Shown: positions 1-64,000 of the stretch, in pieces | How positions within the stretch are numbered: position 1 is the first letter of the stretch | Layout of the letters: the number at the start of each line of letters is the position of its first letter | Assembly (NCBI GenBank): GCA_030272155.1 | Contig: CP126191.1 | Span: forward strand, 3,432,501 to 3,496,500 | DNA from: Tetradesmus obliquus | Taxonomy: Eukaryota > Chlorophyta > Chlorophyceae > Sphaeropleales > Scenedesmaceae | Direction of reading: 5' to 3' | DNA length: 64,000 bases | Notes under the pieces: model-generated | Databases searched by the model: none | What the model was told of the DNA's origin: nothing | Seen by the model: only the letters and a program-made list of their open reading frames with translations | Program-made: the position numbers and the translations under genes

Positions 1-3000
1 ACCACAGCAGGGCATGCAGATGCAGCAGCAGCCGGGTGCTATGGACGAAGCGCAGTATGCTGCCATGACGCCGGAGCAGCAGCAGCAGTACCTGCAGCAG
101 TGGCAGGAGTACGAGCAGTGGCAGCAGTACTACGCACAGCAGGGCTACTACGGGGACCCCTCACAGCAGCAATACTACGGCGATCCGTCACAGCAGCAGT
201 ACCCAGGCGCTGGCTACGATCCAAACCAGCAGTATGCACAGTATGGGGCACCGCAGCAAGGCTTTGACCCTCAGCAACAGCAGTACCAGCAGCAGCAGGG
301 CGGCTGGGGCTATGGCGATCCACATCAGATGCAGCAGCAGCAGATGTACGGCTGTATGTACCCTGACCAGCAGCAGATGCACATGCAGCAGATGCATATG
401 CAGGGGCCTGGGGGGTATGGCATGCCTGGCGGCTTCGGGCAGCAGCCCATGCCCCCTGCCTACCCAAATGCAGCAGGGCCTCAGCCTGGCATGATGCATC
501 CACAGCAGCTGCAGCAGCAGCAGCAGCAGCAGCACATGGGGCACATGGGTGGTATGCCGCCGCCTGGCAGCAGCAGCAGCTACCCAGCGCCGCCGCACAT
601 GGACGGCAACAGCATGCACGCGACTGCTGCTGCTGCAGCGGCCGCTGCGTCAGCCTCAGCTGCAGCTGCAGCAGCAGCAGCAGCAGAGGAGCGCAAGAGT
701 GTGGTGCCTAGCTGGCTGCGGGCTGAGATGGCGAAGCGGCAGGCTGAGGCTGCAGCAAAGCGGGCAGAGGAGGATGCGAATGACAGGGACGAAGATGAGC
801 TGGAGGCAGCACCAGCACGCAAGGCAGGCGGCGCGCCAGGTGCGGGTGTTATTGACAGCATTTGTGACAGCTATATGGTAGTTGCGGCATGCTTCTGCTG
901 GCATTGATGCTGTCAGTGTGCTGTACCGGGTGCTTGGCAGGTTTGAGATCCTCCGCCTGCAAGTGCTTTCGCAACAGCAATGTGTCAATCAACAGCTGCA
1001 TGTGGCTACCCATGTCGCAGCTGTCCTTGGGTAGCGCTTGGCAGCTGGTGCTGCTCACAACGCCGGCTATGGCCTTGCACTGCCGCGTCTGCTGCCACGC
1101 GCTGCTTCACACACCTTTTTACACCTTTCCACACACATTCTTACACATTTTACACACCTGTGACGCACCTTTCACACACCTTCTGCAGGCTCCCGCTGGG
1201 CTGGCCTCGCTGACAGGGACAGCAGCGAGGAGGAGGATGACCCTGCTGCTGCCAAAGCACGCGCTGCTGCAGCAGCAGCGGAGCGCCAAGCTGCAGTGAC
1301 GCGGCAGCTGAAGGAGCAGCTGACAGCCATACTGCTGGAAGTGACAGACAAGATGTTTGGTGAGTGGCGCAGCGTCAACGCCAGTGTGCATGTTTGCGCA
1401 GTGATGTGTAGCACCGCAAGTGTCGTAGCAGCAACGAAGTGCAGCTGGGTAGCTGGCTAGCAGCAGCGTGTGGAATGCTGTGCAGCACATGTGGCAGTCT
1501 GGCGGCTGGTGAGCGCAACTGTGTGCAGTTTGTGGTTCAAGGCAGGAAAGGTGACTTCAGCTAAGCAGGACTGGACATGCTCCAGCACTAACCAGCTGGT
1601 GAGACGCATCGAGGTTCTGCAAGCATTTGTTGGGGTGATTTGAGTGAGAGAGAGTGTAGTTCATTGTGGGTCTGGCACCATCTGAGATGGTATGTAATCA
1701 TTGTTGCTGCCTCGCTGCTACTGCTGCTGCTCTGCAGAGGAAGTGGCGCGTGAGGTGTATGGCGAGGCAGCTGGCGCAGGCAGCGGCGGCCGCAGCAGCG
1801 CACTGAGTGGTGGCAGGCGCGGCTCCTCAACAGCAGCAGAGGCAGACGGCCTGCCGCTGCCGCGTGGCATTGCTGCTGCTGGCGATGACAGTGGCAGCAG
1901 CGACAGTCCTGCCGGTGCCGGCGGAGCTGGCGTTGTGGGTGCAGCATTAGGCCTTGCTGATTACGGGTCTGGGTCTGAGAGCGATGAAGATGCAGATGAC
2001 AAGCCAAAGAAGCAGCAGCAGCAAGCTGCTGGTGCAGAGCAGAAGCAGCAGCCTGCTGAGCAACAAGAGGAGGCTGCCGAGCCAGCAGCAGCTACTGCTG
2101 CTGCTGCTGCTGCAGCAGATGTGCAGCAGCATGCTGGCAGTGCTGCAGCTGACATGGAAACTGACCAGGCACCTGCTGCTGCAGCGTTGAAGCAGCAGGA
2201 GCCAGCACCGAGCGCAACAGCAGCAGTGGCTGCCAAGACAGCAGATGCAGTTGCGGAGAATGCTGAAGAGCTCGGCAGCACGTTCACCAAGGGGCAAACG
2301 TACGTGGTTCGCAGTTCTGACCACAGCAGGCGGTACATGCATGCATAGCAGTGTTCCATGTTCAGTGTAGCTCGCTGCTGCAACAGGGTTGATCGCCTTC
2401 TACTGCTTGCAGGAAAACATGCTATGATTTGCCCTTCAGTTCAGACTATCCCTGTGGCCAAAAGTTGGCCCTGCTGCGAGCACTGGTGCTGCATAGCCTC
2501 TGCAACAGCACCTGCCACTGCCTCACGCCCTGTGTCATCTGCCACGCCTGCCGCTGCAGCGTGTGGTGCTTCATGGCAGACGGCCGCCGCGTTCCTGCAA
2601 AGGTGCTGATGGTGCACGGCCTTGCGCCGCCCAGCTACTCTGTCATGGCTGAGGGCCGCAAGCAGCGCGTGGAGTGGAGCCAGCTGCAGCCGATGCAGCA
2701 GGAGCAGCAGCAGCCGGCAGCAGCAGAGGAGCTGCTGGGGCAGCTGGAGCAGAAGCTGCCGCCGCCGCCACAGCAGCAGCAGCAACAGCCAGAATCTGCA
2801 GCTGCAGCAGATGTGCAGGTGGTACAGCCCTCCGAGCTCGCTGCTGCTGTTGCCGAAGCAGCTGCGGCTGCGGCTGCAGCTGCCAAGCCTGACGTGCAGC
2901 AGCAAGCGCTGCAGGTGTTTGAGCAGCTGAAGCAGCAGAAGGAGCACGTGCACGAGCACAGGAACGGGCAGGCTGACAAGGCTGCAGACACAGAGCGGAA

Positions 3001-4432
3001 GCGGCGCAGCAGGAGCCGGAGCAGGGACAGGCGCAGCAGGCGGGAGCGTGAGAAAGATGAGCGGAAACCACGCAGCCGCAGCAGAAGCAGAAGCAGAGAG
3101 GGTCGGCGGCAGCGTAGCAGGAGCAAAGAAGCAAAGCGCGCACGCAGCCCCAGCAGAAGCAAAGAAGCGAAGCGCGCACGCAGCCGCAGCAGGAGTAGGA
3201 GTAGGGATGCACGCAAAGAGCGGCGGCGCAGCAGGTCGAGGGACGAGGCAAAGGACAAGAAGGAGGACAAGAAGCAGGACAAGAAGGAGAGCAGGTGGGT
3301 CTTGCACACAGTGCTGAGGCAGCGGCAGGGCCTCTGCAAACATGGTTTTCAGCAGGGCATCATCATCATGTTACCCATCAAGCCATAGCATCAACGCCAT
3401 CGGCCCCGGGCCCCAATGGAGCGGCAACAGAAAGAAGACTACACAATCATGTTTGCAAGCATTACGCACACCCAAAGCCTTTCAGCAGGGCAGACCTGTG
3501 CCTGCTACAAGTGCTGTCATTGTTTGCCAGCAGCCGTGTGCTGGGTAGGATTGTCGCAGTTGAGTTTGTTAAGCTCATCACATGGTGTGCTCTGTGCTGC
3601 AGGCGGTCTGAGAAGCGCGACAAGGACAAGCATACCAGCAGCAGGCGGCAGCGCAGCCGCAGCAGGAGCCGCAGCCCCAGCAGGTCCAAGGAGAGGCACA
3701 AGGAGAGGCGCAGCAGGTCCCGCGATAAGCGCAAGGAGCGCCGGCGCAACAGCAGCAGCAAGAGCAGGAGCAGCAGCCGCAGCAGGGAACGGCGGCACAA
3801 AGCTCGCAGGAGCGACAGCAGGAGCCGCAGCCGTACGCCTAAGCGGGCTAGCGGTGAGTGTCATCATCATCATCATGTTACTCATCAAGCCATAGCATCA
3901 ACGCCATCGGCCCCGCGCCCCAATGGAGCGGCAACTACACCCTCGTGTTTGCAAGCATTACGCACACCCCAAGCCTTTTCAAGAAGTCAGCAATAAACCT
4001 AGACACCAGTAACCTAACAGAACCCCAAGCATCATCCGACACAAACCGCTTCACCTTCACCTCAGCATCTGCAATAGACAACAAGTTACGCAATTTTGCA
4101 GCGCAACCAGACAAAGCCCTAATCTCATTAAACATCTCGCGGTGAGTGTGAAGGGCTGGCAATTTCCTGCAGGAGAGCAGCGTGCCTGCAATCTGGCCCA
4201 TCTGTCTTCAATGCATGTTTCTTTGCGGTGCTTTGTGCTGGCTGCTTAGCTGCTCAATTGCCTACCCGCTTGCAAACACCGTGACAGGACAGCGGCAGCA
4301 GCGCAGCCCCTAGTGATGACTGCATGCCGCTCACTGGTTTGCTGAAGTACCATGTGCGATGTTGTTGCTCCTGCAGGCAAGTCTTCCAGACGGAGCCGCA
4401 GCAGAGAGCACAGCAAGAAGGACCGTCGCTAG
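1..4432 (+). CDS. SR-rich, Q-rich protein, probably splicing-related (5' partial)
   Basis: Six exons fit in phase: <1-839, 1189-1359, 1738-2299, 2560-3294, 3603-3853, 4377-4432 (stop TAG). The frame is open to the window edge, so the start may lie upstream; the first visible Met is at 14. Order of parts: a Gln/Tyr/Gly/Met-rich low-complexity region, a polyA stretch, then VPSWLRAEMAKRQ, an acidic segment, a helical segment ending TDKMFEEVAREV, and more polyQ/polyA. A small beta-rich segment follows (TVWCFMADGRRVPAKVLMVH) that resembles a Tudor/SH3-like barrel. The C-terminus is a long RS domain (RSRSR, SRSRD) spread over the last three exons. RS domains are typical of nuclear pre-mRNA splicing factors; that role is inferred and no RRM is visible. 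Joining 2299 to 2560 rests on phase and on the sensible protein it makes. Introns 4 and 5 carry LINE fragments. Confidence 0.8.
3347..3359. repeat. Target-site duplication, left, LINE copy A
   Basis: TTTCAGCAGGGCA, repeated exactly at 3480-3492 on the other side of the insertion. Confidence 0.75.
3360..3479 (-). mobile_element. 5'-truncated LINE copy A (120 bp) in intron 4 of the SR gene
   Basis: This segment matches 3862-3985 closely apart from one short length difference. It is flanked by a perfect 13-bp direct repeat (TTTCAGCAGGGCA at 3347-3359 and 3480-3492), which fits a target-site duplication. Read on the minus strand it is the 3' end of the element: a non-coding stretch ending in a short ATG-repeat tail next to the left flank. 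A missing 5' part, a simple-repeat 3' tail and flanking duplications are the hallmarks of target-primed reverse transcription by LINEs. It lies antisense to the host gene and wholly inside the intron. Confidence 0.75.
3480..3492. repeat. Target-site duplication, right, LINE copy A
   Basis: Exact 13-bp match to 3347-3359. Confidence 0.75.
3851..3861. repeat. Target-site duplication containing the splice donor (left)
   Basis: GCGGTGAGTGT; the donor GTGAGT begins at 3854, directly after exon 5 of the SR gene. Exact second copy at 4139-4149. Confidence 0.75.
3862..4138 (-). mobile_element. 5'-truncated LINE copy B (277 bp) at the exon 5/intron 5 junction of the SR gene
   Basis: On the minus strand this reads as the last roughly 66 codons of an ORF (MFNEIRALSGCAAKLRN at its start, FVSDDAWGSVRLLVSRF in the middle, stop at about 3935), then a 3' untranslated part shared with copy A, then an ATG-repeat tail. 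The ORF end resembles the extreme C-terminus of LINE ORF2-type proteins in general look; I cannot assign a clade. It is flanked by an 11-bp direct repeat, GCGGTGAGTGT, at 3851-3861 and 4139-4149. The base composition is more AT-rich than the neighbouring exons, which fits a foreign insertion. Confidence 0.75.
4139..4149. repeat. Target-site duplication containing a duplicated splice donor (right)
   Basis: Exact copy of 3851-3861, carrying a second GTGAGT donor at 4142, so the intron now has two equivalent 5' splice sites on either side of the LINE. Confidence 0.75.
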
Positions 4433-5141
4433 TGAGCACTCGAGGTGCAAGCAGTGGCCACTGAAGTCCATGGACTTCATGGTGGCATCTGCACGTCACT
4501 GCACGTGGCCTGCTCTGTGCATGTCTACGCGCTGCCTGCAGCATGCTGCACGTTGTATACGCAGTGCACGACCAAGGGTAATGGGTTGGCAGCGGCATGC
4601 GGTAGCTTGGCAAGCTGATGGGATCTGGGTGTCTGACCTTCGTACGTGACCTTCACACGTGAATGTTGACCATCAAGCACAAGCTATTCTGGCAATGAAA
4701 ACTCTAGAAGTAATTTTTAAATCTATCTAGTCATTACCATCATCAACAACAAGCGCCGGAAACACAGTCAATGACTGAAAACGGAGCAGCAAAATCGCGT
4801 CTACCCTGCTATGCCACTCCTTTCTTTATGTTGCAGTGGCTGGCGAACCACAGAACAGCTCTTAATGTCTTCAAGCATAAGATAAGCTGAGGGGCTGCAG
4901 CAAAGGCGGTTGCTGATTCGGTTGCTCTTGACGGGCAAGAAATTTGGAGCATATAGTGCTTTAAATATAAGACAACAGACTCTTTTATGGAGTCAAATGC
5001 CAGTGTAGACACCCTGTAGTGACAGCACCAACGACTGAGGGTTGCCCGGGCTTCCTTTGGCTGAAGCATACCAGCAAGCGGAGCTCGACAGGCTGACAGA
5101 TCGGTGCTTAAATCATTTTCGTAACACTTAAAGCAGCGCGC
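4433..5141. other. Intergenic, SR gene to GT49 gene
   Basis: The 3' flank of the SR gene followed by the upstream region of the glycosyltransferase. The middle (about 4670-4760) is AT-rich. I see no gene or RNA. Confidence 0.6.
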
Positions 5142-7532
5142 ATGAAGCGGTGCCTTCAGAATGTCAGCTTGTGCTTCCTGCTGTTGGCAGCTTCAGCAGC
5201 ACAGGCAGCGCCACCCCCCGCTGCACTGGTTGAGTGCCTGAAGAGGGCAGAAGGAGACCAGTCCAGTCAGCTCTCGACTTACCAAGACTTTGTGCACGGT
5301 CATGCCACCAGGTGTGCTTTCTTGCCGTACTTTGCTGTGCAGCTTTAGAGACAGGGATTTGTCATCAGCGCCATGATGATCATCAGCATCATCATGTGCC
5401 ATGCAGCGGCAGCGCTGCGCGTTGCCACGCAACCCCAGGCAATGCTTCTTGTGGTCATCAAATATACATCACAAGCCATAGCAGCAACGCCACATGTGCC
5501 AGTGCTGGTGATGGGTGACCACGCGCTGCTGGCTTTGCTGACCACGACTGCTGGCTGCTGTTGCATCACGTAGGCTGACGTTGCGCTCGGGCTGGTGGAG
5601 CGAGAAGAAGTCAATCTTTGACCTCAGTATAGTGACAGGGTTGACAGTCAGCAGACTTGATCAGCTGGAAGCACAGTGCAGGGCCTGGAAGGGCCCACTC
5701 ACTGCCGCAGTGTACCTAGTGGTGCATGTGCCGCCAGGGAGCACAAAACTGGATGGCGCTGGGCTGGAGACAGTCCACAAAGCAGAGAAAGACATGGCAG
5801 AGTTTCACAAAAGGTGCGTATGATGTGGTTTGCTCAGCAGATTATGTCTATTTTGAGCAGATACCCGCATAGCTGTGCAGCACTTGTCCGTACAACCAGT
5901 TTCAGCTGGGAGCAGATACCCGCATGGATTTGCACACATGACCAATGTTGTCAGCGTCAGCATCAGCTGGCAAGCAGTAACTGTGAACTCAAAGGATCCA
6001 GATTCAGTTCATTGTTCACTGAAGCTTGTTAAAACAAGCAGCAACTCTGACATTCCCTCTGCTGTTCCTGCCCTGTTACCTTGCAGGATGGAGGCGCTGC
6101 CAAACGGCTGCTCGCTAAACATGATGCTACTTGTTGAGACAGTTGCGGATCGTATCATGCGCTGGATGCTGCCAATCAACGTGCTGCGCAACTATGCGCT
6201 GCTGGGGGCAGACACACGCCTGGTAGCTATGGTGGATGTGGACCTGCTGCCAAGCGTGGGCCTGGCTGACTGGCTGCAGCTGCCTGGCAAGTGAGTACTT
6301 AACAGCCGCTTCCCTGCCTTGGCTTGCAGACATCAGCAGCAAGGGCAATGCTTTTGGGTACCACCTGCAGGAGTGCCTGCAGGAAATAGCAGTCGACGGC
6401 CTGTCATGCGAGACCGCACCTCGGCATGTGAATGTGCAAGCGTCAGCAGAGCAGTGGTGCCACAGCACTCCGGGATGCAACACTTCGGGCAGGCGATGTG
6501 AGCGGCTCTTACCTGGGTGAAGCTCACTGCATCTTCTGCTGTGCACCTGCAGGATGGACTGGCTGAAGCAAGAGTGCAGCCAGAAGAAGCTGTTTGTGCT
6601 GCCTGCGTTTGAGACAGCTGAGCTGCCCACCATGGCAGCAGCGCACAAGGTGGCAGCAAAGGCAGCCGCGTCAGATAAGCAGGCGCTGCAGAAGATGGTG
6701 GCTGAGCAGCAGGTCTGGCAGTTTGCCCTCAAAATCTTCCGCGAGGTGGGTGGGCCTGCTGCTGCTGTGACACACAGGCACTCTGTGTGGCCGCCGTTTG
6801 CCCCCCGTTGCTCCAAATCCGTGCAAGGATATTGCTGCGCAAAACTCAGCAGCATGCAGGCGATGCGTGAATGTAGGGGCTGTGGGTGTGTACAGCAAGT
6901 TGAGAAGCGCGCAAGTTTTGGCAACCGCTCCACTGATCTTGTGTTGCTTGTTGCTCTGTGCAGGGCCACAACATGACGCTGTATGACAAGTGGTTCAACA
7001 GCAGCGAAGCGTACGGGCCCCTGGGCTGGACCAAGGACTACGAGCCATGGTTCATCATAGACCGCACACTGACGCCCTTCTATGACAGCGTGTTTAGAGG
7101 CTACGGCTGGAACAAGGTCACACATGTGACACATGTGCACCACCAAGGGTGAGGCACTGTTGCAGAGTTGCTTCGCTGCCTGCAGCTGCCGCAGCAGCCA
7201 GGCATCAGCTGTGCCTCGTATACATGGCAGCTGCAGCCTGCACTAGCTGGCACATCTGTAGTTGTCCCCATATGCAGCACCTGTCTGTGGACACGGCATA
7301 ACACGATGCTTGCAACCCCTTGTGCTGCGCAGGTTCAAGTTCATGGTGCACCCCACAGGCTTCCTGGTGCATAGGCAGCATGGCTACACCAAGGCACGCG
7401 ACTCGTACCAGTCCTCAAAGGCTTCGTATGAGAAGACGCTGCTCACAAACAAGGCCAAAGCACGCGCCGACAAGAGCTTGGCTGCAACAACACACAAGTG
7501 AGTCAGAGGTGTTCCAGTGCATGCATTTTTGC

Positions 7533-7568
<36 letters not shown>

Positions 7569-7828
7569 GACTAAATACTTATATTCCTGCTGCATGTGGT
7601 TTTGTCTGCAGGTTCCGCGACAGGGTATTGGTGCAGCTGTCAGAAGGCAGATACAAGCCGGCTCTGGACACGGGCCTGCAGATGTGCCTGGACACGCTGC
7701 CGTGGTGGAAGCAGAACAGCAGCAAGGTGGTGGCGCCAGCACAGGCTGTGGAGGTCAGCGCAGCGCAGCGCCACCAGCGGCGCCGCCGCCGCAGGCAGCT
7801 TGAGCAGCCGGCTCACCCAAGGCGTTAG
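5142..7828 (+). CDS. Glycosyltransferase family 49 (LARGE-like) protein
   Basis: Seven exons in phase: 5142-5311, 5574-5813, 6087-6290, 6553-6745, 6964-7148, 7333-7497, 7612-7828, giving 457 residues. The N-terminus MKRCLQNVSLCFLLLAASA is a signal peptide or membrane anchor, so the enzyme should act in the Golgi/ER lumen. Family marks: FDLSIVTGLTVSRLDQLEA near residue 70, LPINVLRNYAL (165-175), the metal-binding DVD triad at 187-189, an EPWFIIDR block, GYGWNKVTH, then FLVHRQHGY near the end. This order is that of Glyco_transf_49 proteins, which include the C-terminal catalytic half of animal LARGE (glucuronyl/xylosyl transfer). The donor sugar here cannot be told from sequence. The C-terminal tail is Arg-rich and variable. 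Exon 5 was ended at 7148 because only that phase joins to the next conserved block. Confidence 0.87.
5385..5505. repeat. Possible degenerate third copy of the LINE 3' end, in GT49 intron 1
   Basis: Contains CAT-repeat sequence and, at about 5468-5503, a stretch similar to the conserved part of the two LINE copies (CAAGCCATAGCAGCAACGCC here against CAAGCCATAGCATCAACGCC). The rest has diverged, and no flanking duplication is recognisable. Confidence 0.3.
7525..7569. repeat. CTG triplet run in GT49 intron 6
   Basis: A nearly pure CTG run of about 14 units shortly after the donor at 7498. Confidence 0.85.
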
Positions 7829-9927
7829 GCCAAGCAGCATGATCTTGAACTGATTAACTTATCTGGCCGGCTGCACAAGCCGTGCTCAATGTTGGTGCTG
7901 CGGATGCTTCTGTGTGCATGCCACTGCTCCTGCAGTGACGGGCCCTGGGCCTCACACACCCAGTTCAGCGCGTGCCGCACACGGGAATTGCTCAACATCC
8001 ATTTGCATAGGCAGTAAATCGTGACCTGGTAGGTTTAGATGAGCCGTAGATGTGTTCTGTCTGAGAGAACTGGGGTGATGTCCTCTGCGAGCTCTAGCAG
8101 TTTGTTGCCTTGGCATATATGTGTGTGTGTGCTGTTGGCGCTGATGCCACTGGCGGCCACGCCAACCCCGTGGCTCAAAATATAGGCACTGTCATTGATT
8201 TGTTCTGCTGCCTGCACGGGCATCATCCCAGTGCAGACATTGCATGCTTCTAGCTAGAGCTTGGGAGGCTGGGGCTCCGCTGCAGGGCGTCTGCTTGCTG
8301 ACAACAACTGACCACAAAGGATGCGCTCGCCAGCACACATGTGCTGGCTGCAAACCTGACTTGACCTAATCCTTTCGCGTGTTGTTGAACAGCAATACAC
8401 AGCTGCGCCACAAACATGCAAAGCACCCTTGATTGTGTGCGTGACATGTAGGGGTCCTTCGTGTGGTGGCTTGGGTGTGATCTACTTTTTATGTGCCTAC
8501 CTTGATCGTGCAGCAGGTCACATGCTGTGCAGGGCCCGGTGGTGTCAAACAACACGTGATTTATAATGGTGCATGCCGAACACGTGTTTTGGACGTGTGA
8601 CATGTGTGCATGCACATCGAGCCAGAGATGTGCTGCACCTGCACAAAATCCCCTTGCATGCTGGTCTAATTGTATGGCTCTGTTTCTGGTCATAGCTCTG
8701 TTGTAGTGCAGCGGGTGTGGCGGCTGATTGGTGCTGATAGACATGCAACAGGCGCAGCATTCTCGCAGGCAGCGCCCGGTGCTGCTGCTCACTGCCCTTG
8801 CTGCATGATTGGCAGCATCTAGGTCAACAAGGGTGGGGGCTTGTTGGTCTCTGCAGTCATGTGTTACGCGGCTTATGCTGCCCTGGCTGTCCAGTGTAGG
8901 ACTGGTCAAGGGTGCTTTTTGAGAGTTGTGGTGCAGTGAACACATCTTTTTGCATGGCGTGCATGGTTGGATCCATTTGTACTTCTTACCCCAAATCATG
9001 ATTGCTTTAGTGATCACTTCTGTGATCACTTCAGTGGAGTTGCAGGGGGCGCATGGCCTGAATGGTAGCTAGCGGAAGCTTGGGACGCGCTCTATCATTC
9101 AGCAAAGGGTGCACACGCTGTTTGGCTTTGTCAGATGTAGGTGCAACATGCGGTCAGTCTGTGGCGTGACGCAGGATGCAGGGCATACAGCAGATTGCTA
9201 CCAACCTGCTTGCTACCGTCATGCCCTGGTGCACTGCAGCATGGCAGCATGGCATGCATATTTGTCTGCAACACATCAGCTGATGCACTGAATTGCTTGG
9301 CAGTGCTCCTGCTACAGTGTATACACTATGTACTGCACACATAATGTAGTGCGCCATGATGCGCTGCACCTGTTGGGCTGCTGAGCAGACATTGTGTGTA
9401 AATGCAGGCCTTGTTGCCAGATATTTGTGTATGATTCTTGGGTGGCAAACTCGAAGCGCTTCTCTCAAACGTTTTGCGTCAACGGGAGCTGCATGCAGGA
9501 CACTCTTGATCGTCATGGGCAGCACTGCTGTACCGAACAGGGTGACCCTGTGGCATGCAGGAACATGTGACTTAGCGACTGTACGTGCCAGAAACATTCT
9601 CTTGACGGATTTAATGTATAAATAGACCAAAATTACAGCGCGGCTGGTGGCTGGATGAGCTCAAGCAGCTCTCCTGCGAGTTTTCAGCCTGCCAGTGATC
9701 AGGCTCATAAGGCCCTCAGGCCTGCATGCTGGCGTACGGTCTTGAGGCCTGTATGCCAGTCTGTGCAGTAGGTAGCAGACACACATGTTGAATTCAGCAG
9801 GATTGAGCGCGGTTGCATGGACTTGGGAGCCTGGTAAGGCAGAGGTCGTCGCCGGGACGCTGCAGGGGCCCAAACCGCCTAAACCACCAGACGTCACTTG
9901 TCCGCCGCAGAGCTTCGTGCGATTGAC
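7829..9927. other. Intergenic, 2.1 kb, no recognisable gene
   Basis: Only short open frames with Cys/His/Met-rich content typical of antisense or random reading, no splice-joined protein, no RNA gene. Short imperfect repeats of GAGGCCTGTATGCC-like sequence sit at about 9715-9765. Confidence 0.5.
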
Positions 9928-11838
9928 ATGGTACAAACAGCGGTAGGACCTGCAAACATCGGCGGCGGTGCAGCCACAGCTACCATGGCCCTCTCCTCCT
10001 TACCTGCGTCACCTGCGGGCACTGCCAGTCCAGGGGCTGCATCGCGAAATCAAACAACGTTTAGGCTCCGTTCGCGCTCAATGAGGCCAACTTCAGCATT
10101 CGGCAGCAGCACCGGCAGCAGCAGTAGCAGCAGCAAGCTGCGTGACCAGGAGCAGCATGTGCCTCGCACTCTCCCGGACGTGATGCGTGTGTTTCTGGCA
10201 CACCCATCTGCAGCTGTGCCTACAGCCGCAATATGTGGGCTGTGTGCCCTGCGGCTGCAGCAGCCACTCACTGCAGCTGACCCTCTTGTGGCTGCAGCAG
10301 TGGTGCTGCTGTGGCTGGTGCAAGAGTGGGCAGCACACAAGTACCTGCTGCACAGTGATATGGATTGGCTGGGTGAGTGCTGTGAATGTGTGGCATCTTC
10401 AATTTCCAATGCAGACCAATAGACGTAAAGACAAACACTGAAGGCCGCTCCAGCAAACTGCTGTGTCTGCTTGCGCTCGAGCCTGCGTGTCAAACAACAT
10501 GCCAGCAGCAGGTGAAGCATGCACATGTCCAAGCAATGCACTGCACGCACGCATGTGTGTGTGCAAGGTCTTAAAGTACCGTAAATCCATGATTGCCACC
10601 CCTGCGCAGCTGTCGCCTCTCCACAGACTGACATGTAGCACTTGCTGCAAACGTGCAGGCCAACCTAAACAAGCCACAACAGCGCAGCTGCATCACCACT
10701 TCACCCTTCATTCAACCTCAATCATGATGATTGTGTCTCTCTCTCAATGCGCTCTGCAGGCAAGACCATCCACAGGCAGCATCATGAGACACCATACTTC
10801 CATGTCAGTCTGGACCCGCCTGGGCTCATCCTGTCAGTCATGGCTGCTGCAGCGCTGCTGTTTGGGCTGCTGTTCCAGTGGGGGCCCCTCAGCCTGACAG
10901 CCACAGCAGCATACTACTCAGCAGGTGCGCAGCAGCGCAAGTCACAAAGAGCACTGGCAGCTGCTGCGAAATTCGATGGCCAGCAGTGTGTGGTCAACAT
11001 TGGACGCGTGTGGCAGCTGCAGCGATGGAGGCCGGCGCGCACTGTTTGCAGCTTGCATCTGAACGTTGTTTGTATGGACCTGGCATGCCTGCTTCCAAGT
11101 CAAGGCCTTGTGCTGGCTGCAGCGGCCGACTTGACCCCATAGTTATATCATGCATTGCTGGTTACTGCCTGCTGCTGCTGCTGCTGCTGCTGTGGTCGCC
11201 TGCTGCTGCCAGGGCTGCTGTACGAGTGGCTGCACTACGTGGTGCACACGCACTGGGTGCCGCCCCAGGGCTGGCTGCGGTCAGTGCGCAGGTGAGGCAG
11301 CACAGCTGGCTGTCTGGCTGACTGTGTTTGCTGAACATAAAGTGTCGTGCGCTGGCAGTTGACAGAGCAGCAATGCAGCAATAGGCTGGGCCATTGCATT
11401 GTTTTTATTGCTGGGCTGATGATGTGGACCTCGCCGGCTATCCTACAAGTGCAAGCCGCACATGCCTCTGGGCCAGTTCAAACTCTGGACACAAACCTCT
11501 GCATTGCCAGCTACTGCTGACGTCCTCACTGGCTTTGCCACTGCTGCTTCTCTCCTGTCCAACCCAAACCCAGGCACCACATGCTGCACCACTGCCGCAA
11601 CGAGGACTACTGGCTGTCATTCACTGCGCCAGCTGTGGACGCATGGTTTGGCACACTGCCATCCTCAGCCTCCTCAGTGCCCCTCACAGCCATGGCTCGC
11701 AAGGGCCACTCTGCAACAGCAAGCGGCAGCAGGAGCAGCAGGTCAGGGCTGGCGAGTGTAGGGGCAGCTGGGGATGCGAGGGATGTTAGGGAGGAGGCAG
11801 TTGCAGTCACAGCAGGCGCTGCTGCAGCTCGCCGCTAG
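9928..11838 (+). CDS. Fatty acid hydroxylase/sterol desaturase superfamily protein
   Basis: Four exons in phase: 9928-10372, 10760-10924, 11213-11291, 11574-11838, 317 residues. The first about 75 residues are Ala/Ser/Arg-rich with few acids and could be a chloroplast or mitochondrial transit peptide; Met at 9985 is an alternative start. Hydrophobic segments surround four histidine clusters: HKYLLH, IHRQHHE, HYVVHTHW and RHHMLHHCRNEDYW. These match the di-iron His-box pattern of the FA_hydroxylase family (membrane enzymes that use O2 to hydroxylate or desaturate lipids, sterols or carotenoids). The substrate cannot be assigned. The C-terminal about 50 residues are low-complexity. Each splice junction keeps a His box intact, which supports the model. 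Intron 2 ends in a CTG-rich tract just before the acceptor at 11212. Confidence 0.83.
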
Positions 11839-13523
11839 TGTAAACGCAAGGGTGTGGCGTGTCGGCCCGTTGTCTGTTAGCTGAGAGAGCAAATGTTATG
11901 TTTCTGTTATGCGTGTACATTATTATCGTACAGCGTATGATTGGCAGCAGTGCGTGTGGCGTTTTTGCGTCCATAAACAGTCATGGACGCTGCGCGTTGT
12001 TGGAGAGTAGTTCGGAAATTGACCATGCTTGTAGGCTACTGCTGCGTCAAGTGGTGTTGGCGTATACTCTGCATGTGTACTTCTACAGACAGTGGAGGGA
12101 TTTACGTTGACCATCGTGTGGAATGGCTGGGTTCTGACAAAACCATTGCTGCTGCTGCCGGTAGCCGCGCTAGCCGGCAATGCTGCTTAAATGCTGCTGC
12201 TGGGAGCAGCTTGGTGCTGTTGTCAAGTTTTGTTCAGCTGACGCAGACCAGGGTTGTTGAGTTTGTTGTGCTCCATGCATGTGTTGTGTGGAAGCTGCTG
12301 CAGCACTGCAGTGTGCAGGGTGACCAGCAGGGCTTACTGCTGCCAGACGACGATGCTGACGGTGGTGTCCAATAATGCAGGTTTGTTACGGTTCCATGAA
12401 GAGTTTTACTTGTCGACTTGCTGACTAGGCAGAGCAAGTGGTGCCTGTTAGGCCATTCGCGGCATATCAGCTCAATGGTTTCTTGTCATTCTATGTACTT
12501 GTTGTTGGTGTCAGTGACTGCAAGCCAAACACTGCAGCTGCAGTGCTTGAGCGTGCCACAGCTGCTTGCTCACCATGTCCAGCAACATTTGCTCCGCAAG
12601 AGTTGCCGAGCAGCTGGGTCTCATACATAAGGCACCAGATACAGTGGTGCTGTTACTTAGGGTTGCAAGTGTTCCTGTTTGTGCATTGTTGTTGCCTCCT
12701 GTTGAGTGGCGCCGCACAAGGCTGAGGAAGTTGATAGGGCACCTGACAAGCTTCCTAGCAGGCCTGCGTGCCGTCCGGTGTTTGTAACATCCCTGTCACA
12801 GTGCTTGTTGAGCGGGTCAGGCTGCAGTTGTCAGGTTGCCATGGGTCTTTGTCACTGCGTGCTTGTTGTCACTGAGGCCACTGGATGCATCGGACGCAGG
12901 GTGGCTGTTGACAGAGAAAGATCTCTAGAGTTTGCATATGGCTGTGTTTTGCTAGAGGTTCTGCTCTCAAGCACGACTTTCTTGGCCGGCCACGCACCAC
13001 CACGCCTGGTGTTTGACAAGCTGCCGTGTCTGCGGTCTGGCATATGCCTGCACAGTTTATGCGGCAGCTTGGGGCTTGTGTCACCCCGTGTTTGCCTGTA
13101 CAGAAACGTGCTTTGGGAGTTTCATGGACGGCCTGCCAGGCCGCTCACTGAGCCATCCGTGTGTGATGTGTGTGTCTTGTGGTGGCTTCTGCCTTTGTAC
13201 TCAACGCTCGAAGATGAGGCATGCGCTGGGCAACCAGGCAGTGCAGTGTGCGGCTGTGTGACATCAACATGCCTATGCAGTGCAACTTCTGGAAGTGCTG
13301 CTGCTGCAGCTGCAGTTCTGTTACCATGGTGTAACAAATGAGCGTGCATGCTATTGTTTTAAGGGGGTTATTCAGAGACGGAAATAAAAATGAAACGCGG
13401 CGGTTGACATGGTTCCCAGCATGTGTTGCGCAAGCAGACCGCACCAATATTTTTTATAAAAAATTCTGGATGCAATAGAGCAACGTTGTGTTTTGGCCTT
13501 CCTGGAAGCCAGACTGCCTCCCT

Positions 13524-13565
13524 CCCCCCCCCCCCCCCCCCACCCCCACCCCCACCCCCCACCCT
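13524..13565. repeat. Long polyC/CCCCCA tract
   Basis: About 20 consecutive C residues followed by repeats of CCCCCA. The complementary strand is G-rich and could form G-quadruplexes. Confidence 0.9.
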
Positions 13566-13573
13566 CCACCCGT

Positions 13574-13574
13574 C

Positions 13575-13609
<35 letters not shown>

Positions 13610-13611
13610 GC
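13574..13611. repeat. CTG triplet run
   Basis: About 12 uninterrupted CTG units directly after the polyC tract, in intergenic DNA. Confidence 0.9.
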
Positions 13612-15296
13612 TGCTGTTGTTGAGCTGCTGGCTGCTGCTGCAAGGCCGTGTTCCCAGTGCGGTACACTAAATCGCAGCGGTTTTCTCGTTTTACTCACCA
13701 TGCTCACGGCTAGATGTGTTGCATTGGTGCGTTGCGAACGCAGCCTGGCGCGAGTTGCATTTGCTCAGGCAGTCCGTGTGCGTTCAAGGTTCCGGCTGTG
13801 TGGCAGATTTCTCCGCGCATAGCAGACCATATTGACTGCAGAACGCCGTACGTAGGTCATACAACGTGTGTATGCGTGGCATTTCTGCTGCAGGTAAGGC
13901 TTTATAGGAGTCTAAAGGCTCACATCGACGGGTCCAACGGCTCACGTGAGTGTGGTGTGCACACCACATCGACGGGGTCGAAACCCTGACAATGGGTGTT
14001 CCTCCTGTTAATGCGCAAGATCAGCGGCGCTTAATGCATTATAAAAGTTGCTCAGTGTGCGCAGGAGCGTAGGGAGGGCATGCTGCGCAGCAGTGGGGTC
14101 GCGCAAAGCGCGGATACGGAAGGTACAGCCTCGACAGATCGATATCAAGGTGTTTGGAACCGTCAGCACTGTTGCACTGTAAATTTATGAAGCATAGCTG
14201 CGACTTGATGCATGGCAGGCCCTGCTCTGGTAGCTTCCTGCCCTGCTGATCTGCACAGCTGTGCACAGCTGCTGCAGCAGCACACCTGTCACAGTTGCCC
14301 TCGGCAATTTGAGCCACAGTAGGTAGCTGGTGGTTGCATGGGTACTGGTGTTTTGCTGGAAATACATGGTAGTGACCCAGCGGTTACGCACAGGGCGGTA
14401 CCTCGCTTTGGTCTACAATACCCACTTTTGACTCTTGCTGTTGGTCGGGCCAGGCCAGGGCCCAGCGCGCCACGAACCCTGAGCTGCGAGAACTCATCTA
14501 ACGTGCAAATCAACCGGCGGCTTATGACGTCTGCTGCTCATGACACTGCTGTTTAGATACTACGTGCATGCGTTTGCGGCACAATGCCACAAAGCTGCCG
14601 CCGCAGGAATTCAATTTTTTGTCTCAGCCGTCGTGCTTATTTACAGATCGACTGGGTACATCAGACTATAGCATTGCCTGGCGCAATGCTTGCAGGCAGC
14701 TTAGCGCGCGCAATGCACCCAAGTTGGTGGAAGAAGATTACAATCACCGCCATCACCATGCCAGTGGCGGGGTCACTTGCAATCAGCGCACACAACAGGA
14801 AGGCACGAGCCACGAATCAGCGCTCAGGAGCAGCACACAGATCACGAAGGCAGCATGCATCTGCTGCCGCAGATGGTCTCTCAAACAGTGGCACGCAGCT
14901 CTTCATCAAAGAGTTTAGCAATGTATGTGCACAGCTAGCTAGCTTTACGGGCCCATGATGTATGGTGCTCTTTCAACATGATTGTGTTGCTGTCTCAGCA
15001 ACAGGTAAACACGTGTGATTGAACTGGACGGCAGCAGCAGCAGCTGCTGCTGCAGTGTCACAACATTGGTTTAGGTTGACGTCTGCTGGTTTGCATCAGC
15101 GGCGAGTGCAGATGCCTAACACAGACGCGTGCAACGATGACCATCAACAAGTCGCCGCAATGCAACATAGCTATGATCAGCTCGCCCCCCACACACCAAT
15201 AACTAGGCATTACTACACATGCAGGCGTCTTTTGGGGCCTGCATAGTACTGTCAGCTGCCGCCACCCGGGGTTCATCAGCTCCAGCTGTCAGGTGT

Positions 15297-15298
<2 letters not shown>

Positions 15299-15328
<30 letters not shown>

Positions 15329-15329
15329 G
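15299..15329. repeat. CTG triplet run 3' of UGD
   Basis: About ten CTG units just beyond the UGD stop codon, so in its 3' untranslated region or flank. Confidence 0.85.
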
Positions 15330-15350
15330 GTGCGCTGCTATTTCAGCAGC

Positions 15351-17419
15351 TCAGTAGCTCTTCTGCAGGAAAGGGTCTGCAGGGCAGGCAGCAGGGGCAG
15401 CAAACACGCACATGTTTGTGGCTTGCATATACCTGGCCAGGATCGGCGTGAAAGCACAAACGCCAGCCTGTGCCACTGCATCAGGGGCACAGGTGCTGGC
15501 CTGAGACATCACAATGCATGACAGCACGTTGTAACATTCACGTAACGCCCGATGAGTCTCACCCAGGGGCTTGCCCAGCGCGTACACGATGAAGCCGATG
15601 CTGCGCAGCGCCTCGTGGTCCAGCACGTTGCGGCCATCAAAGATGAAGGCAGGCTTGACCATGCTGTCATACAACCGCTGGTAGTCATAGCCCTGCAGCG
15701 GCAGCAGCAGCAGCGGCAGCAGCAGCAGCAGCAACTTGAGTACGCATCCAACACACCGCAGGTCCAAACGTGACATCTTCAGCACAGCTGGCTTCAGCAG
15801 TGTTGCTTCAGAATGTTGAAGCAAGGCAAGGCAGGTCGACCTTGCCAGCAGCCTGCAGCCCAATCAGTCCAGCTGCAGGAAAGTTCTGCTGAAGAAATTC
15901 AAAGCTCTCACAACCCGCCCACCTTGAACTCGTCCCACTCTGTCAGCACGCAGATGGCGTGTGCGCCCTCAGCGCAGGCGTAGGGGTCTGCCACCACCTG
16001 AACGTTCTCCGTAATGTGGCGCTCGCTCTTGCCCCAGCCGTGCGGCCTGTCCCACTCAAACTTGGGCGCTGACAGGTCCCGGAAGACCTGGCGCAGGGCG
16101 ACGGTGCAGAAAGCATGCAGGAGGCATAATGGCTTGCGACAACAACAAAATGCATACGGTTGAGCAAGCACAGCACATGCTCAGGTGTGCATTGGCCGCC
16201 AGCTCCTCTGCGCTCGCTGTTCAACACACTGCACTGGAGTGCTGCCTGACCTCCGAGCAAGCAGAATCACAAGCTGCCAGATGGCATCAACTGCAAAGTG
16301 TCCAGTGTAGCACAATGACAAACGCCCTCTATGTGTATGTGCTGTGATCAGTGAGTGACCGGCACAACTCTACGCCCCCCAGCCAGCCGCACGCACCTGC
16401 ACAGGCGTCACTTTGGGGTCATACACCACGCACTTGGCACCATCTGCCAGCAGCCCCCTGCACACGTCAATGGCTGGCGTCTCGCGCGTGTCCCCGGTGT
16501 CTTTCTTGAATGCAAAGCCGAAGATGGCCAGGCGCTTGCGCGCCACGGTGTTGAACATGGCGCTGATCACGCGCTCCATAAAGCGCTGCTTCTGGTAGTC
16601 GTTCATGGTCACCACCTGCAGCAGGGGCGCGAGGCAGGAGCTCGGGAGTTATAAGCATGGCGTGGCGTGCCTATGAAAGTGGCATGTGCGGCGTGGGATG
16701 TGAGCTGGAGTCTGTGCACCACGGCGCTGGTCTCACAAGAGCACGCGCCATAGCTCAGAGCCATGGCTGGTGTCAGCTTACAGCCCCTGCTATACGCCCA
16801 TGGCAGATGTGCTGAGCGTCCAAACGCTTTTAGATTTGCGTCCCCATGCCGCTGGTGGTGTACAACACATCCATGCACAGCACACACAAAACATATAGTT
16901 ACGGCAGTAACACTCAATCACACCAACCGCAGCCTGCCCCCAGCTTGCCTGCATGCAGAATGCACATCAAACACCACCAGCTGCACCGCTCACCTTCATC
17001 CAGGAGTCCGCCACCTGCTTGAGCCCCAGCTGAAACATCCACAGCAGCTTCAATGACAAGCAACCATCCTGACGTCCTCTTACCTTGTCTGTGCCCCATG
17101 CAGCTAGGTGTACATACACGATGACCGTAACACCCATTCACAGCAACACCACCCGCACCCTCACCTTCATCCAGTAGTCTGCCACCTCTTTGAGCCCCAC
17201 GCCCTCACACACGTAGCACAGGTTGAGGATGTCCTTCTGGAAGCAGCTGCCGCCAAAGCCCACGCTGGCATTCATGAACTTGCTGCCAATGCGGCTGTCC
17301 ATGCCGATCGCGCGCGCGACCTGCTGCACGTCAGCGCCGGTGGCCTCGCAGAGTGCACTGATGGAGTTGATGCTGCTGATGCGCTGCGCGAGCATGGCAT
17401 TGGCTGTCGGAGCATTGAC

Positions 17420-17460
<41 letters not shown>

Positions 17461-19829
17461 CGCAGGGGCATATGTCAGTTTTAAGCAAGCAGAATTGCTG
17501 CAGGAGGGGTTCAACAGGAGACACAGCCGCAAAACTGCACGAATGCATTGCAGGGTGATTCAAGGCAGAAGCAGCAGCCTTCAACACAGCAGCAACAACA
17601 CCATGAACAAAATATTTGAGTGGCTGCTTACCTGTGAGCTTGGCCAGTTCAGCGCTCCACAGGTTGGTGGTGAGAATCCGTTCCTGGGGGATCCAGTGCG
17701 CATACACCCAGGCCAGCTGCTTGATGGCTGCCTGGCCCGCCTCGCTGTCACCGCCGCCAATCAGCACCCGGTCAGGCATGCGCAGGTCTGTGGCGGTTTT
17801 CGCAGGCAGCAGATGGGAGGCGCAGCAGAGGGCGCAGGCGAGGCGGTGGTTCACACACAGTGTGTTATATGTTGTGTCGAACAGCACTGCGTTAAGAACG
17901 TTTTGGAGGCATGCCGTGGGTCTTGGGAAGCTGCAGGTCACAGCTAATGGCCGCAACAAGGTAATGCCGTCATCACGCTGCCATGCAAGAGGAGTGGTGT
18001 GCCAACAGCACAAGCAAGTACACCTCTGGCTGCGTGACAGCACGGGCAGTGGCGCCTCTATGCTCCTCACCCTCAATGGCAGTGCCCTCCGCCAGGAACT
18101 CGGGGTTGCTCAGGATCTCAAATGTGACGGACGGGTCAGTGCAGTTGCGCTTCAGGACCTGCAAACGGCAACACACAATGCAGAGCAGTGTGTTGCACAC
18201 CTACAAAGTGACTCTACATCTACTTTATTTAAACTGTGCAGCAGAAATTATGCAAGTTGGCTGGCACACAGCGGCTTTGAACACCTCATTCTACAGCACT
18301 ATGCAAATTGCTGCACCCCGCACCTTGCTGATGGCCTCTGCTGTCTTGACTGGCACGGTTGACTTCTCCACCACAATCTTAGGCGTGGTCGCCACAGCAG
18401 CAATCATGCGCGCAGCACCCTCCCAGTAGGTGAGGTCTGCTGCCTTGCCTGCACCGATGCCTGATGTCTTGGTGGGCGTGTTCACACTGCAGGTCAGCAG
18501 CCGGTGCAGCAAGGTGAGCAGAGGCACACATGCATGACCAGCAGCTTGCGCATTCAGCTGCAACAGGGCAGCTTCATCACCACAGGTGGTTTCCCTGCCC
18601 TGGTGACTTCACGTTGTAGAGCAACAAAAAAGGTATGATTGTTAGTCAGACAGTGCTGTGTATATGCGCACCTGACGAAGATCATGTCAGCCTCTGCCAG
18701 GTGCTTGGTGGTGTCACTTGAGAAGAACAGGTTGCGGCCCCTGCACTGCCGCACCACCTCCTCAAGGCCAGGCTCATAGATGGGCAGCTGCTCGCTGTTC
18801 CAGGCCTAAATGAAAGCAAAGCAGTGGTTGGCAGGTGAGGCAGCAGGTGAGGCAGGACAGCAGGTGCACCTGTATGAGCATCAACAGCTAAGCGCCGAGC
18901 GCCTGGTGAATGTGTTGTTTGAACGCTTGAGCACATACCATGAGCGTGCGTAGTTGCAATGAGAGCTTGCTGCAATGAGAGCTTGCTGCTTGTAAGGTGT
19001 GCAAGGTGCTGAGTGAATGGCTTTGCTGGCGGCCAGGGGTGTGAGCCAGGCAGAGGGCGATGCAAACTGCAGATAACTGGGCTACAGCAGCTCACAGAGG
19101 CTGCTGTAAAGCACCCTAATTAGCTCTATGCAAGGCTCACAGCTGTTGCATAGTGTAATGGGTGCAGCTTAGTGGAGCTGAATGCAGCTGCTGCCGCCTT
19201 GATGTTCAAAGTGTCAGGCTGTCGCAACAGCAGCCAGCAATTGCTGCTCACCTCGATGCGCTCCTCATTGATGTCCAGCACCACAACTTCAATGTCAGGG
19301 CAATTAAGAGCAATCATGCTCATTGTGGGCCTGCAGCAATGCACAACAGGAGCAGCAGGATGGGTGATGAGGGGTCAGTATGATGGTGCAGGCAGTGTTG
19401 CACCTGGCTACAGGCTAGCCTGAAGCGCCCTGACAAGCAGGCATCGGCGCAGGCGCAGCAGGCAGCTCGTTATTTGGTGAAAGGTGACTTAATAACATCA
19501 GTAGAAACGAATCGAGGCACTCATCGGATTGATGCATGCTGCCATCTGCATTAGACTCGTGGGCTGCAGGAAGTGGGTTGGTGGCAGTTGGTGCCTCGCT
19601 CACGAGCGAAGACACCCAAGAGTGCTGAAACAGTACATACGCATGAAGCTAGAAAAAATAAGTTATAATGTAGTGTGTTCAAAAGCCTCGCGTGCTAAAA
19701 AGAACATCAGCGTCAGGGCCACGCTGCTGCTGCCGCTGCTTGCGTAGCTATGGCATTCCAGAAAACCAAATTAGCATACCCTCCAACATATCCGGCTCCA
19801 ATACATGCAATTTTGTAGCTAGGCGCCAT
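15351..19829 (-). CDS. UGD: UDP-glucose 6-dehydrogenase
   Basis: Eleven exons on the minus strand in phase: 19829-19780, 19330-19252, 18805-18672, 18486-18324, 18158-18071, 17787-17632, 17403-17165, 16615-16397, 16087-15923, 15692-15563, 15376-15351; 482 residues, the usual plant length. It oxidises UDP-glucose to UDP-glucuronate with two NAD+, in the cytosol, feeding wall and glycan synthesis. The 50-nt first exon encodes [17 protein letters not shown], the NAD-binding GxGYVG motif. Then come [42 protein letters not shown], catalytic Cys277 in [27 protein letters not shown] and [11 protein letters not shown]. The last exon is 26 nt and ends DPFLQKSY. All junctions fall in agreement with the known protein. 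The intron after exon 7 holds a degenerate copy of that exon's 3' end. The gene is head to head with KBL. Confidence 0.96.
16988..17027 (-). pseudogene. Degenerate copy of UGD exon 7 end plus donor
   Basis: On the minus strand this reads [12 protein letters not shown] followed by GTGAGC. The true end of exon 7 at 17165 reads [12 protein letters not shown] followed by GTGAGG. The copy lies within intron 7, about 170 bp downstream of the real donor in the gene's sense. Confidence 0.75.
17424..17459. repeat. CAG/CTG run in UGD intron 6
   Basis: About 12 CAG units on the plus strand, lying in the intron shortly upstream (gene sense) of the exon 7 acceptor. Confidence 0.85.
18952..18985. repeat. 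17-bp tandem duplication in UGD intron 2
   Basis: GCAATGAGAGCTTGCT-type sequence twice in direct tandem. Confidence 0.7.
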
Positions 19830-20186
19830 ACTGTCGCTTGTGCGCGCTGCGTGGAGGTGCTGTGCAATTGGAAGCTAGATGCAGCCTCAACGTCTAATGC
19901 AAAATCAGCTTCAACCACTTAGAGCTGCATCAAGACTAATGGTTAGGCTTTTTACTGCTACCTGGACGCGGGTTACGACTTTAACGTTTGTCACATGTCA
20001 CGCAAACTTTCGGACGAAGAGGCTGTACGAAGCACGATCCAAAGCGCCAGATGTATAGTTCAAGTGCATGCGTACTCTAAAGAGCTCAGGAGCAACTGAT
20101 CAAGCTAGCCGTGCAGAGTGTGTCTTACACCTGCTTGCTGGTGGTGACACAGCATCTTTTCCGAGACATCGCACGCAAAATTTGCC
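19830..20186. promoter_or_regulatory. Shared divergent promoter region UGD/KBL
   Basis: 357 bp separate the start codons of two oppositely oriented genes, so both 5' untranslated regions and core promoters must lie here. It is relatively AT-rich. I see no motif I would name with confidence. Confidence 0.6.
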
Positions 20187-23100
20187 ATGGCTCGGCTCTT
20201 GCTAGCCAAAGTCGTTGATGTGGCTAATCTGCAGCATTTTGTAGGCGCGCAGCAGTTGCTACAGCTGCGCAGCTTCACAACAAGCCTTGCTGCTGCACAG
20301 GATGCGCTGGTCTTGAAAGCCAGGCAGCAACTAGAGGAGATTAGGTCAGCTGGCACTTTCAAGGTTGAGAGGCAAATAACTACACCCCAGGAGGCTTCTG
20401 TGGGAGTGCTGGATGTGGCACAGCCGGTGCTGAACTTCTGTGAGTACCTCGTGGCAGCATTTACCACAGCAGTCAGTTCATGCATGGCAGTTGTTGGGCC
20501 CACAAACATGCCAGGGTCAGGAAGAGAAGCGGATAAACGTGCCAGTGCATGTGTTGTATTGCTCCAAGGCAGGGCAGACTTTTAGCAGTGTGCATGTCTG
20601 CAGCAGATGATGGTGACGTGCTGCATTCAGACACCCCAGTACACATAGCATCGTCAGCAACAGCAACAGCAACAGAAGGCGCCCTGGGCGCATGCCTCAT
20701 CTGCTGGGCTCCACACATAAAGCTGATCACTTGCACAGCCTTCATCCGTCCTCACTCATCACCCTCCCTCACTCTGCCGTGTTGAATTCCCTGCACTCCG
20801 CCATGCATGCCTGCAGGCGCCAACAACTACCTCGGCCTTTCCAACCACCCCGTGGTGGTGGCAGCAGCGCGCAAAGCGCTGGACAGCCACGGCTATGGGC
20901 TCTCCTCGGTGCGCTTCATCTGCGGCACGCAGGACCTGCACAAGCAACTGGAGGCGCGCATCAGCGCCTTCCACGGCACAGAAGACACCATCCTGTACCC
21001 CAGCTGCTTCGACGCAAACGCAGGTGCAAAGCCAGCACATGAAAACAACTTGCAGTGTGGTGGCAGCAGCAGCTGCGCTGGTCACCTGATAGTTGTTAGA
21101 AGTGGCTGCGCTGCCGGCGTCAAAGGCAAAGCAGCTGCTGCTGCCAGCAGCATGAGCAGCTCATGTCGCATGTATCCCGCGGAATGTTGCCGAGTGTGGG
21201 TGGCGTGAGCAGCAGCAGCGGATGACGCGAGAGGCAGCAGTGCCGTATGCACACATGGCCGGCGTGCTAGCTGACATGGAGAAGCCCCCAAGCCCACGCT
21301 GCTACTCAACCCCCGGCCTTGCTGCACGTCATGCAACACGCACGGAATCTTGCGTCACGGTTACGACCAGGGTGCTCCTGCTGCTGCTGCTGTGCTTGCT
21401 GCAGGCCTGTTTGAGGCCCTGTTAGGCCCAGAGGACGCCGTCATATCTGATGAGCTCAACCACGCCTCAATTATCGATGGCATTCGGCTCTGCAAGGCCA
21501 AGCGCTACAGGTGAGAGCAGCAAAGGCGCCCAGCAATGCAGCTGCAGTCCAGCCACAGCTGCCGCCAGGTCGATCTATACATCAGCATTCTCATCTGCCG
21601 CTTGCAGGCCTTTGGCAGTTCCCCTTCTGTGCAAACATCTGGCGCTGCCACAGCACCTTGCAGCACAGTGCAGGTTGCCCTCACCGGACAACGGGCAGCG
21701 TGCAGTGTCGTGGTGCATGTCATGCAGCATGTCACGTGAAGCGTGACACAGTGCCAAACGTATGCTGTCGGCGTGTTTGCTTGTGCGTGGTGTTGGCTGC
21801 TGCTCACGGACACTCTCCAGACACAGGCACAAGCAAATGGGCCTGATTGACCTGCACCTCATGACCATGGAGGCGGAGGATGCTGGACTCATGTGTCCTC
21901 CAAGGATGCAGAGCATTCTTAAACTGCTGGTGCTGCCTGCTGCTGCCGCCGCTGCAGGTACAAGCACACGGACCTGATTGAGCACAAGATCATGAAACCA
22001 AGCAGTTGAGGCTTGATTCAAAAAAATTGCATTATTGATTGCTGGTGCTGTGCTGCCGCTGCAGGTACAAGCACATGGACCTGATTGACCTTGAGCACAA
22101 GATCATGGAGGCAGAAGATGCGGGCGCAAAAGTGAAGCTTATTGCAACAGATGGCGTCTTCTCCATGGACGGCGACGTGAGTCTGCTGCAGCGCATACAT
22201 AGCATGCGGCTGGAGCGGCAGCGGTTGCGCGCAGCATCTGGGAACACTTGCACAAAAGGCAGTTGTTTTAAGATGTTGCGTGTGCGGTGGTGGATGCGCC
22301 GGTGGATGCGCCACATCGTCTTTCTGGGACTGTTGCGCACTGCCTTGCGCAGCAACCAAGTGCGCGTGCAGCCCTTGAACTTGCCCGGCAGTCTGCCTGC
22401 CTGCACCACCTTTGCTCCCATCCTACCTCGTGGTCTTGGCAGATTGCGCCCATTGGTTACATTGTGGCGCTGGCACACCACCACCACACACTGCCTTCCG
22501 CTGCACCCGTGTCCGCATGCACTTTCAAACTGCTTCCATGCCGCTGCTCCCCTTCTCCTGCAGATTGCTCCTATTGGCGACATCGTGGCACTGGCGCACC
22601 ACCACGACGCGCAAGTGTTCAGTGACGAGTGCCACGCCACTGGCTTTGTGGGGGCCACGGGCCGCGGCACAGATGAGGCTTGCAACGTGCCTGGGCAGGT
22701 GGACATCATCAACTCCACACTGGGCAAGGCACTGGGCGGTGGCACAGGTGCGGCGCTGTGTCACGTAATCTAATCTTCAAAGCAGCGGTAGGTTTTTAAA
22801 GATTTGTGCAAGCACGGCCTGTGCCTTGTCAGCTGGGTGGTGTTTGGTTTTCTGATGGCAAGCGCTGCCGGCTGCAATCATGGCTGCTGCCTATCAATGG
22901 TGTGTTTTGTTTGAGTGTCGCTGGCTGGACTGCCACTTAGCAGTCACATGTTGCTAATTGTCGCGTGCCGCATGCGCCACATCCACCACGTGCATTGTGC
23001 GACTCCCATCATGGTGCTGCGCAGGCGGCTCCACCACCGGCAAGGCTGACATCATCGCCCGCCTGCCGCACGCTCCGCATCCCTTCAATTACCTCACCGT

Positions 23101-26100
23101 CATTGTGTTGCTTGCATGAGGCTACACCACTGGCAAGGCTGACGTCATCATTGCTCGCCTGCTGCATGCGCCGCATCCCCTGCATCGCCCCTCTATCATC
23201 GCCCTCCTCGCATGCTGCTACACCACCGGCAAGGCTGACATCATTGCGCGCGTACCGCATGCGCCGCATCTTCTAATCAATTTCTCGGTCATTGTGTTGC
23301 TCGCAGGCGGCTACACCACAGGCAAGGCTGACGTCATCGCGCTGCTGCGCCAGCGCCCCCGGCCCTACCTGTTCAGCAACAGCCTCGCGCTTCTAATCAT
23401 TTCTCAATCATTGTGTTGCTCGCAGGCGGCTACACCACAGGCAAGGCTGACGTCATCGCGCTGCTGCGCCAGCGCGCCCGGCCCTACCTGTTCAGCAACA
23501 GCCTCGCGCTTCTAATCATTTCTCAATCATTGTGTTGCTCGCAGGCGGCTACACCACAGGCAAGGCTGACATCATCACGCTGCTGCGCCAGCGCGCCCGG
23601 CCCTACCTGTTCAGCAACAGCCTCGCGCTTCTAATCATTTCTCAATCATTGTGTTGCTCGCAGGCGGCTACACCACAGGCAAGGCTGACGTCATCGCGCT
23701 GCTGCGCCAGCGCGCCCGGCCCTACCTGTTCAGCAACAGCCTCGCGCTTCTTATCATTTCTCAATCATTGTGTTGCTCGCAGGCGGCTACACCACAGGCA
23801 AGGCTGACGTCATCGCGCTGCTGCGCCAGCGCGCCCGGCCCTACCTGTTCAGCAACAGCCTCGCGCTTCTAATCATTTCTCAATCATTGTGTTGCTCGCA
23901 GGCGGCTACACCACAGGCAAGGCTGACGTCATAGCGCTGCTGCGCCAGCGCGCCCGGCCCTACCTGTTCAGCAACAGCCTCGCGCTTCTAATCATTTCTC
24001 AATCATTGTGTTGCTCGCAGGCGGCTACACCACAGGCAAGGCTGACGTCATAGCGCTGCTGCGCCAGCGCGCCCGGCCCTACCTGTTCAGCAACAGCCTC
24101 GCGCTTCTAATCATTTCTCAATCATTGTGTTGCTCGCAGGCGGCTACACCACAGGCAAGGCTGACGTCATCGCGCTGCTGCGCCAGCGCGCCCGGCCCTA
24201 CCTGTTCAGCAACAGCCTCGCGCTTCTAATCATTTCTCAATCATTGTGTTGCTCGCAGGCGGCTACACCACAGGCAAGGCTGACATCATCACGCTGCTGC
24301 GCCAGCGCGCCCGGCCCTATCTGTTCAGCAACAGCCTCGCGCTTCTAATCATTTCTCAATCATTGTGTTGCTCGCAGGCGGCTACACCACCGGCAAGGCT
24401 GACATCATTGCGCGCGTACCGCATGCGCCGCATCTTCTAATCAATTTCTCGGTCATTGTGTTGCTCGCAGGCGGCTACACCACAGGCAAGGCTGACGTCA
24501 TCGCGCTGCTGCGCCAGCGCGCCCGGCCCTACCTGTTCAGCAACAGCCTCGCGCTTCTAATCATTTCTCAATCATTGTGTTGCTCGCAGGCGGCTACACC
24601 ACAGGCAAGGCTGACGTCATCGCGCTGCTGCGCCAGCGCGCCCGGCCCTACCTGTTCAGCAACAGCCTCGCGCTTCTAATCATTTCTCAATCATTGTGTT
24701 GCTCGCAGGCGGCTACACCACAGGCAAGGCTGACATCATCACGCTGCTGCGCCAGCGCGCCCGGCCCTACCTGTTCAGCAACAGCCTCGCGCTCCTAATC
24801 ATTTCTCAATCATTGTGTTGCTCGCAGGCGGCTACACCACAGGCAAGGCTGACATCATCACGCTGCTGCGCCAGCGCGCCCGGCCCTACCTGTTCAGCAA
24901 CAGCCTCGCGCTTCTAATCATTTCTCAATCATTGTGTTGCTCGCAGGCGGCTACACCACAGGCAAGGCTGACGTCATCGCGCTGCTGCGCCAGCGCGCCC
25001 GGCCCTACCTGTTCAGCAACAGCCTCGCGCTTCTAATCATTTCTCAATCATTGTGTTGCTCGCAGGCGGCTACACCACAGGCAAGGCTGACATCATCGCG
25101 CTGCTGCGCCAGCGCGCCCGGCCCTACCTGTTCAGCAACAGCCTCGCGCTTCTAATCATTTCTCAATCATTGTGTTGCTCGCAGGCGGCTACACCACAGG
25201 CAAGGCTGACGTCATAGCGCTGCTGCGCCAGCGCGCCCGGCCCTACCTGTTCAGCAACAGCCTCGCGCTTCTAATCATTTCTCAATCATTGTGTTGCTCG
25301 CAGGCGGCTACACCACAGGCAAGGCTGACGTCATCGCGCTGCTGCGCCAGCGCGCCCGGCCCTACCTGTTCAGCAACAGCCTCGCGCTTCTTATCATTTC
25401 TCAATCATTGTGTTGCTCGCAGGCGGCTACACCACAGGCAAGGCTGACGTCATCGCGCTGCTGCGCCAGCGCGCCCGGCCCTACCTGTTCAGCAACAGCC
25501 TCGCGCTTCTAATCATTTCTCGGTCATTGTGTTGCTCGCAGGCGGCTACACCACAGGCAAGGCTGACGTCATCGCGCTGCTGCGCCAGCGCGCCCGGCCC
25601 TACCTGTTCAGCAACAGCCTCGCGCTTCTAATCATTTCTCAATCATTGTGTTGCTCGCAGGCGGCTACACCACAGGCAAGGCTGACGTCATAGCGCTGCT
25701 GCGCCAGCGCGCCCGGCCCTACCTGTTCAGCAACAGCCTCGCGCTTCTAATCATTTCTCAATCATTGTGTTGCTCGCAGGCGGCTACACCACAGGCAAGG
25801 CTGACGTCATCGCGCTGCTGCGCCAGCGCGCCCGGCCCTACCTGTTCAGCAACAGCCTCGCGCTTCTTATCATTTCTCAATCATTGTGTTGCTCGCAGGC
25901 GGCTACACCACAGGCAAGGCTGACGTCATCGCGCTGCTGCGCCAGCGCGCCCGGCCCTACCTGTTCAGCAACAGCCTCACGCTTCTTATCATTTCTCAAT
26001 CATTGTGTTGCTCGCAGGCGGCTACACCACAGGCAAGGCTGACGTCATCGCGCTGCTGCGCCAGCGCGCCCGGCCCTACCTGTTCAGCAACAGCCTCGCG

Positions 26101-26850
26101 CTTCTAATCATTTCTCAATCATTGTGTTGCTCGCAGGCGGCTACACCACAGGCAAGGCTGACGTCATCGCGCTGCTGCGCCAGCGCGCCCGGCCCTACCT
26201 GTTCAGCAACAGCCTCGCGCTTCTAATCATTTCTCAATCATTGTGTTGCTCGCAGGCGGCTACACCACAGGCAAGGCTGACGTCATAGCGCTGCTGCGCC
26301 AGCGCGCCCGGCCCTACCTGTTCAGCAACAGCCTCGCGCTTCTAATCATTTCTCAATCATTGTGTTGCTCGCAGGTGGCTACACCACAGGCAAGGCTGAC
26401 GTCATCGCGCTGCTGCGCCAGCGCGCCCGGCCCTACCTGTTCAGCAACAGCCTCGCGCTTCTAATCATTTCTCAATCATTGTGTTGCTCGCAGGCGGCTA
26501 CACCACAGGCAAGGCTGACATCATCACGCTGCTGCGCCAGCGCGCCCGGCCCTACCTGTTCAGCAACAGCCTCGCGCTTCTAATCATTTCTCAATCATTG
26601 TGTTGCTCGCAGGCGGCTACACCACAGGCAAGGCTGACGTCATCGCGCTGCTGCGCCAGCGCGCCCGGCCCTACCTGTTCAGCAACAGCCTCGCGCCCAG
26701 CGCGGTGGCAGCCAGCATTGCCGTCTTCGACCTGCTGAGCAGCAGCAGCGCGCTGCGCGACAAGCTGCAGGAGAATGCAGACTACTTCAGGCGGCAAATG
26801 GCGGCTGCGGGCTTCAGCATACGGCCGGGCAGCCACCCCATCGTGGTGAG

Positions 26851-26882
<32 letters not shown>

Positions 26883-27326
26883 CTGCCGCTATAATGCAGC
26901 TGTGGGTATGCCTCTCAGATACTGCAGTGCTTTCCTGTGCTGCTTGCTGTCAATGTGACTGGATCTTGACAACAATTGGCTGCTGGTGCTGGCCCCTGCC
27001 GTTTGCCACTTATGCACAGCCCAGCCCATCATGCTGGTAGCGTCTATCCTGGATCTGTGTGTTGACGCTGCTGCTGCTGCCGCTGCTGCTGCCTTTTTGC
27101 CACATGCCCGCAGCCCATCATGCTGGGTGATGCTGCGCTGGCCAACAAGATGGCCTCAGCCATGCTGCAGCGAGGTGTCTACGTGGTGGGCTTCTCCTAT
27201 CCTGTGGTGCCCAAGGGCACAGCACGCATCAGGGTGCAGCTGTCTGCTGCGCATGAGCGGGAGCACCTGGATAAGGCCATAGCTGCCTTTAAAGATGTCG
27301 GCCAGCAGCTGGGTGTCATCCAGTGA
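20187..27326 (+). CDS. KBL: 2-amino-3-ketobutyrate CoA ligase (glycine C-acetyltransferase)
   Basis: Seven exons in phase: 20187-20439, 20817-21023, 21405-21510, 22065-22176, 22564-22747, 26613-26845, 27114-27326; 435 residues, about 37 longer than bacterial Kbl. The extra N-terminus ([18 protein letters not shown], few acids) suits a mitochondrial targeting peptide. The PLP enzyme cleaves 2-amino-3-oxobutanoate with CoA to glycine and acetyl-CoA in threonine catabolism. Marks: [39 protein letters not shown], Asp247 and His250 in [12 protein letters not shown] lysine 281 in [30 protein letters not shown] and [10 protein letters not shown]. The coding exons look intact and collinear with the bacterial enzyme. 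The oddity is the introns: four of six acceptors are preceded by copies of intron tail plus exon start, and intron 5 (3,865 nt) contains the large 119-bp array. Confidence 0.95.
21827..21891 (+). pseudogene. Degenerate copy 1 of KBL exon 4 start
   Basis: After an AG at 21826 the sequence reads [19 protein letters not shown], matching the true exon 4 ([20 protein letters not shown] from 22065) over about 65 nt. It lies in intron 3. Confidence 0.8.
21958..22006 (+). pseudogene. Degenerate copy 2 of KBL exon 4 start
   Basis: Preceded by a copy of the intron tail (GCTGGTGCTGC...GCTGCAG) and reading [15 protein letters not shown], with a short internal deletion relative to exon 4. Confidence 0.8.
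22443..22487 (+). pseudogene. Degenerate copy of KBL exon 5 start
   Basis: After CAG the 45 nt read [15 protein letters not shown] against [15 protein letters not shown] in the true exon at 22564. Eight of 45 bases differ, six of them silent in this frame. Confidence 0.85.
23023..26612 (+). repeat. Tandem array of intron-tail plus exon-start units in KBL intron 5
   Basis: Exon-like starts after CAG recur every 119 bp from 23307 to 24259 (nine units), then one 93-bp unit at 24378, then every 119 bp from 24471 to 26494 (18 units), and finally the true exon 6 at 26613. Each 119-bp unit is 84 nt identical or nearly so to the start of exon 6 (GGYTTGKAD ... [10 protein letters not shown]) followed by 35 nt of intron tail: CTTCTAATCATTTCTCAATC, then ATTGTGTTGCTCGCAG. 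Three more diverged copies lead the array at about 23026, 23128 and 23216. Units differ by a few bases only, mainly at GACGTCATCGCG / GACATCATCACG / GACGTCATAGCG. No unit but the last continues into exon 6 proper, and no GT donor is evident at the unit's exon end. Confidence 0.97.
24365..24457 (+). repeat. Odd 93-bp unit inside the array
   Basis: This unit matches the diverged leader unit at about 23201-23293 (GCGCGCGTACCGCATGCGCC and the CGGTC variant of the tail), not its 119-bp neighbours. It shows that an older unit type was copied or moved into the middle of the homogeneous array. Confidence 0.9.
26850..26881. repeat. CTG triplet run at the start of KBL intron 6
   Basis: About ten CTG units immediately after the donor GTGAGT at 26846. 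Confidence 0.9.
27001..27037 (+). pseudogene. Short copy of KBL exon 7 start with intron tail
   Basis: TTTGCCACTTATGCACAGCC followed by CAGCCCATCATGCTGG repeats the tail and first 13 nt of exon 7 (TTTTTGCCACATGCCCGCAG then CCCATCATGCTGG at 27114). Confidence 0.75.
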
Positions 27327-29497
27327 GGGTGTTGTGGCACTGAAGTGGCTTGTGTATAACTTGGGTGTGCAGGCGAGCCGTGAGCTGACCAACCATTGCA
27401 AATCATGGGAGTGATTGGTGGGGTGTTGTATCGTGCATTTGGTTGTTCGGCAGAGTTGAGTTGTGTGGATCATCTGCTCACGTTGATCGCATGATACGCT
27501 GCAAGTGTGCCTCAGGCGGCATGCATGCGTCGTTTTTTGGGCGCTGCGCATGTGCATGTTTGAGGCCCTTGTGCTTCTTGGGTGCGTACTGCTGCTTGTG
27601 AACTCGCCACAAGCAAGCACTTGTTCAAGTGTTATGTTGTGTTCCGACAAGCGTTGCAGTTGCGGCAACATACTGCTGCACTCTTTGCCTGGTACAGACG
27701 GGCAGGCTTGCTTCAGTTGTATCTGTCAAAGAGTGCATCTGTTGGATAGTGGGAGACAAAACACGCATTCACAGTTGATGTTTCTTTGTTGTACGCTGCC
27801 ATCTTTGTGGGCGCTCTATGTGCATTTGTGGCATCCTCTGCAGCTTGTGTGGTCCCTTATCGTGTACCGTGTGACAGACATGCTGTACAGCACACATGTG
27901 TGGTCTACGTGTGTACGGTACCATGCCATGGCCTTATTACACTCGTGTCGCCACCTTACACAACCAGCAGCACTGTACGGTACGCTGTGATGGCCAACTC
28001 TGGTTGGAACTAGGATAAGATGGTGCCAGGAGCCACTTGTAACTATCCTTCTCTCCTCTCAGATGTTGATGACCCTGCCGAGGATACTTTCCTGGCACTC
28101 GCATTCCATCCCCCACCAAGCACACCGTGTGTTGCCAGCAGATACCTGCTGCCTGCAGTGCTTGCTGTAATCTGGCAGCCGACGCACACAACAACACATC
28201 GTAAACAAAGAGATATGCATCTGGGGAGCAGCATACCATGCATGGTGCACTGCCACAGACTCAGGTGACACTTCAGATGCTTTGCTAGCAGCAGATGCGG
28301 CACACGCTCTTCCTGCAGCGGGTGCCCAGGTGACAAAGCAGCAGCACTTGACTGTTAGCTACCACTGACCCACATAAGAACATTCAGCTAAATCTTGGAC
28401 GGAAACACGATCAATCAACTGCAGTGCAAGTGGCAGTTCCACACAACACAACACACTATTGCCGTTGCACATCAGCAGATCTACACACAAACATTTTCTC
28501 CAAGCAGCTTATACTGTCCCTTTGACCACAGCCGTGGTACCCCCCGCCCCCTGCATAAACCGACGGCAGTCACAAGCAAAACACCAGCAAAAACAACAGC
28601 ACCCCAAAACAACATCCTGCATCAGGCGGTGTTGCTATCAGGCACTACATGACATAGTACGACAGTCGTATGACAGGCACCTGAAGCTTGCAACCACCAA
28701 GGCAATAACAATCAATGTTCGTCTAAGAAATGGTCACTTTCAATTATAGCATGCACTAGCTCTCTCAAAAGCTGCCCCCAGCCATCAGGGAGAACCTGAA
28801 ATGCCAAGTACTACTTCTTTAGTAAAGAAAAAGAATCAATGAAGATACTCGGCACCCTGCGGACACGGCAGCCGCTGTGCTGTGCTTGATTGTGCCTGTC
28901 AATCCTGCCAAGTTTTGTCGCCACAACGCAGCAATTGAGACTGTACAGCCAAGAGTAATATGCAGCACACGTGTCCTGCATAAGCAAGGCATCACAGACA
29001 AGGAAGGCATGCTTATGCTTGCATGACGTGTTTGCACATCAACATCGACATCTCCATGAAACTGCCGTACACATGCATGCAAGAAGAGCAGCTAGAACGA
29101 CGTGAACGCTCACACACAACAAAGGTAGCACACCATGCTAAAGGGGCACACCAGATGCCACAATTGTAAACAGCATCAACCCGACAGATTGAACATGGCG
29201 GCACACGCATTCACATCAGGCATGAGACCAACGATCTGCCACTCAACTGCTGACGTTCAATCAAGCAGCACGGAGGGGTGGCAGTGCCCTTGTGTCTGGG
29301 CTGCTTGGAAACGTGTAATCTTCTGTGCATGCCTGCAATACAGCACAGAACAGGCATGCAGTGTTACTAATTGCATGCACGTGGTGAGCCCTTAGGGTGT
29401 GCGCGCTGATGCACGTCTCTGTGTTAACAAGCATTCAGCATTGCTGCAATCATCTGCGCGTGGCTGCCTCCTTCAAGGGTAAGCCGCCAACAATGGA
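27327..29497. other. Intergenic, 2.2 kb, no recognisable gene
   Basis: Convergent 3' flanks of KBL (+) and the next gene (-). Open frames here are short, Cys/His/Met-rich and without splice partners. Confidence 0.5.
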
Positions 29498-30720
29498 TCA
29501 GTACTGCATCCGCTGTGGCAAGCGCGGCCAGGAATGCATGACAGCAGCAGTACACTATACAACAAACGCACCCACCTGGAACAGTACAAAGTACAAGGGG
29601 ATCGGGTACGGCTTTTCATTAATCAGGTGCATGCGCCCTGCACGCAGCGCAGCGGTTATTAAGCAGACAGCAGGGCAGCAGTGGTAAGTTTCATGTGCAG
29701 CAAGGCAGAGTGCATGCCGCACACCCGCATACTTTGCTGCATATGGCATCACTCATACAGGGGTATGCCTCGCTGCAGCAAGTGCATCTGCTCCTGGCAA
29801 GCGCATTGTCCTGCTGCCATTTGAGCAAAGCTGGAATGCACGACAGCGGGCGTTTGCTTAAAAAGGTGCCTGCCTCAGAAGGTGCAGACGCTTACAGTTG
29901 CCCCACATGGCTGCATTTCAGTCGTGCACTCACCCAGTAGGTAGCCATCAGCCACCTGCCTCACTTCATCCCTGATGCCATTCACTACCATGCGCGCATC
30001 CATTGGGGAGTAGTAGATGTCAGGCGCCTGGCTGTAATCTGCACGGCAGCAGGCACAACCGGTCAGTAGGGGGCTGCAGGCAGCATGCGGCAAGGCCTGC
30101 CTGGCTGTTGCCAGCTGCTTCTGGCAGGGCCGCATTTCTGCTTGAACTCCAACTGCTACATTCTGTGCTGGACACTGCTTCACCTGGGCTGCTGCACGCC
30201 CTTTCCCCCTCAGTCTGGTGTTTCCTGAACGTGACATAGCCCTGCCACCAATAATTCGTACTAGCAGCGCGTGCATACACACAGGAGTTGCAGTGCTGCC
30301 ACTCACCAAAGGCCCACACAGGCTTGCCATCTGCGATACTTGTAGAATCCCAGAAGACCGAGGCGGTGCCCTGCACCTTGCCAGCCACCCGCAAGTTGGA
30401 CGGCAAGCTCCGCTTGTCATAATGTTCTGAAAACTGGTTGATAAGGCCCAGTGGTGTGCCGGTTGTCTGGTTCAGACTGAAGCCAAAGCACTTGCCAGAC
30501 CAGCCTGCATTGACCATCGGCCGCTGCGCCATCTGAGCCAGCCAGTTGCTGCCGGCCACGCAACGGTAACTGCAGCCTCGCAGGGGGAAGCCCTCAGCTG
30601 CTGTGGGGATCGCGGATGCATTCCAGAGCTTTGCCAGGTGCTCGTCAGACCAGCCAGCCATGTCTGCACACATCTGGTCCATGTCCTTGCGGCCGTTCAG
30701 GTCATAAGGAGTGCAGCGGT
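29498..30720 (-). CDS. Protein of unknown function, Cys-rich with lipocalin-like C-terminal pattern (5' end unresolved)
   Basis: Four minus-strand exons join in phase: 30720-30307, 30038-29934, 29637-29576 and 29512-29498. They read from a block with RCTPYDLNGRKDMDQMC, through GCSYRCVAGSNWLAQ and NAGWSGKCFGFSLNQTTG, to DIYYSPMDARMVVNGIRDEV, VADGYLLGRMHLINEK, and end PIPLYFVLFQRMQY. The closing pattern (R-D-E-hydrophobic, D-G-Y-hydrophobic-L-G, P-L-Y-F) recalls small beta-barrel proteins ending in a 'displayed lipid-binding' strand, but I do not recognise the family. Cysteines and NQT-type sequons suggest a secreted or lumenal protein. At least one upstream exon is missing: the first block begins with two bases of a split codon. 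Frames at 30930-31080 (for example ANNSSDTCSRGNASAEAM) are candidates, but none fits the phase convincingly. Confidence 0.72.
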
Positions 30721-31905
30721 CTGGCGGCAGCCAAGCACACGATTTGTGAGTCAGTTTGGTGCTGGAGACAAGACTGTGTGTCTTCATGCCGCTGCTTTCT
30801 GAGGCACACACTGCTCTGACCTGTTGCTGAAACATGCTGGCCTAGCCGCGACAAACTGTGAGCCCAAGGGCTGGGCCCAGCCCGGGAACTGCATATTTGC
30901 CACTGCACCCTGGCAGCTAGTTGCGCACCTGAAGGGCTTGTGCCCCACCATTGCTTCTGCTGAGGCGTTGCCCCGCGAGCACGTGTCGCTGCTGTTGTTG
31001 GCATGTGCGAGTGCGAAGCTGGCACATGCCCAGCTGCTGCAAGACTGCCTGCAGGACAGCACGTGCATGTGCATGTCAGCAGCAGCTCGCACATGACACA
31101 TTGCTTCAGCAGACCTGAGACGTGTCCCAATATCCATAATTAGCTCACAGGCACAGCGAGTACTAGGCTTTGCGTATCAAAATGCTGACGGTCTGACAAG
31201 TGGCCCCCAGCAGATGCAGCTGCAGCTGCATTACAGCTGTGATGATGCTAATGTGACGTCAACAGCTTTAAAGCACAGAGATCGCTCTACATAAGCGTCG
31301 ACAGCAGTGGTATGCTACATTCAGCGTTTAAATGTTTCAATTGGTTATGCACAGTGCAGGCACGCACCTGCTGCCACCAATCCAAGCAGCACTCGCCACA
31401 CCCCACAAACGTTGCTGTGCAGGTGCCGCTGCACTTTGCCTTGAGATAAGAAGCCCATGGTGTTTATCTTACTGTAAGAAAGTATTTCAGGGCTGAATGC
31501 CAGCAACAGGAGCTGATGTAGCGTGCTGTAGTGCTGATTTAGTACCGGCCGGTAACCGCGCCGGCGAACTACACCAACGTCTCACGTAGGAATCAAGTTG
31601 CTCAAAAAAATGCATCCTTAAGACCATGCAATGTAACTTTGATGCCATTCATGGCTTTGAAACCTGAAATCAAAGTGTGCGTCACATGTCACTGGCACAT
31701 TTTTTGAAAGAGTCGCACCAGCTTTGGGTGCCACTGCACAGCACAAGGTTACTATTGATTATGCAAAAACATCACAGAGGACGTTTTGTTGCAGAGTTAA
31801 CAGGGATCGCTTTGCTCCGCCCTGCGGCAAGAAACAACAACTCGCTGACATACAAGCCTGCGTCTGCCCAAATAAATAGGCAATGCACCGATAGCAAAGC
31901 TTAAT
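30721..31905. other. 5' region of the unknown minus gene and upstream of the coiled-coil gene
   Basis: Probably holds the missing N-terminal exon(s) of the minus-strand gene (31,080-30,920 looks coding-like) and two divergent promoters. From about 31,140 to 31,900 it is AT-richer and without a gene. Confidence 0.45.
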
Positions 31906-34900
31906 ATGTCAGCAACACAGCCACATGAGCTGGCGGACTGCCAGCAACATCAGCAGGACGAAGCAGCAACAACAGCAGGGGCTGCAGAAGGCAGCAGCCA
32001 GCAAGACAGTCAGCAGCTGTCAACATGCTGCTGTCATGTGGAAGCAGTAACGTTTAGTGAGGCAGCTGGCACGCTTAGTGCAGAGGCAGCAGACCTGCAG
32101 CATGGGCATGACGACCACTCATGCACCAGCAGCAGCAATGGGGACGCTAGCGACGCAGGCAGAGCGCTGAAGTAAGTCTTGTTCTCACCTGTTTTAGTTG
32201 TCTACCAGTTTGAACAGGACTGCACTGACACAAGTGTTCCCTTGCAGGCAGCAGCTTGATAGCTTGTGCAGCAGCATATGTACCCTGGACAGCACAGCAG
32301 ATGAACTCGCACAAGCTGTGCAGGACATTCACCATAGCAGCGCCAACGGCAGCCACAGCAGCAGCAGCAGCGATCCACTGCAGGATGCTGGGGAGGCCGA
32401 AATGGCAGGCACGAGCAACAGCGATAGGTGAGCACATGCGCACTTAGAACTGCCTTGCAAGCAGCAATCGCTGCAGCTCCTGCAGCACTGTGTGCATCAC
32501 GAGCAACAGCTGTTGTGCACTGCGCCAAGCACTCTGGCACAGCCAAGACATTTGACGTGCTGACCTGCTTGTGCCCTGCAGCAGCAGCACCAGCAGCAGC
32601 AGCAGCCTGGTGCTGGAACTCCAGCAGCAGGTAGCAACTCTGCTTGCTGAAAAGCGGCAGGTGGAGGCAGACAGGCAGGAGATGGCAATCAAGCAAGGCA
32701 ACTACAAGGGCACCATTGCACAGGTGACTGAGCCAGGAGCTGCATAGTGATAAGCAGCAGCATTCGCATCATCAGCGCAAGCAGATGGGCAGTCCAGCAG
32801 GCCTGCAGTAGCTCCTATGCTGGTCATCTATTGGAGCATCCTGCACCTATACAAGTGCTGCAATGACACCCTGGACATGCACAACATCATCTCAGGTGCA
32901 ATGCCCTGGCATCAACATGCAGCAGCCTCAGTCCTTCCGTGGGTGAAAGCAGGGCACTGTTGACTGCGCCCTGTGGTGTTGCTGCTTGCTGCTGCAGCTG
33001 GAAGGAATGCTGACCTTCAGTGAGCGCAAGGTCAAGGACCAGCTAGCAGCAATGGAGAAGCTGCAGGTGAGGCAGCGCTCGCAGCAGCATGCCACTTGCA
33101 GCTGCACAGCAAGAAGATGCAGACGCTGCAGTCCCCACACAACAGCAGCAGCAGCAGGCAAGACATGCACAAGGCACCACACGCAGCAACACAGCACACG
33201 CAGTTGTGTGCATAAGCGCACAGTATCTGCGATGAGCCCTGTTTGCTGCCTGTGGAAGCAGCAGCACCAAACGTGCTGCATGCACTGCTGCAGGCTCAGG
33301 TAGCCAGCCTCACCAGTGAGCTGCAGGAGGCACGAGGCGCTGCAACACAGACGCCAGACCGCTGCAGGACAGCAGCGCGGGCACTGCAGGCTGAGGCTGA
33401 CAGGTGCGCTGGCGCAGCAGCAGTGTATGGGCACAAACATGCACATGCAGATGCATGTTTGATGTCTGCCTCTTTACTGCTAGCATTGAGCAGCTGCTGC
33501 TTTTGATGTCCTGGAGCATCCAAGCAGGCTAGCGCCCATTCCCTTGTACTTGTTACCGTAGTCACGATTGTGCTGTCCCCGGCTCTGTACTATTGCTGCA
33601 GGGCTGCTGACTTTGCGCGTAACAATGAGGCGCGGGTGAAGAAGCTGCGCCAGATCGTCCAGCTGGGGGTGAGCTGCTGCAGCCTCTGCAATTGCGCTGC
33701 AAGCGCGTACAACCTGTTTGCAGACGGACATCCACAGTCCGCAGCAGTTGGGGCGTGACTTCCCCAGCTTATTTGTGCGTGCAACAACATTTGGCCTGCA
33801 CCATGCAGACTGGCAGGTAGTGCGTCCTTCACGCCTCCCTGCATTGACCTGCCGCTGCTGTTGCCGCTGCTGCCTGTTGTATGCGTGCTGCCGCGCTGCA
33901 GGCTCGTGAGCTGTCTGAGCTGCTGGACTTTGCTGAGCAGGAGCGGCTGACGCTGCTGGAGAAGGAGGCAGCACTGCAGCAGGAGCTGGGCCAGGTGCGG
34001 GGCAGCAGCAGCAAGGACAGCAGCAGCAGCACACGCCGCCGCAGCAGCGTGACCAGAGGATGGAAGGGCCCACGATCTGCAGTGTCTATGCGCGGTCTGC
34101 GCTATGCGAGTAGTATCACATGGCAGTCGTGCTTACCAGAACACACAATTGAGCATTTCACAATCGTGTTTGTGCACAGCTATCCGGCTACCATGCACCA
34201 AGAGCAAGCAGTGGTGCGGCGGCTGACAGTTGCAACTCTGCCGTGCAGGTGCGGCAGCGCGCGGAGGCTGCTGAGACAGCTGCAGGTGATGCAGCAGCAG
34301 GCGCGGCAGAGCTGGACCAGCAGCTGGCAGCTACAAAGCAGGAGGTGCGTATGCTGCTTGCAGAAGCTGCGGCATGCTTACTCAGGAAGCGCCTTATCTT
34401 GCCGAACTTTGCTTTCACGCCATGGCTCTTGCAGCACTGGTTTGGTCCCTCCTTTGCCCCAAGCTGTAACAAGAGCCTCGATTGTTCTCTGCCGCTGTTC
34501 CTTTCTGTGTTGCCGCAACTTCAAACATTAAGTACCCGTGGTCTTCGCTTGCGTTGTTTCTGCCTCTGCAGCTGTCGGAGAACGAGGCGCGCGTGCAGCA
34601 GCTGCAGGAGCAGCTGGCAGCAGCACAGGAGCAGGTGCAGCAGCTGGAGGAGAGCGGCGCAGTGCTGGCGGCAGAGCGTGACGCAGCGGCGCGCAACCTG
34701 CTGCGTGCAGAGACAGAGCTGAACGATGTCGGCGAGTACAGCACCAAGCTGTTCAGACAGGTGACCAGAAGGGCAGAACTTGCATGGAGTCTGCGCCACT
34801 GTGACCCATACTACTGCATTGTTGGTTGCAGTTCGTCTTATAAGCTCAGGAGCTGATGTTGGCTTGGCATTTCGCACAGGTTTTGCGCAGTTTTGTATGC

Positions 34901-35299
34901 ACATGCACCAAGACTTACCACCACCTCACACTCCAGCTACTACAACCAGCTTGTCAGGCGTGCTTTGAGACCGTACTGCTCGCTGCTGTGTGTTGCTGGG
35001 CTGCTGCTATACTGACAACTGCAACGTATTGTCAACTGCTGTGCTGCCTGCGCGCTGCCCTGCAGGTGCGCTTCATCAGCCACATGCTGGACAAGAACAG
35101 CGCGCTCATCGGCAAGCTGCCAGACTTTGCCAACCTGGCGCGCGACCTGCGCTCGTTCGTTGCAGCCAACGCCTGCAACTGGGAGCAGCGCAGGGACAGG
35201 GAGCCCGAGCTGTCGTCTGGCAAGAGCATGTCACACACAGCCTCACACATGGCAGACACAGCAGCAGGAGGCTCCAGGGATGTGAAGGGCAAGGCCTGA
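31906..35299 (+). CDS. Coiled-coil protein of unknown function
   Basis: Ten exons in phase: 31906-32171, 32248-32427, 32582-32723, 32998-33066, 33294-33403, 33602-33668, 33902-33994, 34249-34344, 34572-34760, 35066-35299; 481 residues. The first about 165 residues are Ser/Gln/Ala-rich and probably disordered. The middle is a long series of heptads rich in Leu, Glu, Gln and Ala (LELQQQVATLLAEKRQVEA, ARELSELLDFAEQERLTL, NEARVQQLQEQLAAAQEQ), a clear coiled coil. A more conserved-looking C-terminal block follows: GEYSTKLFRQVRFISHMLDK, LPDFANLARDLRSFVAANA. Many small exons fall between heptad blocks, phase 0 in most cases. No family recognised. A scaffold or cytoskeletal/ciliary role would be typical for such proteins, but that is only a guess. 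Confidence 0.8.
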
Positions 35300-35362
35300 G
35301 CAGGGGCAGCAGTAGGCTGGTTGATATCTGGAGGCATTTGCGCTGTGCTGAGTCATTGGTAT

Positions 35363-35367
35363 TGTAA
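35363..35367 (+). terminator. Candidate polyadenylation signal TGTAA for the coiled-coil gene
   Basis: TGTAA, the usual green-algal polyadenylation signal, about 64 nt after the stop codon. Support is limited to position and motif. Confidence 0.3.
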
Positions 35368-37251
35368 GATTTCTGCAGCGCTGCTGAACAGATGGGCCTT
35401 TGTTGTTTGCATGCATGTGCTGTCAAGTCCTTGGCTCGGCAGGGATGCTGGGCATGCCGACGGCATAGCTCTGCTAACAGGAGAATGAGAGACCGGAATA
35501 TATTGGCGACATAAAATCAGGCATGTTACACACGCAACAACGCTGCTGATGGTGACAGTGGTTCAAAAGTTGGGGCGCATCACCCAACCCTGCAGCCAAG
35601 ACAGGTTGTAATGGTCTCACAATGGCATGGGCTCCCTGACTGGCCAGCAACTCCTGTACACTCCTGCTCTGAGTTTGACTGCAAGCCAAGTAGGCAACGC
35701 TGTACAGCACATGTGCCCTGCAGGGTTGTGTGTGTGCTGTGCATGGTGCAGACGGTCGCTGTCAGGCGACTATCGTCTGTTGTGTGGCCCATCAATGGGC
35801 AGAGTGACTCATGGTGGCAACCACATGGCAGGCCTTGACGTGGTGACATGCTGCCTGCTTCAATCAAGCAGACAACCTGCACAGAGGCTGTAACATGTTG
35901 TACTACAAGCCATCTGGCACAGCATCAACACGACATGTCTTCAAGTATGTCCTCACTGCGTGTCCTCAGCCTCAGGCCAACAGCAAGCAACGAGCACCGC
36001 TGATAAACTCGGTGACTGAAACAGCCTGGTTCTCCAGGTGGCCAACAGCAACTGAAACTGGCCTGCATTCCACTTGCCACAGCCGTCAACACAAATTTTG
36101 TGCGCCATCCTCTTTCTCTTCGTCTTTTTATGTCTTTTTTTTTGTGCACTGCATGACCAACATCACACATCATACGCCGAGATGTGATACCATGCGGTCC
36201 ACGTGTTTTCTCACAACGCCACACAGGTGTCATGCGTGACAAAGCAAAATGAATTTGTGCAGCGCACATACACCATGCACCATTTCTTTGGGCACCCCTT
36301 GTGCATTACTAGTAGTGCCAGGTACTCCCAATTTTGGTGAGTGACGAATTGAGTGGCTACCCAGGCCGGTCTGCAGCGCCTGGGTACGTCAAGGCTGGAA
36401 TGGATGAGTGTGGCCAGGGCGCATTTTTATGCTGCCGCTGGCCCAAGAGTTGTGCGTATGTGAGAACACTGCAAGCCAATGCTACACAGGCCATGTCATT
36501 GTAACCATGGCAGAAGTGCACAGTACAAGACTAGTCAAACAGTACTGTGATCTAGCATAAGGGGGCGAACAAGCCGCTGCTTACACCCATGCAGCCAGCA
36601 CAACACACATGCATGCCAAATGCAGTAGCAGAACAACCGCATCACCACAGCTCATCTCTGTAATCATCCCCACAGCACACCACCGGTCCGACGCAACAGC
36701 AGCACTCAACTGTCCAGACTGAACAACAACAGTGAGAGTTTGCCACGAACACCAGCGGAGCCCGTAATCAGCGGCACAATCATACATTTCCATGCGTTCT
36801 GGGTCCCACCTCGGGACAAGGCGTCGTTGCTGCTGCTGCTGCTGCTGCACACGTGCGGCAGCTACAGCAGTGGCGCCCACCCCAGCTGACATAAACTCCA
36901 GTACAACCAGAACTGACAGGGGTGCATGATCATCCCAGTCCCACAGACACTGTACCACGTTAAGCAACCGTACCAACGCCACAACCGTACCACATTAAGC
37001 AACCGTACCACAATAGAGCAGGATTCGCCAGGAAACAGTTCAAGACACCAAGGCAGGGCCCCCGCAGGAATGTGCAAGCACCGTGAGGATTTCCAGCCAG
37101 CCGTCATTACAACAAATATGGTGAAGCTGTTCAGCAGGACAGCTGCTCCAGCAACCCATCATTGCATGTGCTGTAAGATCTCCCAGGCTGGCAGCCTGAA
37201 TAAGATACTATGTAGCATTGAACTCAGGCACGGCACTGACAAGGCAACAAC

Positions 37252-37395
37252 GTTGCAGATGAACCCTTCCATTCGAAGCTTTGTCAGTGATCTCAGAGCA
37301 AACTCAGCGCTGAATGCGCCAATAATGTTGCAGACCAACCCTTCCATCTGAAGCTTTATTAGCGATCTCCAAGCAATCTTGGCGTTGAATGCGCC
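37252..37395. repeat. 75-bp tandem duplication abutting the next gene's stop codon
   Basis: Two diverged copies start at 37252 and 37327, both with GTTGCAGA, ACCCTTCCAT, GAAGCTTT and GCGCTGAATGCGCC or GGCGTTGAATGCGCC. The second copy ends at the stop codon of the minus-strand gene. Confidence 0.8.
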
Positions 37396-39242
37396 TTACT
37401 CCACGCACCACTTCGCCAGCTTGCTGCCAGGGCAGGCACTTGACTTCAGTGGGTTGCGCAGCACAGCCTGCTTGCTAGAGCCCTTGTATTTGAACACCAG
37501 GTCGCCGGTTTTGAGGTCCTCGGAGAGGGTCCAGCTGCCCATCTTAAAGCTGAGCTCCGTTGCACCTGTACCGGCAACAACAGCAGCAGGGCAGTGCTGG
37601 CGAAGGTGGTATAGCAGCCACTATCTACAACACTGCTGCTGTTGAGAAAGCGGCTTGCACACGTGTAAGACCTGTGTTGCATCGGGTTCTGACACAGCTG
37701 CATGAGAGTATGCATAGCATGACAAATCTTCGTGCCATCAATGTCCAGTAGCGCCTTGTATGCGTCTGGCGGCCGCCACCATTGCCATGTGTGCACTGGT
37801 ACAGCTATATGCGCACATGCATGCCAGTGTTGTAACTGCTGCTTTTGTACGAAAGCACATGGATCCGTTGGACTCAGCTGCAGCGCGTGGCGCTGACCTG
37901 ATGCTAGCTGTCACTGCCGCAGCAGGCTGCTGCTGCTGCTGCACGCGTGTCATGCTGCGCCACAGCAACACCGCTAGCAGAGCAACCATGACAACATGTT
38001 GATGTAGCTACTCAGCTGCTAGCCCAGGTAGAGGGTGTGGAGCCCAGGGGCGCCTCCCTGGCCATACACACCCTCTCAGCCTTGACTTACCCAGGAGCTG
38101 CGGAGCTGCCTAGGTAGTCACTCACTCACTCACAGCTGCTAATCATGACTCGTGAGCTCACCACTGGGGATCACCAGGTTGCCGGCCAGAGCCACGTCGC
38201 CCTTGACCTCGATGCCGGTGTTGGCAACCAAGGGGCCGGTCACCTGTAGGCCATCTGACGCAGCCAGAGAGCCGGTGACTTGCAGGGTGTCTGCCTGCAC
38301 TGTCATCCCCATCTTGCTCGCCATGTGAATGCCACCCTCAGCATCTAGGCGGAACAGGCTCTGCTTGCGCTCCGCTGCCAGCAGCCTGCGGCCGCCGACT
38401 TCGGCAGGGCCCAAGACTGCGACCTCAAAGGTGTTGGCCGTCTGCTGGATGGCCGTGTTGTTGGCGACAGCACCACCTGTGACGATGTTGGTGTTGGTGC
38501 CAGCAGCCAGGTTGATGTTGTTGCTGGCCGGCACGGACACGCCATTGTCATCCACGCCAACCTGCGAGTCATTCAGCGTCTCCTCGTCACCATAGCCGGT
38601 GTCGTCATCAGTTTGCAGCAGGAGCCTGTGGTTGCCCGTGCCTAATGGCTTCTTCTTCTGCTTCGCTTGCTTTTTCATCTTGGTGCCCTGGTCGTTTCCA
38701 CCCTGGCCACATGCGTGGTCTTGACTGCAATTCCGGATTTGACCTCGGTGGTCTGATGCATGGTCTCTGAAGAGTGGCCGTTCACATCGTGCTTCTTAGT
38801 GGTGAGCTTGGTCTTCTTCGCGCTGGTGGCAGTGTCCAGCTCCTGTTTTGATGCGATGTGGCTCGAGCCATCCTTCTGGAACTCCATGCGGTAGTGGATC
38901 TTCCCAGTGAGGTCTGCAGGGTCTTCAGATGCAGCGGGGAACAGCTCGAAGGTGTCTGGTAGCGTGGCGCCGGCATCTGGCTCCACAATGGCCATGTGCA
39001 ACTTTGGGGGTTTGTCGCTGGTGCCCTTGGTCAACATGATGCCGCCATGCCCTGCATGCAGCCATACATGGAGCATCACCACAAGGAGCAGCACGTCAGG
39101 CGTTGTCAAAGGGCTTAACAGTTGACCAACGCACGGCTGCATGGGGGCGGGGGAGCGCAGCAGGCAACCCCGCAGCAGCAGCAGGCAGGGACAACCAGCA
39201 GCCCTGCAGCAGCAGCAGGATGCAGGGCCAGCCGGCAGCCCT

Positions 39243-39273
<31 letters not shown>

Positions 39274-39369
39274 GCAGGGCAGCAGCAGGATGCAGGGCCA
39301 GCCAGCAGCCCTGCAGCAGCAGCAGCAGCAGGAGGTAGGGCAGCAGCAGGCAGGGCAGCAGGCAGCCCT

Positions 39370-39410
<41 letters not shown>

Positions 39411-41021
39411 CAGGGCAGCAGCAGGCAGGGCAGCAGGCAGCCCTGCAGCAGCAGCAGCAGCAGCAGCAGGAGGCAGGGCAGCAGCAGGCAGGGCAGCAGG
39501 CAGCCCTGCAGCAGCAGCAGCAGCAGGAGGCAGGGCAGCAGCAGGCAGGGCAGCAGGCAGCCCTGCAGCAGCAGGCAGGGCAACAGCCGGCAGGATAGCA
39601 GCAGGCAGGGCAACAGCCGGCAGGATAGCAGCAGGCAGGGAAGCAGCAGGCAGAGGGGTTGATCTTGCCAGCTCGTGGCATTGCTGCAGCTGCAGGTGAC
39701 CTGGGATGTCACGTTGACTTGGCTTGCTGTCCCTGGCTATACACTCTTAGTTGGAAAAGGTTGCGCACAAGCTATCAGTCAAGGCGCAGTACAAGCATGC
39801 TTTGAGTGTGCCCACCTTTGTCTCCCTTGTGCAAGAGTGCTGCACGCTTGCTGCCCCTGATTTCCACTTCACCCGAGTCGACCTTCACAATGTTCCCCGT
39901 GATCCTTTGCAGGCCCTGCAATCAACGTACAGGTTTACACAACAAGCATGTGGGAATCACGCGCGACGTACACAGGTAGGCACGTACCTGTTGGGCTTGT
40001 CTAGCACAGCGTGCCACACAGAACCTACGGAACATTAATCGTGCAATGGCCTAGAAGCACGCTGCCCACATATGAAGCATAGCACTGCGCGGCAGCCTCA
40101 GCAAGGTGATGCACTACACACAGCTGCATAGTGCAGCTGCATACATTGTGCTGCAGTGGCGGAAGCCAGGCATGCAGGCATGCAGCTGTTGGCGAAGAAG
40201 TCTGATGATGACACTCCCTTGTACTTTTCATGTTGCTCGCTTGCCAATTGGCTGCACACGTGTCTGTTCCGGAATCGGTGGTAATGTTGCTGCCACTGCT
40301 GCTGGTACCAGAACCAGTGTTGCCGCTTCTGCTGTTACAAATCACACGTGCAGGTAAACGAGCTAAGCTAAGGGAGCAGTGTTGCTGCTGCTGCTGCTGC
40401 TGCCCACTGAGCATATCAGCCCAGCAGCCTCCTGAAGGCTACACATGTGCTATGCCACAGCAACAGGGTTGCTGCTGGTCATTGTGCTTCTCACAGCAAG
40501 TTGCTTCTGCATGCAACACTTTCCTGCGACGCTGTCAGCATCTATGCGCCATGCTACATATGTGTGTATAGCATGCATGCCACTGGCATGCCACTAGCAT
40601 GTATGGCATGCATGCCACTCAGAACATGAAAAGTGAGTAGTGTTGCATGCGTGCAAGCACATTGTACACTGCGCATGTGCATGCGGCACAACAACCCTAG
40701 CGCTAGAACTGAATAGCGCTAGAACTGAATAGGCCTTCAAGCGCCGTTGGGGCAGGTACTCACTAGCACCAGCATCCACATCCAAGCCTATGCCATTCAG
40801 GACACCAGCGGAGAAGTCAGCAGGGCTGTTAGCGCCAGGGTACCCGGCGGGCACAAGCGTGGAAATGGAGGTTGCCTTGATCGTCAAGACTGCTTGCCGG
40901 GGTGATGGTACGTACGGTGCTTGTTCACAGGGAGTTCCATCACTTGATACCACAACGCATGGCGGCGGGGGCATGCCTGGCTCAGCCAGCAACAGTGTGG
41001 CCCATGTGGTGTCATAAGGGC
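37396..41021 (-). CDS. Unknown protein with a repetitive beta-strand-like middle (5' end unresolved, one frame break)
   Basis: Minus-strand exons that fit: 41021-40764, 40024-39972, 39915-39816, 39051-38162, 37565-37396 (stop TAA). Readable parts: PPPPCVVVSSDGTPCEQ, RITGNIVKVDSGEVEIRGSK, GHGGIMLTKGTSDKPPKLHM, ASKQELDTATSAKKTKLTTK, NNINLAAGTNTNIVTGGAV, then a run of repeated strands (MTVQADTLQVTGSLAASDGL, VANTGIEVKGDVALAGNLVI) and a C-terminus ending ACPGSKLAKWCVE. The short repeated strands look like a beta-helix or fibre, as in many surface proteins; no family is recognised. The 890-nt fourth exon is one nucleotide off for its two flanking phases: a frame ending at 38675 overlaps one starting at 38678 as ATGA. 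Either a frameshift, a sequence error or a missed tiny intron. Exons upstream of 41021 were not found. Confidence 0.6.
39165..39655. repeat. CAG-rich minisatellite in an intron of the unknown minus gene
   Basis: Nested tandem repeat: CAG runs of 5 to 16 units alternate with GGCAGGGCAGCAGGCAGCCC blocks about every 50-90 bp, with the last 60 bp switching to a CAGGATAG variant. It lies between the exons at 39816 and 39051. Confidence 0.9.
40720..40736. repeat. Short tandem repeat
   Basis: GCGCTAGAACTGAATA occurs twice in direct tandem across about 40698-40731. Confidence 0.6.
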
Positions 41022-42713
41022 CTGCACAGCAGCAGTGAGCGTGGATGTCAACACAGGCGCGAGTGAGCAGTGAGCGTGCATGTCAACACATTCAGCGCGC
41101 TGACTCAGCTTCAAGGCTTGACCATGTTATGGCATGGTGGACTTTCCATTGATCTAAATAGCTGGAGCCAGTTCACCGAGCTGGACATAAGAATTAAAGG
41201 GTTGCTGGAGGCTAGGTCAGCAGGCCTAGGGGCAGGCCCGCTTGAGCTGCAGCTGCTGCCTGCAATTGCTTGCAAGCAGGGTGCGCAGGGTGCGCACGTA
41301 GGGCGGGGGGTGACGCGGGGGGTGACGCGGGGTGCGCACGTAGGGCGGGGGGTGACGCGGGGTTTTGAGCCCGCCGTCCCCCCCTATGCGAAATATGGCT
41401 TCCACATTGGCGCGAAGGCGGTTTGGCGCATCGATCCCCTTATAACCGCTCGCGATGTTGGCACCGTGTCAACCCTCACACGCAGGGGCCCGCTTCACCA
41501 GTCACTCATGAGTGACCAGTGGCTGGTCGACTTAGACGTCTTGGACAGCACACTAGCTCAGTCTAAGTTAGACAGTCTAAGTTAGACAGCACACCAGATC
41601 ATGGGGCTTCTGAAGTGGTATTGCATGCACAGCCAGCCTGGCTGCTGAGCAGCAGCCCTTCCTGGGTACAGAGCTGCACGATGGTGTAGTCGCTGTTGAC
41701 AGACTCCGTCTTTTTTTTCCACAGACTCCGTCTGAGAGAGTTCGCCGCGGCAGGTGCTGCGGCTGGTCACCATTACGGTGATGATGCCACCCATGGGTGG
41801 CCAGCGCTCACAGCGGCTTGGACAGTCGACGCCATACCTTGCTGCTGGTGCCCAGCAGCAGCAAGCAAGTGCCATGCAGCGCCGTGATGGCGCATGCAGG
41901 ACCCGCAGCTGCTTGCGCCCAGCCCTGCTGCAGTTGAACTCAAGTACAGTGTTGCTTCTGACCCTGTCAGCTGTGATGGCCCAGGCCCATCGGCGCTGGT
42001 GCTGGCGCTGCTGCTGTCTGCGCAACGGCAAGTGCAACAGCAAGTGCCGTGCGGGTGCTGTGGCGTCTGTGTCTGGCGTCTGTGTCTGCTGCAGCTGCAC
42101 AGGCGTCGGCAGCAGCCGCGTTGCCTGATGCCACGTGCTAGGCTGTTGACAGAGAGTTTGGCTGTGTCTGCAGCAGCCTCTACCGCAGAAGCAGCTGCAG
42201 CACATGCTGTCGCCAGCATGGCCCCACTGCGCGCCATTAGATTTGCAAAGCTACACATGACCGCACTCCAGGCAGATATTGGTGCAACGGTTGCAAGTGT
42301 TACACTTGTAAAGCTTTAAGCAACGTCACGAGTTGTTGTTGAGTGGCGCCCCATACATTATCCTCTGCTGCGTGAGCTTGCAGGACTCACCCTCCTGTCC
42401 TGTGGTGGCTGCAAGGCATGCGCGAGTGCCACAATGCGAGTGCCACAACAGTGCTTGCCAGCTGTTGCTCAGCTGCCACTGCTGTGCAGCGGCTTGGGAT
42501 GCTGTGCCAGGACCATGCACAGAGGAATGTGTGCTACAATGGTGGCACCTGCAGGAGCGCCCTGAAGCCAAGCAAGGCAGCAACAGGAGCAGCAGACAAC
42601 AGCGACCTAGATGAGCGAGCACTCGCCACAACGTCTATGTTAAGTAGTCAGCATCATGCACTTGCAGGCATGCGGAACTGACCTGGAAGAAACCAGCATG
42701 CTAAGGTATTGGC
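41022..42713. other. Region between two minus-strand genes, no firm gene
   Basis: Should contain the 5' exon(s) of the unknown protein and the 3' end of the methyltransferase. A minus-strand frame at 42245-41773 begins MARSGAMLATACAAAASAVE and could be a first exon, but no splice phase links it. Contains the GC-rich tandem repeat below and a 15-bp tandem AGTCTAAGTTAGACA at about 41560-41590. Confidence 0.4.
41276..41365. repeat. GC-rich tandem repeat
   Basis: GGTGCGCACGTAGGGCGGGG followed by GGTGACGCGGG elements repeats two to four times; strongly G-rich on the plus strand. Confidence 0.85.
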
Positions 42714-45182
42714 TCAGATGTACGCAGAGCTCGGCACGCATATTGCACAGCAAACAGAGTCACGCTGCAACCCGACACAGATGCTGCTGTGTTACTTGCA
42801 GCCCTGGAGCATATGCTTAAAAGCGATAGTGTGCAAGCTGGGCTGCACGCAGCTAGCCTGCCTCACCTCTGCCTCCAGTGCCGCCAGCAGCTGCTGCCTG
42901 TACTCCACCAGTGGGTCTGGCCTGTCAGGGTGCTGCTTCCTGTAGATGGAGTAGGCAGACCACGACGACGCATAGCCCACCTGTGCAACAGACACAGCAC
43001 AGTGCAGCAACCCTGGATGTAGGCTCTCAGCATGCTGCTGGTGCTCTATGTATGGGTACTGGGCGGCAGCCAAAGCTGCAATGCGCCAAGCAGCAAATGC
43101 CTTCACATGCATGCTGACGGCTGGTGCCCACATGCTGTACCACACTATGAGATGATGCTGGTCAAAAAAACGTGCCCCAGTCCTCAACAGCAGTATGCCT
43201 CCTTTCCGCCGCAAGCTGCGTGAGCAGGCTGCAGCACGTGCAGAGTGGCATGCAAACGGCAGTGGTGTGTGCTCACCAGCGCCTCTGCTGTCAGCTCCAC
43301 TGGAAAGTCCAGCTGCATCAGCTGCACGCTGCTGAAGTGCTCAGAACTCGGCTCAATGCCTGCATAGCAACACAGTACTTTGTATCACCAGAAGCAGATG
43401 CAGCACCTCCCTTGACGTGACTCTGTTTGCACGACAGCTGCACCAGCTTTGCCATGCTGCTTGGACCTACCGTCCCCCTTTACTGGCAGACTGGCTGTGC
43501 ACAGCACATGGCACAAAACGAGCTGCAGCCCTGCGGCTGCGGCACCCACATTGGCGGCCCACAGAAACATCTGCTGCATCGCACAGCATCATGTGCCAAG
43601 CACCTTTGTACATCTTGTCTGCCCAGCGCTTGCGCTCATCCCAGCAAGGCTTCAGGATGCCCTCATGGATGTGCAGCAGCGCTGCATTGCAGGCTGCAGC
43701 AGCACCAGGCGCTGACGGCACCTCCAGCGTGGCACAGCCCTGCACAGAAAATGTCATCAGGACTGACATGGAGTGAGCGAAGCCGGCTTTACGAGGTGGC
43801 TGTCTGCCTGCTACATCATGAGGGCAAAAAAAGCCAAGTGCAGTTGGCACAGTTGGGCGCAACAGCGAGCGGTGTTGCTTGCAGGATGTGCACGTCAGGT
43901 GACACTGCCACTGGCTGAACCTTGGCAGCCCAACAGAGCGCGCGCACCATCCCCTTTCTGGCATATGGCTATGCTATCGTTCTGCAGGCTGAAGTTCCTG
44001 CTGTGTCTGCTTGTTGCAAGCGTCGCAGGAGTAGTACAGCAGCACATGCCAGCCAGGAGTAGTGCAGCAGCACATGCTCACCAATGGGATGGCCCAAGCT
44101 GCTAGCACGCCGTGCGGCTTCAGCACCCTGCGTGTCTCCCTGTAGAACCTGCAGTGCACAGCGCATGGCGCTGTTGCTGCGGTCAGCTGGGAGAGAGCTT
44201 GCAATGCACCACCATGACTGGTCAGCCAGGGTGTCCTCCTTTGCTGCTGAGCAACCGGCTGCCTTGCATTGTGCACATTCTGTGGCTTGACTGTATGCTT
44301 TGTGCACACTGCTGCTGCTGCTGCTGCTGTCATCAAACATTGAATGCTGAAGATAGTGCTGCAATGGTTGGCGTGCGGCCACCTCATACGACTGCATACA
44401 CAACGCATGAAAACACACCAGCGCTGACAACACCAACAGCACTGGCAGCACTGACCTGTCATGCTCAAACCAGTGTAGGGCGGAGGCTGCTGTGATCAGA
44501 TCTGCATATCCATTTTGCAGCTGTATGCTGTGCGCATCGCTGAACTTGTATGTCACGTTTGCTGCTGGCTTGGCATGGCGCAGCTGCTCCTCGTTGCCGT
44601 CGGTGGCAATCACCTGCAAATTCAAATTGCATAGTGACATGTTACTATGCGTGTGCTGGACAACGAGTGCTGACTAGCTCAATTGGGTTGATGATCAGGA
44701 TGTGCTGCATGTGCTTGCTTGTCCTGCAAAACCTTCTTTTGCTTTCCTGGGCGTGGTTCTGCATCAGGCTTGCAGCGCAGTGGATAGCCTGTGTCGTAGC
44801 TGCTTGACGGCCAAGCGGCTTGGCAAGGTGCTGTTGGACATGACGAAGGAGCTGCAGGATGCTGCCGTCTCTTCCCATCACAACGGCCACCCCACAAAGC
44901 GACCTTCTGGCTTGTGCTTGTGTGCCTGGCATGTGGCACCACTGCTATGCTGACTTGACAGCTCACCTGTTTGAAAAAGGCCGCCAGCTGCACTGCGGCT
45001 TGGCCACTGCCAGTAGCTACATCCACTGCAAGCTCACGCTGCTCTGGGCCCAGATGCTGCAAGATGATGTCATACACCTGCTGCGGGTACTGCGGCCTGA
45101 ACTGTGAGTAGCGCTCCGCTGTTGCCTTGCAGCAGATCTTGGAGGAGTAGGGTTCTGGGTTTGCTGAATCCGGGCTTGCCAT
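42714..45182 (-). CDS. Class I SAM-dependent methyltransferase
   Basis: Minus-strand exons in phase: 45182-44967, 44613-44456, 44148-44082, 43739-43604, 43359-43277, 42980-42867 and a tentative last exon 42764-42714; 274 residues. The start MASPDSANPEPYSSKICC is followed by RYSQFRPQYPQQVYDIILQH, the glycine-rich SAM loop AVDVATGSGQAA, the acidic loop VIATDGNEEQLRHA, DLITAASALHWFEHD, and VLKPHGVLAAWAI. Later blocks (ALLHIHEGILKPCWDERKRW, GYASSWSAYSIYRK) follow the plan of eukaryotic UbiE-like methyltransferases with a W-x-x-Y C-terminal region. Substrate unknown; small-molecule methylation is most likely. The last exon keeps phase and ends quickly in a stop but has little family support. Divergently placed to the F-box gene. 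Confidence 0.85.
44028..44081 (-). repeat. Tandem duplication next to a methyltransferase donor
   Basis: Beginning a few bases into intron 3 (minus strand), CATGTGCTGCTG then ACTACTCCTG occurs twice, about 30 bp apart. Confidence 0.7.
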
Positions 45183-45675
45183 AGCTGCTACCTGGTCACT
45201 AGGATGGTTGGTTGTGACCCAAGGAGGGCGTGTGTAGGTGCTTGCAGGAGCAGAACTGTGGTGACCTGTCAACCGGCCTGGTAGGGTGATCACTTGCAGA
45301 TGGTTGCAGCGGTTGCTGGTCTGCAGCACTTTCAACGCTTTGATGATAACTGCAAAACCAGTTTACGTCGCCTCTCATCTGTCAATGAACTGTTGTGAGC
45401 AGAACCAGCAGCGTCAAGTCACGTAATCGCGGTACCTGGAGCACAAGACCTGTCTGCGAGGCTCATTGTGGTGGTTACGGTTGCTGCTACTCTCAATAAG
45501 TGTGTGGTGAGGTAAACCGGCTCTTGACCGCGTGGACATTGAACATGGAGAACATGTCATCTAGGGCTTGTGCTGCAGACGGATTGCACTTTCCTTCTGC
45601 GGCAAGGTGATTTGCGCCCGCACTCCCTCTCAAACTGGCTGCTCTGATACATCACCGTGGTTTTTGCTTGTTCTG
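45183..45675. promoter_or_regulatory. Shared divergent promoter region, methyltransferase/F-box gene
   Basis: 493 bp between the two start codons. Upstream in-frame Met codons for the methyltransferase exist (to 45335), so its start could be earlier and this region shorter. Confidence 0.5.
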
Positions 45676-48600
45676 ATGAGCACCGACGACGACACTATGA
45701 TGCTGGACGAGGCGTGCTTGCTGGACGTGCCAGATGAGCTGCTCAAGCTCATTGTGGCAGCATCCACCGGCCAGGGCGTAGCTGCCATGAGCTGTGCCTG
45801 CAAACGGCTGAGGGCTGTTGCTAAGCAGCTGCAGGCCTCGCCCATCATGTGCAGTGCCATGTCTACTGACAATGACCTGCATGTGGCCATCAGGGAAGCA
45901 ACCCACAGGGCAATGGCTGGCTCATGGGGTGAGCCACAGCAGCAGCAGAAGCAACAACAATACCTCGTCTCAGCCAATGCTTGCATGTCATGCAAGACCA
46001 AACTGGCTTGCTGTTGCTGTGCGTCGGCCACCTGCTGCTCCTGCTGCTGCTGCTGCTGCCATCAATGCCCGTGCTTTGAGCCATGAGCCCTGCATGCACG
46101 CTTACCACACCTTTTTATGTGCCGCTGCAGGTGCTGCCGACTTCGCGCTCATCTTTGTGGCCAACTACGGCCTGCCCAAGAAGTACACAGACCCAGGGGA
46201 CGCCTCGCATGCAGTGGACATGCTGCGCGAGGTGCTGGGCAAGGTAGGAGCATCCTGCAATTGCTGCTACACTGGTTGCCAATCTATTCGAGTGCATTGC
46301 AGTGAAACGCTGCCTGTAACATGCCCTGCATCTTGCCTGCGAGTGCAGCGCTTGTGTCGACGTGATCCGTGCTGCCTTCCACACACAGCTGACCTTGCTG
46401 CTGCTGCTTCCTGCTGCATCTGCGCTTGCAGGACATCCCCATTGTCGGCTGCGCCTGCAGCGGCATCATGGGGGTAGGCGCTGACTCACGGCCGGCAGAG
46501 GTGGACCCGTCCATGGCTGGCAGCAGCAGCAGCAGCAGGCGCGCAAAAGGCGGTCCCGCCACGCGCGGTGTCACTGTGCTGTTGGGCAAGGTGCCAGCTG
46601 GCTGTGCTGTCAGGGCGTTTGCAGCAGCACAGGTGCGGGACTCCTTGCTTTGCTTACACCTTACATACATATGCAAAGATATGCAATGGCAAGGTTGCCC
46701 TGCTGCGTTATGGTTGCCATGTGTGGCATCTGTACGTTGGGGCAAGGCTAAAGCAGCCATGCTGCAGCAGCACTCCTGCTGTGCCTCTGCATGCGGCTGC
46801 CAATGCAGAAAACTCGTAAAGTTTGCTGTGTTTCTTGATTTGATATGCAGGGGCCGGCAGCTGCTGATGCGGCCTGGCCAGAGTTTGAGGAGGCGCTGTC
46901 ACTCACCAGCAGCCAGCGCACTCAGCTGGCAGCAGAGCTGGCAGCAGCAGCAGCAGCAGCAGCAACGGCAACAGCAGCACCAGCAGCAGCAGGCAGCAGC
47001 GCTGCTGGTAAGGGCGATGGCGCAGCGAGCCCTGCCACTGCTGCTGCAGCAGTCTCCCTGCTTGCTGTCGCTGCAGGCGAAGCAACGGCAACCAGCAGTG
47101 CAGCAGCGGCTGGCCCCTCTTTTCATGCAGCGTATGGCGATGTGCGTGCAGAGCTGGTACCACAGATGTGCCTGCTGCTGTACCGCAATGCGTACTTCGT
47201 TGAGGGCAGAGAATTGGACTGGTTGAAGGCACACCATCCAGTGAGTGGTTGTTCCTTCGAGCGCTGCTGCGTCCAGCAGGTGCAAATGACGATTGCATGT
47301 GAAGCCTAGTTATAACCAGCACTTGATTCCTGGTGCGCGGCAGGTACCTCAGCTTAACCATGCACTGCTGCGCTGGACAGTTTGGAGGTCCACCAGCGGG
47401 GTCCTCTGCTGCAACTGCTGGGTGCTGCGCCTGAGACACGCAGCATCTGCAGATTCAAACCACCACAACTTTTTATTCAGAGCCAAACTGCCACAACTTG
47501 TTGTGTGCTGGCTGCTGCTTTGACCCTTGCAGGGCATGCATGTGGTTGGCGGCGCATCCTCTGGTGCTGGTGACCTGCTGTTCTCAGCAGGTGCAGTCAA
47601 CAGGCTGGCCAGCGACCTCCCAGCTTCCCCAGGCTTGATCGGACTACTGCTCTGCTCTGCCAGCAGCGAACAGGCTGCAGCAGCAGCAATTTCGGAGGCA
47701 TCTGCAGCAGCAGCAGCAGTGGCAGCAGCGCCGGCAGGGGAGGAAGCGGCAGCAGCAGCGTCACTTTGCAGCCTGCGCAGCAGCAAGCCGCTGCTGCCTG
47801 TGGCATGTTTTTCTGCGTACGGCCTGGCACCGCTTTCGGGTTGCTCTGTGTTCACTGATGTGTCTGCAACTGTGGCGAGGAGCGGTGACGGCGGTGTGTC
47901 TATATTTGAAATCAACATCACTGCTGCCACAGCAGTGCCAGGCACAGCAATTGTTGCAGGTGCAGGTGGCGCCAGCGCACTGCAGCCAGGCAGTGTTGCT
48001 GAAAACGAGACTGCAGCCAACACCAGCAGCAACAGCGCAGAAGCAGCGCTGTCTGTGCGGCGCTCGCAGCGGCTGCAGGAGTCGTCCATAGCAGCCGCTG
48101 CAGCAGCGTTGTTGGTTGAGCAGGGTGCGTCAGGCCTGGAGCAGCTGTCGCAGGCATGGGAGGCTGCGCTGGAAGTGGAGCAGCCTCCTGAAGTGTTTGT
48201 GGCGCTGTGGCGCTGCGCAGCTGGCACTACGCCAGGCCCTTTCACAGGCGCCGAAGATGAGGTGAGAGCATGCAGCGGCTGCGCTGTTCTGCTCCTGGCG
48301 CTTTTCCCTATGCATTTCTGTCTGCTCTGCTTGCAGATGTTTGCAGTGCTTGGACCCCACTGCGCCCAACTGCACCCAACCAACAGGTGGTAGTGATGTA
48401 GCGTGTGTGTGCTTGCTGAGGAGCTGCTGCTTGCGCCTGTGCTGGCAGGTGCTGCTGCTGGAGTTCTGGCAGTTCAAAAAGGCAGCCCCTGCAGCCGAGC
48501 TTGCTGAGCCTCAAGCAGTACAGGTGCTGGTGCACCGGGAGGCCGAAGGGCCCCTGGGCTTGCTGCCAGGAGGCACTGAGGCAGACCCACTGGCAGGGAT

Positions 48601-49674
48601 TACGCAGCACAGCGTGTGGCAGCAGCGGCCCGGCAACAAGCTGTGCATTCAGCTGTTGGTAAACTCTGGGGAGGTGAGGGCATTGTGCGAAGCGCACGGC
48701 AGTGCAGAAAGCGCCTTCAGGCAGCTTGCAGTGGTCACATCTCCAGCTTCTGCATGCTAATCTGGCATGGGTCACTCGCTGCTTCTCAAGCGACTGACAT
48801 TTGCTGCTCAACACATGGCTGGGAGTGATGTGCATGTGCTGGTTCCCTTTGGTCGCTTGCCACTGCAGGGGAGCAAGGCTGTCATTTCAAGGGGGCTCGC
48901 ACGGGCGCGCAAGGAGCTATGGCCGCTGGGGGCTGCTGCTGCTGCGCCTGCTGCTGCTGGAAGCGGCTTCATGGCAGGCTGCTATGCTGCTGCTGCTGCC
49001 AATGCCAGGGCAGCTGGCGCGCGCAGCGGCTTGATGGGTCAAGCGGTCTTTAGCTGCACAGCGCGCGGCCGGGTGGGTGGCTGCGGCTTGAAGTTACAGA
49101 GGCGAATCTTGGTTGTTCAAACATACCAGGCTCTTGGCTCGTAATTTGCATTGCTCTGCATGCAGCAACGGCACAGCCAGCATCTGTCACCGCGCAATGG
49201 TCTATCACCAGGGTGTTGACACAGCCTGCACGTCAGCATTGTTGCAATCGCAGCTACCACCGATTACAACGAACGGCAGCGCCGATGTGCTGTTCTGCGT
49301 GGGCCACTGGTGTTCTCCTCTGAAGTGAGGCTGCACCGTATGTAATTGCGCATGCTCTGGAAATCTGCCCACATCACCCGTCATCAACATGTGCACTGCC
49401 GGCATCCTTGCAGGAGCTATACAACAGGGATGATGATGATGATGTTGACGGCGATGAGACTGAAGGTCACCAGGCTGGACTGCATGCAGACGGCGAGGCA
49501 GCGCTGGTTGATGCCGCCATGCAGCAGGGCTGCCCCTTTGTTGGGGTGTACTGCGATGGGGAGCTGGGGCCTCCGGTGCAGCATGGATGCTTGGGATGGG
49601 CTGAGGAGGGCGTCAGCAGCATCTCAACCGGCTTCACCAGCATGTTTGCCGTGTTTGGGTTCCGCGCTGGATAG
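45676..49674 (+). CDS. F-box and FIST-domain protein (FBXO22-like)
   Basis: Eight exons in phase: 45676-45928, 46131-46243, 46432-46632, 46851-47240, 47533-48261, 48449-48673, 48869-49072, 49414-49674; 791 residues. Residues about 15-50 are an F-box (LLDVPDELLKLIVAASTGQG ... CKRLRAVAK), the Skp1-binding part of SCF ubiquitin ligases. FIST-type sequence follows: ADFALIFVANYG, IPIVGCACSGIMG, HVVGGASSGAGDLL, LPVACFSAYGLAPLSGCSVF, and near the end a FIST_C core with SCTARGRELYNRD, GCPFVGVYCDGELGPP and TSMFAVFGFRAG. This F-box plus FIST layout is that of FBXO22, so it is probably a substrate receptor; the FIST part may sense a small ligand. Long polyA/Ser inserts make it about twice the animal length. 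A possible extra 50-nt exon at 48337-48386 does not keep phase and was left out. Confidence 0.87.
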
Positions 49675-51121
49675 GCGAACTTGGGTTGCGTCCTGATTGG
49701 GAAGTGGCTTGTGGTGGTGAGCGGTTTGAGTCAGGTGCTGGTTGTGTTCACTGCATGCTGTAGAGCTTGGCGAGCCGAGGGAGGCATGGAGTACATCCGG
49801 CCTTTGAGGTTGTGTTGTGCATTATGATAACCGAGCAATGGCATAAGCGTTTGTGGGGATTGTGACAGAGGGCTGCACATTGCCTGGCGCCTGCCCTTCC
49901 AGGAAGCACAGCAGGCTGCTGACGGCAAGGGTCAGTGTGACGTTGGCGATCTGTTGCATAACTTCGCCTGATGGCATGGCATGCTACATTTGTCATGCGG
50001 CGCTTGCCTTTCATTGAATGGAACACAGTCCTCGAGTAAGGTGTCACCTTGACCAGTGGTCATATGATGCAGCTGCTTAGACTCAGCAATTTGCCATCTC
50101 CGGAGGATGCGGGTGCAGCAAGAGCTGCGTTGTGTGTGCAGATGTGGGGCTGGGCCTTTCCATACGCTTGTTGTATACAATGAAGTTACGTAACCATCAC
50201 AACTACAAAGCTGCCAGATGTGGACAATACCACAGTGCCAGATGCTACTACTATTACAAGCCATAGTCCTCAAGGCTATCAGACATTGGTAAACGGGGGC
50301 CTTGGGATGACCTGCGCATTGCGACTTGCGGGTCCCCAAATGAGAACATGCTAACCAGCCGTGCCACGGCAGCAGTGCTGCTGAACTGCGGCATGCTCCG
50401 TATTCAAGGGGTACAACGTGCAGGTCCGTGTGCCCTACCCAATGGTGGTGCAAATCTTCATAAAACCCCTGCAACGGTTCTTTGACACAGCTCTCTCACA
50501 GCACAGGCAATATGCCAGCAGCTGATCCACAACACCACCGATGCAGCTGCAGCAATTTGTGTGATGCGACAACCGTGAACTTTGCTGCAGTTGCCCTGAA
50601 AGGATAGACCAACGTGGCATGACTATTGCCGCTTTGCACTAAGCCACTTGTGTGTGCTGCGCAGTACTGCTGCAGGCATGCACCACACAGTGCCAATGCA
50701 GGACACACCACGCCCGACAGCACAAGTTGCCAGTTGCTAAGAGTCCTTGCTGAAGTCCTTGCCGCATTAGTGCACGCTCGGCTGATGGCCCAGGCTTGCC
50801 AGCTGCTGCCTGCTGCGAGATCTGCATGCAATAGATACTCGGCATGCCATGCTGCTGCTGATTTCACAATGCCAGCGTGCAGGGCGTAGCCTGCTGGCTG
50901 CGATCACTTGCACTGCAGCGCTGCGCGCCATCACAGCGCCCAGCAGCTTGCTGCAGGGGCTTGTTGCGACGCAGCTGCAGGGGCACATGTAGCCGTCCCT
51001 GCCTCTTGCTGCTACCAGCAACGCCATGTTGTTGTGTTTGGCTGCATGTTTGATGCCGCTGCTGAGTTTGACAGCCTGCTGCTGCTGCTGCTGCTGCCGC
51101 TGCTGCTGCTGTCCCTGCTGC
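49675..51121. other. Intergenic, 1.4 kb, convergent gene ends
   Basis: No gene recognised. A CTG/CTGCCG-rich stretch at about 51078-51115 precedes the NDUFB7 stop codon. Confidence 0.5.
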
Positions 51122-51456
51122 TTATACCAGCTCTCCAATGCGGCGCTTCTCCTCAATCATGATAGCCACCCTGCGCTTCCACTCCTTGTACTGGCACTTC
51201 TCATACACATGCTTTTCGTGACCGCAAGCCCATGGAGCAAAGTTTGCCTTGTGCCTACAGTCGTTCAGGGGAATGAGCAAGTGTGCACAGTAGTCCCGGT
51301 ACTGGTAGGGCAGCTTGGCAGCGTCCATCTCCTCCTGCAGCAGAAGTAAGGTTTAGCATCGCCTACAGCGAAGAAGGGCCCGAAACACAGCAGTGGGAGG
51401 GCTGAGAAGCCCACCTTAGTGGCCTTCATCTCAGGGGGAGGGAACCGGTCCGCCAT
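51122..51456 (-). CDS. NDUFB7: NADH dehydrogenase (complex I) subunit NDUFB7/B18
   Basis: Two minus-strand exons, 51456-51415 and 51334-51122, 84 residues. After MADRFPPPEMKATKEEMDAA comes LPYQYRDYCAHLLIPLNDC, then WACGHEKHVYEKC, EYK-like basic helix and KRRIGELV. The paired CX9C motifs (Cys30/Cys40 and Cys51/Cys61) form the two disulfides of the CHCH fold that places this accessory subunit on the intermembrane-space side of complex I. The length is close to the family core; the C-terminal tail is shorter than in plants. Head to head with the antiporter. Confidence 0.93.
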
Positions 51457-52035
51457 TGTGCCACACTACCACTTGATCTGACAAACTAAGTAATTTGGGA
51501 GCTCTGTTTTGCACGTATTCAGGCCCCACAGCCCAGCCTCTCCCACGTGCAAGCGCAGCAGCACACAGCAGCTTGGGCAATATAATTCTTTGGACAACGC
51601 TATGACATAAATCAAAGATGCAGCGAACGGGACGCTGTGAGAGAACTTGTCACTCTGGCACTGGCACTGGTGTTCAAAGCCCTGGTGATGTTGCAGCCAG
51701 CAATCGAACGGTTGTGTGCGCTGCAACCTCCGAACGGTCCCTGGTCTTTGAAAGCATGTGATGTAGCCGACAGCTTGCAAGCAGATCAGACAAGACAGGA
51801 CACAGCAGCAACTGACTGTTGATACTCTCAGAGTGTGCAGTTCATCATCACCTACACCACTACTTAAGAAATCTGCCATGCAAAGCACAAGCAGTGGAAG
51901 CTGACATATACACCTCATCTATTGACGCTCTGCCACGCATAGGAGGAGCTAGCAGAACATCCAAAAGCCACCCAAAGGGCAGCTGCTGCATGCAGGCAGC
52001 GGCGTGCAGCACAAGTCGCCTGGGCAGCAGGCACA
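51457..52035. promoter_or_regulatory. Shared divergent promoter region, NDUFB7/antiporter
   Basis: 579 bp between two oppositely oriented start codons. No individual motif named. Confidence 0.5.
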
Positions 52036-53009
52036 ATGCTGCAGCACGCAGTGCAGGCGTTCTTGATTGCAGCGGTGCTCTCACCCTTCAGCTATTATGC
52101 TGGCAAGGCAGCAAACCTGCTGAGACTCCCTCAAATAACAGGCTACCTGGTATCTGGCATCATCTGCGGGCCTTATGTGCTGGGCATCCTCAATCAAGAG
52201 TCCGTTACAGACCTTAATATCATTGAAGGAGCATGTTTAGGCATCATAGGCTTAGCTGCAGGCGCAGAGCTGCTGCTGTCAGAGCTCAATCGCTCAAAGA
52301 GGCAGGTGAGCTTGCAGGAGAGCTTGCAGGAACAATCGGCCTGCAGGCAGCAGCAGCAGCAGCAACGCGATGCAGGTTTGACAGCAAGTCCTTAGGCTGC
52401 AACAGCTGCTTGTTAAGGGCCTCTCAGCATAACTGAACACGCAGTAGCAGTGACAGCAACAGAACACAAGTACTTCATCGCTCACTTCAGCAGCTTCAGT
52501 CCAACATCCTGCAAGCGCATCTACTCAACAGCCGTGTCTGTGTGGCCGCAGGTGGTGTCCTTGACGGCCGGCATATGCGTCATGACATGGTTCTTCTGTT
52601 ACTTTGCCATCAAGTGGAGCGCCTCGCTGACGCCCGTGCTGCCGTCAGTCAGCAGCAGCCAGCTGACAGCCATAGCCAGCCTGGGGGGCACCCTGATGAT
52701 GGCCCGCTCGCCAGCTTCAGCGGTGAGCAGCAGCAGCTGCAAGAGTAGCGCCAGCAGCATTCACAATGCAACCGTTGCATCTGCAGGACATGACGGGGGT
52801 GATAGCAGGCTGTGTGTAGCATGGCAGCTAGGGAGGCGCGCATGCAACAGGTGGGCCTGTGCCTGTGCATGCCAGCAAGCAGCAGCTACTAGCATTTGTG
52901 TGGCATGCATGCAGAGCGCCCCCAGTTCACTGCCTGCCGTCCCGCCCTGGTCAAGTTTGGCCTGTGCATGAGCTCAATCCATCACCTGCTGTGCGGCACT
53001 GCGGCTTAC

Positions 53010-53051
<42 letters not shown>

Positions 53052-56000
53052 CAGATTGCTGTGCTCAAAGAGATGGACGCCAAGGGCCCCTTTGTGTCGC
53101 TGGTGATGGGCGTGGTGGTGCTCAAGGACGTGGTGGTCATCGTGCTCTTCGCGCTTAACATGGAGCTGGTGCCAATGGTGAGGCTCTGCCAGGGATGCAG
53201 CAGGCGCAGCAGCAGCAGCAGCAGCAGCAGGCAGGCACAGGTGCAGGCACAGCAGAAGGTAGCAGGGAGGCAAAAGCAGCAGCAGCAGCAGCAGCACCGT
53301 CACCAGCACCAGCACCAGCAGCTGGTGGGCAGGGGTCCAGGCACAGCAGCAGCAGCTAGCGGGCAGGGGGCCAGGCACAGCAGCAGCAGCAGCAGCTGGC
53401 GGGCACGGGGGCAGGCGCAGCAGCAGCAGCAGCTGGCGGGCAGGCAGCCAAGCACAGCAGCAGCAGACAGGCAAGCAGCCATGCATGCACGGCTGCAGGC
53501 CGGCCGGCCAGCCGGCAGGGATGCAGGCTCAGCAGTCAGGCATCAGCCAGGCACACAGGATGCACGTGTGCAGGCGCAGCAGCAGCATGTAGCAGCCAGG
53601 GGGCAGCAGGAGGGCGGCGTAACTGGTGGAGGAGGAGGCAGCCTGCCTGAATGCTTTTGCATAGGCCACACCATGTTGTAAGATCACTCTGATGTCTGCT
53701 GCCTCAAGGCAGTGCTAGCGCTGCCAAAACGCCTGCGCCTGACTGCTTGGTCTGTCTTCTGGCGCCTGCTGCTGCAGATGGTCAGTCAGGACTCCGCAGC
53801 TTTCGGGCTAATACACGTGCTGCTGCCGCTGCTGAGTGTGGGCGTGTCCATCACAGCCGGCCTGCTGGGTGGCTATCTGATGAGCCTGGCGCTGCAGTTC
53901 CAGCTGCACAGCATGATCGTGGCAGCAGTCATGGCTGCAGGCCTCAATGGGGGCGTGCCTCCTGCAGTGCTGCTCGCAAGGTGAGAACAGCAACGGCTGC
54001 CCACAAGAACTTCACTTGCAACGCGCTGAATGGGATGGTTCGCAGCCTGCACGTCGCTGGGAAGCTGATGTATGATGCCGCATAAGTTGCCTTGCAGCAA
54101 ACACCGCCAACATAGCAGCAGTTGTTACTGTGCGTATATGTGCACAATCGTACTGTGCTGCTGGTGGTGCGTCTCCTGCAGGTGCAAGCAGCTGGTGGTG
54201 CTGCTGCTGTCCACGGCCGTGTTCAGCATCACGCGCTCGCTGGAGGCGGAGCCGCTGCTGGCCTGCGTGACTGCAGGCATGGTGCTGGCCAACAGGAGGT
54301 GCGTGCTGGGCGGGAGCTCCTACAGCGATAATGCTCTAAAAGTATGTAAGAAGAGATTGCTGTCAACAGCAAGCGCTTGTGCATGCCATGTGTGCACACA
54401 GCCGCAGTCATGATGGCTGGCTGTGCGGCTGGTTGAAAGGGTATGCCACCATTTCCTTGGTCGTACTGCTTTGCTGCCGCTGCAGCAACGGCGGCGGAAG
54501 CAGATCAAGTACATGCTGCTGGTATTCTGGTTCGAGCAGGCTGGTTGCTGACTATAGTTGTGTCTACCGCGTCTTTGCCACTGCAGGCCCAGTGGTGCTG
54601 GGACAGACCTGACTCACGAAGAGCTGACAGCGCTGATAAACAGCATAATGAGGTTCACCAATGTGGCGTTCTTTGGCCTGGCGGGAGCGTCCCTCAAGCT
54701 GGTGAGCTGCCAAACACGAGGCGGAGTTGCAGGCTGCTACTTTTGCTGCTGGATGCTGAAACCTGCAGACATTGCCTGCTTGCCAACTTCACCACCTCGT
54801 GCACTGGCCCGACAGCGCACGCCGCTCGCACACCTGCCGCCAAGCTGAACCTGCTGCGTTCTTGCGATTGCTGCTGCTGCTGGTCAGGCTGCCATTGCGG
54901 ACAGCGTGTGGGTGGCGCTGGTGGTGGTGCTTGCGCGGCTGGCTGCCATTGTGTCTGGCAGCTGGCTGGGCTGCAGGTTTGGCGGCGTGAAGCAGGAGCT
55001 GCACGCGCAGTGCTTCTGGATGAGCATGATCACGCAGGTGAGCCCAGCGCATGGCTTTGAATGTACTGTTTCATAGTATGGCAAGGCAGGCCTGACTAAG
55101 AACCAGGCTAGCCGCAGCAAGCTTAGAAGGTGGCAGCGTCAGCGCCAAGCTGCCGGGCACAACTGTCACGCTGCACGCATTATGCTCCGTGCAGGAGTCT
55201 TCGCACACACGAAGCGATTGCGGCTCTCGTGCAAACGCAGATCAACCAGCGCCCAGCCGAGGTGTCCTGTTGTTGTGCCTGGGTGTGCTGAATGTTGACG
55301 CTGGTGTCTGGCTGCTGTCCTGCAGGCTGGCGTGGCCATGGGCCTGTTGCATTCGACATGCGCGTAAATATGCCGAGTGTCGAGCCAGTGTTTGCCACTG
55401 CTGCTTACTATCCTGCAGGCTGGCGTGGCCATGGGCCTGGCGCGCATTGCTGGCACGGCCTTCAGCGGCTGGGGCCCTGCCTTCCAGACAGTCATGATGG
55501 CCATCATCATGGTCAACATGCTCACAGGGCCGCCCTTCTTCAGGGCAGCACTCATCAAGGTGAGCTGCAAGCCTATTAGATTGAGTTAGGGGGCTTTTCC
55601 GGTGGGTTGCCAGCCTGCACACAATAATCGGCCACATCATAAGCCTTTGGACAGCTGTGCTGCAGAATCATGCAACAGAAAGAGCATCGCTGCAACCGTG
55701 TGTGTAACATGCATTGTGGCTGCAACATGCTGCTGCAGGTTGGGGAGGCCCGCGCGCACTTCCTGCCCTCTCACGGTGTGCACCAAAGCCTGCACAGAGA
55801 CAACTCGGAAATGCCACCGCTAGCCGCAGACAGCAGCGACGGCGTCGTCACCCGCCACACCAGCAGCAAAACAGTTGGCGCAGCAGCGGCCAAGTCGAGC
55901 TGGGTTCATCCGCTGGGCAGCAGCAACAGCTCGGTTGCACCGCGGAGCGGCAGCGGGCAGCTGCTGCAGTTGGCGAATGTAGGGCCAGCCGGCAAGGTGG

Positions 56001-56143
56001 CCAGCAAAGCGGATGCAGCAGCAGCAGACCCTGGGGGAGATGAGTACAGTCATCATGTGGTGGTCAGCAGTGGGACACTGCTGGGGGATATGCATGCTGC
56101 TGGTGATGATGACAGCCGGCGAGTCAAAGACAGCACAGACTAG
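52036..56143 (+). CDS. CPA2-type cation/proton antiporter (KefB/KEA-like)
   Basis: Nine exons in phase: 52036-52305, 52552-52722, 53055-53177, 53709-53980, 54182-54298, 54587-54701, 54888-55037, 55419-55559, 55739-56143; 587 residues. Some ten to twelve hydrophobic helices carry CPA2 marks: LPQITGYLVSGIICGPYVLG in helix 2, GLAAGAELLLSELN, ASLGGTLMMARSPASAIAVL, VVVLKDVVVIVLFALNMEL with the transport Asp, LLPLLSVGVSITAGLLGGYL, VTAGMVLANRR, FFGLAGASLKL and GVAMGLARIAG. It should exchange K+ or Na+ for H+ across an organelle or plasma membrane. The last about 130 residues are soluble, Ser/Ala-rich, and lack a recognisable RCK (TrkA-N) domain. Exon 4 could start at 53709 or slightly later. Intron 7 contains a copy of exon 8's start. 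Confidence 0.87.
53010..53054. repeat. CTG run forming the acceptor tract of antiporter intron 2
   Basis: About 13 CTG units lead directly to the acceptor CAG at 53052-53054. Confidence 0.9.
53200..53485. repeat. CAG-rich minisatellite in antiporter intron 3
   Basis: CAG runs alternate with GGCGGGCAGGGGNCAGGCAC-like blocks in several diverged copies. Confidence 0.85.
55317..55346 (+). pseudogene. Copy of antiporter exon 8 start with acceptor
   Basis: GTCCTGCAG is followed at 55326 by 21 nt identical to the start of the true exon 8 (AGVAMGL) 93 bp downstream. Reading on from the copy gives a stop after 13 codons. Confidence 0.85.
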
Positions 56144-58031
56144 CAGGACTAGGGTGCCGCTTGGCTGTGTTGATGACAATGCGTAGATTGTAGGCTTTTA
56201 TGTATCCTTACACATATGGCTGCAGCCAACTGGATGCAAGCTGCACCACATGTGTGGCAATTTGTTTGGTTGTTCTTTGCAGCCAGTGCCACGCTGTGGC
56301 CTGTGGCATGTGCTCCTCCTGTGAGAGCTCTCCTGTGCAGCCTCGAGGCTGCAGTGCATTTCAAAGACATTGCTTCCATTCTTGTAAGGATTGTGTATGC
56401 ACCAGCTCTACTGCTGTCCCTTCAAGTGCCTGCCCTGTGCTAGGCCCAGGCAGCTTGTACAAGCTGCCGTCAAAGCTCCCCGGGCCTTGCAGGCATACTC
56501 AAGGTGCACGACAACAGTGCGCACAGCACGCCGACCTGAATGAGTGCATTGTTGCACGGTTGCTTCCTGCAACAATTTACATTGTCTGCCGGCTTAATGT
56601 ACGCAGTGGCAACAAGTATTCAATTGGTACAACGCAAGCAGGTCAATCATTTCAAGTACAATGCAGCATAATGAGTACTCACATGGCCTGAAGTGGTCCC
56701 CCAAAAGGCCACCATGGCTGCTAGTTCAAGCAGCAGCCGACATCACAGGTGGACCATGCATGTTCCCTCGTGTTACCAACAAAGCCATAGTGTACGCTGT
56801 GCAGATGGCTGAACATGCTGATCGCTAGCTGTAGCCAACACAAAAGGTCAAAGCGCTGGCTTGACCATCATGGTCAAGCCATGATGGCTGGATCCAGCTT
56901 TGCTCAAAGCACCATTGGCACCACCTTGCAGTGAAGTTTCACTTGATCACACTGGAAACGCCTGCCAGCAACGGTGTGGGGCCCACACCGTTGGGACAAC
57001 ACCTTGCGCACCTTCTGCTACCAAACTTCCCTGAAGCCCACACCAAAGCCGCCGATGCATGCCGTAACACGACAGCAGCACGCGCTCACCTGCACCAAGC
57101 GGCTGTCCTGGTACCAGGACGGTGGACCAATCCAGCGTTGCACCATAGCAACACCGCAAATCACTGTGTACTGTACAGACAACACACAGTTGTGTAAACT
57201 GCCAATGACCCATTGCAAGCAGACAGCTCACAGGTAGCATGCAAGCATGCATGTCCTGCACCTGCAGCATTGAACCATGGCAGGACCTGTACGCAAACCC
57301 CCTCCTGCTGCGCTGCTCTCGCACAAGCAGTGTGCCGAGAGACGAGCACTAGCCATGCGCCGTATACAAACAAAACCTTCTGATACAACTCATGCCACCT
57401 GCTAGGATACACGGTGAGTGCGGTGTCTTGCTGCTTGCAGAATGCCTGACAAATAAAACTAGTGCACGACTGCGAAGCCTTGTATGTATGATACAGTGCG
57501 TTTGTCACGTGCGAGAAAAGAGTACAGCAGCCGTAGCAGCAGCAACTGCTGAACATAGCAGCAGCACAAGCTGCCCAGTATGCATGCACTCAAAATGACA
57601 TGCACAACACAGCCCATGCGGCCGATGCCAGTCAGTCTGGCAGTACCCTAGCGGGTCAACCTGCTGCAACAGCCAGGACACCACCAAGAGCTGACTGGAC
57701 CTCCTGCCATATCAACCCTCAAGCCTCTTCAAACATCGGTGCACAGCCTGCACATATCTCAGAGAGGCGCAGAGCCGCATGGAGCTGCTTGAAACAGCCA
57801 AGCAGCCTCCGCAGTGGTGGAACAACTCATAAGCATAAGGTCAAAACCACCCGCCAAGGCCAGTCACTTTGCTGGAGCCCCCAGTCACCCACACCCACAG
57901 GCCTTGCATTATAACAGTACTTGAATCCAAACACTGCGTAGTCCTGCGCAAACCATGTCTGCGCTGCACCTGCAGCTGCTATGCCAGCAAGCGCAGCAGT
58001 GACAGCAGCAGCTGCAGCAGCCCTCCACATG
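56144..58031. other. Intergenic, 1.9 kb, convergent gene ends
   Basis: Between the antiporter stop (+) and the kinase stop (-). No gene or RNA seen. Confidence 0.5.
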
Positions 58032-61002
58032 CTACTGAGACATGGCCATACTCTTCGTGTTGGCCTGCTGCAGCACTTCTAGCGAGCCACTTGCTGTGCT
58101 CATCAGCTTGCTGCTGCTGCCAGCTGCGTTCAGCAGCTCTCCGCTGCTGACTGCAGGTGCGCATGCATCCTCGCGTCGCGCAGCCTCCTGTGCGATGTCT
58201 ACAAACACCTCCTGCACACCCTCAGGCCCGCCTGGCTGCGGACTACCATATTCGCTCAGCCGCCGCGCCCTTGCTGCAGCCCTGCTGGCCCTCGTAGCAT
58301 CTGCTGCTTCGCTGCCGCCCCTGCGCTGCTGCCGCCGCTGGTGCTGCTCCATCTGCAGCTCCTGCTGCCTCTTCAGAGCCCGCTGCTCGCGCATGAAGCG
58401 GATATATGATTGCACCTGGCCCTGTACCTCCTTCTGCAGGTCCAAATCCCTCAGGATATCTTCATTGCAGTCCAGCACAAGCGCTGGCACATCATGCAGC
58501 GACTGGTGCATGTCTTTGGCCACACCTGGACCTCCCACATCCAAGAAGAACAGATTGTCCTGGATGGCTTGCGGCACCAGCACGCCGCCGCTGGAAAGGC
58601 CATACTGCTGCTGCTGCTTGCGTGTGCGCGGCTCGTAGGCGGTGCGGCCTGCGCCGAGCCAGTCCTCGTGCTTGGCGTGCAAGCCCTCCAGGTAGTCGAT
58701 GCTGATGCTGTCCTCCTCGTGGCGGCCACGCATCTTCAGCCTGCGGATAACAAAGCAATGGAGCACAGAGAGCAGCAGCACATGAGGCAAATGCAGCAAG
58801 TCACACAGGCGCAACATGGCATGTGACGAGCTTGGTGGCCAATATGGCAGATGCCAGCAAGCTCAGCAGCCGTTGGAGCACAGCGCGCCGTCTGATGTAT
58901 GATGTCGTCAGCAGCAGTGTCCTGCAAGCCAGCCTGCACGACAACGCGCGCTCTGGCACAGCAACTATGCACCAGCTGCCATTTTTAAATGTGCAACCTA
59001 CTCCTCCCTAACCACCCACCTCTCCATGCACGTTGAAGGGTCACATTTGAGGTAGATAAAGCCATCAGGCTTCAGGCTAGGGTTCGTCTCCAGGATGGGA
59101 CCAAACCAGCTGTCATACACCGCCAGCTCAACGTCACCCATCCAGCCGCTCTCGCGCACAGCGCGCACAAACACCATGCGGTCGCTGAACACGGAGCGCT
59201 CCATGAGCCGCACCGGCTTGCGCAGGCCCGTGCTGTTGCGCTCCTGCAGGCCAGCACAGCAGGAAGCACAGCAGAACAGGTTATAGCAGAGAACATGTGT
59301 GTTGGACAAGAAGTCATGCTGCTGTTGTGGTTGCAGCCGTGACTGGCAGTGCACATTCCTGGCGGCGTGACGTGTGCAGGGGACGGCACATGTGCTGGTT
59401 CTGCGTGCAAGCAGCTGCGACCGCAACAGCCATGTAAGGGAAGTTCCTGCAAGCCCCACCCAGCAGCATGCACCCCGGCTCTGACCCACTGCACAGCACT
59501 GCAGCGCGCCTTCAATGTTCCCTGACCGCAAGCCGCACCTGCAGCACGCGCGACATGAACACGTAGTTCTGGAAGGTGTACGCGTAGCGCTCGGGGTCTG
59601 AGTAGAACCTGTCCAGCAGGTTCAGCGTGCCGCCCTCCACAGTGGGCACGCACTGCCACTGGTCCACAGGCTCGTGCACCACCTGGCAACAGCAGCCGAA
59701 GAAGCAGCAGTCACAGCAATAGCAGCAGCCACAGAAACAGCAGTATTGTTTAGGTCGAGGGCGACACTGCCAAACAGCAGCTTTGTTGGTTGCCAGGTGA
59801 CAATAGCAGGCAGCAGCTGTGTAAAATGCCATTCAACAACAGGCGTGCCTGACACGGCGAACACCAAAGCAGCTGGCACCCTCAGCTTGTTCCCTTCAGC
59901 TGGCAGCCGCACAACTGCTCATCTGCTACTGCCTTTTCTTGCTTGCAGGATACTTAACATCCATTCAAGCTGCAGCCTCCCCCTGACTCACCCCCAGCGC
60001 CTCCCTCAGCTCCTCATTGTTGTTGGTGATGTACCCCAGGAATGTGGACTTGCCCGCGCTGATGTTGCCCTCAACGCAGAAGGTGATCGCAGGCCGCGGC
60101 TCCGCGCCCTCTGCGCTACCAGCTGCTGCTGCTGCTGCCTCCAGTTGCATGTGCAGCTCTGGCGCATACACTGAGGTGAGGTGGGTGACGATGCGCTGCG
60201 CATGGTCCTGGCGCTTGATGCCCAGCTCCTGCAAGGTTGAGTATCAACTTGTTTGCATTGGCACGGAAAGTCGCATGTGTAACGCTGGCAAATTACAGGA
60301 GTTGATGCAGCCAGTGCTGTGCAAACCATTACGCACAGATGCACAGTAAATCCAGCTAGACTGCCAACGCAAACCATGCTTGCAGGACATGCGACAATGC
60401 ACCTGTGGGAGAATGTGTAAAGCGGCGGCAACACAAGTTCTGTCGTGGTTGCTGGGGTACAGTATGCCCCTGCTGGCGCTGCTCTTGTCACAGAACCCCA
60501 GGCTGCTGCTGTTCACCTGCAAATACTTCACAGCAGGCGACCATGTGATGCCGTCTGTGGCTGTTTTCTCCAGTGTGCTGATGATTCCACCACTCAGCTG
60601 CTCCACTGTCTGTATGCCTTTGTCACGCAGGAGCCTTTCATAGCCTTTGCCAATGCCGCGCACATGCAGCATCGACTTGAGCTGCTGCACAGCAGCCTCT
60701 GTCATGGCGTCGTTTGCTTGCTTGCGGCTCTTGCTGGCTTTGCTGCCAGTGCTGCTTGTGGTGTAGCCTGCAGCTGCTTGTGCAGCCACTGGTGGCAGCA
60801 GCGCGGGCCTGCTGCTGCTGCTGCTGCTGCTGCTAGCCAGCAGAAGAGGTGAAAGCCTGCACACAGATTTGCTGCTGCAGCCTAAGGCGTGCGTAGGCTG
60901 CAGCCTACTGCCTCGAAGGTGGCTATGCATGGCAACCAGGCTGCTTAGACTCCGAACAAGACCTAGGCTGGCAGGACTGCACACAAAACCGCTCAGCAGC
61001 AT
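58032..61002 (-). CDS. Deoxynucleoside kinase (plant type, organelle-targeted)
   Basis: Five minus-strand exons in phase: 61002-60517, 60228-59992, 59682-59539, 59243-59020, 58740-58032; 599 residues. It phosphorylates deoxynucleosides for dNTP salvage. The N-terminal about 90 residues are Ser/Arg/Leu-rich and look like a transit peptide. Residues about 110-160 (LHVRGIGKGYERLLRDKGIQ) form a helix-hairpin-helix-like segment also found in plant enzymes. The kinase core follows: P-loop GNISAGKST (216-224), EPVDQWQ, the ERS motif in LMERSVFSDRMVF, VYDSWFGPI, GFIYLKCDPSTCMER and the lid region LKMRGRHEEDSISIDYLEGL. The C-terminal about 150 residues are basic and low-complexity. The joint 59020/58740 restores the conserved MERLKMRGRHEE. 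A shorter start at Met 60930 is possible. Confidence 0.92.
60808..60834. repeat. CTG/CAG run inside the kinase transit region
   Basis: Encodes a polySer stretch on the minus strand, about residues 57-64 of the kinase. Confidence 0.8.
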
Positions 61003-61505
61003 GATCGTAAGCACGAACGGTTACTAAAACAGTGATACATAGTGTAGCAGCCGGTTTGCGGCACACCAATTCCTTTCGAGGCAGCAGGAAAAGGGCGGCA
61101 CCCAAAGTCGGACAAGCACACAGTAGGAGGAAAACTCGCTGCCAATGTGTGTTTTGCAGACAGCTGCGGCGGAAGAGAGTCCGGGTCCGTATGTGATGCG
61201 ACCTCTGCACTCGCCCTGGACATGACAGGTGTGCCTTGTCACTTTGACGCAGGTGAGGGAGCTTCTGAGCCGGTGGTTCATGTCCATTTGCATACTTGAT
61301 GTACTTGAACCTTAAGTCAAACTCTTTTCACGCCTCGTCAAGCCAACAGCGCTAGCACTGGCAGTCTTCAACAAAGCTTTGACCTCTCCCATGCGGCAGA
61401 GGCTCTGCGCAGGCATGCCATGCAGGGCCTGCTGAGCTGCAGGCTGCCATTCTTACACGGGCATGCATGGTGCTCAGGATGGTGGTCAGTACGCGCCAGT
61501 GTTCA

Positions 61506-61954
61506 CCTCATTGTCGCCTGTGTGGGTTGACTGCACGTCGCGCCAGTTGCTGTACAGGTCAATGTATGCCAGCATGCTGTCAGCATCTGCACGCTCACGA
61601 TATAATGCGAAGCACGCCGCCAGAATGTAAAGTCGCCCTTTACTGACTGTGAATCAACTGCCGAGGCTGGATTTGCCGTCAGTGTCACCTCTGGATGATG
61701 TGGCATGTCACGGTGCGCATTGTGCAACATGCATGGCCCCTGGGCCGTGTCAGCTGCTTGTGCAAACAACGTGCCTATTGAAAGCAAAATGTCAGCAGCT
61801 GGAGCAGCATCACAGCGGCAATGCGGGCGGATTGAACACTGGTTACCTGGCAGCAGCGCTGCGTGCAACGGCCCAGCGGTGTAGCCGTTGTGCCGACCCT
61901 GGCTGCTACCTGCTCCTGCAGCAAGGCTTGAAGTGCCGCTGTGGCTGCAGACAT
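61506..61954 (-). CDS. Fragmentary small gene of unknown function
   Basis: Coding-like pieces on the minus strand: a first exon 61954-61910 (MSAATAALQALLQEQ, donor GTAGCA); a stretch ending about 61689 with AADILLSIGTLFAQAADTAQ and HNAHRDMPHHPE before GTGACA; and one ending about 61506 with ADADSMLAYIDLYSNWRDVQ and THTGDNE before GTGAAC. Their order and donors are consistent with one gene, but acceptors and the last exon are not settled. I do not recognise the protein. Confidence 0.4.
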
Positions 61955-64000
61955 GTGTTGTGCACATAAGAAACAGTGCTGACCAACCACCTGCAGCTGT
62001 TTTGCTGGCAGCTGAGCTGATGTGACGTCCTACCAGGACGGGGTAATACCTGCTGCTGCAGCAGCAGCAGAGTGTGGCTGCCGTTGCTCCTCACATTGCG
62101 GTACTTGCTGCGCTGGCTGCACTTCGCTGTGCACCCCAGCCCTCTGCAACAGCCGCAGCAAGCGCTGCCGCTGATTTGGCGCACTGCGCTGCAGATTTGC
62201 CCACCCTGGGTTTCAAAACTGACCTGTCCGCACAGCCAGGGCCCCGTTCCTGAAACGTTGGGCCTGTCAAACATGCCCCCATCACGCTGCCTGAAGTTGC
62301 TGAAGTGATAGGCCTCTGCTGCCAACAGCACACCTGCTGTTGCTTCCTCTGCGGGGTGTGCAGCCTGACAGCTGCTCCAGCTGGAGCTCACTCCAGGAAG
62401 GGTAGAGTGTAACGATCGGCTGCTACCAAATTACTTTGCTTCTGCATCTGCGCAGCGGCCCAGCTCATACACAGAAATCACAGTTTGCACCCCCATACTA
62501 TGAGTAGTACACATGCCTCGTTGCCTCCACAGCCGTCACGGTTACGGTAACCCCATCAGCTACTTTGTCACAAACACTGTCTGTACGGCTGGCTGCCGTA
62601 CATCTGCTGGTCTACACTCTCCGCTGCCCCTGTTGTGCTTGCTACTGCGCGGCACTAGACAGTTCCTGCCATGCCTGCAAACAGCAGCGACTCACACCCG
62701 CTACACCCTCAGCACCGACAGCAACAACTATCATCGCCCTCACACGGCCACCAGCGCAGCACACCAAGCAATACAATACAATACAATACAATACACTTTC
62801 GGGACTGAACCCGCCCCCAGGCACTAGCCCAGCGAGCCGCTAATCCGCTCATGGGGGGTAGTAGTAATTGTACCCAGTCTTTCCTTCGTTGTTTGGGCAA
62901 TACATCAACCACATCGGAAGTTGATACAGAAAGACGTGCAGCATATGTTTCAAAATGCCTTGCAGCCCCTGCAATAGCAGATGCTGGCAACTCTGAAAGC
63001 AGCAGGTGCACTTGCAGCTACACGTACAGGGCGGCTAGCAAGTGCAGCTCTGCCACAGCTAGTTTCTCTACATAGTTGCACCAGTAGCTGCTAGTATGTC
63101 TGGATGGTGATCTGTTTTGCTGTATGTGCATGCAGCACGGAATGGTTTGTCTTGCCTGCTGCTTGCACTGGTGCACATGTCGTCACTCACAGTTGCAGGG
63201 TACTACCCTGCATAGTATGCTTGCGCCAGCTGGTGCGGGTATGCTTGCACCAGCTGGTGCTGCAGCTGCTGCTGTGCCAAACCAGCACTGTGAGACTGCT
63301 AGCTTATGCAGAAAGCGGAGGCCACTTACAAAACGAATTACTATCTTCGCTGTTAGGCACCAGTCCTTGCGTTGAATACCACAAAACTAGTCCTGGCCAG
63401 CCCAAAGCAGTCTGTGAAGTCTGTGTCAGCAGCAGCCTGCTACACCATGTTTCACCACAAAAGCTGCCTCGTGCAGCTGATCCAGCTTCTCGAAGGTGTT
63501 TTTATGAATTTCGTAACCAATGTGTTGTTGCACGCACTGTTTCGTGGTACACATATTCGCGCCTAAAGTATGACGTGGCGGACTCATGATGGTGAAGTAA
63601 CACCCACCCCTGCTCGCCAGGGTACATCAGTTCGTCCCGCAATCATGTGGTTGCAGTTGCGGGGGAGCTGTACACTGCTTCACTGACTTCAACCCCTGCC
63701 TGTCGAATCCTTGGACGCGCCCAATGCTCGCTTGCGAGCTGCGGGAGTTGCGCCCCTGCCGCAAATGCGCCCTAAGTCCAGTCCCCGTGTGGACTGGATG
63801 GGAAAAGAGGTCAAGGCCTCAGGTGCAAATGCCGTGGGCGGAGGGTAATTGTTATTGCTGGACCGCACATGACTAAGAGTTCTGGAGAAGCTTGCTGCTG
63901 TTGCCCCTTGTGGACCTAGCAGTTTCCCTGCTAAGCTCTCGATCTGTACGCTATACACACGGTAGCCCTTGTCATTATTGTTTTTGTGCAGCACCGGCGG
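61955..64000. other. Window end, no firm gene
   Basis: A minus frame at 62391-61906 (AEEATAGVLLAAEAYHFSNF) and one at 63994-63689 look mildly protein-like but have no partner exons. A pentamer repeat (ATACA, about six units) lies at 62768-62797, and a short direct repeat CACCAGCTGGTGC-type at 63222-63262. Confidence 0.4.
62768..62797. repeat. ATACA pentanucleotide repeat
   Basis: About five to six consecutive units. Confidence 0.9.

Follow-up and report, generated by a model that had tools for sequence, protein, structure and literature searches.

Intron 5 of the KBL gene of Tetradesmus obliquus carries a 119-bp tandem array in which the 3' splice site and the start of exon 6 occur 29 times, and this array is the most extreme case of a broader and very unevenly distributed habit of this genome, that of copying exon edges into adjacent introns. 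The preliminary description of the window (the whole stretch of DNA analysed, 64,000 nucleotides) had framed the array as a one-off device, which was wrong. There is good support for an origin by tandem duplication across the splice junction and for later expansion through exchange; the whole is probably a minisatellite that arose from such a duplication, is tolerated by way of exon definition and was enlarged by exchange. This reading is supported by copies in many introns, on the acceptor as well as on the donor side, and in several introns of KBL itself.

The seven exons of KBL join to a 435-aa protein, which passes the NCBIfam equivalog TIGR01822, glycine C-acetyltransferase, with 653 bits against a cut-off of 493. 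With the protein of exons 6-7 as query, no second KBL copy was found in the organism's own genome (104.66 Mb, 17 contigs); the matches consisted of KBL itself, the array units and two distant matches with 33% and 28% identity. With 3865 nt, intron 5 is the longest among 240 predicted introns (sample median 279 nt). Coordinates are given in Table 1.

Table 1. Position of KBL, its exons and its splice-edge copies in the window
Feature	Position	Strand	Remark
KBL gene	20187-27326	+	
Two degenerate copies of acceptor and exon-4 start	21824..21994	+	
Live exon 4	22065-22176	+	
Copy of acceptor and exon-5 start (one)	22439..22487	+	
Exon 5	22564..22747	+	followed by donor CAG|GTGCGG
Intron 5	22748-26612	+	
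Three older degenerate units, ~93 bp each	23008 (about)..23306	+	two without AG at the homologous place
Array, units of acceptor and exon-6 start	23270..26696	+	
Sole 93-bp interval, old-type unit within the array	24378..24470	+	belongs to the block repeated at offset 1164
Sole donor-like site in the array, CAG|GTGGCT	26375..26380	+	directly after variant decoy acceptor 26374
Live exon 6, 233 nt	26613..26845	+	first 83-84 nt equal the exon half of the unit; donor at 26846
16-nt exact match to acceptor and exon-7 start	27022..27037	+	live one at 27111; under the threshold of the intron survey

The existence of the array was confirmed both by the listing of acceptors and by Tandem Repeats Finder, which reports 29 copies of 119 bp over the full extent given in Table 1. 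All 29 acceptors, i.e. 28 decoys and the live one at 26612, follow the pattern CAG|G(C/T)GGCTACACC. The last base of the acceptor CAG lies at 23306 and at each 119 bp from there to 24377, then at 24470 and at each 119 bp to 26612; 27 of the 28 spacings measure 119 bp, and the one between 24377 and 24470 measures 93 bp. Each unit is composed of 36 nt of intron tail, starting with CTTCTAAT and ending with CAG, and 83 nt of exon 6. The earlier division into 84 and 35 nt is equivalent to this one, the base after the junction being C in the array and in the live exon. Over the full 119 nt, eight decoys match the live unit without a difference, and 13 of the 28 share its exon half exactly. The preliminary description had overlooked the 93-bp unit, the three older units upstream, the copies before exons 4 and 5 and the 16-nt match before exon 7.

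Comparison of the array with itself at an offset of 1164 yields, between 23217 and 24227, stretches of 140, 272, 175 and 294 nt that match exactly. These stretches, together with variants that recur along the array, indicate that a block of many units was duplicated, and the near-identical block bears out the origin by exchange that had been suggested before. Over lags 1-14 (26 units) the mean difference between units shows no increase with distance, the result to be expected if exchange acts throughout the array, and the live start of exon 6 is a member of the homogenised set of units. A short tandem duplication crossing the splice junction, and thereby combining intron tail and exon start, would have founded the minisatellite, which block-wise exchange would then have enlarged into the array seen in KBL.

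Acceptor and donor weight matrices were built from the other predicted introns. All 29 array acceptors score 6.2-7.5 (intron median 6.6); with the decoys scoring equally, the sequence of the live site gives it no advantage, and the earlier view of the upstream acceptors as equivalent is supported. Exon 5 joined to any decoy leads to a premature stop in 28 of 28 cases, provided that the transcript keeps all sequence between the decoy and the exon 6 end. The stop is TAA in 18 cases, TAG in 5 and TGA in 5. The full 435-aa protein is obtained from 26612 alone, and the statement that the gene must skip its decoys is upheld. Judged from the reading frame, 26612 would be the sole acceptor in use.

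Only the live copy continues into the rest of exon 6 and the donor at 26846. Tolerance through exon definition appears to be the likeliest mechanism: the spliceosome would take the last copy as the sole one with a complete 233-nt exon and a donor, while the decoys would leave as intron because they are equally good acceptors without a donor. The array would mainly be tolerated, and any effect on expression would be secondary. Experiments with duplicated acceptors bear on the choice of the last copy via exon definition. No donor was found in the consensus unit at a threshold set to the 10th percentile of predicted donors, and AGGT-type creation of a new intron in KBL was dropped for this reason. 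Splicing from one decoy to another, which had also been proposed, is unlikely in an array with one donor-like site only. The variant acceptor 26374, directly followed by the donor-like GTGGCT, forms a possible zero-length recursive splice site.

With units that span the border and each carry a splice site, the array resembles the splice-border minisatellite of human factor VII (F7) intron 7, where 37-bp repeats contain repeated donor sites and oriented scanning is described as using only the most upstream 5' splice site (PMC6627357). The two systems share tandem repeats at an exon-intron border, in F7 of variable number (PMC6627357). As F7 is described there, an end copy alone is used, whereas in KBL it is the last copy that, from the frame, would have to be used; the F7 repeat lies on the donor side with a 37-bp unit, the KBL repeat on the acceptor side with a 119-bp unit including 83 nt of exon, and with 28 decoys.

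In the potato RdRp gene a tandem duplication over an intron-exon boundary made a new intron, the boundary-crossing segment carrying branch site, tract and 3' splice site as it does here (PMC4974935). According to this account one duplication sufficed for a new intron, whereas in the present genome the copies stay in the old intron and the pattern recurs elsewhere in the genome. Intron gain by tandem duplication does not describe KBL, where the only donor-like site is at the 26374 variant. In human segmental duplications, internal tandem repeats at exon-intron boundaries are reported to alter splicing, and minisatellite expansion at such boundaries is the common feature (PMC2812944); the human cases are given as units of 30 bp on average in recent paralogues with 27 intron modifications, compared with steps of ~120 bp and 53 of 240 sampled introns in the survey below. 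Small tandem duplications arising from Pol alpha-primase at DNA breaks (PMC8355091) are a possible source; splice junctions are not linked to them in the abstract.

Mutually exclusive or cassette exons do not describe the KBL copies, which are not bounded by an acceptor and a donor. By DNA search of the own genome the unit was not found elsewhere among the best candidates scored; introners and mobile elements were dropped on this ground, as the near-identical sequence was found at one locus and not dispersed.

The survey of exon-edge copies covered 20 stretches of 10 kb across 17 contigs together with the window. One stretch (L011, C2:500001-510000) consists of N throughout and was excluded from all counts, leaving 254 kb. 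The gene finder was self-trained on the same 254 kb, its models are unverified, and 240 introns were tested. It placed exon 6 of KBL at 26613, failed to find KBL exon 1 and annotated one exon-4 decoy as an exon; that some decoys are called exons is a caution for the survey as a whole.

The start of the next exon is copied in 38 of the 240 introns and the end of the previous exon in 26, which amounts to 53 introns with a copy of either edge and 11 with copies of both. In the control with introns of other genes, copies were found in 1/720 comparisons for exon starts and 0/720 for exon ends. Far-end controls gave 4/193 for exon starts against the following intron and 2/193 for exon ends against the preceding intron. 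Inverted copies of either edge occurred in 0/240 introns, and mechanisms generating inverted copies were dropped. At the slightly lower threshold used for the tally per intron, no acceptor-side copy is present in 202 introns, one in 24, two in 6 and three in 5, and single introns have 5, 7 and 31 copies, the last being KBL intron 5. The second largest case in the sample is a 998-nt intron in stretch L022 (5692-6690, reverse-strand coordinates), where the next exon's start is present in seven copies.

An alternative view of the array is that of a regulatory brake, in which fractional use of decoys would lead to an early stop and degradation, and array length would set KBL output. The premature stop on decoy use, the mark of a poison exon, is found at all 28 decoys, whose scores match the live site; similar copies in 53 of 240 introns of unrelated genes are not suggestive of a device specific to KBL, and we regard the brake as improbable. 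No sequence features were found that argue specifically for an expression brake or for the splice-site sink also suggested earlier.

The spread of copies is uneven, and this speaks against the preferred reading of a tolerated minisatellite: 12 of the 29 genes with at least three introns are free of copies. Within the window, the nine genes with at least three introns have copies in 4 of 56 introns, three of these in KBL. At the other end, copies are present in 8/15 introns of stretch L022, 5/8 of L014 and 5/9 of L015. Some copies elsewhere span a whole exon (L014:6782). Three gene models with copies match the Pfam families PALP, DEAD helicase and mitochondrial carrier.

The sample contains 94 local repeat clusters, with a smallest step of 80-150 bp in 66 and of 90-150 bp in 62. 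The median step is 123 bp (interquartile range 111-140) for 81 adjacent duplications, which were preselected for steps of 60-200 bp, so that the width of the distribution is partly set by selection. Steps divisible by 3 account for 16/37 on the acceptor side (KBL left out) and 9/26 on the donor side (hand count); a preference for in-frame steps was rejected as not convincing. Boundary duplications relate to intron-only duplications as 48:13, compared with a ratio of 0.57-0.95 for random placement. Second copies were found for 26/578 intron-internal 45-mers, 32/194 exon starts and 22/196 exon ends. Two decaying intronic copies fade faster than a pair of one decaying and one conserved copy. Over and above what selection and visibility would produce, a preference for splice borders is not established. 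In stretch L016 a 1.4-kb direct repeat, 98% identical (1-1380 and 1457-2832), lies in a region with no predicted gene.

As a check independent of the gene models, the whole genome was searched with Pfam profiles. Partial copies were defined by overlapping profile ranges at neighbouring places (overlap of at least 15 profile positions, within 1.5 kb), and loci with at least three places were considered. Among the matches listed, 8 of 21 conserved gene loci have partial exon copies: 6/11 for CCT/Cpn60, 1/4 for aldehyde dehydrogenase and 1/6 for class-III aminotransferase. For these three families, 87 of 88, 13 of 68 and 36 of 36 candidates were scored, and 96, 14 and 39 profile rows were used, respectively. 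The steps range from ~110 bp to >1 kb, and some short overlaps may represent alignment overhang. One CCT stretch was read directly and contains three decoys ahead of the live exon in steps of 136, 158 and 134 bp, with CAG preceding the copied exon start in each of the three.

The splice dinucleotide is kept in most copies (AG in 32/38, GT in 20/26), and conservation is usually higher in the exon half than in the intron half. The spacer shows significant homology (p<0.02) in 20 of the 48 cases that could be tested. Among the 20 copies that reach an exon identity of 0.9 or more over 30 nt or more it is significant in 9; in 7 there is no clear homology of the intronic half (p>0.1), which is not what plain recent tandem duplication would lead one to expect.

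With KBL left out, mismatches between decoy and live exon fall on codon positions 1-3 as 50:36:133, i.e. 61% at position 3. Without two rows from a CAG-rich model of L022 the share is 132/201 (66%), with a binomial p of 1e-5 against one half; this p assumes independent mismatches, an assumption that holds only in part. With base mutabilities taken from non-exonic repeats, a decoy evolving neutrally next to a live exon that changes synonymously would give at most 47% at position 3, and the observed excess does not fit neutral decoys, a point against the preferred reading. Mismatches between decoys are distributed as 65:58:162 (per-intron mean 0.53 over 21 introns), and the four CCT copies, compared pairwise over 63 nt, differ at 5-8 third positions and 0-1 others. 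From this excess, many copies seem to have spent much of their separate history as coding sequence, or to be still exchanging with the live exon. For KBL an excess is not demonstrable because the exon part of its units, the 93-bp unit left out, varies at too few sites, four first and three third positions, seven in all (hand count).

These codon-position patterns favour the idea of a reservoir, tentative as it is, in which intronic edge copies swap roles or sequence with the live exon through collapse, unequal crossing-over or gene conversion, so that selection on the protein reaches the copies. The preferred reading of a tolerated minisatellite also has intronic copies re-entering live use, which would happen by collapse or conversion at a rate high enough to give them a coding appearance. 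Against the reservoir, no conversion tract could be demonstrated, the KBL sites are spread over first and third positions, and copies derived from a diverged allele would look alike. Extended to the genome, the same idea becomes a standing process, which is possible but doubtful: exon edges would again and again be duplicated into the neighbouring intron in steps of ~120 bp, the copies would serve as a reservoir exchanging with the live exon, intron sequence would come under coding constraint, and KBL intron 5 would be the runaway case. Diverged alleles could themselves be the source if unequal recombination between haplotypes had set the exon edge of one allele beside that of the other. This would account for the mostly synonymous differences and the poorly alignable intron halves; introns with 3, 5, 7 or 31 copies would require many such events, and we consider it an unlikely explanation.

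The KBL copy number rests on one assembly, and repeated or stuttered contig joins could in principle mimic tandem copies. The copies are of varied divergence, have mostly intact splice sites and lie on many contigs, and distinct variants recur within the KBL array, all of which makes an assembly artefact highly improbable.

Studies of how the spliceosome chooses among numerous equal 3' splice sites usually rely on engineered constructs. KBL offers 28 natural competitors of equal score in an intact gene, and the same genome has dozens of simpler cases at acceptors and donors alike. The array could be used as a natural experiment on the way in which cells pass over splice sites that are equal but wrong; it would also show the lengthening of introns and a possible turnover of exon borders. 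Gene finders may call such copies exons, as happened here. A literature search over titles and the starts of abstracts, with partial coverage of subscription journals, found no report of a genome in which about one fifth of sampled introns bear exon-edge copies.

Further repeats were observed in the window. A second gene has a copy of acceptor and exon start, 31/32 nt identical (55315-55346 and 55408-55439). On the reverse strand, an exon end and its donor are copied at 16972-17028 and 17144-17199, a donor-side counterpart; the open reading frame of this gene matches PF00984, the UDP-glucose/GDP-mannose dehydrogenase central domain. Two consecutive predicted introns of an arginine-serine-rich gene share a repeat of ~120 bp (3358-3482 and 3865-3978, 86% identical), which is confined to intron sequence, with no splice edge copied.
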